Source: Dromaius novaehollandiae (Eukaryota; Chordata; Aves; Casuariiformes; Dromaiidae). Taken from it: 64,000 bases of DNA. Where the stretch lies: NCBI RefSeq assembly GCF_036370855.1, contig NC_088099.1, forward strand, positions 77,603,218 through 77,667,217, given 5' to 3'. This document shows, piece after piece, positions 1 to 64,000 of the stretch (position 1 is its first letter; each line of letters opens with the position of its first letter). Under the pieces are notes generated by a model. It searched no databases and was not told where the DNA came from. It saw nothing but the letters and a program-made list of their open reading frames with translations. The position numbers and the translations under genes are program-made.

Positions 1-3000
1 AAACTAAACAGTTCTGTTGTAGGTCACAAATACTGCCTAACAGTTTTAGCCTCTGGATTTCTGGCCATATTGAGGAAATTAGGACATGTAACCTAGAATT
101 CCGGCAGCTGAATGAGACTATTCCCATTCAGCCAGCCCATAATGACAGCCCATTGCTTTGGGACTGTTTCCATTCAGCCAGCTCACTCTTTGCTGCCTTA
201 TTGGAAAATTCAGTGAGGAAAGGCAGTGGTTGACTGTATTTCATCCTAGTTAGCCTACTAATTAGACTACTAATAATGAGATCCTGATACTACTAATAAT
301 GAGATCCTGAACAACAATTTCATTACAAGGCCAAGTTTCAGTGACAGATTCTCCCCTAAAAGAAAAACTGAATGCTCTTGTGTTTATGTGGTGCCCGTAA
401 AGGCTCTAGGTGTTTGTCTTGATGTGCTAGTGGTCAGCTTTGTCTACCTGCTCAGGCTCACCATGGGCAGGAGCTAAGGTCAGCAGGCCAGCAGCCTGCC
501 TCTAGCAAACTGGGAAGGACAACCCGCTGAGTCTCAACATCCACCTGATTCAGCATCCTTTTAACACTTCTGAAGAAGCTACCATGACTATCCATGAACA
601 TATGCTCATTGCTGGGAAAGTACAAGGGCCTCCATTATGACCAGCTAAACTTCACTGATACCTGAATGTGAGCTTCTCCTCCCCAACATGTTTCTCCCTA
701 GAATAGACAGAGCATTTGCAATGCTTAGATTGTCAAACTAACCATGACATCAGGTAAGGAGAGAAATCCATCAGGAAAGTAGGAGCGAACTATGTAGATT
801 CATCATTCATAACCTTGAAAACTGTGTTTCAGATTCCAGTTTTGTAGTTTAGGACATCCTCACTTCAAAAATGGGCTTGACAATAATTTAAGATGAAAAG
901 CAAAACTTTTCAACTGAACAAAAAAATGGGGAAAGCAAGAGAGTGAGTGAGCAAGAGTTTTCTGAGGAAACATGTATACTAGATTCTCTCCAACAGTTTC
1001 TAAAACTACTCTCTTATTCACATCCATGGCTTAAATGGGGGCCCAATCATATTAAAAAAAAGACCTCAAATACATTTTTAGCAAATAGACTACTGAACAT
1101 GAAAAAACATGGCTCAAGCTTCAAAGCTTGAATTTTAGGGACAAATTTAACAACAGTCTGATTTCTATTGCATTTAGTTGAACAACTTTGTGGGTATTTA
1201 TTATGAATTGTTGTGTTTTAGAACTGGGGAAAAGTTAATCACATATGATGCAACTTATGAAGCCTTAATTCACCTTTACTTTGCCAGACTTTCTCATCAT
1301 TTCCTGATGAGATGTTAGGAATATTAAATAAATGGTATTAACAAGGCATCAAAAAATTTTAGCAGTTCTGAAGGAAGGATCTGTAGCAATACCTGCAAAG
1401 AGAGTGACATTTTTGTTTTATCGTCTCTTTGAAGATGCCCTACAGCATTAGTTATCCTATTCTTACATAGAATTTTGCTTGTATTTAAGCTGTAACTTTA
1501 GATACTTTACAGCGTTAAGCAATTCAAAATGATAAATTAGAGACAAGAAATTACAGGCATACAGAGGCATCATAATGACAGAAGCCCTAATGCAAGCAGA
1601 CTAGAGAAAAAATTAGCAGACATATACAAATTAAAAGAGTTAAAAGAAAAGGGAGCAGTACTGCTTAGGGGCATATTTTTCTTGGATCAGATAGTCCACT
1701 GCTCAGGTAAATACCACATGGGCCCAAATACAGGCACAGAGGAACAGACTTCATACCTTTTGTTCTGTACCCCACCATATACAAAATACAGACACAGTAC
1801 AACTGTGAAAATGCTGTATCTTTAGCTTGTATATTTTCACTCTGAGAACTATCCCTGTGCTAGTTTGACCTAATCAGACAGTTCTCTTTACCTAGGGGAG
1901 GAGACTCACGGATTTGGAAAGAGTCATCGTGAAACTACTGGCTAAGGAAAAACTGTGCAGTAAGGCAGTATATGCCCTTTGCAGAGATCTGTTCATTAAT
2001 GATGGAGGCTGTGCTTTGACAGGATTTGCAGGACGAAGAACCAGATAGCTGTGTCAGCCTTCTCCTACGACATGAAGTCCCCCAACAGCCCCTTCTAAAA
2101 GGAAATTAATTTCAAGCCTCCATTTTTAATTGAGTTCTGATTTACAACTCCCTGTTAACGATTTATTTTGGAGTAGCTGCATCACCATTGATCTCTGGCT
2201 ACTACAACAAACTCAAAGTATAGCTTTTGCATTACCTTGCTGCCTCTTTGTCTACTGTCTTTATTCAGACTTCTATTGATTCTTAAGATGAATAAATACC
2301 TCATTTTAATGCTGTTGATTACAATATTTATTTGTAAAAACCTTCTTTCAAAATGCTAACTGGTACCAAAAATACACTTTTGTCTGACTAGAATAACTAG
2401 ACTCCCTGCAAAGTCATACTGCCAAGCTGTTGGGCAAAACAGGTTGGGGAGAATATAACAAAGGGTTAGGAAAGCTTTCAAAAAATGGTGAAGAAAGGTA
2501 TTAAGCTGCTATCATTGGCCTTTGCCGCTACCATGATTCCATTCAGTGTGATGCATGCATTTTAGGAATCGACTTCCTATTAAAAATGCTTGTCATAGAA
2601 TGGTACCAGTTTTTACACTGCTTTGTAGGTTTGCTGTCACTGTTCCTCCCCACACACATACTTTCAAAGAAGAAAGGCAGAAATTGTTTTTTACCCTAGA
2701 TGTGTAACAGAATCTAGTATAAGGCACCCAGCGTTCTTCTGGGCCTAGAACTGTTACAAGAGCGTAAAGCTAGATAAAGGCAAGAGATCTGAACTTTTCT
2801 GACCCCTTTCCAGACCTGACCACTGCTGTCCATGCTAATCCAAAAGACAGCTCTGCATACACTGTCCCTGAAGTTTCAGGGCATGGCCAGCTGGAGAGAG
2901 GTGTTATCTTCTGTCAATGCAATTCCTGACAATAGACTGCAAGGCAGAGAATGCAGAAGCAAAGTTCTCAGCCCCGTGTGATTCATACACTATTAATCTG

Positions 3001-3070
3001 GTTTAGTATCCTAAGTAGCTGATTTGTCTAAGATTCACTCTCACAACAGGAATAAAAAAGCATGTTCATA
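1..3070. other. Intergenic DNA upstream of the ISG12-like gene
   Basis: I recognise no coding exon here. The open frames are short and resemble no family I know. The stretch is AT-rich and single-copy in appearance. It holds a short tandem duplication near 265-310 (two copies of a unit of about 23 bp containing TAATAATGAGATCCTGA) and a repeated CCATTCAGCCAGC word near 124 and 170. Confidence 0.5.
265..310. repeat. Two-copy tandem repeat, unit about 23 bp
   Basis: The word TACTAATAATGAGATCCTGA occurs twice back to back, separated only by TAC. It looks like a local slippage duplication with no sign of function. Confidence 0.75.
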
Positions 3071-3088
3071 AGTTTCAGTTTCATTTCC
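3071..3088 (-). promoter_or_regulatory. Consensus ISRE / IRF element
   Basis: Read on the - strand, this site contains ATGAAACTGAAACT, which fits the interferon-stimulated response element consensus RNGAAANNGAAACT at every fixed position. An additional GAAA half-site precedes it. It lies about 70 bp upstream of the TATA box, the usual place for ISREs in interferon-stimulated genes. ISGF3 (STAT1-STAT2-IRF9) and IRF proteins bind such sites. Placement next to an IFI27/ISG12-type coding exon makes a functional role likely, although induction itself is inferred. Confidence 0.82.
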
Positions 3089-3119
3089 TGGTTTTGGGTT
3101 CATTTGCCTTCTGGTCATA

Positions 3120-3139
3120 GATTTCAGTTTAATTTCTTT
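3120..3139 (-). promoter_or_regulatory. Weaker second IRF-like site
   Basis: On the - strand this reads GAAATTAAACTGAAAT, two GAAA half-sites with a degenerate middle repeat. It resembles a weak IRF-binding element between the perfect ISRE and the TATA box. It may be only a decayed copy. Confidence 0.4.
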
Positions 3140-3140
3140 G

Positions 3141-3156
3141 CTGCTTAGCTAAGCAG
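3141..3156. promoter_or_regulatory. 16-bp perfect palindrome abutting the TATA box
   Basis: CTGCTTAGCTAAGCAG equals its own reverse complement and ends directly before TATAAAAA. A dimeric factor could bind it, but I do not recognise it as a named site. Confidence 0.45.
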
Positions 3157-3164
3157 TATAAAAA
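3157..3164 (+). promoter_or_regulatory. TATA box of the ISG12-like gene
   Basis: TATAAAAA lies 62 bp upstream of the start codon at 3219. Transcription is expected to begin near 3185-3190, leaving a 5' leader of about 30 nt. It fits the strong, inducible, non-CpG promoters typical of interferon-stimulated genes. Confidence 0.75.
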
Positions 3165-3218
3165 GCCTGCCTGAGCCTAGCAGTGCACCCACTGCATCCT
3201 GCACCATCAGACAGAAAA

Positions 3219-3366
3219 ATGTCTGACCACAACGTTCACAATGCTGGTTTCACCTCGGCTGGGATCACAGGAGGCTCGCTTGCTTCCAAAATGATGTCCC
3301 AAGAAGCAAGAGCTATGGGGGGAGGCGTGACTTCCGGAGGTCCTACTTCTACTCTCCAAGAAATGG
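3219..3366 (+). CDS. ISG12-like gene, exon 1 (coding part)
   Basis: This exon encodes a nine-residue leader (MSDHNVHNA) followed by the first ISG12-type core. It ends ATG G with donor GTATGAGT, phase 1. Family members normally have a longer hydrophobic N-terminal part before the core; it is absent here. Confidence 0.75.
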
Positions 3367-6300
3367 GTATGAGTAAATTTTTTTTTTCCTTAAAAACAAG
3401 AAATTAAAATGAAGCTTAGTGAGTAGGGACTAGCAGAATTTTACCCCTGAAAATAATCTCACCAAGTAATCTCTTCTCTCCTACACTACTGCATTGTGCT
3501 GAAGACAAAAGATTCCCATGTCTGACTGCATGTTATGAGTGGGATGCTGTTAAAAGTGTTTTCTGTCTATGCACATATGCATGAATGTACACATACATAA
3601 GTGGTATTCAGGAGTTCAGGACAGTGCTCATTTGAAGTCTGTGCTATCCCTCCGCTTTGCTAGGAAACATCAATAGTATGGCAAGTCATGGCAGTAACAA
3701 GCAATGATACACAGGAACATGCTCTGTGTACCTACAGTTCATATACAGTATGATGTTTCCTTTGCTTTGTATGTGCTTGTGTGTGTGTACATATCCACAC
3801 CCGTATGTATCACACATACAGAAAGAGCCCATAAAACCTTATGCAAAGGCTGTAACAGAGGGAAATGAGCTGCAGTCCAAGAGCTAAATTCACAGTGGGA
3901 ATATATACACTTCCTTCACAGAATGTGGCAGAGTACTAAAATTAGGCATAGCTAGCTTTCACATACGCTACCCTGCAGGTACATGCTTTTCTGTTGCACA
4001 CACAGAACTATCCCAGACCTGACAGCTCTAAGCAGCCAGCCACCCATGGGATTCATGCACACGTATTCTCCCTAACCATCCTGCCCGTGGGACCTGATTC
4101 AGCAAGCATCCTCTAAGTATGCGTAACTCCATGGAAAAGATTGTCCTCTGTAATCCCATTTAACCCCACAGCACAGTAATTAGCAGGTTGACCTTGGATA
4201 AAGGCTTCTAAACCCTCTTCTGCCTTGGGAGTGGACTCCTTCTGTCAGGAGTGTGCTAACCTGCAGGCTGTAGGCTGGGTTCAGGTGGCTCTCTCTATCA
4301 TGTTGAAGCTGGTCAACTAGTAAGCAGCTAAAAGTCTACTGAAGGATGGAGCCGAACCTGACTCTTCTACTTCCAGCCATAGAAATGAGGCTTTGGTCAG
4401 GTGAGCTGTCCAGGATTTGTATCATCTTTCAATTAGTAAAAAATGGGATGAGCTTCATTGTGAGGGGAGAAGTTATTCTTTAGATGTGGTTTACGTTACT
4501 GCCAATATTATCCATAGAGTGACACTGTCCAGACAGTGGGGAATAAGTGATATAAGGGTCATTTAGAGAGATGCTGCATGTGATTCCTGTAACATGCTTT
4601 TTAATTTTTACTCTATGTGATTTGATCAGTGAACTTAGGATACTGAATATGATGTTAATTGAAAACTCGATAGGAAAGATGGCAGCCTTCAGGGATGGTA
4701 CCAGCAGAGGGACAGAATATGAGAGACCCTCAGAAGAGGAGGACTGAGGGAGGGAAAAGCAGGAAGAGATACTCTGAGGCACAAAACAGCACTAGCAGTG
4801 CTGATCCCAGTATACAGGAACTGCCAGTTAGTTAATCTAATCATATATTAAGAGTCCAGACAGCTGCACAGTCTTGCCTTCTGTTACAGATAACAGTGAT
4901 ACAGCAGGCTTTTCAGTGGTGACTCCCTATAGAGAGCATGACATGGCAGTTTCTAAAATACAAGAATGAAGACTTGTATCCCTCCATGTGCCAAGAATCT
5001 TTAGAAGATGGAGGAGCAAACCAAACATATAACACCAACTAGTTTTACACTTGCAATGTCTATATCAACTATGCACTTTTATGAAAATCACTTTTCTGGT
5101 GGTGAGAAATCTGTGTGACTAAAGGAGACCTTAGCCATGCCTATAGGAGATACTCTAGAAGAGCTTTTACCCATGTGAAAAATACTAGCTCTGTAACACT
5201 GCCAGGACAGGTGTGAGTTTTGGCTCGCTGCAGTAGGAGAGCTTGCCACACGTTTCATCTGAATGAGAGCTAGAAGGGTCTCATTTCATTTCTACAGGTG
5301 CTCACTGGCTTCTCTCGTTCTTCAAATGCAGCTTCTTAACCTTTTCCTTCAGATTGTAACCCCTCCCCCGGGATGAATGTGCATGGCGGAGCGGCTGGTG
5401 CTACAGCAGTGCATGAATATTATTCAGTATCACTTCATAGAAGATGTTATAGCTGGCTCATCACCATAATATTTGAGCATCTTCCAGGAATCCTTTAAGC
5501 AATATGACTAACATTTGCCATTGCTAATGCTTTAGTCCTCTCCTAGAAAGAAAGAGCTTGCAATAGAATACTTTATTTGGGGTTTATATATAATGAGATG
5601 GAAATGTACATATATATTGACCACTTGCTACTGCAGTTTGCTGTGTTTGAATTCTATGGGTATCCATTATGCATAGATTTAGGCTATGGAAAGTGAACTC
5701 AAAGAAACATATCTGTCACTTGGAACAGTAAGTGGCGAGGTCTGCAACAATGCTTAGTTGCTGCAGGAGCTTGTTTCGCAGTCCTCAGACAGCTCCTCAG
5801 AAAACTGCAATTCCTGCAGAGGCAAACTGTGCCCATTTTGGAGAACCAGATTCTTCAAAAACAGTCTTTGTCTGAGAGTTTGGGGCGGGGGCGGGGGGGG
5901 GTTATGTTCTGGGAACATCCACAAAACACTGTAAATGTCTTCTCCCCAGTGTGACAGCTAAAAAGCAGCATACTAATGGAGCAAGGCAAGTGATCAGCAG
6001 TCTCTTTGCTTTTTGACAGGTTTGCCTTGGGATATTTTAAAACATGATAGGTCCTGATTGTCCACTAAGGCTCCTTCCAGTCAGGAAAGCATATTAACAA
6101 ACATCTGTGTTGTAACTGTTCTAGGTGCCCTAGGCTCAACCCATTCTTCAGGTTTTACCAGTAGCGGGATCTCCCATGGATCCAAGGCATCTCAAATGAT
6201 GTCCCAGGAGGCCAGGTCTCATGGAGGTGGAATTCCCAGGGATGGTACAACTTCCACCGTCCAGTCCATCTGTAAGTGAGAGTCCTGCTCATAAGGATGA

Positions 6301-7380
6301 AATAACTAATGACTTCTGAGAGTTTATTAATTTTTCTGGGAAGCCATGTTATGACTCCCTGAGCTCCATTGCTTAGAGCAACCTTAGAAGCTCCTTAAAT
6401 CCTTAATATAGAGCATGAATATCTGATTTGGGTTAAGAGAGACTGAATGTAATAGAGAGACGTGAAAAGTTTTAAGATCCTGGGAGTCTCATATTAATGA
6501 TCATATTCAGAGCATCACATCATCGGCTTCCCAGTTTAAAGTAAAACCGTCAGTGGTACTTGAAGACTAATACCATGAAGGGGACAGAAAGAGCGTTAGC
6601 CTTGTACAACTGAAAGCAGTGGTAAGAAAACAGAGTACAGGAAGGCTGGCACATCAAGAAAATCATGCTGATGATGCATGTAAAATGATGAACAGATTCC
6701 AAGAAATCTCTGTCATGAACAAATTTTAAAAATGCCTGGGCAAAATGCTTAGTAATCACTTACTCATTATTAGTAATCACTTACTCATTATTTTTACTAT
6801 ATTCTGCTGGTTATTCCTTATGTGATTGTCTTGTCATAAAATACTGAGAGCATTAGAAGTTCCAGATCGGCTCTGAGGGAGCTCCACTGCACAAGGCCCT
6901 GTTTAAACACAAATTCAAGGCCAGACCAAGAGCTTCATATTTAAACATACAAGATAGATAAAGGAGGAGGAAATAATGAAGCATAAGAAAGGAGTTTGGC
7001 TGGCAGACAGGAGTTGTTAGCCCTTGTCTTGTAGCTTTTTAAGATAGCTTAGCTTTCTTTCCTGTAAAGAATTTGTATAGGAACAAGGGCCACAGAAAGA
7101 TGTTGAGGGTAAGTGCAGGGAAGGAGGCAGAGAGGATGCATGAAATAAGTATATTAGCAAGAGGAAAGATGGAAAAAGGAAACAGTGATAGAGAGGGTGG
7201 ACAGAGGAAAGCACACCAGGAAAATGGATGTCAACTTGGAGGTGATGAGAGGCTTAGAATAAATCATTAATCAGCAAGCTGTAAAGTTTGCACAGGAAGT
7301 TGTGTCAGAGGATAAAAATGTTCTCATATCTTTCTTCATATTTATCTTTAGCAATGGGTGGCAAAGGAGGAAGGTGCTGA
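3219..7380 (+). CDS. ISG12/IFI27-like gene with duplicated polar core (3 exons)
   Basis: Predicted CDS is join(3219-3366, 6125-6271, 7352-7380), 324 nt and 107 residues. Residues 10-50 and about 58-99 each carry the Ifi-6-16 (IFI27/ISG12) core pattern: GFTS-x-GI, GS-x-A-x-x-MMSQEAR, GGG and a TST-x-Q end. Canonical family cores are alanine/valine-rich and membrane-inserting, and those proteins act at mitochondria or the ER in interferon responses. Here the matching positions hold Q, E, R, T, P and S, and no hydrophobic membrane span is visible. Both introns are phase 1 and exon 2 is exactly 49 codons, so it can be added without a frame shift; this points to exon duplication within one gene. 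The start at 3219 has A at -3; an in-frame GTG at 3183 is not a plausible start. An ISRE and TATA box precede it and AATAAA follows. The alternative is two partial paralogues in tandem. The symbol is left open because the family contains several lineage-specific copies. Confidence 0.72.
5353..5498 (+). CDS. Possible alternative 3' exon of the ISG12-like gene
   Basis: A strong acceptor (pyrimidine tract ending TTTTCCTTCAG at 5352) is followed by an open frame that continues exon 1 in the correct phase for 48 codons to TAA at 5496-5498. Its start includes the Gly/Ala-rich string MNVHGGAAGATAVHE, which loosely resembles the glycine-rich second half of the core. No canonical poly(A) signal lies close by, and a donor at GTATCA (5430) would be weak. 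It could be a rarely used terminal exon, a decayed core copy or chance. Confidence 0.28.
5882..5901 (+). repeat. G-run tract with G-quadruplex potential
   Basis: Runs of four, five and nine G are separated by single C residues, enough for four stacked G-tracts. The tract lies in intron 1 of the ISG12-like gene on its sense strand, about 225 bp before exon 2. Confidence 0.55.
6125..6271 (+). CDS. ISG12-like gene, exon 2 (second core copy)
   Basis: The exon is 147 nt, exactly 49 codons, flanked by phase-1 introns (acceptor TTCTAG at 6119-6124, donor GTAAGTG at 6272). It encodes ALGSTHSSGFTSSGIS, then GSKASQMMSQEAR, a GGG and TSTVQSI, aligning along its length with exon 1. The shared MMSQEAR, unlike the alanine-rich canonical motif, implies the polar substitutions arose before the two exons diverged. 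Confidence 0.75.
6272..7351 (+). other. Intron 2 of the ISG12-like gene
   Basis: About 1.08 kb from GTAAGTG to the acceptor TTTATCTTTAG. It contains a perfect 21-bp tandem duplication at 6750-6791 and otherwise nothing recognisable. Confidence 0.65.
6750..6791. repeat. 21-bp perfect tandem duplication
   Basis: TTAGTAATCACTTACTCATT plus A occurs twice without interruption. The two copies are identical, so the duplication is recent. Confidence 0.85.
7352..7380 (+). CDS. ISG12-like gene, exon 3 (terminal coding part)
   Basis: After acceptor TTTATCTTTAG, the phase-1 continuation completes a serine codon from exon 2 and then encodes MGGKGGRC and a TGA stop at 7378-7380. The tail is short and basic and ends in cysteine. 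The pyrimidine-rich acceptor and a nearby poly(A) signal support a terminal exon, but so short a coding part makes this the least certain of the three. Confidence 0.55.
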
Positions 7381-7513
7381 ATAAGAAAAAAGCACTGGTC
7401 CAGAAGCAAGCTCTGCAAACAGTTCATCCCTCACTAATGGAATCATTTGACAGCTTCTTCTCTTCCTTACTCTCCTCGACATTGACATGAAAGGAAAAGC
7501 CTTTCCCTGCACA

Positions 7514-7519
7514 AATAAA
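7514..7519 (+). terminator. Poly(A) signal of the ISG12-like gene
   Basis: AATAAA lies 134 nt after the stop codon, with a T/G-rich stretch downstream at 7540-7560. This gives a 3'UTR of about 150-160 nt, fitting a small mRNA of roughly 0.5 kb. Confidence 0.6.
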
Positions 7520-7550
7520 GGTTCTGCTAAAATGATGGATATTTGCAGGA

Positions 7551-7658
7551 GACTGGTTGTCCAGTATATCTATTTTAATAAACAAACCTGAGCTGATCTT
7601 ATTAGCAGATATCTGTGTGAAGCAAATGGTAACAAATAAGAATCCCTAATAAGCATAA
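7551..7658 (+). repeat. 108-bp direct repeat, copy A
   Basis: Matches 9561-9668 over 108 bp without gaps, about 10 mismatches (near 91% identity). The copy starts just after the predicted poly(A) site of the ISG12-like gene. It contains TTAATAAACAAA and ATTAGCAGATATCTG. It is not a repeat family I can name. Confidence 0.85.
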
Positions 7659-9560
7659 AAAGCTTGTCTGCATGCTCAAGGGCACTGCTAACTATTCCTA
7701 GGGTACTTGTTGTTCCCCTCTTGTGCTGATTCGTCCCAGTTTTGCTGTCTCTTTACACATGAGGGAGGGACTGCAAAGTTAGCGTTAGGCAATGGACAGC
7801 ATTTTATATCTGCTTACTACGGATTAAAGGATGTGGGCAGGTACAAGTCAAAGGAGAAATTGCAAACTGTCTTTATTGATTTTTACAGATTGTCACCCTT
7901 TTGCAACCTTGTCCATGCAGAATAATAAAATTAAAAGCATCCAAACTCTGGATATTTGGCATAGTCTGAGTGCGTATGTGCAAAGGTGGCTTTTGTAGTC
8001 CACTGGGATCTATTGCCTTCAAGGCTGGACTGGTATGTGGCTCCAACTAAGCTGTTCTACATTTGTCTCCCAAGGAGTCACAGCAGTGTGTGAAATTCAG
8101 CTGTGATCTACCAGCAGATCTTTATTACCTGCTATGCCCTTAGCATTGGGATGGGGTAGAGTAAGAAGATCTATCATAGCTGTTTCCCTTTCAGAGATTC
8201 CCCTGTGTGCAAATGTCAAGGTAAGCTGTCAGCCAGCAGCAAGGATCTAGATTCCCACAGGCAAACATTCAAACACCTGCTTTAACCCTCATGATGCTTA
8301 TAGTGAGTTTTAAAAATGAAACTAATGTAAGAATAATAAAAAATATTACAAAAAGTCAAGCACTCATCAGACAAACAATTTTGTAAATTGTTGCTATATT
8401 AACTGAGAAACAGTGCGTGACCATTTCATGATAATCAAAGACTTTTTTTTCTTACTTATCTGGATAAGGGAAAGATTTATGATTGAGACTGAACTTTAAC
8501 ACTGGCATTTCTTAACCTCAACTGCTTTTGTCTTGTTAAAAAATAGTTGTCATAAATGAGAGCTGACAAAAGGTGTTTGTGCCTAAAAAAAGGAAAAAAT
8601 ATCCAAACCAATAATCTTTGATCATGTATCATTTCACTTTTCAGCACTTATGTTATTCCAATGTTACTATTTGGGGATACTTCTTCCACCTTTAGATCTC
8701 GTCATGCTGAGAGGTGTCCTGAGTAGCTTAACTGAAACCAGAAGCATTCTCCACTGCATTTAAGTTCACTTACCCGAATCAGCTCATATAGGCCCATATG
8801 AAAACAAAAGTAAATACTTCCTTCTAAAAGCCTTACTTGCAGCCCACTTAAGCAAATTCACATGTGTGTTATTAAAAATGAAGTATTTACTTTTTTGAAC
8901 AAATATAATTGAAAAGGTTAAATAACAACAAATATGGTCACCTAAATCCCTCACGTCTCTCAATCAATCTTCCAGAACAAAAGAAGAGAGAAAGGAAAAG
9001 AGGCAGCAGTGTGTGATTAGCAGAGCAATAGCACTGAAGCAATACACTGCAGAAAGCACATAGCTCTCTGCATGGAAATCAATTTCTCCCATGGGATGGG
9101 GTCGATAGTTGTCTGACAGGACAGTATAGAGGCAATTTGATAGCATTTTATCTAAATGAATCTCTTCCTCACCCCCAGCGGCCTCACAGTTCATGAGCAG
9201 GATCTCTTACTAGAATAGATTTATTTAATATTTATCATATAACTGGCAAATATTTATCATTCTGAAGATACTACCATTGTCTATTAAAAATCACTTATCC
9301 CTGTTAGTTACTTGTTACCAGCAACTCTTTCCCAACATTGTTATTCTAATTAGCTAATTTACTCATGCAACCCATAAAAATCAGTTTCAGGTATTCTGGA
9401 AACATTTTTCTTACTCAAATACATTCTAAATTATAGGTCACCCTTTCAGGAAAAATAAGCCCACAAACCAGATTTAGTTAACTCAAAAGAAAATTTGGAT
9501 CTGAAATGACATTTTTATGCAAGAAAAAGCTTATTTTTTGTGGAATGCATTATTCAGATA
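7659..9560. other. Intergenic stretch between the repeat copies
   Basis: No gene recognised. A second AATAAA-containing AT-rich site lies at about 7922-7928. A 26-nt segment at 8195-8220 has textbook splice sites on both sides but no known identity. Confidence 0.4.
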
Positions 9561-9668
9561 GATTGGTTGTCCAGCATATCTTTTTTAATAAACAAAGCTG
9601 AGCTGATCTTATTAGCAGATATCTGGGTGAAGTAAATGGTAATGAATAAGAACACCTAATAAGCATAA
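9561..9668 (+). repeat. 108-bp direct repeat, copy B
   Basis: Second copy of 7551-7658, same orientation, 2.0 kb downstream. Similarity stops abruptly on both sides, suggesting either a dispersed element or a local duplication trimmed by decay. Confidence 0.85.
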
Positions 9669-12600
9669 TTTCAAGGATGGATCTTTGGAGCTGTGGGAGT
9701 TTGGTATTGTGCCCCAAAGGCTCTTGTAAATCCAGCTGCAGTTCTTGCTCATCATTTAGAAGATTAGCGGCTGATAAGCGACAATCAAGCCTTATTAGAA
9801 CAGGCTAAGGCAACAGGAAATGTTAATTGGGTAATTTAATGCACAAGGAGACAATGAATGCCTGCATTGTGGTTCAGATGTTGTTTCCTTATTGATTTGT
9901 TCATGTCTTATTTTGTGAAATTCTCACAAATTCTTCGTGGAGAGAGCACAAGATAAAGTCTAAGTTTAAAAACACCAGATTACTTTTGTTATTTCCTACA
10001 GCTTCACTTTGCTTCCTCTGTCACTAAGGGATCCATTTGTAGCCCCTGATCCTTGTCGAGGCAAAGAACGAAGACTCTCCTCTCCCCTGAGAACTCTGCA
10101 AAAAAGGGTGTTAGAGACCCAACTGCAACTGCAACTGCAACTGCAACTATCTGCAGTAACAAGGTACATTCGAAAATTCACCACGTAATTTTGGCAAAAA
10201 ATTGGGTGGAGCCAGTGAACAAAAACGTCATGGAAAACTCTCCAGTTTCAGCCTGTTTGCCCATAAATATTGAAGCCATACAGTGAACTGATATTCCACC
10301 ACCTTTCTTGTGTTATGGTTTTGTCTCTTAAAAGAATATCAAAATAATCTGTGTTCCCAGAGTGGCTCCCAGGCAGTCAAGACACTCTGTGTGTGTGCAT
10401 GAAGCAGCAACATTGTGACTTTGGGAGGAAGTCCAGCACAGTCTTGCTTTTCCTCTCGCCAGCTGGCAGCATTTAGCAAAGCTCTTTTCTATACCGCTAT
10501 TCTGAAGGAGATATGGAAATAGATGCAGGCCTGATCTTCCTCTACAAGTAAGGAAGATGATAAAAAACTCCCAGTATGAATATTTCTTTCCTCTCTAATG
10601 CCAGAATTAATCTGCTTACAAATGTGAATGCCTGGAACTCCAAAATCTCTCAGACGAATATCAGCTCCTCACTTGGATCCCATTTTAAGAGTTTCCTCCC
10701 TGAGGTATCTTTGCCACAACTGAACAGGAGGGAAAAGAGCATCTCTTGGAGTGGAAGGGGACATCTTTCCCTTTATTTAGCTGACCGAGGCACTCTCTCC
10801 CTCTCACTTTCTAATACTTGGAAGGATGACTTGGAAGATTGGGAGTGACAATTCATGGACATTTTGCCTTAATAATTTACATTTCCAGCTATATAAATAC
10901 TAAAATGCAGCTTGAAGGCATGCAAGCATCATTAATTTCAAATAAACATTGTACATTACGCTCTGTTTAACAGCATTCAGTCTCTCTTGCAGTCTACCTG
11001 GAGCAAGTCCAACAGATTCCTTTCAAGCTGGCAGCTAGGCAGCCATAGCTGGTGCTAGCAGATTAGCCCATTTCCTCTTCTGGACAAAAGGACACCCCAG
11101 TTCTCTTTCTCTGGGCTTTCTGTCTGCTCAAGTTCTGAGTACTGTAACCGCACTGAAATACAGTAATATTGTGTAAGCTGCCTACGGTCGTCCATTTCTG
11201 TAAGGATTCACATATTAAAAAGACATAATTAAAATGACATTTCAATACACAATAATTCAACAGATGTAAATACATTTCCTTATGAAAATGTTCACCATAA
11301 TGATTACATTAATTAATGTAAAATTGTTTCCCATCCCTCTATGTAATTCTTTGGGGGAAAAAAAGAGCATTGAAATATAACCCAGTTTAGTGCTCATCTA
11401 ATACAAGTAATATTTTATCTAAGATTTCTATTTTACCTGGGGATTTGTTAAAGAATGCTTGAATGTGAAAATAAATAAACAAATGGGTTTCCCTTAATGC
11501 CATAAATTTACATAGGAAATATTGTCCCTAAGGAAAGAAGTGTGTATCCTACAAAAACAGTTCTTAAAATTCAGATGTTGCTTTTTGCAGTCCTTTGCAA
11601 TTGGAATTTCCACCCAGGCAAGACTTTTACTGGCCAGTTTTAAGCTAGCTCTGCAATTTATGTTTATACATAAACAGCTCTGATTTTAATAGCTATCAAC
11701 TTCTTACACTTGATATATGGTCTTAAACATTTTTTGTCTCCAGAGACTATTTACTTTGCCAAGTATTGGCTCACTTTCAAGATTTATACTTCTCTAAGGA
11801 AGGACGTTTACAATAAAATATAATGTATTCTGTGGCTGTGAATGGTAACTAAACACTTCAGAGATATTTCACAACTGATAGTTATTTCCCTTTCACACCC
11901 AGCACTGTACTGTTTTAGTCTTACTAGACTTAGGTTTTTAAAGAAAACGGAAATGTCTAATTTGCCAAATATAGTGTTTCAGAGATCCAGTAATACTTAC
12001 TATAAGTTTCCTTCCACTGCAGCCAGTATAGGACTAACAATTTCACTTTAATTTTTTCCCAATAATATTTTAAAACGGTAAAGCTTGGGGGAGACATTTA
12101 TTCATTTACGGGACAGGAAGAACTCCTTGTTTTACAGAGTTCAAACCAGCTATCATGCCATGAACAGGAGTTGTTACAAAAGTATAAAACACAATGTCAA
12201 ACATATGAGTACTTACTCATTATTAGACATTTTTAACTCAGTCAATGAATGAAATTATATTTAGGTCAAAATATTTGGACCCAGTTTGCTGTTAACAATC
12301 ATTGGTGTCACTGCCTAAAGAAACCCAAAGGACAAGGAAAGGTTCTCAGAAAAAGTAGATCAAGTTATATCACCTTCATGCAACTGCTGTTACATTACTT
12401 CAGAAATAGCACTATGAAGATCTATCAATAGCTCTTTTAAAACGAGCTGAAAAGAATTCCATTATTGAAACAATCTGTAGATGCTACTTCAGTGACAAAG
12501 GGAAAAGCGTTCATTTGCTTCTTATTTTTAAGTTTCTTCAGTCATTTCAGCTTTTTAATATAGCTTTTCATATGAATCTATTTTTGGTAAATAGGTAGTT

Positions 12601-15552
12601 TAGTTTCACACAACTCCTTTACAGAGGAAAAGGAAAGATGGCTCTTGGTTGCTCCCTTTTAATCTGTTATCACCACTTCTCAAAGAGCAGAAGGCACCAA
12701 AGCACTGAAAGGAAACATGCTGCACCAGGTCCATGTCCCACTCTCCCTCACGGGCTGGGGAATCGAAGGGATGAGATCTGAGAGGGTCTCTCATTACCCT
12801 GGAGTAGAAGGTCATGCAGCCTGTCCATGAATAATTGTGGTGAAGTTTTAAATTTAAATTATTTGTAAGATTATAATTTCAGGTTACTTGGCTTGAGGGT
12901 TACTTGAGATGAGGGAAACATTCCCTACAATTTCTGTAAGAGACTCTAAAACCATCTAGGTCGAAGTAACAATATCTTCAATTATCCACTAGGAATTCTT
13001 CCCATGGCTGTCCTCCCTCTCCCACCCATCTTACAGGGATTTTTCTGGAGCAAACGGTACAGTTTAAACAGTAGACAAAATAAAAAACTGAACAAAGCAG
13101 CAGAACAGAAGTATGAAGAGAAAAAAGTGGCAGTTACTTAAATCAGTTAATAACAGATTTAGAATCAATCAATGGGAATAATCGGAAGTCCGTAAGAGAT
13201 CAAAAAAAAATATATATACTTGCAGATTTCATCCCTGTAGGAGAAAGGCATAGAAATGGAGACTTGATTCAGCTTATGACTCAAAAAACATGAAAATGCT
13301 TACTTAACTTTAAAAGTAAATGCTCAAGAAGTTCTTCATGCTCTGTCAACATGAAGTTTATTCTTGGAGCTGGTAGTTTGTGTTGCAAAGATCATTTGAA
13401 ACATGACCAGTGAATTTCCAGAAAAAATTTGAGCAGGATGTAAAGGAATTCTAGAAATCTATTTTAAGATACAAAGCTAGTAATTTTACTGTGGTGCACT
13501 TTACTTATTTATATTGAAACAAGGATATAAATCTGACAGAAATTTTGTACCAGTCCAATAGAGGACTTGAAAAAGACAGCAGCTGAGATAATTAATTTCT
13601 GATTATTCATGTTTATTTTATCCATTTTCTGATGAATTTTAAATTGCATATGGAATATTTTTAAGAAGTGAGATGCTGAAGAATATAGATATATTACTAA
13701 TAAAACTCCTGCTGCCTACTGTGCTTAAAATGTGTATTCGTACAAAGAGGTTAATGGTATTCTGATTCTCAGATAATCTTTTTTAAAACTGCTGACTTAC
13801 AAACTGTTTATGAGATTAATAGCACTGAAAACATCTAAAGATAATAGGATTACAATTTAATACTAACTAAGTGTTTCTTGGGGGTCTGCTATAGCAATGC
13901 TTCATCTCTTGGATACACTAGAGTAATTAGTCTGTAGTGGCATACAGTGGTGATACATGATAACTGCAGCTTTTTCTTGATATAATTAGGGCTTTACCAT
14001 TGTAATGTCTGTCAAAAACAAAGTGCAGAGCAAGCAGGCAATGCTCTTGCTCTAAGCTGATTAGGAAGGCACGAATTCTCAAAGGGTATCATGCAGACTC
14101 AAACGTATGGGAAAGTTTTTTTCTTTTCGCCCACACAGTAGGATTAGAAAAAACATCTACTCTTATATGTACTCTACTCCAGGACTGGCTATATTGCACA
14201 ATCTCTTTAAAAGAGCTGTTATAGGCTAAGGGGACCAGAGATGATGGGTATGCTGGCTGCTGGACAGAAGATAAAGGGAGTGGCAGCTCTCACGCCTATG
14301 ATACAAAATTTTTCCTCCTCATTTTGCTAAATAAATGTACCTATATGACTTATATGGCCTATTCTGCCCCATATTCTCATTCCATCTTGGATGACAGTAT
14401 AATTCAATTCTGCTTTAACATATGACTGCAGTAAATTACAGTATGCCTGAGGGATATGTGGCAGCGTGCTCCCCTTGTATCTGATCAAGCCACACCTGAC
14501 GCATCAGTCACAGCTAATTAGGACAGTAAAGTGAGGGTTGTAGATACTTGCCTCCTTTTGTAGATATTTGTAACAGAAATATTAAGAGTATGACTAAAAT
14601 GTAAATGGAAATCTGTACGTGTGAAAGAACCAGAAGACGCAGCAGAGCAAAGGTTACAAGACCAGCATGGATTTATAACCAAGGACAGAGTCAACAGCAG
14701 GCAAACTAGTAAACATTGAAGAAGGTGCTGTTAATTTCCTACGCTATCATAAGAGAAAAACACAGCAACAGCTGGAAGAGCATTGGACAAATCTCACTTG
14801 CAAAAAGTGGCATCATTTTGAAAGAGGTAAGAAGCCAGCAACAGTGCATGAGACTCTGTAACCTCTCTCAACTCACTGGGGTATGTTGCTGAAGAGGTAC
14901 AATCCCCAGGAGGAAAATGAAAGCTTTTAAGAGATTAGAAAAGAAGGCTAGCCAAAATAAAAGCATATATTTTCATAACCATTTGAGGAGGGATATTTTT
15001 ATAATCTCCATGTGCAGTACAAAGGTTGAGAATTTGATGTAGATAAGTGGCAGCCAAGTCCTGTCTCCCACAGAAAGTTAGTAGGATTTAAATGCCTGTC
15101 ATTTGCACATTTTAAAATCTGCCTTTTAGGTAATGTGGAGTTTTGCACAAACAACTTCTGTATTTTGATTACAAGCTTCTGCTCACCTAGAAAATTCAGA
15201 TCCACAGAGGATCTCATTAATGCATGCACTTAAAAGTAGTGTTATGTTGAATATTGATCCCTTCCACACCTTCATTCTGTTCAACTGTTCAGATTTCCAG
15301 CTATATTTACACCGTGATTGTGACTCCTTTTCTTGCTAGGGGATATCTTTATACAAGTAAGAAAGGGGTTAACGACGAAAAAAAGATAATGACACAAAGA
15401 GTGAAAAACAATAACAAAGTCATCTCTGCAATACATAGAAAATAAAAATAGGGACTGGGGCTGTAGTATGCAATTTCTCTCAATTTGAAGATCTTTCTAG
15501 TTATACAAACCCCATTAGATTAGTATCTATTAGATTAGTATATCTGAGCCTA
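9669..15552. other. Intergenic stretch, no gene recognised
   Basis: AT-rich DNA with only short chance frames. It includes a small AACTGC hexanucleotide repeat at 10121-10148. The segment 9745-9935 is rich in homeodomain-, SOX- and GATA-like words and could be a conserved non-coding element, but this cannot be tested without alignment. Confidence 0.4.
10121..10148. repeat. (AACTGC)n microsatellite
   Basis: Four and a half tandem units of AACTGC. The unit length is a multiple of three, so open frames pass through it on both strands (Thr-Ala repeats one way, Cys-Ser the other). These frames are artefacts of the repeat. Confidence 0.9.
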
Positions 15553-15559
15553 CTTTACA

Positions 15560-15670
15560 CTCACACTACCCCTGTGAGGTAGAAAATTTTATCTGGGGGG
15601 AACCAAGTCCACAGGAAACTAAGCAAGCTGTCCAAGGTCACACAGCAGAGAACTGCCCCTGGGACTTTCT
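15560..15670 (-). mobile_element. MIR-like SINE fragment
   Basis: The + strand reads CCCCTGTGAGGTAGAAAATT, later AGGAAACTAAGCAAGCTG and CCAAGGTCACACAGCAGAG. This is the complement of the MIR core (vertebrate V-SINE/MIR type), whose inverted form carries GAGGAAACTGAGG and AAGGTCACACAGC. It is old and diverged. Confidence 0.6.
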
Positions 15671-15693
15671 AGCTAGCATGGATAGAGACATCC

Positions 15694-15715
15694 TTTTTTT
15701 TTTTTTTTTTTTTTT
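15694..15715. repeat. Poly(T) tract, 22 nt
   Basis: Uninterrupted T run just after the MIR-like fragment. No retrocopy body is visible next to it. Confidence 0.9.
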
Positions 15716-16230
15716 CCTAGAGAGTCACAGAAGCACAAAATACACCTTTTAAGTCATTCCCACAACAAGACTCACTGACTGTTCTCACTTCTTGACCCTC
15801 TGCTCATCCACTGATATATTCAAGGGTGGGTTCGCAGACCCTGCCAAGATGTGCCCTAAGAGCTGTGCAGCACCATCCAGATACTGGCTTCCCTCATTTG
15901 GAGGTCTACCCCCGAAACTAAATTCCCCAGCTTGAGGACACACAGAGGAAATCAAGAACAGAAGAGCCCCATACCTGTGAAGCATACAGTAATAAACAGT
16001 AAAAATACGTGACCACCTGCAAACAAACACCAATAGAATAATGAGGAGAAGACAGGAAGCGGAAGGTAGGATTCGTGTTCATGAGGGAAAGCAAGGGCAG
16101 TGAACCTGTGGACTGAAGGAAAAATCTCCTAAACAAGGAGCAGCCATAAGCAGCTCCAGTAGAGAGGGGGAAGCACAATGTTTTAACACATGGTTCCCCT
16201 TATAAGCACTCCTTAACAACAATGAATTGT
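15716..16230. other. Intergenic stretch, no gene recognised
   Basis: Short overlapping frames of 82-86 codons on the - strand lack any motif and are taken as chance. Confidence 0.4.
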
Positions 16231-16234
16231 GTCA

Positions 16235-16415
16235 CATAATCATAGAAATGCTAGCCAGAAAGGACCTCTGCAGGTCACTTCCACACAAAGTGAGATTGTT
16301 GCCAACACTAGATTGGGTCAGCTGTAGCTTTGTCCAGCTGAGTTTTGAAAACCTTAAAGGAGGGAGGTATTTTGAAATGTTTTCAATGATTTCAACAGAA
16401 TTGTGAAGTTTAAAC
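16235..16415 (-). mobile_element. CR1 LINE 3' fragment
   Basis: The + strand begins AATCATAGAAATG followed by AAGGACCTCTGCAGGTCA and TTTTGAAAACCTTAAAGGAG. This is the inverted 3' end of sauropsid CR1 LINEs (ATTCTATGATT terminus, then AGGTCATC-like and AACCTCTAAGGA-like words). The copy is 5'-truncated, as usual for CR1. Confidence 0.75.
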
Positions 16416-19400
16416 ACTTAGAAAAATCTGTGTATAAAACCATAAGGCTAGACAGTTCCTCCACCAGTGGTAAGAAAGACCTTTCTTTGCTCTTTGACTG
16501 CTCTTTGAACCCATAATGATTAAGTTTATGTAATCTGTATCAAAAGGTTATCAACATACCTAGTACAAGCTAGTTTATTGCTCCTTCCCTATGGGAGCAA
16601 TAAAAGCTCCTACAGGTGAAACTGTGCATCAGAAGGAATCTTATGCCTTATGAGGAATGGAATAATAGCAACGGGACAGCATCCATTGCAGGCATATCCT
16701 GCTTTGACTATAGTAGTATATCTGCAGTGCATATATAAGTGTCTAAATGGATTCCTTCTTGCGACATTTGCAAAAGCGAAATGATTCACTTCACATGGAG
16801 ACAAGTTTAGCCCTCTCAGGAGGTGTTTTTGGCTGCTGCTACTGATGTTATTCACTTATAACGAGCTGGCTAGCAAAAATATTAAACATTAATGTATTTC
16901 AATTGCACTATTGACTGTGCATTTTAAATAGACTCTACTATACTCTCTTGGTAGAAAGATTTGTTTTACTTTAGCAATATATAGGGCTGTGTTTTCAGTA
17001 CTTTTTCTTTGTTTAACAAGAAGCTCTCTTACTGAAAACCCAGTAGACCACAAAACCAGTCAGGGGCTTTTATCTGGGATGTCTGACCCATTGGCTGACA
17101 ATAATTAGTTCAGGTTAATTACAGCAAATCTGTAGACTTGCAGCCTGAAATCATCTCATCCCCTAAGCTGAACCCTCCAGAGGTTTCTTTTATGAGCTCT
17201 GCATCCTAAGGGTGGACTTAAAGTAATGAATTTGTCTCTAATAAGATTCATAGGTTTGTTCCCTAAGCAATGGTGTCAGTTATAGAATCTAACACTGATG
17301 GCTTATTTTGCTGAAAATAGGGAAACTGAGAGTTTTTAATGAAGCAAGCAGGATTTTTAACATTTTTGTTTAACTCTTTGCACTGTTGAAAAGTATAAAA
17401 ATACAATTATGTGAAATATCATATAACTTTCTATATATTTGTCCGTGTGCCAATAGCTAATTTCCTTCTGTTCTATAAGGGAAAAGGTTAATGTAATGAC
17501 TTCAAGATTTCATTTGGAAATGTTCCAGAAGAGTGTCTGAGTATTTGCTGCACTTTATGGCAGGAAGTAATAAGAGAGGTTATATATTGGTGAAAAATGT
17601 TCCATGTACCGAGAAGATTAATACTGGAGAAAGGCACAGGGGGCACAAGCCTGAGGCTTCCCTCTCAATTCTGACACCATATAATATGTCCGCACTTGAT
17701 AGGTGCCCTTCTGTAGTTAGTTCTTAATCATTAACAAAGCAGACAGTAAGTCTTTTGGGGACATGGTATCAGGAGAAGAGAGGAAACCAATCGTAGGATT
17801 GTCTTCTATTCTACAACTCAGTGGCAAACACCTCCAACTAGGAACCCTGGATCAGATCGTATTGGTATCAGCACTGTATCTACACAGAGACGTAACCCAG
17901 TAAAGTCCTCCAAGGGGCTGACTCTGTCTTGAGCATTTCAATGTTAATATTAATTTTTGTGCATAGTTATTGTACTTAAGGTTTCTGGAAGATGAACCAC
18001 CAAACCACAGCTTTATTTCAGAATTTTGTTTCACAGGAATTTTATTACATGTGAAAGATTTATTTCATAAATCCTCTTATTCTGATGAGCTGTAGTAGTA
18101 GCTATGGATACAATAGATTCCTAAAGGAAATTACTCACACCTAACTCTTGTCTTACGGAAATTCTTGGGGTTTTAGTGTCTTTTAATAGAATTATTTTCC
18201 TCTTTTTTCTGCTTAGAGGGAAATAATACACATAAAGATATCTCTGGAATCCAAGAAAGTTTCCATTACACAAGGATGAAAATCTCTTGCTTTACCATGC
18301 CTTTAACTTTGCAGTGCCTTCCGTTAATTCAGACTTTGAAATCGACTTATGATTCAAACCCTATTCCTGTTGTCCTGTTTTTGGAAGGCCCTTTGGCATA
18401 CAAAGTATTTGTGCCATTTTTGGCTGGATTGTACTTTGGAGAGCACAGCTCCCCAAACCTACAAGTACATTCTGTCAGATCCTGCCAAGGTGGTGGACAT
18501 GTGATGATGACTCCAACTTTCTGTAGACGATTCCATAATTCTTACAGTTCTCCCAGCTTCTTGGGTATCAGCTGCACACTGCTGTGGTCCTCTGTTCTCT
18601 ATCCTGAACCTGTCTGGTCTGGCAGAACAGGGGACTCATGTGCTGCTTGCTGTGGAGTTAACCTCAGTACGAAAGTGAGATATCCTGGTCCTGATGCTTA
18701 TATGCATACCTCCAGATCCCCTGCCTGACATGTTTTAGGACCACAATCTGAGTCACAAAGCTAAGCTTTCAAGGTCATTTCAGTTATTGATTTTACGAAT
18801 TTTAATAATTAAATTATTAGTTTGCCTTTAATAAAGTTGAAAGCAGGAACAACATTCCAAGACTCTTAATTCCACTGAAAAGAGATTGCTGAGATTGGAA
18901 TTTGAGTAGCCATCCCTGGAACAGTGCATGTAGTTAATGGCTGCAGGCACAGTACAACATAGTACAGCAGCTTCTAACGCTTAAAATGAAATGTATCTAA
19001 ATAAGGATATCTATCACTAGGTATCACCTTCCATTGTTGATAGACCACTGCAACATTATTCAGACCAGAACTTCTTCCATTCAGCAGCCAGGCACCACAT
19101 AGGCAAGTCAAGTTTTCAAAAATACTTTTAAATCAGCTTTGGTCTGTCTGCACTTTCAACTCGGGGGAGAGTTGAGCCTCCATGCTCATTCCTTGCTGCT
19201 AAGCTGAATGACAAAATCAAAGAGCTAAATGGGGAGCCTGGGTTAACATGGATACAAGCTGTTGGGGTGAACCTACAGATTCATTTCCAGTAAATGAGAC
19301 AGGCATCAGACAGTACAGACTGCCAGCTTCAGTGGTGGTCTAGCTCACACTGGAAGCAGGGGTTGAAGGCTGTATATCTCTTCACCTATCCCAAGTCAAT

Positions 19401-21780
19401 TAGTTTACTGAATTCTCACCTTTTATTGACTGTCATGCATAATCTTCCACTGATGTCTACTCTGAAGGTTGCTTATCTAATGAAGTCTGTTTCAATGTGC
19501 ATTTGAAGCAATAAAGGCATCCATTAGGCAGCATAGTGTTTAGAAAAAAAAGTGTAGTGGAAATGTCAGTTAGGTGATGCAAGATTAAAGAGAAAACTCT
19601 CTTCTATAGCTTAAGCAATATGGTGATAACAGAGCTGATCAGGTGCTTGCAGTGACCCACCTTTTTAGTTGGAAAAAATACTGGATTTTATATTTTCCTG
19701 AGAGGTCCCGGATTGATTTTTGGGGAGGGAAACCTATACCTAAAAAAGCAAATGGACAGATGACCAGATGGTCAAACACTTCATGCAAACACTTCAATCC
19801 AAACTGCTGTCTTCACTGTTTTAGGGCAGGGATTTGAACCTACAAATCAGATGTTACTAGCAGTTATTCACTCTGAAAATGAGAGTGTCTGTCTCCCCAC
19901 CTATAAACCCTTTGAAGAAAAGCAGCTGAAGACTGCATCTACAATAAGTGCTAGAGCACTTGTCTTAAACACTTGAGACAGACACTTGGACCTGGGATTC
20001 ACATTAGTGGGTGGGGGGAGGAATCAACCACAAAAAAGGCTCAATTTTGTTCTGACGTCAAATCAAATCAAAATTCTACAACCTCTATTATCTCTCTAAA
20101 AAAAAGAACACCTAAAAACTTGTTTTTCAGGTGGACAGACAAGTGATATTAATTACTTAGAAAGCTATTGTTGCCACCTCTCTGAGAACATTTCCATTCT
20201 GAAGTTAGCATGCAGTGCTCTGCTTATGTGAGACACATACTAGACTTGGTCATACTGATTCTGTTAACTCAGTGCTGGAACATATTTTGTCACAAAGCAA
20301 CTGCTCCTTGCACAAAGATTGTGGAACGGCTCAGGTGAACAGAATATCCCTCTCCCACTCCCGTATTGCAGCCAGAGCTCTCCTCACACAGAACCTGCAA
20401 CCTCTTAATTGTCTTATTCTCATTTATATGATAAGTGGTTCATTTCCTTTATTGTGGTTGAATCCGCTCCCTATATTACAAGAAAACTGGAGCTGCAGAG
20501 AGTGCTTGATTGGATTTCATTGCTGCAGGCCATTTCTTAAACAGGTTACAGGTTGACAAACACAGAAGGGGGATCAATATCCATCCTTTGCCTCATTGAC
20601 AAGCTAATCTTTTCAGTAAACATTTCATCAGTACCTGCCATTTGTATACATACCTGCCTCATGAGAATGGAGAAAGCTCTGCTTTGTAAGGTTTAGGTAA
20701 CTAATAAATGAAAAGACAAGAATATAGATGGGGCAAATCACCAAGATAGCATCTTTCAGAAAATAGCCTTTCATTGCCTGCAGCATATATCCAAGCACAT
20801 TTTCAACCATTCTTAATTTTAATTAGGCTGCATTACACTCAGACCTGGTGTCAGCTTCTGTTTCTGTAACTCAGCTTGTACTGTTCTGTCTAAAAGGCCT
20901 GCCCTTCAGTCTGAAATCTTCAACTACGTTACAAATGCTTTCAAAGATCAGCCTTGTCAGAATTAGAGATACTAAATGAGCTCAGCAAATTTAACTGAGG
21001 AACCAAACTGCCCGTTTTCAATGTAGTGAACCTACCTGCTTTTTGCTTATTCCACTGTAGATGAGAAGACCCAGCACAATAAAGTCAATAAAGTTACATC
21101 CACCTCTCTCGTCACACAGAAAAGAACAATTTTGACTTGGTTTTAATAAAGCTGAGGCTCTCCTAATTATTTGAATATCATGATTCAGGCTCCAAAAGAA
21201 AACAAGATATTTATTTCAAATGTGTTTGGAGACATCTTTTTTGTTTGCTTTTGTGTCACACATTGAAATTTCCTTTCCCCTTGCACCACAGCTATGCGAT
21301 CTAGAATCTGGCATAATCTGTTATATAAGTGAGGGATAAGATTATCACTATGTTTAGGCTTCTCTTATAGTCCTGCCTATTAGAAGTCCATGTTTGTATG
21401 GCATATGTTGCAAGAATTGGCAAGGCTTAATTTCAGTCTAGCCTGATAGCATGAGGACATTCACTGCAGAGTCTAGTGCAAAGGCACATGGACAACACTT
21501 TGGGTTCAAAGAAAAAGAAAACAATCCTGCTGTTTATACTTTAGTAATAAGTATATTACTATCTTCCTATCTCCAATATCAGATAGACAGAAATAACCAA
21601 TGCAAACAGTCTGTAAAGCATGACAGGTAATCAATTTCTTTTACAATCCTTTCCTCTGCTTCTCAGCTAGAAAGCTACTATTAGTTGCACTAGAGGATTG
21701 CACTATTTCTTTTCGCGCTCCTGAAATGCATCTAGCAGCAGTGGCAATGGTTCAGGAAACACACATGAACAGAGCTGCTT
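16416..21780. other. Intergenic stretch, no gene recognised
   Basis: Includes a 150-codon open frame on the + strand at 18276-18728 with no recognisable motif, and a TAATTA-rich segment near 17080-17180. The DNA at 19825-19990 contains GGATTTGAACC and may be an old SINE remnant. Nothing is firm enough to call a gene. Confidence 0.4.
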
Positions 21781-21781
21781 T

Positions 21782-22150
21782 TTATGGGGAGAAATCTCCC
21801 TTCATTGTGCTGGCCTCAGCCTTTTCACTAAGGCTAATAACAGTGGGTGTGCTAGTACAAATTGACCATGGTACCCATGCTACTTTATCTAAGCAGCTTC
21901 TGATTGTTACAGGCCTTGGCATTCCTCCAACTTTAGACAACTTTAAGGCTTCTAAACTAACTTCATACAGAACTGCCAGCTGGTCATTAAGATGGGAGAT
22001 AACAGTCATACCAACACAATTAGGATGCAGTACCAATGCTGCCAATGGTGAATGCTCATTCCTTTTGGCATCTTTAATCTGCCATTCTGCAAAGTCTTAC
22101 AAAGCAGAAAAATGCCCTGCAATAATTTTGGAGATCAAACTGCATCTTCT
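21782..22150 (-). pseudogene. Possible decayed coding relic, identity unknown
   Basis: On the - strand, one frame encodes about 100 residues ending at TAA near 21780, with non-biased composition (for example LAALVLHPNCVGMTVISHLN, and VAWVPWSICTSTPTVISLSE). Upstream the same frame passes a TAA and continues with SLISKIIAGHFSAL; a further shift gives VSEEREDAV. Conservative-looking residue use across two breaks suggests a decayed processed gene or transposon ORF. The + strand is also open for 145 codons here, so chance is possible. I do not recognise a family. Confidence 0.3.
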
Positions 22151-22163
22151 CTTTCCTCACTAA

Positions 22164-24251
22164 CTTTCCTGTTGCCTTTCTTCTGTGATATAAAGAAGCT
22201 CTCATAGACCACACATTAATACCAGTCAAAGAAACTTTGTAGACAGTTGAAAATAGCAGAGGCAAAGGTTACCCCAGATGTAGCTTCGCTGACATCACTG
22301 GTAATACTTGAAATCTTTTGGTCCTGCATCTTATCAGTGAAAATGGAGGTGATGCAACTATTTGGTGTTTGAAGAATGAGACTACAGAAAAAGTGGGATA
22401 GCAGAAAGGCCAGGAGAGCGCACACACATTTCCTTTTCTTCCCAGGGGATTCTTTGAATAAGTCCTTTAAAATGAACGTTAGCTAACTGCAACACACCTC
22501 AGATGTGTGCTGTAGGATCTACGCGGCTTCAAGAAGAACATGTGGAAAGGAAGAGCTCAATTAACATCCAACAGTCTGGAAAAGGATTTAATGTAAAATA
22601 TTTTCAGCATATTGGATGCTCTCCTTTCTTATATCAAGTTGGTCCATGTAGGTCTGAGAACTTCTGTTTTACAGCCTTTTCAATTAGCAGAAGCAATGTT
22701 TGGATACAGCATTTACTTGATGCAATATGAGCGTGCAAACTAGAATAGAAAAGTAATACGGAAAACATTCCCATAACCACAGGTTAATTGCTGGTAAATG
22801 TTGGCCATGCTGTCTTGGTTATGTTGATTAATGGCCCCAGTGAGGAGCTGAAAAATAGCTAGACTGTTGGAAAGATCATTAGCAATTTTAACTCTTCAGC
22901 TATTGTGAAGGGTGTAGAGAAACAATTACTCACATTTATAATGCATTTCACTGAGTACAGTGGCATACTGAACTGCAAGCTACAGTCAGGTTGAAACAAT
23001 CATTGAGTTTTTATTGCATTCAATTTTATAGAAATTTACAGAGAGGGGCAAGAAATGGTTTTTTTCTTTTGTCTTCTTTTTCTAAGGCTTTTGGAGGCAC
23101 CCTTGACAAATGCAGGGGGGTTATAGATGAATACAAATACTCAGTTCTGCTCATTAATCCTGTCATTTAAAAGAGGAGAGAGACAGAGATGATGTGTGGA
23201 AGGTAGCATGCCAATCAACAGAGTTTATTTTAGCTCATAGAGGCTTAAGCGATATTTTGTGCTGTGGCAGGGCACAGCACCAAACTCGCAGACCACAGGC
23301 TGAGGAAAAGAACAATGAGGGTTCAAGCTGCCTCTCATCTTTCAGTGCTTTAAATACCATAGCCCATAAGAGCATCCAGGAGACCACAGTGCTGGTGATA
23401 ATTCCTGACAATTCCTCTTCTTGCCTGGACTGACAGCAGTCCCCAACAGAACTGTAGAGTTATATTGTAGCTTCATGGAATGGAATCTCTCAGCAGCTGG
23501 AAGAGAGGGATTTCAAAGCTCTTATAGACTGCTTCAGACTATTTATACAGCACAAAACCAGAGCAAGGATCTGACCATTAGCTTCTGGATACTCACCCAA
23601 CTTCACACAGTCATAAATTGCTTTTCCTTGCATAAATTACCTGGTCCTCAGACAAGAAGGAAATTGTTACCTTTTACCTAAGTCCTTTTACTGAGTCTTT
23701 TTAAGGGCTACAGAATGGCCAGTCAAACACTGGAAGCACCACAACTGGGAGGATGGGAGAATGAGAAGCTGAGCCTCCTAAGAAAAAAGCTTACCGAAAC
23801 ACACCTTCAGACATGACAGCAATCACTGCTTCATTCAGAATAGGTCCAGATACAAGGCAGACTCAAGGAGTTCTGATCATGCTCCCTGAAACAATGCACC
23901 TTGCAGCTCCCTGTGCAATAGGCAAGGCACACTGCTACACAGCTCTGCCAAAATCAACTCCAAGTTATTGAATGCTGCTTCTGGACCTAAGTGAGAGGCT
24001 TGGACTCAGTTCAGGTGCACCTTGGGAGCCTCCTCAGTCTGCTCCATGGCATGAGCCAGACATGCACAGAGTGATCCCTGCAGGTTGGCTCACATTTGTT
24101 TGGTCTTCCATACTCACTGGGCCACACTCCACCTTCAAGCCTAAGAATTCCTCAATGCCTACCAACTACCAGATCTTCACTGACAGTAGCATACGGGTGT
24201 TACACTCCTGAACAGTCATAACTGCCTCCTAGACCATTATTTGCTGAGCAT
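22164..24251. other. Intergenic stretch, no gene recognised
   Basis: Only short unsupported frames. The segment 22780-22960 is rich in TTAATTG/ATTAATGG-like homeodomain words and could be a regulatory element. Confidence 0.35.
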
Positions 24252-24300
24252 TGATCTAGGATATGAGCAATGGTCTAGGACATGAGCAATGGTCTAGGAC
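24252..24300. repeat. Short tandem repeat, unit 19 bp
   Basis: About two and a half copies of TGGTCTAGGACATGAGCAA, the first slightly diverged. Confidence 0.75.
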
Positions 24301-27300
24301 TATATAAGGCCTTTATGAAGCCTCCATAATGCTCAGAACAATATTTTCCTGTTCTATCTTCTGTGCTAACTCAGGTGAATTTGTGCTACCTGCCTTCAGA
24401 GACTTGATCACCCATATTAGTATTCAAATCCCAAGAGGGAAAAAAACAACAGTGAACTACAAGAGCTAAAGGATCACAAGGAGCTAAAGGGCATATCTGG
24501 TTGGTAACGACACCAGTTCAATTGTTGCAGGGTCCCTGAAAGCTCATCAAAAACAATTTCTCACATTGTTTCAGAAAATAGGCAACAGGAATTACAGTCT
24601 GAGGGCACTTTGTTCAGTAGTAATTCCCAAGTAATTCCCAAGCCAAGAAAAGGAGAGAGAGGACAAACCAAAATAATTGAATAAAACCTTTTCAACTTTT
24701 TATGCAAGCACTGCACTTGCCAAGGAAAGCAAACAAGCAGCCAAAAGGGACAGGGTGCATCACTAGTTATCAAATACAGGAGAGAAGTATCTTTCTTGTT
24801 GGAGAAACAACTCATATAAAGCTTTCTCTATACGTTCTAGTGTAGATGCTGTTAACATTGATACAGCCCATTAAAAGCTCATTTTCACAATGTAGCTGTG
24901 CCTGGAGTGGTAATGTAGCCATGATGGAAGGAAAGGGGGAAGATCCCAGCCAAGCCTCTTACACCAGCATAGCTTTGCTAGTGACACTTCTAGGAGGAGG
25001 CTCAGACTGGGCACAATGTGTCCAGGGGGATTTTTTTCTTTTCCAGTTTGCAGAAACCCTAAGTAAGTGTTGGGGAATGGAGAAAAATGGAGGCAGAAGT
25101 AGAGGGAAAGCCACCTACATCTCATATGCAGCCAAGTAGGACGGAGCACACTGCTTCCTCTCAGCAAGGGGAAACCACTGCAGATCCAGTGTGCCCACAA
25201 TCCAGCCCCTCAGCACCAGACTTTGAACCTTGATTCCCCCAGGAGCTGTTGCCACAGAACTCCTCCTCTTTCTTTTTCCACTAGCAGTGCATGAATGTAC
25301 ACCCTTCACTGCCCTTACAGGCACCTAGCAGCTTCCCTCTTTCCCTAAGGCCAATGAGGATATTTAACCATTGAGTCAATATTACAAAAAACATGGAAAA
25401 CTGTATCACTTTAATAAATGCAAGCTTTTCACTTCTTAAATTTACTTTTTACTACTTTGTTTTCTTGAGTTGAGGTTTAACACAAACTTTAAGTACAGAT
25501 GAGGATAAAGTGGCAGCTCCAACACCGCACTGTTCAAGGTAGGTCTAAGTGTAAACTAGGGTCTTACCAAAAAAAGGGCAGGACAGCATATAAATCTGCT
25601 CAGAGTTCCAACCACTATATCCCACTCCATATTTAAAGTTGTATGGCCTCAGCTAAATCCATTTTAAATTATATTTTCAGTCAAATTCATGCAACTCAGA
25701 AAATAGCCTGTCTTTACAATTACAATTTGACATTGTAATTATTTTTAATATATTCAATAATTGTGCTATAGGATTAAGACTATTAAAAATTATGCTCAGA
25801 GCAAAAACTATTCTAACATTGCATAATTGCACTAGAATGTATGAAGTTCAGCTGTATGCCAGACTAAAAAAAAAAGTGAAACAGTCTAACATTATGCACT
25901 TTATTGCCCAGAATGGCTGAAAACTAAAGAGCAATACTGCCACCTCTTGCATATATGTTAGACAACCTCAGTCAACTGATGGAGTTTAAACATGCCTTTG
26001 CTCTATAGAAACAAGAAAGCCAAGTTTCTCCTGTCACAGCATCATTCTGAAAGCAAGACTTCAAGATAAACACCCAATTTTCTACTGGGATTTTGATCAA
26101 ATTCTGGTAATGGGCAAAGCTGCACCATCTGAAATGTGCAGCTTGCTTAAGTCTTCAGAGGGGAAAAATCCTGTATCTATCCTTTCAAAGGGTCTGGACC
26201 TTTGGTCATGTAAGGGTCTCCCTTTTGGGTAAGGGAGCAGTTGTTCTGCAAGTTCACAGCCTTGTGGGATCTGAACCCTCTGCTGAATTTTAGCATCCTT
26301 ACAGCGCCACTTTGACCATGCAGACTGCCACAGCTCATTGTTCAGATGCGGCTTAGCAGGCCCTGCCTTCCACCAGGCTTTGCTACCTGTGCTTCAATGT
26401 GCTCTTGCTCTCCACAAATCTCTTTACAGCTTTTCGAAGGCTGCTGTTGAACAAGGTCTCAGATCATAGTCTGCACATTATCCATATGATCTGTTTCTGC
26501 TTTTTCTGTATTGTTTCTCTGCTGCTTAGCAGGGATAACTGACAGCCAACTGCATTTTGCTGTATCAGTGGTGAGGTTCTTGCTGTCCTGTGTCCTGCTC
26601 AGCATCCTCCTAGACAAGCAGGGACAGACAGCTCAGGACAGACAGAAGAACGAATTTTTAAGCAAAGGAAGAGAACTTAAAACTTGTTATTAAAAGATTG
26701 GCTCAGTAAGGGCCTGATTGCGCTGCTCAAGAAAGTAAAGCAGCTCAGTGTCTGTAAGAAGTGAACTTTATAAGAGAGTTTTAGAGCAACTGCTAGGTCA
26801 CACCAGAGTAACTCCCTGTGCGTCAAGCTAAAAGGCCTACTTCTCCTGGGAGTAACGAGCAGATGAAGAAGTGTGCCAAGAGGAGTGGTGGCTGAGAAGA
26901 AGTTGCCAGGCCTGACTGCTGTTCAGGGTGCAAAAGCTTTTCTGTGGGAGCAGGGGAAACAGGAAGGCCACAGCTACAGCCACAGCCAGAGAAGATGTCC
27001 AGGGAAGGGGGAGCAGGAGGCCGAAACCCAGACATTGCTGAGACTCCAAGGCCTTCTGCGTGTTTAGTAAAGGGTTTCCTTCACTGCTAGAAGCAGCAGC
27101 TTATTTTCTGGCTTGTGATTTAGGGCTGTTCATGCAAGAAAGGCCAGGCCTAACGCAACTGCTGTTTTGTGTTCCTTCCTCCAACAAGAAGAAGTGAAAG
27201 CCCACAGTGTCTAGTACAAAGCTTTGAGGAGCTGGAATTAACTCATGGTTTCCCTGAGACAGGCAAGTGAGAGCTGAGTAGCACTGAAACATTCCAGCTA

Positions 27301-30300
27301 CCTCCTTCTGCTATGGTTTGGAAGGGGCAGGACAAGGATACACCTCACTGTGGAGCTGGGGGTGTAGATGGGTTTTTTGGTCTGTAGGTTGCACGAAGGA
27401 GACAGTTAGAAATAATGGTATCATTTAAAAATTCCACCTTTACTCCAGCTAATAACTGTAGCAGCCTAATCCCTGACTTTTTCCTGCATTCTTTCCAGGA
27501 AAACTGTTTTCTGATGATTTTAGTGCCGGGTTCAAAAAGAGAAGGAAGTAGCTTTGAATCATTGGATGTCTTTGTGCTATCTCAAATGCCTTTCTTGATC
27601 TGCTTGGGGTCAGACAGCCACCTATCTTACACATAGCCTTTCTCTTGCAAAGTTTCCAGGTGAAAAAAGAGGTTGCACTATTACAGGTATCAAACACAGG
27701 GGCCAAGTAAATGCCAGTCAACACTTTGTTCCTTTGTTCAGCTTAAGTTGAAGACATACTTGACTTCTGGCAATCTGCTGCTTGGATACTGTAGGAACAG
27801 AAAAAAACAGATGCTGAAAAGAGAGCCCAAGTTAGCATTAAACCAGGTCAAATGGAAAAGGGTCTTTAAATACTGAATTAGACAGAAAAAAATGCTCTCA
27901 ATGTAAGAGATAGATAGTCACAAAAGTTAAAAACGATCTTAGGCACTGTCTGACACTGCAAAGGTCTGCATTTCAGCAGTCTGCTGTTCAGACACAACTC
28001 CTCTGCAGTACAGCCAGTCAAGTTAACCACTCAAGTGGAAGCACATCCACTTGAAAAAGTAAATCTGGAGACAAGTAGAGTGGCTGAGTTCCCATGAAGA
28101 GAATCATTTCCAAATAAGACTGCAAGATTTCACCGAAATGTTCATGTCTTTATTGCTCATGTGCTTATTATTATTCATGTGATGTGGCTTTTCAGTCTTC
28201 TTTGGGTAGGCTGATTTTATCTGTTCCCAACTGACCTTTGAATCAACTTTTTCCCCAAAATGTAGACACAGGTCAACCTATACATACATATACTATCAAA
28301 TAATTAATTACATTATGTCCACTGTTCAAGTCAAGTTCTGAACAGAAAAGCCAAGAAATGTTTCCGAACTTAAAATTCTTCTAGGCAATTCTAATACAAT
28401 AAAAATATGACTGGCATACCTGGTTTCAACCTCTACTGTGTAAATGGTTTGAAACCTCATCTGATAACTTGGCTTCATCTGTTACAAAACAAAAAGTCAT
28501 TTCTGTTGTTGCAGAGTTCAGTTCGCTAGACAGCAGTTATTTTCTTGCAGTGCCAAAATCAGTTTACAAAAACACTGGTAGGAACAAGTGCTATAAGCAA
28601 GGCTTATTTCACTGCTTTATCTCAGAGAACTACACTGGGGTACTAGCGGTCTGCAAGGCCATTCAGAGAGGGATACAAACAAAAATGTGTCAGCCCTACT
28701 CGGAAGTAGAGGAGATCTTCACTGAATGCCTCTGCTTGTGGCCTCGTGATAGTCCAGATGGCTTCTGCTCTTCATGCTGCAGCGCGTGATCCTCTTGCAG
28801 TGACTGTGCACTTATGAAGCCTGCAACTTCTGTTCTAAGTCACAGGAAAGGAGGACATCAGTCTCCTACAAGATGATCATCATTCAGCTTGTGCACTGGC
28901 CCACTTAACAACGCTCTTGCCGTATAGTTCCCAGATGCTGAAAAGAAAGTCATTACAACAGCCTTTAGGAGAAACTTCCTGTCAGAAATGTTTTCAGAGG
29001 TGAACATTATTCTTGTTACCTATGCTTTCAAAAGTGATGCTCTTGTGAGTTATTTTTCTATGATTACAAATGTCCACTTTAGGTAAAACCAGATCTATGG
29101 TCTTCTAACAGTACTTCTACCAATTCTTAATGTCATTCTTCCACTTTTTGGAAGGGAAATTGTCAGTTTTTTATCCTCTTGGGAAGATGAAGGAGGGAAG
29201 TTGGCAAATTGAAGTGGATAACGCAGACTTCCCTTTTTGGCACATTTTAAAGACCAAGCCACACTACTTCCCTGTGTGATTTGTCATTATTTAACTCATA
29301 ATACTGGCAATGAAGCCCCAAACCAGCTACAATTCCTCCTCCTCCTGCTGCATAAAGAATTCAGAAACTATCTACAGGCCTGTAAAGATAGGACTTTTTC
29401 TCTGATATCAGAGCCATCAGATCAGGCCTTTTCTTTATTGCCGGAGTAGGTGTGACTTCTGCTATGTGTACAATCTTGGCTGAGGAAGCTCTTGAAAATC
29501 TTGTTCTGCACTAACATGAGAGGTGATAACCCTTCTTTGCCCCCTCCCAGTCTCCACAAGTCTCCACGAGGTGATGCACAGTGCAGCAGTACACCCACAC
29601 TAATGCAGTCTTTTAAAACAGATGCCAGTGTACGTTTCCCAAGGATCATATGGTTTCCAGGTGAGCCACATCACCAATGTCTTCCTTCCCTTTGCATTTG
29701 GACTCCTATCTACCCCATGGTTTATTGCACAGCCAGAGTTCATTCACAGATACATGCAGAAGGCATCAACATCGGGCATCATGAGCTTAGGTCACTGAGA
29801 ACTAAGTTGATAATTACTATTTTTTAATTGTTACAATCATGTTCATCTGCATGACATCTGCATAGAATGCATGAAGTGTGTATTGTGTCTATTTGAATGG
29901 CTTTGTGTTTCTTCCAGGGCTTTGACCCCTTCAAAGTATTCTTTCTAAATAGCTCTGAAAATTCACTTGCCAGTGTCATTTTTAATGAAGGTAACTACTA
30001 GGTTTGCTTTGCTTCATCTTTTCTTCACCTACTTCCCCAGTTCTCTCTGACATTAAAAAATACATATATGCAGCATAGAAACATTCTGACTTGATTCACT
30101 CAACTAGGATATAAACAGTGATGCTAACAATTCAAGGAATTGCAGGGCCAATAGCAGCAATGTCATTATGAAAGAAATAGAATATTTTAATATAGTTAAT
30201 TAATTTAACATCAGCTTTTACCTTTATGTCAGCTGTAGCAAGCATTTGTTTTCAAAAGTCCTTTTTACATTCTCAGGATTGACAACGTGTTGCCTAAAAC

Positions 30301-30850
30301 AGTAGTCTACTTGGAATTGCAACATTTCTCAAATGAAGCTTGTAGGTGGGAAGGCCTGAAGCCTGCAGCTACTTAAACACACATGTAAAAACCCACATGA
30401 GTGGGAGTAAAGTGGGTATTTACTGAGAACATGTCAACCTAGAGAGGGCGCAGAAGAAATGAAATGAAGTAGAAATGGGAGTTTCATAGAAAGATATGCC
30501 TATTTAGCTTTGGATTTAAGTGTTAACTCAAACTTTGTATAAAGAGATGATAGGCATTTTGATCTGCTGTGTGATTTATGATTTATTAGAAAGTCTTCCT
30601 CCTTTCTTTCCTGGACTAGAATATTTGCGACTTTTTTGCTTTGTGTTATAAAAGTAATAATGTCGTATGTCAATGTCTTGGAAGTAAAATTTCCAGATTA
30701 CTCAACAAAGACTGAGATAATAGCAAAGACTTGAGTAATTCATATTTAAAAATATTTAATTTCCAGATGTTCATTGTGTGTGTTAAACTCTTGGTTACAG
30801 CAAAAAGATTGTAACATACAGTACCAGAGTGACATATTAAGCCATAACAA
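24301..30850. other. Intergenic stretch, no gene recognised
   Basis: AT-rich with a few more GC-rich patches (24900-25260, 26830-27060). These patches carry overlapping open frames on both strands, typical of composition and not of genes. No splice-supported exon was found. Confidence 0.4.
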
Positions 30851-30855
30851 TACAA

Positions 30856-32504
30856 TTTATTACAACTGTGTAAACAAAAAGAAATATATCTGCAGTGGCA
30901 CTCTTTGTGAGCCAAATTTTGGCATACAGAATCTCAGAAGTCAAAACAGACACACACGGGAAAAAAAAAAAAATCTTCAACTTGAAGCACAGTATATGAA
31001 CCTGGCCAAAATAGCCTAACCCACATTTTATACGAGAAAAATTTGTCTTCAGAAATGTTGCTTGCTTGCTTTTAAGGAAATTAAATCTGAATTTTTTCAA
31101 GACATCTGTCCAAAACAGGAAATATTTTTATTATTATTTTAAGATATCAACACAGTAAATTTCTCTTAATTATAACCATGTGAATACCTCCTACTGAGAC
31201 ATTACTAAACAGGACTAAAGATCATTTGGTAATATTATTGTCTGTATAGTATGACACCTGCTGAAGGTATTCTCTAGGAAATAAAAATTGGTGGAGCATC
31301 TTGTGTTTTGTTTTCCAGTAACCTAAGACACTTTTTTTCTCTGGGGCAATACTAGTAAGTTAGGAAAGATTACTTTTTTCTTATGGAAAACATACTTCCA
31401 GGTAGGTTCCTTCATAAAATCAGGGCACATAAGGAGATATTCCTGTGTCTGATGTCCTGACCACAGCTGCTGCACCAGAAAGGCATGAGTTTCTTTCAGC
31501 TCCTGTGTAGTATCTGTCACCTCTACACAGATGTGCTGGTGCCTTATGGGTGTCTGGTACTAGATACCTATACATGGACAACTGAATTGTTCCCCGATTG
31601 TCTGACAAATGCACAGAAAACAAACTCTCTAGTTGTAAGTTGACTGGTATCTCTTTGATTTTGTTAGATGGTTCACGTGCAAGGAACTTAGAACATTCAA
31701 TAAGTTAGAAAAAGCAAGTGTTAATATCTACGGGAAAAGGGAATATCTTGTTTTCCTTAGTGGAAGTAAATGATTATAAGACAATGTATGTACTGTAAAC
31801 TGTAAGATGGAGTTAGGACTTGAAATATACTTCATTTCAAGTACATTTTAGGTGCTAATATTTAAACTCTAATGCTAGAAATAAAACATTTTTGATAGCT
31901 TTCAGGTTATGCATTAGTTATAGCTTGCTTGATAGATACAACTTTGCCAGCAATATTTAAAATAGTGTTCAGTGACATCCTAGTAAAAACACATAGATCT
32001 GAATTCCACTGCATTACATACATGTACCTTTCACAAGGAGGGATTTGCATATGTTCCATCTGTAGAGAATAGACCCCATATTAACAAGAGGTATAGACAG
32101 AGCTAAGTTACAGTTATTAACAAATATTCAAAAACCTGGAATATATAATTTCAAGCTGACATCTTCAGTTTACACAAAGCTATACACTTGCTTTTTTAAA
32201 AAAGACATCCAACGTGTGCTGACTCACATGCTTGCCCAGAGTTCATGCAAACTATTAAAAAAACCTTATAAACTCTTGCCCTTCACAAATTCTGCATATA
32301 TTTCATTTTCAAATGAACTGAAGGCCCCTCAGAAACAATGGGGACCTACAGATTGACTGAAGTAACTGCTGTACCTGTGGAAAGAAGGGAACAACAGTAT
32401 CAAACAGGAAATTTCATTGAATTGTACTTCACTTCAGACACTGTCAAGTCCAAATCCAGATTCATTTGTCATTAAGCAATAAGACTACCCTTAAAAAGGA
32501 AAAG
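30856..32504 (-). other. GLIPR2: GLIPR2 3'UTR and downstream region (end uncertain)
   Basis: The 3'UTR begins after the TAA at 32505-32507 on the - strand. Candidate poly(A) signals (AATAAA on the - strand) lie at 31127-31132 and 30856-30861, which would give UTRs of about 1.4 or 1.65 kb. The sequence does not show which is used. Confidence 0.35.
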
Positions 32505-32665
32505 TTATTTTCTTGGAGGAAGAACATTTTCTTCATAGTAGCCTGGGTTTACTACGTTTCCAGCTGGATCATATCTAGCTACCACAAATGTGGAGCCATC
32601 ACTAGCAGATGCTTTTCCAACTCCCATCTTTTTTGTGTTCTTCCAAACCATTGCTGTGAAGTGAC
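32505..32665 (-). CDS. GLIPR2: GLIPR2 exon 5 (last coding exon)
   Basis: Encodes the CAP signature [20 protein letters not shown] and the C-terminal beta-sheet region, ending NVLPPRK and TAA. Acceptor on the - strand is TTTTTCAG; the exon starts in phase 1, completing Gly102 before His103. Confidence 0.97.
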
Positions 32666-35600
32666 CTGAAAAATCAGAGAAAAACAGATGCATTCATTTT
32701 AGGTACTAAATCTATAAAATTCCTTTTAACTCTCGAGGAGAAAAAAGAAGAAAGAAGCATAGAAAACTGCATCTGCCTCTTTCTCTGACAGGAGAACAAG
32801 CTAAGAGCATGAAAAAAAGAAACTAGAGATCTAGCATTTTGTCTTGAAAAAGCCCAGTAAGATTCCCCACTAATCTTCCCAGTTCCATGTTCCATTTCCA
32901 AGTAAGAATATCTACTAAGAAATTAATGACTGAAGTAATTTGATGAGTATCTGATACAAAATTCTCCAAAGCACACATCATGGTCTTTCCTCCCTGCAGT
33001 ATGATTGACAAAAAGCAGTACTGCCAGTGACTATTACTCTTTTGCTTTCACCATCTGATCCTCCCCAATCATGTCTGTATGCACAGCTAATCAAAATAAT
33101 ACTTGTTTCCATGGCTGCTTCTGTCAAGTTCTAATAGCCACCCATTAGCTGTGCTACTCCACCAGTTGTTCCCTCTATGCACAGACAAACCCCAGGAGAA
33201 GTAAGTAATTTTCTTCATCTGAAACAAGCTTGGGAACATCTCTTGCTTGAGCATTGCTCAAGGAACAATGTTCTTAGGTTCATTCCGCATCATATTGCCA
33301 GTATGCAGCCAATAGGCTGTGGCTGAGCTCCAAATTACATCTGAAGTAATCTCTGTGATTTCAGTGATGTACTTGGTAGAAGACACATGTCAGTGTAGAG
33401 AACACTGATGTATATTTAGTAGACACCTGTATGATATCAGTTATATTTTCCTAACTTCTCCAAATTAATTTGTCTTAAAAATAAGTTGCCTTTTAAAATC
33501 ATTGGCATTGAAGGAAAAAAGTATTTAGACATATATATATCTTGCTTACTTCCTCATTTACTACAGTTCCCTGTCACCCTTCTGTCAGTTTCTAACATAA
33601 ATCTTTGGGAAAATTCTTTCCCCCCAACTTTTTTCTAAGAAATAAAAAATTTTTGCAAAATCCTGAAACAAGTGGGCTAGTCGATTTCTTAAAATAAAAG
33701 CTGCTTTTGAAGAGACAGTGTTCTGTCTGAACTTACCTGTCCCAGAAGAAAATCCTGGGTTTTGAAAACTATAATTTTTTATTTCACTGTACCATCTGTC
33801 AGCTACGTCCTTTCCTGAAACACAAAAGAAATCTGTTGTGGAATCACGACAGGCAACATAAACACAGAAAAACGTAGCTCACAAAGCCTGGCCAGCACGG
33901 TCTTCTGTTAACAGCTGGCAAGAACTGTGCAACTTAAGACAATTTCTATAAACATGGAGAAACGGTCCTTTTACCAAAGAGAATTGTTGAAACATAGGCA
34001 ACATGGTAATACATATTACCAACCAAAAATTTATTGTTTCATAATAGCTGTTGCTATTCAGCTACTAATAGTCCAATGGCTTTTGTTAACCATCTAATGC
34101 AATCAATTACATGAGCTCTTCTCAATATCTTGATTAAAAAAAAAAAATACAGTCCATCAAATTCTTCACTGAAGTGCCAGGGACTGTGTGGCCAGCACAG
34201 TCTGGCTCAAAGCCTATGTAAACAATCCATTTAGGAGCTGTACAGTTATGTAGAGTTCATCCCATTCAGGGAAGATCTCTGCAGCAAAGTGCTCTTCTGG
34301 TAGGATACAGCTGATGAAGAGTACTATACTATCACCAACAGATTAGGAAATAGGACCATATACCAATTCTTGGCTGTAGTTAAAACTTTGCAGGGTTGAA
34401 GTTAGAAAGGACTTCAGACAAGAGAGATCAGTGTGAAACAGTATTTGGATTGAGATGGGGCAGAAATCCCTTTTGTCCTCAAAGAAATGTTTAACCCTCT
34501 GGCAATTTAGCACATTAAGTCTACATTTTTTCTGTCCGTAACCTTCTGAAACTTTCAATGCCATTTTGCCCTTTAGTGAAATTAAGGCACAAAGCAACAC
34601 TAACTAAAGCCAAGAACAAAGAGAAGCAAAGGAGGCAAGCTCTCAAGCTAGCGCTTGTTCATTTGTTAGTGCTACTGTGTCAAGGCTTCCTTAGTGGTAT
34701 CCTACTGTACAGTGATGTATGAGCAGCCTGCAGTTTACAGGGCAAGACTTGCACTTAATTATACTGCTCTCTTGGTGAGCAAATGGAGCTTATACAGCAG
34801 GCAAACTCTTCTCTATGTTCTTTTAGTTTGGAGAAGAAAAAAATACGTTGAGGTTGGAAGACTTATTCCCTATTCCCTCCATTCCTACAACTTGAATTAT
34901 TCAATTATTCAACTTCAATTATTCACACTGCATTTTGACACTCTCTGTTTGGACCAGTTCTGCACAACTCTGATTATTTGCAGGAGTTTTGCAAAGTAGT
35001 GATGAAATAGGGAGTATAAAGGGAGTTGGAAAGGAACCACCTCTTTGGTGTTCATGAGAAAAAGGCTACACTTTGACCAAATAAAAAGTGGCTAAGCTCT
35101 GCCTGATTCAATTTATTGTCCCTTCCATTACTTGGGTCAACACCTCAGCTCTAACTGAAGGTTACTGGCATCTTTGAAAGTCCTTAGAGAAGCTGATGAC
35201 AACAGGTTTGAACCCCAGCCTGGAAGGCAGTGAAGACATACCTCACTTGTCTTGGATGAGTGCTCTTGTCACTAGGCTTCTACAGTTGGCTTTTACCAGC
35301 TTCTCCTTCTCGGGACATGTTTGAAAAGACTCAAATGAGCTTTGCCAGGTCCTCTGAGCAAAAGGGCACAAGGACCTTTCTTACAGAGATGCCTCACACC
35401 TGCAGATCCAAGTGTATGAAAACATCTCTTTACAGCTCTGAGCAAAATAAAGAAAATGAGATATTCAACATCCTCTAGTTTTCTGGAGTGAGAGCCACTA
35501 AGAATAAAGGTATTCAGAAAGCAACTGCTAAATGCTCTTACTTAATACTTAAGCCATTATGGATTTCCACTTTGAGGCTCTCTAATTTGAGGTACTACAG

Positions 35601-38600
35601 ACAAACATCTCAAATTTACATGGGTCTAGGAGCTGCTACGAAATGGAAGTCCTTGTGTTCAGTACCACCCGCTCATTTCATCAAAGGCTTTTGCTGACTC
35701 CTGGCTGTAAAAGGATTGCTATGACTATCACCACTGATATAGCAATATGTGGCTGTAAATCTCTGTGGGTGATGATGTTTGCCAAAGAAATAATCCATCC
35801 TTTTTTTGTGTTGAAGAATTAGGGAACCTGATGGAAAAGAGCAGATTCTGCTGATCTGCAATAAATCAGGTAGAACAGACAACACAGAAGGCAGAAGCTC
35901 AGAGCAGAACTTGCAGATGCTGTGCACTCAAAAGTCAAACATTATTTCTTTTCCATTACTTTTTTTTAGGAAATACTTATGTCAGACACTGAGGTGGGTC
36001 CAGGTTTTTCCCTGAGCTATATCAATAATGAAATTTCTACTGAGCACTCCAGGAAGCATAACACAAGGTCAGTTGACTTCATAGCAAGCTGCCAAAGCTG
36101 CTAAGCCTATAGTCATGCAGAACGCTGGTCCCTGGTGGACTATTGGCTGCAAAACAGCAATGACTCATGTTTTGCTATTTTGCAGTAAAAAGTCTTAAAC
36201 TTATACAGTTCTAGAAGTCAGACACTGAGCTGTTACTTCTTTAAATTTCAGATGTTTATGATTTCAATCTGCTACGGTGATGGTGTTGTTAGCCTGGCAA
36301 CCTGGAGATCAGGCAGTCACTGAATACAAGATATTGAGTGAACTGCCATCTCTGATACAGGTTCGTGAGCTGAAGGGACTGTGACCTTATCTATACAACA
36401 CTGCTTGTTAGGCTGGTGCTCTCTAGTAGAGCTAATTTATATTTTTCACACAAAAATATAGCAAAACTTCTCTTGATTCCCAAAGAAAATAGTCTAGGAA
36501 TAACAGTATGTTGCTTCTCTCCCTACTCTCCCTGCCCAAAACAACAAACCCCATCAATCTGTTTTATGGCTGCAGATTGTAATGCAAATAAAAATATCTG
36601 TTCCTTTGTTACTCCCACTAAAGCTGTAGTAAAGACTGAAAAATTACGAAGATCCGTCTGTATGTAATTCAAGCAGAAGAGAAAAAGCAGACAGTAAAAA
36701 ACCATAACAGATCATTCTGTCCCACCTTAGACTTCAAAACTATGAAGGACAAAATGACACAAAATGTGACAGCAGACATGACAGATCTTATAGAGCATAT
36801 ATATTTTGTATGTATACCTGGTTAAGTGACTACAATATGTAAATAAAGTTCTACAGGTGCAGGATCTGATTCACACCACTACCAGCACACCATTCTCTCC
36901 ATTAATATGTCAGTGTGACACAGCATAAAAAGAGTAATTCAAGAAAATGTCAACTCCATTCTGTTTACTGTAGCTCTAAGAAATCTGTCTAGGCTTCTTG
37001 TGATAAGAACTTAAAAAATGCAAAACAGAAAGGTTGCAAGACACATGGAAGTTGTAACAGACACATTAGCTCTTCCCCCCCCCCCCCCTTTTTCTTTTTT
37101 TTTGGAACACCGTCATGTGAAAAGTCTATGACTCATTAACTGAAGGAAGACGACAATGGCATGAGGTAAGATTATCCCAATCTTGTACATGAAAGAGAAT
37201 GAGCATAGTTTTGTAACACATCTATGATGTGTTAATTCCCAGCCATAGCCAATGAAGGTGTGCAACTTCACTGTATCCAGACTGTGAAAGCCTAGAAGCT
37301 GATACCTGTGCTCTCTAACTTTCATATGTTGAACCAGTGTATCATTACATGGCACTGCTGTCATCCTCCTTGAATCAAAGAGCCATCACATCACAGACTG
37401 TAAGAAATTAAAGATCGACTTGTTCCCAGCAAAACAGAAAGTCACCAAAGGACTAGGCAGCTTTTGAAAGACTCTACCCTGAAACTACATTATAGAAATG
37501 GCCTGAAAGGGAAGGGAATGAACTGTATCTGTCAGATGTCAGAGGTCTGGGGAGATGAAGGGATACCTATGTGAAATGTATTACTATGCGAGAAGATAGG
37601 CAGGTACCTAGTGATTAAACATGCTCTCTTTTTTCCAAGATACTTTTCCTCTAATTTTTTTCCCCTGGGGCTGGGGAGCAATGCAGTGTTGGGGCATCAG
37701 CCCAACTGCTGTTTAAATTGACAGCTGATACACAGGGAACTGTGGGGAAACTCCGTCTTGAGCCCAATGACTCCTGAGCTGCCCAGGGCCTAGAGAAAAT
37801 GAACTGATACGAAATAGCCCTGGGGTGAGCAGTCTCCTGAGCCTGGCTACTCTAAAGAAACTTGCATCTTCAAATTTGGTCATTCAGAGAATTGGCCACA
37901 GTATTTTCATTCAAAATTACTGTAGAATAAATGATGCAGCTATACTCAGTGCCAGTTTACCTTGCATTTGAATGTTCATTTCAAAACATTCTCCCTGCCC
38001 CCCCGCCCAAAGGAAAAAAAAAAAAAAAAGGAAAAAGAAAAAGCCTTCCAAAAGCTTCAGTTGGTTCTTGTACAAAACACATTTCAATTAGAAGGAAAGA
38101 ACACACATGCACACACAAAATCTTACTCCCATCTCCCATTGCAGATCATAGCAGAAATGGTGGAAGTAAGCAAAGATCATGCAGATCTCTCCTACAGTCA
38201 GTACAGGTGCTTCTCTTCTGCAGCTTTATTGGCAGAAGCCATTAGTATAATGCTGGTTGTTTTTAAAATATCCTTCCTGCTTTCATTGCTGTAAACCACA
38301 TTTATAGTTTCAACACTTTTCTATGGAAACACAATTTGGCTCCACCCTTCTAGTGATACCTGACCTACTCAGTCAGGCTCAGGAGGTGTTATTCTGCTGA
38401 CACCACCCTCTCAGAACAGTGTCAGGTATCTTATAGCAAAGATAGTAATGATGTTTGCATTACTCGTTCCTCATACAATCACTTCTCTGTGTTTTATTTC
38501 CATGTTTGCAGAAGTCCTTAATTCTCTAGGCCCAGCCTTGCTGTTTTTCCTTATACTACAAAATACTTAAATCCTCCAGTTATAGCACTGAGTAAAATTA

Positions 38601-41600
38601 CTAAAAACATTCTAATGAAAAATCACTGCACACAGGATGTGTTTCTGTGCAACAGTGGGTGGCATCATGGAGGTCTACTTAAAAAGTATGAACCTCAAAC
38701 CTCTTATTTTTCCTTGAACATTTTTCTAGTCTCTCTTATCACAACCTCCCTTCCACCAGCCTCAGTGAGAACCAGCAAATAACTATTAATACAAGACAGA
38801 AAACAGGAGATGTAACTTTAAATTTCCCTCAGAAATAAAGTATCTACCTAAATAGGAGTCATGCTAATAGTTTTAAGAAGTAATCCTCTGTTTCTAGCAT
38901 TCCTCATCCAGGTTCTTTTTTTAGCAGCACTGTATGAGCCTGGTATTGAGGAGGTACAAATGTGGCAAGACGGGCTAGGAAGCACTTCTGTGAGAGCATG
39001 CTCCTTCAGGGCTAGGGTGGAAGGCATCTGTGCCACCCTGCCCATTGGTCCAGGTCCAGACCCAGGTTCTTCCCATCACTGTGACATTTCGGGGAGAACA
39101 TACAGTGAATTCCTTTTTTTTTTTTTTTTTTTTTATCTCAGGGATTCATAAGCTGCACTGTTTTCATGGGCAACATGGCACATTCTTTCACAGCAACACC
39201 ATTAGCCCCGGACAGAATACAGTCATCCGGTACTTGCCTTTGGTCTCCCAACACAGGAGAAATGACATGTGGCATCCTAAGAAGTCTGACAAACTACAGC
39301 CACCAAGACAGGCTGCAGTCTCTTGCATTAGTGGCAACTGAGAGTTCACTTATTTGAACACAGACAAAGGAAAGCCTGCCACAGAGCAATTTCTACAGGA
39401 CTGGAGGGAGGAAACAGCTGTCTCCTATTTCTTGGACTATGGGGATAAATGCATTTCCAGCCACAGCTTTAGACTGTGTAACTCCAAAAACCTGAATACA
39501 ATTTAAAGGTATTCTTGGGCCTGGAGAGGGGTCACACTAGAAGGCTCTTGTAGTTTAAAGCTTAAACTTTTTCTGAAACAAGGAATGCATCTGCTGGCAT
39601 TCTTACAGAACTCAGCAAGAGTCAAAACAAACAACAGCATCAAGCATCACCTTTTAGAGAGAATAAGTAGTATGCTAGAGGTTTACTGAGTTTTGCTTTA
39701 TCGGGGAAGGAAACTGGAAGAGACTGGCTCCCCTTGTTAAGCTCTTGAATAGATGCCTAATATAAGTTTCAGCCTCAGTGAGCAGGGTACAAATTAACTA
39801 TTTGGAACCAATTATATGAAAAAGAGAGAGGAAGAATGTACCAGCTACATAAAGGCAAAGACTAAGCCCAGACAGGAGAACAACTTCCTTTGCAGAAGTA
39901 GTTTTCTCATTCTGGTACTTTGAATGATCCTGCTATATAGAAAATGTAGTAGTCAAGGAGATAAAGTGAGAATTTTACAGAACAGAGGAGGATGTAGCTA
40001 AAACTTCTCAGCAACACACTCAGTCCTGTAGATAAAAAATAGCAATAAAACTGCTCAAAACTGGCAAGTTATGCATGGAAACAGTGTAGAAGAAAACAAA
40101 TGCAATCCAGAAGAGGACAGTCATTATATAATTTATGGAAGGATCTGTTTATTTGGTTTCTGGCTTTCTAAATGAGAACTCTGTGATTTGTAACTTTGGG
40201 GGCGGAAGCATGAACCATTAGAACTAATAAAGAAGGAAGAATTAAGCTCAGTCACTGAGTCACAGGCACTATGCAAACTTTGCCATACATCTGTGTTCCC
40301 TCATGTCACTCTGAAGTCTTGCTTCAGAGTCTTGCGAAGGGCAAAATGCCAAACAGTACTGGATCCTGTATTCCTCCCCCCACTTTTTTTATTATTATTT
40401 TTTTTTAATAGGAACAGGTACCCTTTAGGGACTTGAGCAAAGGAACCTAGCAATATCCCTGGGTCTAGAATTCAGTTACTAAATTTCCAGGTCCTTAAAA
40501 CTGGGTTTACAGTCTACAGAGGAGCTTATATCTCCCCTAGACTGTGTTGAAAATTCCAGAGAAAGATAAGAATAAAGAAAGCAAATGGTCACTTCTAATA
40601 TATGCCACCTGGTCTCTGAGCAGGCTAAGCATTAACCCTGCACACTGGAGAAGGAAGGAAAGAAGAGCCCATTGAACACAGTTCCAACTGAGTGCTCATC
40701 ATAGGCTGTCAGTGTGACTGAAGTTAAGCTTCTCAGGCATCCAAACTGAAGGTTGCCAATTAACATATTCCATTCATGATCAAAATGTACATGGAATATA
40801 TTTTTCTTTGAAAAATGAAGGCAAGGACAGGGCTCAAAGCCTTGAGGGAAAGCAGTGGAGACTAAGTGCAGCTTCCTTACACATTAGCCTGCGTCAGTTT
40901 GGTTTTTCCCCTTTTTGCCCCCACAAACAGGAACTTCTGTTTGGTGAGCAATGGCCATTTTTCCACCTTCCTCACCACAATGGGCCAGTGGTCTGCCCTC
41001 TCTTAGGCTTGTATAAACTAAGGATAAAGGTGAAGAACAAGGCACTGATGGCTTCTTTCTTTGCTCCCTTGGACATACAAGTAACATCCTTCTCCAGCGC
41101 TCCAGACAGCTCCGCAGTTGGGATGGTGGTATACAGTCATCTATGTGCTCAGTATGTCCCATTCCATGAACTGGGCTGTGGTGGTTGAATTTGAATAAAG
41201 TTTAAAAGAATAAAATTTACCTGGTTGATCATAGGATGCCCATGCTAGGTTTTCTCCACATTTTCCATTAGCAGACTCAGAGCTGTGTTTGAGGACCCTC
41301 GTGGTAGCCAGTTCTTCTGCATACCTAGCAAAGGAATCCACACATTATGTCACTGACCACAGCCAGAGACACGCTGAGAAGAGAAAGAGGAAGGAATGCA
41401 AACCAGGAATGATGTTAGAAGAGGAGGATTTAAGCTAACTAACTCAGTTCCAAATCCCTGAGGCCAAGAATGCTTTGAGCCTACATAGATCTAAGAGTCA
41501 GGAAAAGAGAAGGCCCAGAGGTCCAGTCATTTTCTCTGTCCTGCCTAAGAGCTTGTCTCACTACTGAGAGGGGCCAGGAGGAAACAACGGGCACAGATCT

Positions 41601-44600
41601 CCCTTCACCATTCTCTGTCCACATTTGAGAAACCCACAGGCTATCCTTAGCTGCAACTGCTGCAGTTAAAGGAAACTGAAGCACATGCAGGAACTGCTAC
41701 AAGTGCCAGCTCCAGATGTTTCTAGGGCACCGCATAGGCGTCACCTGCACAAGAGACAATGTGGCTTAGAAACCAGAATACAGATGAAGGCTTCATAAAC
41801 TGGGGGGAAGAGCAGAACCCAAGCCCTCTCAACCAGGCTACATTTGCTGTAGCCTGTCCTGGGATCTCTTCAGTGACATATCCAGCAGAATAAAAGGTAC
41901 ACTTAAATCAGTTTTAGCTGATAAGCAGAGACTTGCTGCAAGCATTGCGAGGCATAAGCTTAAATGTTCCTAATAAACAGACTAAAGTGGGGATTCACTA
42001 AAAGCAAGTGTAAAAAAGCCTACATTTAGGGGGAAAAAAAAATCACATATAAAACCCAGGAAGAATGTGCCAGGCAGCAGTACTGAAGAGAAGGGCAGCA
42101 GCATTGAAGAGAAGGGGACCACATGGAAAACCTGAGGTAACAATTGTGTATACTAACAAAAGGGTACACAGCACTGTTTTTATAGAAGGTAAGATGTGCA
42201 AGCCTGCAGTAAGACAAAAAATACATTGCACAATAGGATTAACAAGAATGTCCTGTGTAAAATGTAATTATTTTCTTTATTCAACATTTGAAAGGCTTCA
42301 GCACAGAGACCCTGAAACTGGAATGACCATTTCCTGTTTCCCACGGCACAAGAAATAGGAGGCAACGCACAAAATCATCACATAGTAGATTTAAAATCAA
42401 ATAAGACAATGCACTTTTTTCACAGAGTAAGCACTTATTGGAACTCATCACCATAGGATGATGCAGAGACCAAAGCACATATGAGCTTGAAAAAAAAATG
42501 GACAAATTTGGTGGTGGTGGGGGTGTCATAAAGGATTATTAAACACAAATGAAGATGACGTAACCTGATGCTTAGGAAATCCATTAGCTGCAATTTCCAG
42601 GAGGAGATAACAGGGGAAAGACCAGTACATTTGGTCTGTCCTATCACTTCTTCCCTAAACATGAAAGTACTGAAGTAATGAAACATTACTTCTTCCCTTC
42701 CCTCCTGGCATCTGTCAGAGACAGGATATTGGTCTAGCTGGACATTTTGGCCTGCATCAGTACTTTAGTTATTAAGTTCTGATTTCCTTTTGTCCTGTTC
42801 CTCTCCCCTTACTAAAAAGGGAGAGAGCATTTGGCTGATCCTGCAGCAAAATTGTTTCGTTTAGAAATAATGAAAACCTGTCAGTTGTTAGTCTGCTAGA
42901 TCCTGAACTAGATGATCTCTTCATGTTCCTTCATGCCCTATACTGCTGCAATTCTGTAATGTTTCTCTTCAGAGATTCACACATTACAAGCAAGCGGCAA
43001 GACTAGAACAAAGTAAACACAGCATGTGGACAAAGTTGCCAAGGATTTGAGATGAAGGATGCAATTAATTTGCTCTAGCTCAGGCATCTGAAAGTTTGAC
43101 ATCTGAATCTGAGATTGTCACCTTTACAGTTAATGGAGATAAACAGGTATCTGTGGAAGGTGACTCACCTCATACCTCATCCTAAAGCAGGGATCCGATA
43201 GTGAATTCATCTAACCTGTCTCAATTCTTGAGACTGAAAAGAATAGGAAACAGACCATTTTCAAACACAGATAGAGAAGTACAGCAAAGTACCACAGGTT
43301 ACAGACAACGACTGTTACCCTGCTTGTTAAGTGACAGGGCAGAGAAGATCATTTGCATTAAAGATACCAGATATATTTAAATAAAAGGCGAAGCTCTTTC
43401 TTGAATTTAGATTATGAAAAATCTGTCTTGAAATACGTGATTTCTTATATTTGATGTCTTCTATTCAGATCAAACCATTTCTGGTTCTTGCTATCAGCCA
43501 GTTGCACCAGTCTCTGAACAAGTGTCTTAGCAGTTAAGTTACTGACAGCAACTAAATACAGGTTTCCCACTGTTATGCTTCACAGTGGGGAGACTCAGCT
43601 GAGACCAGAGAAGACTGTGAGGAATTCCAGAAGGACCTAAAAATACCCAGCAAGGGCAATAGCATATTTAGAGATAAATACAGAGCAATGCACATTTGAC
43701 AGGAAAAACTGAACTATTCATACAAACTACCCGGTTTAAACCAACTGTAACTGCTTTGAAGGCACAAGGGCAATTGACAAGTCAATGAAATCTCTTCCTC
43801 ATTGTGAGGCAGCAAGTAAAAAAAAAAAAAAATAGAAACAAAACAAACCCTTGAAGAAGAAAAACCCAGAAGATTACAAAGCCATGCAGATGAGTCACTG
43901 GCATTCCATCTCTCAGAATACTGTATCCAGTTATCATAGTGTCTTAAAAGAATGTGGGGGGGAGGGGGGGGAAGACAGAATAAGAGTCTGCTTGCAACCA
44001 GAGGGCAAGTCTACATGCCATGTACACAGTTTTGTACAGCACAATACTTGGTAGAGATTTCTGATCTAGGAGTGAGGGAGCAGATGCATCCATGTAGCAG
44101 AAAGCAACACCATGATGAGACAGCAAATCAAGTTCTGGAATTGGTGTAGCCTCGCTGGCTCAAAGAACTCTGCATAGTTATGGTAGAAAGCCTAATAGGA
44201 GATAAGTTACTGTGTCTGCAGGGATCAGACTGGCCACTATTTAGTTATAATGAGGTGGGAAGACTTCTGATTTCTGAATAGTTTAATGAACATTTTCTCC
44301 ATTACATTTCCTTTGTACTGTGAGGACCTCTTCCCCCTCCTGAACAATGGAAGATCATGATAAATTTTCAAATCTACCCTCAAAAACGTTGCTATAAAGG
44401 GAAAGGACCATGTACAGTCAGACCATAAAAGTGATAGAAATCTCATTAGAGAAAAGAAAGGACTGAACTCACTGTTGCGCCCCTCTGTTTAACTTCTTGC
44501 AGAGTTTTAATGGGGGGACTCCATGTTTCTTCCGGTAGTCATTATGTGCCTTCAAGACCTCTTCAGCAAATTGTTTGGAAGCTGAAATCACATTTTTAAA

Positions 44601-47600
44601 AAAAGGAAAGGTCTGTCAAATAAAGACATCAGTGAAAATGGAAAAAGCATACCCTATAGATTGTGAAGCTAGTGCAGGTTGGACAGGTTAGTGGAAGAAC
44701 AGAAGCATACCACCTTCATTACCTTCGTGAGTAGAACAAAATGAACCATTAAATGCCTTCCATCCAAAAACTCTAGGTGACACTTCAAATGGGATAGTAT
44801 AGATCCATTAAAGGCTGAAGAAAAATGTAAACCTTCCTCAACAGCAAGGGACTTTAAGGTTAGTATGACTAATTTTCATTTTAAGATTTCTTTGCACTGC
44901 ATGACCATTGCAAAGAAGTCTCAGGGTAAATTAGAATTAGATTCTTTGAGAAGATGCACTAGAAAGGCAAGTTATTTTCATTTTATACAAGAATTTTCTG
45001 TATTTATCAAGACACCATTAAAAAAAAATGGAGATATTAAAACGTGTAGAGATTTGCAAATACTTTGAAACCTGCACCATTCTTATTAGTTATATAATAT
45101 GAATTCTTAGAGAGCTCAAAATACACCTCCTTTTAAGACAAATAACTGTCACAAGCAGCCAGTGGCAACAAAGGAAATAATTTGCTGGGGAGGATTTTTT
45201 TCTGTACTAGGGTGTATTTGGTAAATAAATGAACTCTGAATTTATTGCAAAAGCTTTAAAAGGGCTCATGTTCGTACCTTGGAAAACCTGGGAATTTCAG
45301 TAGCCCAAGGCAGAGGACAAGTGACAAGTCACAGTGGCAAACCAGAATTAATTCATTTTGACAGCAATTTTGTGTTACCTCCCTTCACACCTTTGCAGAA
45401 CTTTCCCACACTTCACAGAAAAAGAATCTTCCCCAAAGGTGCCCTGTGGAGTTCTCTGTTTTGAGAGAAATTTGTAATCCAAAGCAGGGTGTTGGGACAG
45501 AGAGAGGGGTATAGGCACATCTTTAGAAGAGAAAGGAAGATTTCACTTTCTCTGTACTGCTGAAGCTTCTGAACAGGCCAAGATATATTCAAATATCAAC
45601 TCTGCATTTACAGTGGACAGATTTCTACATTTAATGATTGACCAGCTTCATTTTCAAATACCCTAATTAGCAGGATTCCCATCACTTTGCTTGTAAAATA
45701 CTTTCGGAGCCCTGATAGACCTCATGTATAGACAGTTTTTCCTGTTATTAACCTTACTTTTCCCAAGTTCTTTTCAATACTCTTGATTCTAACAACTATA
45801 ATCAATAATTTATAGAGTGTATACTATTCTGTTGTTTTTAATGATGTGTTTTCCCCCAATGTAGTTGTCCTTTTGCATATACTGTTCTTGTAACTTTTTC
45901 CAAAAGTAATTCCAAAACCCAACCCACATTCATGCTTTAAGCTGTTCTCAGAGAGTTCTCTCTAGTTTCCCAGTACCTTTCAGATAATATGGCAGCCTAG
46001 GGTAAGTTCAATATCCAAATACACATAGAAAGCCATTACTGTTTCACTCAGTGCTTTAGAACTTATGGATGCAGTTTGAAGTTGGGTTGATCTTTTCTGG
46101 ATGAAAGTGTTAGTACAGACATAGATCTAACGTATTCTCCATCAACATGCTTCCAAGCTAGATTCTCTGGTATAAATTGCTGGCATAAGGTGCCCAGGAA
46201 TTAAGCAGCAGGAATTCCGTTGAGTGATAATAGATCTGCCAACCACCTCTCTCTTCCTGCACTTTACTTCCCACATCCCACCTTTCCCTTCAATTTTAAT
46301 GAGTCATAATGGGCACACAAATTGCACATCAGATAGAATAGGTACCTCCACTTTGGTTCTTAAAAATCGATACACCCTTTTGCTAACAAGTCTGTCCAAT
46401 CATTCTTACTATGATTGCTCCTAGCTCACAGATTCCATTAGGCCAGAAGTCTTAAATCTGCTGCATTGCCTACTTTCAAAGCTTCTGTCACAGGTTACTG
46501 AGAAAAGCAAGCTTACAGCCAGGTGGCTTAACTTCATTGTGCTGGGGTCCATGTCTACAGCAGGGAAATTTTAAGACAGCCTGCAATACAAGACATTAGA
46601 AACTACATCACATTCTTCAAGCTGCTTTTTTTTGCACAAAACTACTTTAGCGCTTGTGGCTGACATCACCTAGGCTTAAAACCTCATCTGCTCAGCATTA
46701 AATAGTGGATAAATAATTTGACCTGCAAGTGTAAAAGTTGTTATTCAAATGGTTTGTTTCCAATTACGATAACACAAGAATCAAACTCCAGAAAAAAGCT
46801 TAAAGTCTATTGAAATGCAGATTTTGTCAATTGTTGGTCCATCCGTTAATGCAAATATTGAACAATCCAGTTCTGTATTAAGATTTTGACCTACAAAGAC
46901 CAAAAATTATGGACATAACCGACAGTTTCTTCAAGCCATGGCAGACACAGCTTTGCTGTGCCTTGAGACCCTCCATCCTCCTCCTCCCTTCCCTCAAAAG
47001 CAATTGCTACAGAAACACTTATCTACCATGACTCAAGCTCACACGCTAACCTCCTCTCTCTCACGTGCTAGTTCTCCTGTGCATTCTGATGTGTGGGGAG
47101 GGACTCCCAACTGCCAAATGTATTTCAGATTTGTTTTGGAAGACATGTTAAGTTTTTCCATTTTATCCATGTTCCATATACTGAGAAGCCAGACATTAAA
47201 AGTGAGAGTTAATGGGAGTTTTCAGGCTCCCACCCAGATGGGAACAACTTCCCAAAAAGCTTTGGAGCAGCATTTTTTTTCCCTTCACATAGACTACTTA
47301 AGCTGCTAGGAAAAAAAAATATATTTCCTAATGCCAGGAAGCTGTTTCAGATCATGAATCATTATAGAACTTTTTTTTTTTAAGCTGTTAGATACAGTTG
47401 CTTGTTTCTCATTATTCACACATTTACCTGTTTTCATTCTTCTGGAATGTCAGCTAAGATGGACAGCACATGACAATGAATGTCCAGGCTATGATGTGGT
47501 ATAGAGCACACCCTGCAGCTATGTTTTCTGCCTTTCATTGGTTCCATTGACCAATTTTGAGTGACCACGGAAAAGTGAGCAGGGGCATCTAGGCTGACTT

Positions 47601-50600
47601 TCCCCATGAGATTCATTATTTCGAGTAATCCATTTCTCCATTCTTTTACCTATCTCTAAACAAAACAGTGTCAACCTACTCGATCTTCTTCATGCGAAAA
47701 ACTCCTGCTCCCTCTTCTCTGAGCCCCATCTTCTCCTGCTCTTTTGTTCTCTCAACTTAGCTGAACTGAAGTGAATTAACTGAACACGCCTTCTATAGCA
47801 CTAGCTGCTTTGCATCACCTTTGCAGCCATCAGCTGGTCCTACAACACCGGTCTTGTAGAGCTGCAAGATGGCACGTGTGGAAAGGGTAACAGTGAAATA
47901 TTCCACAAAAACAGGAAACCTCTCTACTCAGGACCTACACAGCAGAAATGCTGTGGGTAGCCCTTAATCCACCACTTAGAAGCCACAAAATTATGCCAGG
48001 CACACTCTGGACTAGTAAAAATATCACACTTTTTTGTGGCTGAGTATCTATTCCAATGATTCAGAAAAGAACACAGTATTGATTTCTAGAAGTACCATTA
48101 TTGTCTAGTCAGTGGTCTCTATCCTATGGCTTATGGATTAATCTTCACAGGCAATTTTGTACTTTCCATACACACTAAGTTTTTCTGTTTAGTTTTCAAC
48201 AGATGATTAATATATAATGCAGTCAACAAAAAGGACCTCATGCAGAATCCTACACAAAAGTTTCCCATGATGTCTCTCTCAATCCATTTTTGAACCATGA
48301 CATAGGCCTCAACTTTTCACCCTGTGTGTGCAGGAAAAAGGAGATAATGATCCCCCCTTTCAATTTTTCCCCAAAATAAATACTCAAAAGTGTACCTGTA
48401 TAATGGCTAGAACCATGTTTCTGAAGTGGTAGTTTCAACATACATTTCAAAGGACCCACTGTTTTGGAAAGAGGTAAGTGCAGAAAGTTGATGCCAACAA
48501 CTTTGGTGATGCAGCTCATCTTACACAGAATGCCTCATGTTATTTCCACATTCATTCCTGCCCTGAACACAGGGATGTAGGGAACGGCGATCGGAAGATC
48601 TCGCGATGGCACGGAAAGAGGAAGGAAGAGGAAGGATATGACGTAGAGATAGCAGTATGCTTATATACCTACAAGCATACTGCTATCTCTACGTCATATC
48701 CTTCCTCTTCCTTCCTCTTTCCGTGCCATCGCGAGATCTTCCGATCGCCGTTCCCTACACAGGGAAGAACATTACTTATCTGAGCAGAAAAATCCAGCTG
48801 TCAGAATACATGGCCTGGACACAATGCAAAGTGGACAGGAAGTGCATGAAAAGGTAACTGTTCAAACACAGAGTACAGCTCTAATACTGAAATACCTTCA
48901 GTCTCACTTGACTGTGCAGAATTGCTCTACTCTATTCTCTGATGGCAGAAATGGAGTGTGGAAGGAGACTGCAGCAAATACAATTTTTAATATCCCCAGC
49001 AGAATTTTCTCTGTGAGAAAATTCAATATGGGTTTAGGAAAGTGCAAAATAATCATCATATCAACAAGTCCTCTATTATCTCCCAGATAACTGAGGATGC
49101 CTCTATTTTGACAGACTTCTCAAAGTGTATTAAGAGATCGGAAACAAACAAAATTCTTCAGAAAAAGTCATCTCAGCTTCTAATGACCACATTCTCATCT
49201 ATACCGGGTCTTTCTAAAAGACTTTTACTGTAATTAATATTTATTAAAATTATATATTATCTTTCCTCATCTGAACTATAACTCCTTGCAAATTAGGACA
49301 GCAGAATCTTTCACTCTCTAAGAATAATGTTCCTTCAATGGAGAAGTGAAGGACATTTAACTGATTTGAGAGAGGTTAAATGATGAGTTATGCCTCTATT
49401 GCATTTTAGACTTTGCACTTTGATTCAAAAATCACAAACACTCCAGGATGGTCTTGTACTGGGTGGCCTCTGGAATGTCACAAGGAGTGAGCATTCCATG
49501 TTTCTTACTCCATGTATTTGACTGCACCTTCTTGCTCCCCATTTGAGATAGTAATGCCTTCAAAGACTGGCCCTTAATGCTATTACTAAATATGTCATTT
49601 GGGAGCACGGATTTGACAGTCCAATTCATTCATCACTTAAAATCACAAAAACAGACTTCCTTCAGTGCTAAACTCCACTGTACTCTTAAAAAAAACTGGC
49701 TGATTTCTGGGAAACATACAGAAGAAATGGAAGCACATTTATATCTTGGAGGGAAGGAAAGAGAAAATGATGCTATATTCAGAAATTATATCCTGGTTGG
49801 GGTTTCTTCATCATCCTTTTACAATTTTGATCCAAGAATTCAGTGAAGAGGCAACATCTCCATCCCATACAATGGGCATTTATGGGAGATATCATAGTTG
49901 TCGGTAAACAACTTAATTATCCCAAGATCCTTTTTCAAGTCAGCAGAGAAAGTACTGCTTAAAGGCATGAAAGGAATTGAGGGCTATAATTAGACATGAC
50001 TTTGAATGGGAGTAGTTTCCTGGAACTTTCTTGCATTTATCAGGCTGCTCAGAATAGTTCTTCTTTCAGCTCAGGAGTGCTCTCTGCACAGATGATTCTC
50101 TGATGTCCTTCATCATTCATTTTTGAATTATCTTTTCTTATACACTTGCTTATCACTGGAATGAGCTTCAGTGCAATAGTAAGAGGCTTGAGTTAATTGG
50201 ACCTGTTGGACAATATCCCCACTCATTCAGCTGTCGAGGTTTCCTCTCCACCAAACTGGCAGTTTAATAACTTCATATTATCTGTGCCACATGGCATAAT
50301 ACACAGTTCTACCTCACACCCAATTTGAGGCATATTGTCTTAGAATAAAAAACTGCTGGTGTAATAACATTTCAGTGACATTAGGCATGTCACTATTTGA
50401 TTGCAAATCCTATTCTTGTTATAATAGACAGTGTTTATTACTTCCTCACTTAAGGCCTTTTATCAGCTGTAGGCAATTGGCTACCTGATTAAAAAGGAGA
50501 ACCTGGTGAACTGGAAAAAGCACTGCTCTGAGAGAAAGCGGAGCCTTTTGTGATATAAGCATAGAAAAAAACCCAAGACTAATTAGCACAGTCTTGAGCA

Positions 50601-53600
50601 CTGACGAAACCAAGTTCATCTTCCTTTGGAAGGGCGGGGGAAGTCCTGTGCTTCTAACCCTCTCCTCCGCAAACAATCAGATCAATGAACCTGTCCACCA
50701 GTATTCTTTCACTAAGTGGTCATTATGCATGATGCATAGTCAGTCACAGCCTTATATCTAGAGAAGCCTGTGCTGGCTTTGCACATGAGAGATGGTAAAA
50801 AGTATTATTTTTACTGCTATTCTACCATGGAGGACAGCTAAATATTATAATCAAGACACACATGCACAGACAGCCTCATTCAAGGAATAATGCTGTGATG
50901 CATTGCTGAATACCTTAACTAATGAAAGGACTGGAAAACCCTGGCAGACAGTTAAAAGGCTTAGTAGCTGACTTACTAAAAAGGCTAAGGACACCCTCTC
51001 TTTAATAAGACCTTAGACTCTTAAATCGAACTACCAGAGCATGCAATTCCTAGGACACATGCTTCCAAATCGGAAGCCTCACGTGACGCACATGTCAAAA
51101 CTGACCACACTTTGCAGAAGAACACGAAGCACTCTTTTCCTTTTATTCTCCTCCTTCCTTCCCAATGTCAGGTCTGTGGAAAGTTTCTAATTACACTAAT
51201 TTACAAACAAATAAGGTGCAATTGTATTCACAAACGAGTAACACTCAAAACCAGACCTCCCTACTACCAAATCTGCACTTCAGCCATTAGGTTATGATTC
51301 TGCCTTACAACAATGTTCTAACTACTGCGATGGCATGTCTGCAGCATGATGCTATGCTCCTCCACAACGAGCAACTCTCTAGCCCTTTGTAAGACACCAA
51401 ACACATTTGGATGTGCTAACGAGCTATTTTTGCCAGTGATTTATTTACATTTTGGATGATACATATTCTAGCCCTCTCAGAGATGTGAATGCAGTGTTTC
51501 TAAGGCCAGCAATGGACAGAAGCTTGTTGGTACCCAGTACCAATTTTATTTCACATAGCACTGCAGCTGACTTGTGCCAACCCAAATCTTGGCAAAGTGA
51601 AGAACTTGGCATTTCTGGGATATGCTCTGCCATTTTCTACCTCCACCATTTATGTTCCACTATAGCTAGGGGTACTCAAACCTGAACTAGCTTTAATCTA
51701 ATTAGCTTCAATACCCTCCCACCTTACTTTTATGCCAAGGGCATCCAAGCTAGTAGGGCATGCTCAAAGTATGCTTATTTATGCACCTCCCAGGCCATTC
51801 CCTGGAAATATAGCCTTTGCAGTGCACATCTCTTCTGATCACTGATAAAAGGTGTGCAGACTCACCTATCCAGTAGCCCAGACCAGGCAGGGAGTCACAG
51901 GAAGCTTTGGTTACTCAGGCTTACTCTCAACTACACCATTTCATTCCCTACCCACTGCTCAAACTAAATCTTAGTTCTCATGACTCAAGAGATTGAAAAA
52001 AATAAATTCTTTATTTAAGATATCACATAGACATACAGTTCCCCCAAGGAAGATAAGACCCCACCTATACCTCCAAAATCTCTGAAATTTCATATTGCTT
52101 CTGCAGCTCCTATTGCTTATGCACTGGCCCAGTGCTTGGGAGTCAAGGAGGAAAGAGACTGCAGTATATGCAAGGAATATATACGCATGCCTACAGGACT
52201 GCAATTCCAAAGAAGAGCCCTTTGCATCTCTCCAGAAAGCCAATGCCACACCTCCAGCATTATGTCATGGACTTCCCCATCCTTTGACGGGGTGTGCTCT
52301 CACATGACCTGCCTTGGGGGCTGCTCAGGGGAACATAACCCTCATGGACACAAGGACTCATACAGTGGAACTAAAGAAGCTAAGAGGTCTGCTTTAGTAA
52401 TATGTCTTCCTAAAGGAAAATTCAAAACCAGATTACACCTTGTAACAGTGCTCTCTAAATCATTTGTTGTGGATCATTTATTAAACATCCAATACATGCC
52501 AATGGTCCACAGAGTTAACTTAAAAGCAACAAGTACATAGGATATAAACTAAACACATATTCAATAATTTCTTAACATTCACCTATCACAAACTATCATG
52601 AGAGTTATCTCAAGGAAAAGAAGTACCTCTGGGTACTACTATTGTATGGATTTCTTAGTCTCTGTATTTGTACTTATGACAGGGTATAGAGACTCCACCA
52701 ACAGACACAACCCATTTCAGCCTAGTGATGGGGAAACATATGCAGAGACAGCCCTCACAATCTAAATTAGAAGCTGGCTTCTAAACCCTGCCACTACAGT
52801 GATGGCATGGCAAGGCTTCAGAAGGGCAGAGTTACCTTACTGTTCCATAATACACCAGCCAAGGAAGAGCATACATCTCTGTAGCAATTATACTTAAAGC
52901 CCACATGATTTTTATGCAAAGCTGAGATTCACTCTGGTAACTTCAGTTCAGTCAACATTAAATAATATTTCCAGTAGCCTTAGACAGGGTTATACTGCCT
53001 TCCTTCAAAATACCCAGGATATTTCTACAGTCTCCCAAAGCCTCATATATACTCGCACAAGGGCCAAGTCTGAACCAGAATTATTAGCCACATACTTGGC
53101 CTTACCTCATCCTCCTCAGTAGGGCCACACAGCCCAATTCAGATATAGTTCCTGTTCAGACCTTCGAAGACTGGGCAGAACTTGCTTACATCTGCCTGTA
53201 AAAACATAATGTAGATATGCTCCAGCTAAACTTTTGCAGAACACAGTGGCCTTTACCAAAACAGCCATCTGAAATGTGCTTCTGGTCTGTGGGGACATGC
53301 AAGAAATAACTCAGCAATTACAACCAAGAAACTCATTTCCCCATTTTTTCCCCTGTACATAGAGCAACGATTACAGTAAATTCAAATCCAAACAAGACAG
53401 AAACTACCAGCTGTACTGAGAGAAAGCTAAGGCTCTGGGTTGAATGTTTTTGCTGAATTTCTGTAATAATTTTTTTTTTCATGCTTAATTAGATTTTTTT
53501 AAAGACTTCTTGGAGGATTCAGAAAAGAGAGCTATCTTGGGAACTGCAGACTGTTACATTCAGCCTTATTTTTTGTGAGCCCTGTGATGTTTGGTTTATC

Positions 53601-56600
53601 AGCCTTGAGCATTAGGAGCTAACACTACTGTTTAACACTACCTGGGAGTCACCACTATTGCAAAGGATGGTGGCTGTGCCACAGGCCATTGTCTGAATTC
53701 CCCTCATCTACCCTGCCAAACTGTGATTATACACCAGACAAGTAAAAATTAGGCCCAGAATACTGCTTGCCAAACTCTGATCCCTCCTGGCAGATTTTTC
53801 TGTATATATAATCCTTGCACCACGTATTTAGTAACTTCTACACACAAAAACTGGAAAAGTGTGGTTTTTTTTAATTGAATTGATTTAGTTGATTTTTGAA
53901 AGTCACTTTTTGTGCTACACCTCCAATTCGGTTTTGCTGTAAAGAGACACAGGCAGTAAGTGGCATTAATGGTAAGTTCTGCAAATGCCCTAATGTTACC
54001 ACACCTGAATGTTTTGTTGCTACTAGTTATTCATTTCCTCTCTCCCTGCGGGCTGGTAAAAACAGCCAACACAAAGTGCGTTGTCATTTTGGCAGCTGGA
54101 GTGTAACACATTTTCAGAAAACTAACAGATCTTGTCTCTGGTAAATTTGTACTTTTGTTAAGAACCGCTACAGCTTCCTCACAGTGAGATTCAAGAATAC
54201 AAGTTCTCATTTTGCATTCACGGAAGATGAAGTTCAGTGCAGAAAACACTCCAGTCCTTTTTACTAGGCTTCAAGATGGATCTTTAAAGTTAAAAACCAG
54301 CACATTCTTCTAAGGCACATTAAAAAAAACAACACAGAAAACTGCACTACTCCTGCTTCTTTTTCATAAAAGCCTTTTCTTTTGGCCCTTATTTATTTTT
54401 GTATTGACTCAACCGGCAATATAACGGGTAACTCCCAGCTATTTCTCTAGAGTCCCACCCACACAGACAAAAAAAAAAGAAAACCAAACACAAAGATACC
54501 CAATATTTACTGAGCCCTTTCTTGCCCTTCTCTGATAGCGTGCTCTACCATACTCTATAGCATGTATATCTGTTTAGTATACATATATAGCATACCATTA
54601 GTCAGAAGTCACAGAGCGACTCCCTTGCCATTGCCTCCGCTTGGTTTTTGCGGAGGGAAAGGTCCCTTCCCCCAGCATGCAGAGCTGAGGGAGAAGCGGA
54701 AGGAAATGAGACTTTCTGCAGCCTTTTTCTGACACCTTCCCAGCCTCCTCGGAGGCTGCCCCGGCAGAGCCGCAATCCTAGCCCTCCGCTGGAGCACAGG
54801 AGCAGAGCTGGGCACCAGCTGCTGCCTGGCACACCGTTAACAGCCACATTATGGCTGTCCTCTCCGGGCTGGGGCGGCTCTGCACAGCGGGGCCTCTGGG
54901 GCCACGCACAGCTGCCAGGGAGCCAGGACCCTGCCTCAGCGCCTGTCCCAGCACCAGGGCAACTCTGTGCCGCCAGTTCACCATCAGCTCACTTCCTGTC
55001 ACAAAACGCTTAGCGGCTTCTTCAGTTTGGGATCTGTGGGGTGGGGAGCTTGCATGAGCTGCTAATCCAAATGCCGTCCCAAAAGATGGGACTGGCAAGA
55101 ACTCCGGCGGGGGGTCCCTATGCTCTGCTTACGTATTTGAAGGAGTTATCCCCAGGGCAGCTGGTTTTCTAAACCTGAGGAGGCAGTTGCAGTATGAATT
55201 TGGTTTTAGCAATGTGCAGCTTCCAAGCAAGAAAGCTGAGTCAGAGGTATCAATTTCTTCAAACATTCAATTTTACTAAATGAAGCAAAACCAATGATGA
55301 GTCTCTAGCTCTAACGGTTGGAAAGAACGTTGATTCAAATATAATCCAACACCTAACAACAACACATTATTAGGGAGCTTTTATCCAAATGTATTTAAAG
55401 GCTTCTGAGATTTAAAAAACCCGATTTGTTTGTCTGGGGATACTTGCACCTCAAGACAGATTGACTGAAGATACAAAGTTAAACTTTTCTGAGGACATTT
55501 ATTTTAAAAGAAAGGGTGGGCCCTAGTTTACATGAATTAGAGTGCCCTTAAATTCACACCTTCAGGTAATCTACCTTTTTTCTGATCCCAAAGAGAAGGA
55601 GAGGGCAAGCACTCTCTCTGGAGGTCACTGGGACATCAGACAGGTCCCAGATTGCTACATTTCCCTACGGCCTGCCTACCATAGAGAAAGCCTCCTGCGC
55701 CCGTTTTGTGTCCTTTAGAGTACTGTAGCAGAAACATGAGCAATTTTACCCAACACACAAAGGAAGCTGTGCTCGTTGAATGGGTGAGAGCAGCCACTTT
55801 GAAAGCAAACAACACTGAATGACCTAGGAGAGGAATTTCAATGCAATGGAAATGGCAGATGGAATTTAGTCAAAAAATACAATTGACAAGACAGGATTTC
55901 AGCTTTATGATTCACCCCAAAAACCTCAACCAGCACATAATGGTCAGAGACAGTCACCCACACCCAGTTTAGTATCTATTTGAAAAGCATGACACGTGCA
56001 ACAAAACAATTTTAACATGCACTCAGATCTCAAGTTCTATTTGTATAGCAACTCAAGGAGGCAAAAAATATCCAGGCCCTGGCAAAAGAATTTCTAGTGT
56101 TGCCTTTAATTTTGGAACAAACAGCTGATGTTCAGTAATGAATGAGGGGGGGAATATAACAGTTTAGTGAAGCAGTCATTGCCTTATGACTGTATGAGAA
56201 ATTTGCAAACTGAGACTGCACACACACTAATACAAGAGGAGATTTTATTCAATTCGGGATTGGGAGGGGCTTTTGTCCAATTAACTCTTCTAATGCTACA
56301 TACAGCTGCTAGATTTATCTGATATTTGTACTTTTTATGCTATCAGCAAGGAAATACTGAACTTTACACTTCTGAATGACTACAGATATTTAAATTATTG
56401 TAAGGTTATGTACTGAAGCCTAATCCATTTGAAAACATCTGCAGCTTCCAGGGCAGAGAGCCAAAAACACACAGTGGCAGCTACATGGTGCTTAGCCTAG
56501 TTTGGGTGTCATACTAGTGCTACATACTGCTCCAGCAGAAGCTTTAGTAAGAGTAAGCCCTTTAATAATGACATTTTCAGAAAGGCTCAGAACCTGTTTA

Positions 56601-57730
56601 GGATGCTGACCTTTATAAAAAAAGAAAAAAAAACAAATATGCCCAATCTGAGGCCCATTAAGGAGTTACCCTAACGAAGATTTTCATCAAGTTTCACTGG
56701 AAGAGACCCGCATTTTTAAAATGGAAACAAGTACTAGATTCAGCTGAACATGTCCTATACATACTGCTCATGTACAGGATGGATACATTATGCCAGCAGG
56801 CTCTGATTTGCTATGGAAATAGCATCCCAACCACAAGAACAAAAAGCAGCTATTCAGTTCCACCACAGCTGCAGCAGATGAGCACAAATTTTCAAACTAC
56901 ATCCCTGCTTTTGTTTGACAGTCCAGAATCTCATCCAGACCCCGCTGGACTCAGACATAGATCATGACTCTAACAGGATGGAGACAAACAGGGCCAGAGG
57001 GCACAAGCTCCGTTCTTCAGGCCTCTGACTTCTATGTGACTTTAGAGGAGTTTCCCTCTATTTATCACACTTGAAGCATGTCAGACCTTGGTACAGGGAC
57101 AAAGAGTGACAGCTGAGGAATGAGCCACACTGTGATCCACAGCCAGCAGAAACGAAGGAATCCACTGCCTTTACAATAACCCTCACAACTCTGGAGAAAC
57201 CCCTGAACTCGGCAAAGTTAAAGACTGTACTCAGTTAAATTGTAACCAGATGTTAAATCTAAGTCCTTCCACAAAGAAAGGCAATAAAAAAGCTAATCTC
57301 TAAGCTTTGAAGAAGCATTTTGTTGCCATCTACAATGTGGGTAAGTTTTGCCAGACAGCTAGTGATAACATAGTTTTAAAGCTGCAGGGCTTATAATTTT
57401 TCTTTCTCTGAATGCTGTACAGTTACTTCATACAGCAAAGCAAAGCTTTTATTTACAAAATGTCAACCCTATATAAAACACAGTTACTTTTCTTCTACAT
57501 TGTGCAGGTTTGGGGAAATTTTTTTTTCTGCTTTTTTAATCTAACAATCGCATTTCACTATGTCATAAAGAAAGCTCCTCCCAGGTTATACCATGCACAA
57601 ATGAAAGCAGCTTTCTCTGAGTAAAGCCACTAACATTTTAGTAATGCTTTTGGAGCACAAAACCAGTCAATGGCGTTGTAAGAACATACAGCCAACTGCA
57701 CTAAAGTACTTGCTCACCTGATTTTCCCAT
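32505..57730 (-). CDS. GLIPR2: GLIPR2 / GAPR-1, Golgi-associated PR-1-like CAP protein
   Basis: CDS is complement(join(32505-32665, 33737-33814, 41221-41324, 44473-44581, 57718-57730)), 465 nt including stop and 154 residues, the length of human GAPR-1. It is a single CAP/SCP domain protein without a signal peptide, N-myristoylated and bound to the cytosolic face of Golgi membranes and lipid rafts; the mammalian protein also binds Beclin 1 and restrains autophagy. MGKSAS provides the myristoylation site. The conserved cavity residues are present as His54, Glu65, Glu86 and His103, and the CAP signature [11 protein letters not shown] starts at residue 102. The tail reads NVLPPRK. Intron phases are 1, 2, 1, 1, every junction is GT/AG, and no frame break is seen. 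The gene spans 25 kb with a 13.1-kb first intron, and a TATA-like CArG box lies about 180 bp above the start codon. Confidence 0.97.
32666..33736 (-). other. GLIPR2: GLIPR2 intron 4
   Basis: 1.07 kb, donor GTAAGT, acceptor TTTTTCAG. No other feature recognised. Confidence 0.9.
33737..33814 (-). CDS. GLIPR2: GLIPR2 exon 4
   Basis: 78 nt encoding [17 protein letters not shown] and the Gly-rich stretch up to GTG. It includes cavity residue Glu86 in WYSEI. Acceptor GTGTTTCAG, donor GTAAGT. Confidence 0.96.
37075..37102. repeat. Poly(C) / poly(T) low-complexity tract
   Basis: Fourteen C residues followed by T-rich runs; on the GLIPR2 sense strand this is an A-run then a G-run. Confidence 0.85.
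39114..39134. repeat. Poly(T) tract, 21 nt
   Basis: Uninterrupted T run in GLIPR2 intron 3, with no retrocopy body recognised. Confidence 0.9.
41221..41324 (-). CDS. GLIPR2: GLIPR2 exon 3
   Basis: 104 nt encoding [20 protein letters not shown], then [14 protein letters not shown]. It includes cavity residues His54 (in VLKHS) and Glu65 (in CGENLAW). Acceptor TTTGCTAG, donor GTAAAT; entered in phase 2 and left in phase 1. Confidence 0.97.
42074..42115. repeat. Two-copy 21-bp tandem repeat
   Basis: GCAGCAGTACTGAAGAGAAG and its near-identical neighbour with CATT in place of TACT lie back to back. Confidence 0.75.
42340..42765 (+). mobile_element. CR1 LINE 3' fragment
   Basis: Words typical of the CR1 3' end appear in order: AGATTTAAAATCAAATAAGA, TTTTTTCACAGAGTAAGCA, TTGGAACTCATCACCATAGG, and finally AGACAGGATATTGGTCTAGC followed by TGGAC. 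The element is antisense to GLIPR2. The upstream boundary is uncertain. Confidence 0.75.
42880..42965 (+). mobile_element. Second CR1 LINE 3' tail
   Basis: GAACTAGATGATCTCTTCAT followed by TTCCTTCATGCCC and AATTCTGTAATG resembles the terminal CR1 sequence (CTAGATGATCTC...CCTTCCAAC...ATTCTATGATT). It comes after the terminus of the preceding fragment, so it is a separate insertion or another subfamily. Confidence 0.6.
43946..43971 (+). repeat. G-rich run
   Basis: Two runs of seven to eight G separated by one A, in GLIPR2 intron 2; possible G-quadruplex on the + strand. Confidence 0.5.
44473..44581 (-). CDS. GLIPR2: GLIPR2 exon 2
   Basis: 109 nt encoding [20 protein letters not shown], then [15 protein letters not shown]. 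This is the first helix of the CAP fold with the conserved AHNDYR motif. Acceptor GATTTCAG, donor GTGAGT. Confidence 0.97.
48567..48768. mobile_element. Foldback/MITE-like perfect palindrome with flanking duplication
   Basis: Arms 48576-48662 and 48673-48759 are perfect reverse complements over 87 of 87 bases, separated by a 10-nt loop (ATATACCTAC). The termini read TGTAGGGAACGG and CCGTTCCCTACA. ACACAGGGA directly precedes the left end (48567-48575) and recurs at the right end (48757-48765), overlapping the terminal ACA, so a target-site duplication of 6-9 bp is compatible; hAT elements give 8 bp and Mutator-like elements 9 bp. The arms are CpG-rich with a GA-rich centre, unlike the surrounding AT-rich intron, and identical arms imply youth or active correction. 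There is no transposase, so any element is non-autonomous. An assembly or library artefact is a real alternative. Confidence 0.7.
54600..55110. promoter_or_regulatory. GC-rich patch inside GLIPR2 intron 1
   Basis: About 500 bp clearly richer in GC and CpG than its surroundings (for example CCTCCTCGGAGGCTGCCCCG). Several overlapping frames are open on both strands, as expected from GC content. It could be an alternative promoter, an enhancer or a lncRNA start. I see no start codon and donor pair that would prove an exon. Confidence 0.35.
57718..57730 (-). CDS. GLIPR2: GLIPR2 exon 1 (13-nt coding part)
   Basis: ATGGGAAAATCAG then donor GTGAGC. It encodes MGKS plus the first base of Ala5, the myristoylation signal. 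Identity is fixed by phase 1 matching exon 2, whose first two bases complete GCT, and by the family's MGKSAS start. The 5'UTR continues upstream to about 57880. Confidence 0.93.
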
Positions 57731-57906
57731 GACCAAGTTTTTGATTATCGCCTGATGCCTCCTGTCTTGACTTTCTCTGATGTGCGCTGGGGATGAGCTG
57801 CTGTAATTTCAGTGCGACTTCAGTCTCCTGCCAGCACCACTGCAACGAGCTCAACAGAACGAAATTGTAAACGCCCCTTTTCACTAGTTGAGCAAGCCTG
57901 CCCATG

Positions 57907-57916
57907 CCTTATAAGG
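57907..57916 (-). promoter_or_regulatory. GLIPR2: TATA-like CArG box of the GLIPR2 promoter
   Basis: CCTTATAAGG is palindromic, fits CC(A/T)6GG for serum response factor, and contains TATAAGG in the orientation of GLIPR2 about 180 bp above its start codon. It could act as a TATA box, an SRF site or both. Flanking CpG content is modest, so this is not a typical CpG-island promoter. Confidence 0.5.
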
Positions 57917-60900
57917 AATAGGGACTTTTTTTTTCTTGAAAAGATCCTGTTTGGGGTCAGGAGCTATTTATTCTCCACAGTAACCAAGCAGCTCAAAAAC
58001 ACCATATGGTTTCACATACCAATATAGTTTAGTAATTGTGAATATTTTCTGATAGAGTATGCTGTGAAAAAAATTCCCATTGACAAATAATTATGCTGCC
58101 ACAGCAGGCACAACCCACAGGACTAATTCATATAGTTAAATACTTTTAAAAGTTTTACTGAGTTATTGTATGTAAAGGTAAAACAGGCAAGTGATAAGAT
58201 AGTTTAAAGTATAACTACATTTTATGCCTCCCTAAAAATCATTTTGGTAGAATAAAATATGTAGAACATATTAATAGAATGCATGGGAATGCATTAGATT
58301 CTTCAGGTTAGATAGGAACTGCACTGATGGTTTATTTTCTGTAAGAAAAGTTTGATCTGTGCATGCCTTATTATATCTGTGCAAACACACTGTAGGCTTT
58401 GCCACTGCTGGGTTCACATCATATCTAATACCTCAAACTGAACTGACAAATATTAAGTTACTCATACTCTGTTACTGAGTATGAACACGATGCCTTGATT
58501 TTTTTAACCTCAGAACTGCTGCATTTCTCCAAATAATAACTCAGTTATTTGCCTCCTACTTCCTTCTTTTCCATCATCATCACAAAAAATCATCTAAGGT
58601 TAATATTTCCCTTCTTAAAAAAAAACCTTTCAAAAATTCCAGGTGCTACTTGGTTTTGTACCAAGTCAGCTGGCTCAGCCCCTACTTTGCATATACTCAT
58701 GCATGTGCACCACTTTATCCATGGGAAGGGGCTTAGGAATTGAAGTTCCCTCCTCAATTAACTCACCATGAGGTATTCGCAATCCAGGTAGCTGCTGGCT
58801 GTTCCACGCAGAAGGCTGCATACCAAAGCAGGGGACAGGTGATGGGAAAGACAACTTTTAATTACCCATTTTTCACCTCAAGAGGCTGAGTTCCATGATG
58901 AAAAGGGAAATGAAAACTCAGAAATAAAAGATACTTTTTTTAAACAAATAGCAGCAGCCGGTGGGGAAGACAGCATCCCTTCGCCAACAAATTGTTCCTG
59001 AGACTACTTCACTGGCAACACTGAAACGCAGGCCGAGTGTGTGTCATTATCTAACACCAGATCTGGTTACTCAGAAGAGGTGTGTAGGTAACTGATCACC
59101 ACCTGCAGTGGAAACCACAGGGTGTAACCTCAAAATCATTTTCACAACAGCTTGACACTTCCCTTAGCTGGTAGTAACCCAGGCAGCAGAACAGGATGAA
59201 AAGTTCAGACAATGTAAAAAATGAAATTTCTGCCCACCCTGTCTGCCATGAGAGAGAAGCAGGATGGAGAGCTGGAGGTGGTACTATTGGAGCCCCTTAT
59301 AGAGGGAGTAAGCAGCTGTTTTATCTGGTTGTGGGAGTGAACAAACCATGCGCCAGCCTATGAACCCTAGCCTCTAAAAATGCTCTGTTAATCCTGAAAT
59401 ACTGGGTTGTACCATCCCTGGGAGGTACCTCAACACAGGAATATCCTGTGCCACTCTGCAGCCTTGACAAACAGTATAGAATTCAAGTTTGCATAGTTAG
59501 GAGTTTCTGGTACTTGAAATTTTATATCCTCAAAGTTGATTGTTACCTTTTATACTGTTTATATTTTATATCTTTCTAATATTGGACTGCATTCTAATGC
59601 AATATACACTCATGACCTGTTCTATTATTAAGAGAGCAGCATAAAGATCTTAAAAGTGACCAGCTAGAGCCACCTCCATAAGATTTTCAGAAAACAATGT
59701 ACAACTACAACTTGGAAAAGAAGGTTTCTCCAAAATGGCAAATCCAGTATAACTTACAGGAAAGAACTGGCACTTTTGCTGATCGGAAGACAAGGGAATC
59801 AAAATTACTGCTCAGATACGAAATGTGGAAAGTATCAGTGTAAAGTAAATGCAATGACTTATCAGAGAGTGGAAAGCAATGTAAGTCTGGATGCAAAAAA
59901 AACAAAGAGAAAGGGGAAAGCTGGGCTTTTTTAGTATTTTAACATTAGCCACTGAAATTTCCAGACTAGAAAATATTGCTGATCTAGTCAGATAGCAATT
60001 TGGAGGAAGTATGCACACTAATAGTTAAGAACATAGTCATCTCTTAGAAAGTAGTGAATCTGATTAAATAAAAACCACGGCCAGGGAAACTTGGACATTA
60101 TAAATCATTAATTCCCTTTTACCAGTTTTAGGTATTATCGAACAGACTGAAACCTGAGTGGAAGAAGAAAGGATTTTTCATTTGCTTGATGATATATTAG
60201 AGCAGCTCCAAATGCATGCTTGTTTTATTATTCCATGATTCCTTTATACAAAGAAAACACTAGGATGAAATTGGTATTATCCAGTAGTGGGCACTGGAAA
60301 CTATATTATGGAAACAGAAATACCCTGACAGAATCAGATCTGAGTCCTTCTTGTTCAGCATTCTTCCTCCTATATCAATACCTACTAAATATTTCTGAAA
60401 AAGATACAAAAAAGGTACAATGTGGCTTGATTACTTTTTTAATAGTTTCATCTTTTTGCTGGAAGGAAAACAAATGAAAAAAGCTAGCTGGAAAAAGTAA
60501 CATAACTGCTAAAGACAAGTGTGATAAATATTCTTTCTGGAAATAGGTTATAAAGCCCATATGAAGGAAAAATGAAGTCTGAAAGGAAGTGCTTGAATTA
60601 TAATAGTTATAGAGAGTTAGCAATAATTCATCTGAAGCAGAGGTTTTTCATCTGCATCTTGAAAATCTGTGGCTAGAATTTTGGTATCAAACTGAATATA
60701 TGGCATTCAGATTAGAAAACAGATACCCCCTCCAACCCTATCTTCCCATTTCTCCCAGCAAAGCAAACCCATTTTACCCCTCCACATCAACTCCTTCTCT
60801 TTACCTTGATGTACCTGACCTTAATGTTTAACAGTCTCATAACCGCCTCTGGTGCCACCATATATAAACCCACATCCTTCCCCTACTTTCCTTTCCTATC

Positions 60901-61734
60901 TCACCTGGTACGTTCCAGAATCCCTTCTCAACAATTTTTTTTCTTCACAGTCAGTTTAAGGAGTCCCTCAACCTGCCCTGTGCTACCTGCTGTCCATGTT
61001 GTGATCAGTCCCGGGGAGTCACAGGCACTTCTGTGGTGCCCCATGGACTACCTCCAGACACGTGTATCCAGCAAGTCCAGTATGTTACTCCTGGCAGTGC
61101 GAATGCCTGGGCCCAGCTGGGATTGTCCTACTGCTTACTGTCTCACAAGACATAGTGTCCATACTCACATGCTGACAGTCTCCTATATTCCTCCAATAAC
61201 TTACACCACCCTGCCATATATGGTTTTGTCTTCTATGAAAACTTAATAGGATTTCTCTTGGCCCACTGCTTTGTGGTTGTGATAGTAAAACTCTAATGAT
61301 ATACCCCAGGTGAGCTACAAATACACATAGAAGTCAGATGAGTAGACCAGCTGCTGGCCTCAGATGGGACTCCAAGTGTTATCCATATATAAATGGAGCA
61401 ATAACAAATGCACATTCAGCACTCACAGGCAAGCCACTCATTACACAGCATTTGCAGTTTTGCCTTCTTTTGTATAGCTCTGCAACTTACTACTTTTCAT
61501 ATCAGATTCATATATGCAGTAACCTTTGTTAATAACCTTTGTTAATATAACCTGCGCAAAATATCACTCTGTTAACTGGAGGCACTTGCTTAATATCCAT
61601 ATATTTGGCCATTACATTAAAATATCCTTGTATTTGGCCCACTTTATGGGTCACAAAGTGAATTTGAGCAGTTACTCATGAATGAGATCATACAATTATG
61701 ATAGATCACCATAATGATGAAAACATTTGTTTAA
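57917..61734. other. Intergenic stretch between GLIPR2 and the 63-kb exon
   Basis: No coding exon recognised. A 146-codon frame at 60806-61246 on the + strand has no motif. The two flanking genes diverge, with start codons 5.3 kb apart. Confidence 0.45.
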
Positions 61735-62380
61735 ATTTTCAGTAGCAGTCAAAAAAGCACATTTACTATCAGGATTAACTAGAGAAGAAATAAAGAACAG
61801 AGCAAAGAATGTTATTGTGGGACTGTATAAACCCCCAATTTGCTTGCGCATCGAATTACATGGACAGCTCTGGTTTACTGATCTCAAAAAGGATATAACA
61901 AAAGTGGAAAACGTTCAGAGAAAGGCAACAGCAATGATCTAGTATATGAAATAGCTTCATAACCCAAATGATCAAACTCAGCCTCTTCAGCCAAGGGAAC
62001 AGGTCACAGAAAGAGAAATTATGGCCATCTACAAAATGATGAACAAAGATAAGAACTGATGTTGATCATGTCCTCTAATACAAGAGTGAGAGGATATTAC
62101 ACGAAGCTTGTGGGAACCAAGTTCGAAACAAACCAAAGACTGTGGGTACACTGGAGGAGGTGCTTTGGCCAAGGAGTTCCACTATGGGTGCCAAAAGTTT
62201 GCATGGATTCCAGAGAATAATGAAAATCGTGGATGAGAAATCCACTGAAAATTACTAAACACATAGGAATCACATTTGGTTCAGGAAATTGCTGAGCAGA
62301 AAATAGATGGAGCCTAGGGGAGTGTTGCCTGAAAGTATCACATACACCTGTCCTGTTTCTACTTTTCCTTGGATCAGTTT
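61735..62380 (+). mobile_element. CR1 LINE 3' end
   Basis: Sense-strand CR1 words appear in order: GTCAAAAAAGCACATTTACT, AAAGAATGTTATTGTGGGAC, TCTCAAAAAGGATATAACAA, AACGTTCAGAGAAAGGCAAC, GGCCATCTACAAAATGATGA, ACAAGAGTGAGAGGATATTA and CGAAACAAACCAAAG. This matches the end of the reverse-transcriptase ORF and 3'UTR of sauropsid CR1, 5'-truncated and broken by stops. The right boundary is approximate. Confidence 0.8.
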
Positions 62381-62904
62381 GTAGCCCTCTGTGGAAAGGT
62401 CTGAGAAGCTCCTCAAGCTTCAAGTGGGAGAGCAAGTCATGCTACCGGGGCAGTGGCAGCAGCATGCCAGCATGCAGCTTTTGGGATGTAGCATGGGGTC
62501 TGCAGCTGCTGCGTTGCCCTGGCATACCTTTGAGGGCAGGAGGCCAGACTCAGCAATGCCACTGCTGTGCTCTTCCCCAGAGCTCTTTTCAAAGGTACTG
62601 TATTTAACTGTCCCTCTGTGACACTCCTCGATCATCTTCTCTCCTGCAGCTTTCTTATCTGATCTGTACACCAGGCTCTTCTCTCCACAAGCCTCCCACA
62701 GGAAATCCATTTCCTATTAATGACCCTTTCAACTCCTCAATTATGAGCCCCAGCACCATCACCATCACATCGTCATTCAACCTACAGCTTTCGTTCAATC
62801 TGTCTGCTCCTTAAGAGTGTCCTCTACAGGACTGGGCTAGCCAATCTCCTTTGCAAAAAACTGACATTAAAACCTAATTCCACAGAACAACTCACGAAGA
62901 AAAG
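62381..62904. other. Intergenic stretch, upstream flank of the CpG island
   Basis: No gene recognised. Frames on both strands near 62400-62710 are unsupported. Confidence 0.4.
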
Positions 62905-63440
62905 GGACTGCGAGGAACGACGTCAGGGGCCCGCACTCGGAGGCTTCGCCGCCGCCGCCCGGGACCGCCCTCCCCGCCGCTCCCTCAGGGGCTCTGCGAC
63001 TCCCGCCCCCGGGGGCACCGCCCGCGGGCGGCAGCCGCCCCGCCCCCCCGCGCGCGCCTGGCCCTGACATGGCGTTAACGGCGCCTCCACCCCGCCGGGC
63101 TCTGCTTTCCGCGGCGGACTCGCTGCTGCTACTACTGTTGGGGGCGGCGGGTGAGTGAGCCCAGCGCTGAGGGAGGCCAGCGTTGCCTGCGGCCTTCACC
63201 TCCGCGCCTCCGGCGGCTCTCCCGCTTCCTCCATGCCGCGGCGCCGGCCCGCGGGGCCTCTTCTGAGCTCTCCCCGCAGCGGGTTCGGGGAGCCGCCAGC
63301 GCGGGAGGCTGCTTCCGCCGGCGCCGGGTTTTGCTCCCCTCCTCGAGCGGACTGCGCCCATGCGTCCCCGGGCAGGGCCGTCAGGGCTGTGCTTGGCCGA
63401 GCGCTCAGTGTGGCTCGGCAGGGTTAATTTGGGGGGGGCA
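62905..63440. promoter_or_regulatory. CpG island promoter
   Basis: An abrupt rise in GC and CpG content with SP1-type boxes (GCCCCGCCCCCCCGCG near 63036-63052), a CRE-like GACGTCAG at 62919-62926, and no TATA box. It surrounds the + strand first exon at 63069. The 202-codon frame on the - strand through it is a composition artefact. Bidirectional transcription is possible but unproven. Confidence 0.8.
63069..63150 (+). CDS. First coding exon of a secreted or membrane protein (partial)
   Basis: ATG at 63069 opens 27 codons plus one base, then a strong donor GTGAGTGAG at 63151 (phase 1). The peptide starts MALTAPPPRRALL and carries a six-leucine core (SLLLLLLGAAG), a classic signal peptide or signal anchor: basic N-region, hydrophobic core, small residues at the end. 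The rest of the gene lies beyond the window. In mammals RECK, whose product has a signal peptide, neighbours GLIPR2, but it lies upstream in the same orientation, whereas this exon diverges from GLIPR2. I therefore leave it unnamed. Confidence 0.62.
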
Positions 63441-63846
63441 GGGGGGAGAAGGCTGACAAGCAGTGAACAAATCACAAAATCACATGTGTGTGCCAGGTCT
63501 GTTGTGGGGTTTTATGCTTTTCATGCTTATTTCTCGAGCTCAGGCATCTTGCCCTCGACTGTTAATCTTTTTTCAAAGCTCTGTTGCCACAGCTCTATTT
63601 CTTAGCGCTTCTGCTGGCATATCTCTTGGCCGTGCTATTTTATTCCTCTTCCGCTTCTGCATAAGGCTGTTAGCAAACCTTTTTTTTCTGTTCTTTTTTG
63701 TATAAATTGGTTTGAACTACCTTTCTGCCAGGCCTCTTATTTGCTCATGTTCAGAGAAACGTTTCAGATGCTCCCGTTGTCAGTCTTGCTGGCACTCAGT
63801 TTTACAGGCAACTCGTAGTCCTAGTGTTGTGGGGATTTCGCTATTG

Positions 63847-63884
<38 letters not shown>

Positions 63885-64000
63885 TTGGTTTCTAGACCTC
63901 TTGGTTGCAAAGAAAATCCTGTGTCACCTCTAAAAACAGGTGACAATAGAAAGAACTGATAACATTTCTAAATAATGCAGTCATCAGGCTGTTCTTGAGA
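63151..64000 (+). other. Start of intron 1 of the 63-kb gene
   Basis: Follows the GTGAGT donor. GC content falls after about 63440. It contains a 34-nt poly(T) run at 63848-63881. No further exon recognised before the window ends. Confidence 0.5.
63848..63881. repeat. Poly(T) tract, 34 nt
   Basis: The longest homopolymer in the window, directly followed by AG. Despite the T-run plus AG, nothing downstream looks like an exon. Confidence 0.9.

Follow-up and report, generated by a model that had tools for sequence, protein, structure and literature searches.

A palindrome of 184 bp, perfect in both arms and bordered by a short direct repeat, lies in a stretch of 64,000 nucleotides of the Dromaius novaehollandiae genome (hereafter the window), and raises the question of what kind of element put it there. 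From the letters of the window alone (the sequence-only reading), it had been described as a perfect 87-bp inverted repeat with a 10-nt loop and CpG-rich arms, and taken for a very young foldback element or MITE of the hAT or Mutator type. The description holds. Each of the 87 positions of the left arm (48576-48662) finds its partner in the right arm (48673-48759) around the 10-nt loop, and symmetric pairing across all 184 bp (48576-48759) extends to 89 of 92 positions. The palindrome is far beyond chance: the RNA folding z-score of 48560-48775 is -26.8 (none of 200 shuffles folded equally well), and the runner-up among the inverted repeats of the window with a perfect 16-base seed has a perfect arm of 20 bases. 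Its first 90 bases hold 7 CpG, with an observed/expected ratio of 1.74 vs 0.18 for the window. Neither tRNA or tmRNA genes nor Rfam families at gathering score were found in the window.

The palindrome had also been placed in intron 1 of GLIPR2. A tblastn search with a human protein sequence gave four exon-like matches on the minus strand (44585-44472, 41326-41192, 33818-33729 and 32681-32508; 64-84% identity to that query), and a fifth match with E 0.91 was dropped. About 4 kb separates the insert from the exon carrying residues 4-41, which lies downstream of it in GLIPR2, and a location in intron 1 is plausible, not proven. An open GC-rich frame on the minus strand (62870-63511) may mark a promoter island.

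Source of the palindrome arm

The first 90 bases of the arm were searched in the assembly of the window itself (1.47 Gb, 271 contigs) and gave at least 42 matches that are 99-100% identical to it (667 initial candidates and 40 scored; not all of the 42 listed matches carry a score). Many of the listed matches pair on the same strand about 6.1 kb apart, and at the loci that were read (some of the total) the arm begins an LTR of 230 bp, TGTAGGG...GGCGACA. A 25-base probe for the U3 end, with up to 2 mismatches, matched at 350 + 319 = 669 places, against 0 for its reversed-pattern control, and a 19-base probe for the U5 end at 319 + 304 = 623 places, against 5 + 2. The palindrome arm is U3 sequence, from the 5' end of an alpharetrovirus-like LTR.

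One provirus with both LTRs is known from its two ends. The upstream locus (L012) comprises the 5' LTR followed by AG and TGGTGACCCCGACGTGA, the primer-binding site (PBS), presumably of the tRNA-Trp type; the downstream locus (L011) comprises the 3' LTR, 6186 bases away and preceded by the polypurine tract GGGGAGGGGGAGA. Aligned over 231 columns, the LTR pair shows one gap as its only difference, and the outer flanks both carry the 6-bp duplication ATCCAC. A further locus (L005) is a solo LTR. In this provirus a Retro_M domain (E 5.6e-12) lies in the frame after the 5' LTR, and an integrase core, rve (E 4.9e-19), in the frame that precedes the 3' LTR. With E up to 0.001, the integrase piece (L011:3-782) has matches in 126 distinct PDB sequences, of which 7jn3 ranks first (E 1.6e-92), an entry named integrase that we take to be the RSV enzyme. 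RSV or avian sarcoma virus integrase chains score close behind, and 1c0m, entered as RSV integrase, matches with E 1.1e-81. These matches identify the source element as a young alpharetrovirus-like endogenous retrovirus.

Several other properties of the family were observed. In L011:1-1500 the integrase frame ends at 785 and the 3' LTR starts at 1501; the intervening distance of only about 0.7 kb is too short to accommodate a complete env gene at that place in this copy. In the gag-region frame L012:1793-3079, a stretch of lysines (KKKKKKKKKK) and short motifs that recur make up parts of unusually low complexity. Three U3 ends (C1:166339957, 166346127 and 166352297) follow each other on one strand in equal steps of 6170 bases and form a tandem LTR-body-LTR-body-LTR array, likely produced by recombination between proviruses. 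On C2, U3 ends (74781562, 74784926) and U5 ends (74781773, 74785137, 74788501) recur every 3364 bases and form another tandem array, whose body is much shorter. In several LTR pairs the spacing is about 5.06-5.09 kb vs the usual ~6.15 kb (e.g., C1:61706346/61711407, 80129855/80134949 and 167541402/167546462; C2:95202936/95207991), which suggests a recurrent shorter provirus variant, perhaps mobilised in trans.

Structure of the insert and related inserts

Compared with these LTRs, the insert and its borders resolve into the following features of the window:

48570..48575, plus strand: left 6-bp target-site duplication CAGGGA, exact repeat abutting the palindrome
48576..48662, plus strand: left arm, U3 bases 1-87, reading TGTAGGG...; identical to the LTR starts of L011 and L012 over 87 bases and of L005 over 90
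48658..48662, minus strand: AAGCA, 5 nt common to both arms at the joint; LTR bases 98-102, where the stem of the native hairpin has its tip
48658..48759, minus strand: right arm and loop, U3 bases 1-102, ending at the TATA-box hairpin; 102-base prefix identical to L011 and L012
48659..48667, minus strand: TATA-box-like TATATAAGC (our label), a sequence seen in the LTR promoter
48663..48672, no strand assigned: palindrome loop, 10 nt; its minus strand, GTAGGTATAT, equals LTR bases 88-97
48760..48765, plus strand: right 6-bp target-site duplication CAGGGA, exact repeat abutting the palindrome

Read on the minus strand, the insert consists of LTR bases 1-102 followed by inverted LTR bases 87-1, with 5 nt in common (the maximal matches on the two sides overlap by 102 + 87 - 184 = 5). 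Against the solo LTR L005, the right arm with the loop shows a single mismatch in the first 101 bases, at base 88. The insert ends in TG...CA, the LTR termini, and both of its borders are U3; the U3-R-U5 order with a 3' U5 border, as in an ordinary solo LTR, is absent.

The flanking sequence ACACAGGGA had been interpreted as a duplication of 9 bp. A direct repeat is indeed present at both ends, but its length is 6 bp: the extra ACA on the right side belongs to the arm as its final 3 bases, and two related inserts have GTG and AAG instead of ACA directly ahead of the 6-bp repeat. Duplications of hAT elements are 8 bp and those of Mutator elements 9 bp. Elsewhere in the family 6-bp duplications were found at inserts on C1 (GGCATG) and C2 (GATGGT), at L005 (GGGTTG) and at the provirus described above (ATCCAC). 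PMC11054761 gives a range of 4 to 6 bp for retroviral duplications, varying by virus.

The joint of the palindrome, searched with up to 2 mismatches in 1.47 Gb, is present exactly at two places, the window and C1:17859613-17859796 (a third match with 2 mismatches, L015 on C35, has no surrounding palindrome and was regarded as chance). In the genome search that the sequence-only reading had proposed, the arm is multicopy (the 669 U3 ends), but the whole palindrome was found at 2 loci and forms no MITE family. The two palindromes are identical at 184 of 184 bases; their flanks are unrelated (best matches of 12-17 bases, E 0.35), and the duplications differ (CAGGGA vs GGCATG). The insert at C2:106439395-106439737 is the third of its kind, 343 bp long and flanked by GATGGT. 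It contains a whole LTR (1 mismatch to L012), AG with 11 nt of the PBS, and an inverted U3 from base 101 to 1, the overlap at the joint being 1 nt. Truncated U3 ends at base 101-102 therefore occur in two different products (184 bp and 343 bp).

Head-to-head U3 ends 125-485 bp apart were found at 3 loci in total (the two palindromes and the C2 insert), 2 of them at 125-185 bp, in gap-pattern searches that used exact 12-mer ends and so missed mutated older palindromes. Head-to-head U5 ends, searched at 125-245 bp, gave 0 matches, whereas U3-U3 gave 2 loci in that range; this lends weak support to a preference for U3 over U5, a contrast of 2 loci with 0 being too small for proof. Among 100 listed of the 669 U3 ends, 3 convergent pairs lie within 50 kb, and all three are the inserts described here. 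The U3-U3 insert is most likely a rare, mis-made viral product present at three places in the genome.

The 184-bp copies are identical to each other, their arms are identical to the L011 and L012 LTRs, and their CpG sites are intact. The insertions are therefore young, in agreement with the earlier proposal of a very young insertion with a target duplication, although arm identity alone could also persist through gene conversion within a palindrome.

Origin of a DNA with two U3 ends

The insert in the window is very probably a U3-U3 mini-integrant of 184 bp, derived from a young alpharetrovirus-like endogenous retrovirus and inserted by its integrase through two U3 ends. Both outer ends carry what their match to the LTRs shows to be the U3 terminus, with TG...CA and a 6-bp duplication, and the same structure recurs at a second site. 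Integrase would have taken up a plus-strand viral DNA, aborted and bounded by U3 on either side, processed both of its ends and joined them concertedly to the target with a stagger of 6 bp. Attaching a pair of viral ends to target DNA across a short, constant stagger is the ordinary activity of retroviral integrases. According to PMC3579926 and PMC7955051, RSV integrase performs concerted integration in vitro with donors bearing U3 ends only, placing two U3 ends into one target as proposed here; those experiments used a gain-of-function U3 end, several-fold more active than wild type. The insertion step is well supported, whereas the making of the two-ended DNA is an inference.

The joint falls on a native hairpin of the LTR DNA at bases 83-102 (83-90 TGCTTGTA, loop GGTA, 95-102 TATAAGCA), situated over the putative TATA box. 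Less certainly than the integrase step, plus-strand DNA begun at the U3 edge may have stopped near LTR base 102, folded back via the TGCTTGTA-GGTA-TATAAGCA hairpin, and been copied as far as its own 5' terminus. Since a simple hairpin is open on one side only, a DNA with two ends requires a further step: either two self-complementary 184-nt strands would have annealed, or the hairpin would have been opened and copied, yielding a linear duplex with U3 at both ends. The hairpin alone is weak (-3.3 kcal/mol); the U3 hairpin 10-38 (-4.4) and the U5 hairpin 166-186 (-8.8) are more stable, and neither is the turning point of any insert found. Under strict 3'-end pairing, bases 75 and 117 tie with 102 (5 pairs each), and for LTR bases 1-120 the folding advantage over shuffled sequences is moderate (z -2.3, equalled by 5 of 200 shuffles). 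The TATA-box hairpin has natural variants: base 88 is A in L005 vs G in L011 and L012, which would turn a G-T pair of the hairpin into A-T.

With an overlap of only 1 nt at its joint, the 343-bp insert cannot have originated from the 83-102 hairpin alone. Joining of, or template switching between, two plus-strand products (the LTR with a partial PBS, and U3 1-101) would fit it better, and its 11 nt of PBS together with the inverted U3 from base 101 point to reverse-transcription intermediates. Within the reading of an integrase insertion through two U3 ends, we give fold-back self-priming a little over half of the weight as the origin of the 184-bp pair. Most of the rest goes to an explanation that shares the integrase step and to that extent overlaps with the preferred one, namely that integrase joined two separate truncated viral DNAs by their U3 ends and host end joining sealed the inner ends via microhomology. 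It accounts for all three joints, which share 5 nt (the 184-bp pair) and 1 nt (the 343-bp insert), and for the union of two unlike fragments in the latter; RSV integrase is moreover able to pair separate viral DNA ends in trans (PMC7955051). The exact same joint at two sites (184/184), however, would rarely be repeated by random joining unless a hairpin or strong stop fixes the ends. As an account of the insert, end joining is possible without being probable.

A solo LTR rearranged after insertion by local inverted duplication is very unlikely. Solo LTRs of the family exist (L005), but in 3 of 3 inserts the inverted copy stops exactly beside the duplication and replaces the U5 end, and a later rearrangement need not stop at that base. 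An assembly or library artefact (a fold-back chimera) is more improbable still: artificial palindromes are described in PMC6218980 from whole-genome amplification before long-read sequencing, yet an artefact of that kind would explain neither the 6-bp duplications, which differ among the three inserts and sit at exact U3 ends, nor the presence of one and the same insert at two loci. A sequencing-adapter origin was dropped, the arm being a native LTR with hundreds of copies; short stretches of it resemble what we take to be pieces of Illumina adapters. Relatives of the arm in plasmids and phages were confined to weak matches (2 plasmid records with E 0.7 and 1 phage record with E 0.2), and a 17-mer of the arm occurred in 4 IMG/VR contigs (L001-L004), where a few chance matches were judged likely at the size of that collection. 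A hAT or Mutator MITE, suggested by the perfect inverted repeat, the flanking direct repeat and the youth of the insert, is the most remote of these explanations, since the duplication is 6 bp in 3 of 3 inserts rather than 8 or 9 (the 9-bp reading for Mutator counts in 3 arm bases and does not hold at the other two inserts), a polypurine tract precedes the arm in L010 and L011, the remainder of an LTR and a PBS come after it in L012, and the whole-element joint is found at only 2 places. What had been taken for recent DNA-transposon activity is, from the LTR origin of the arm, evidence of recent retroviral activity instead.

Relation to known systems and significance

The virus group and its integration marks are already known: LTR insertions of the avian leukosis/Rous sarcoma virus group share with the present family the TG...CA ends, the 6-bp duplication, an RSV/ASV-like integrase and the Retro_M gag domain, and presumably the tRNA-Trp-type PBS. 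In an ordinary provirus or solo LTR one end is U3 and the other U5, whereas the insert in the window has two U3 ends and no U5. Foldback elements and MITEs likewise combine a short palindrome with a target duplication, but the ends of the insert are LTR ends, its origin is an LTR, and only 2 palindromes were found. Among unintegrated avian sarcoma virus DNAs, aberrant products of reverse transcription, defective or rearranged, were described in the 1980s; the present inserts are integrated and bear duplications. To our knowledge, the integrase reaction with two U3 ends is known only from test-tube work. In the RSV system in vitro the donor is supplied and its U3 end improved, whereas here the donor would be the mis-made DNA of the virus itself and the product lies in a genome. 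A full-text literature search found no description of two-U3 germline integrants, a weak negative with subscription journals mostly outside its coverage.

Having no PBS, packaging region or polypurine tract, the insert should be a dead end. We consider it rather doubtful that plus-strand synthesis in this virus family gives rise, again and again, to a discrete self-primed U3 hairpin positioned by the TATA-box hairpin, whose product integrase treats as a ready mini-transposon with two strong ends; if true, this would be a non-coding, integrase-carried counterpart of a MITE, which any U3-favouring retrovirus could seed in the germ line. If the preferred reading, an integrase insertion through two U3 ends, is right, the inserts would be germline examples, made in nature, of integrase acting on a pair of U3 ends, and dead-end intermediates of reverse transcription would be preserved in readable form, exact break points included. 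A retrovirus can then leave perfect palindromes that resemble foldback DNA transposons, and such inserts may be misannotated in vertebrate genomes.
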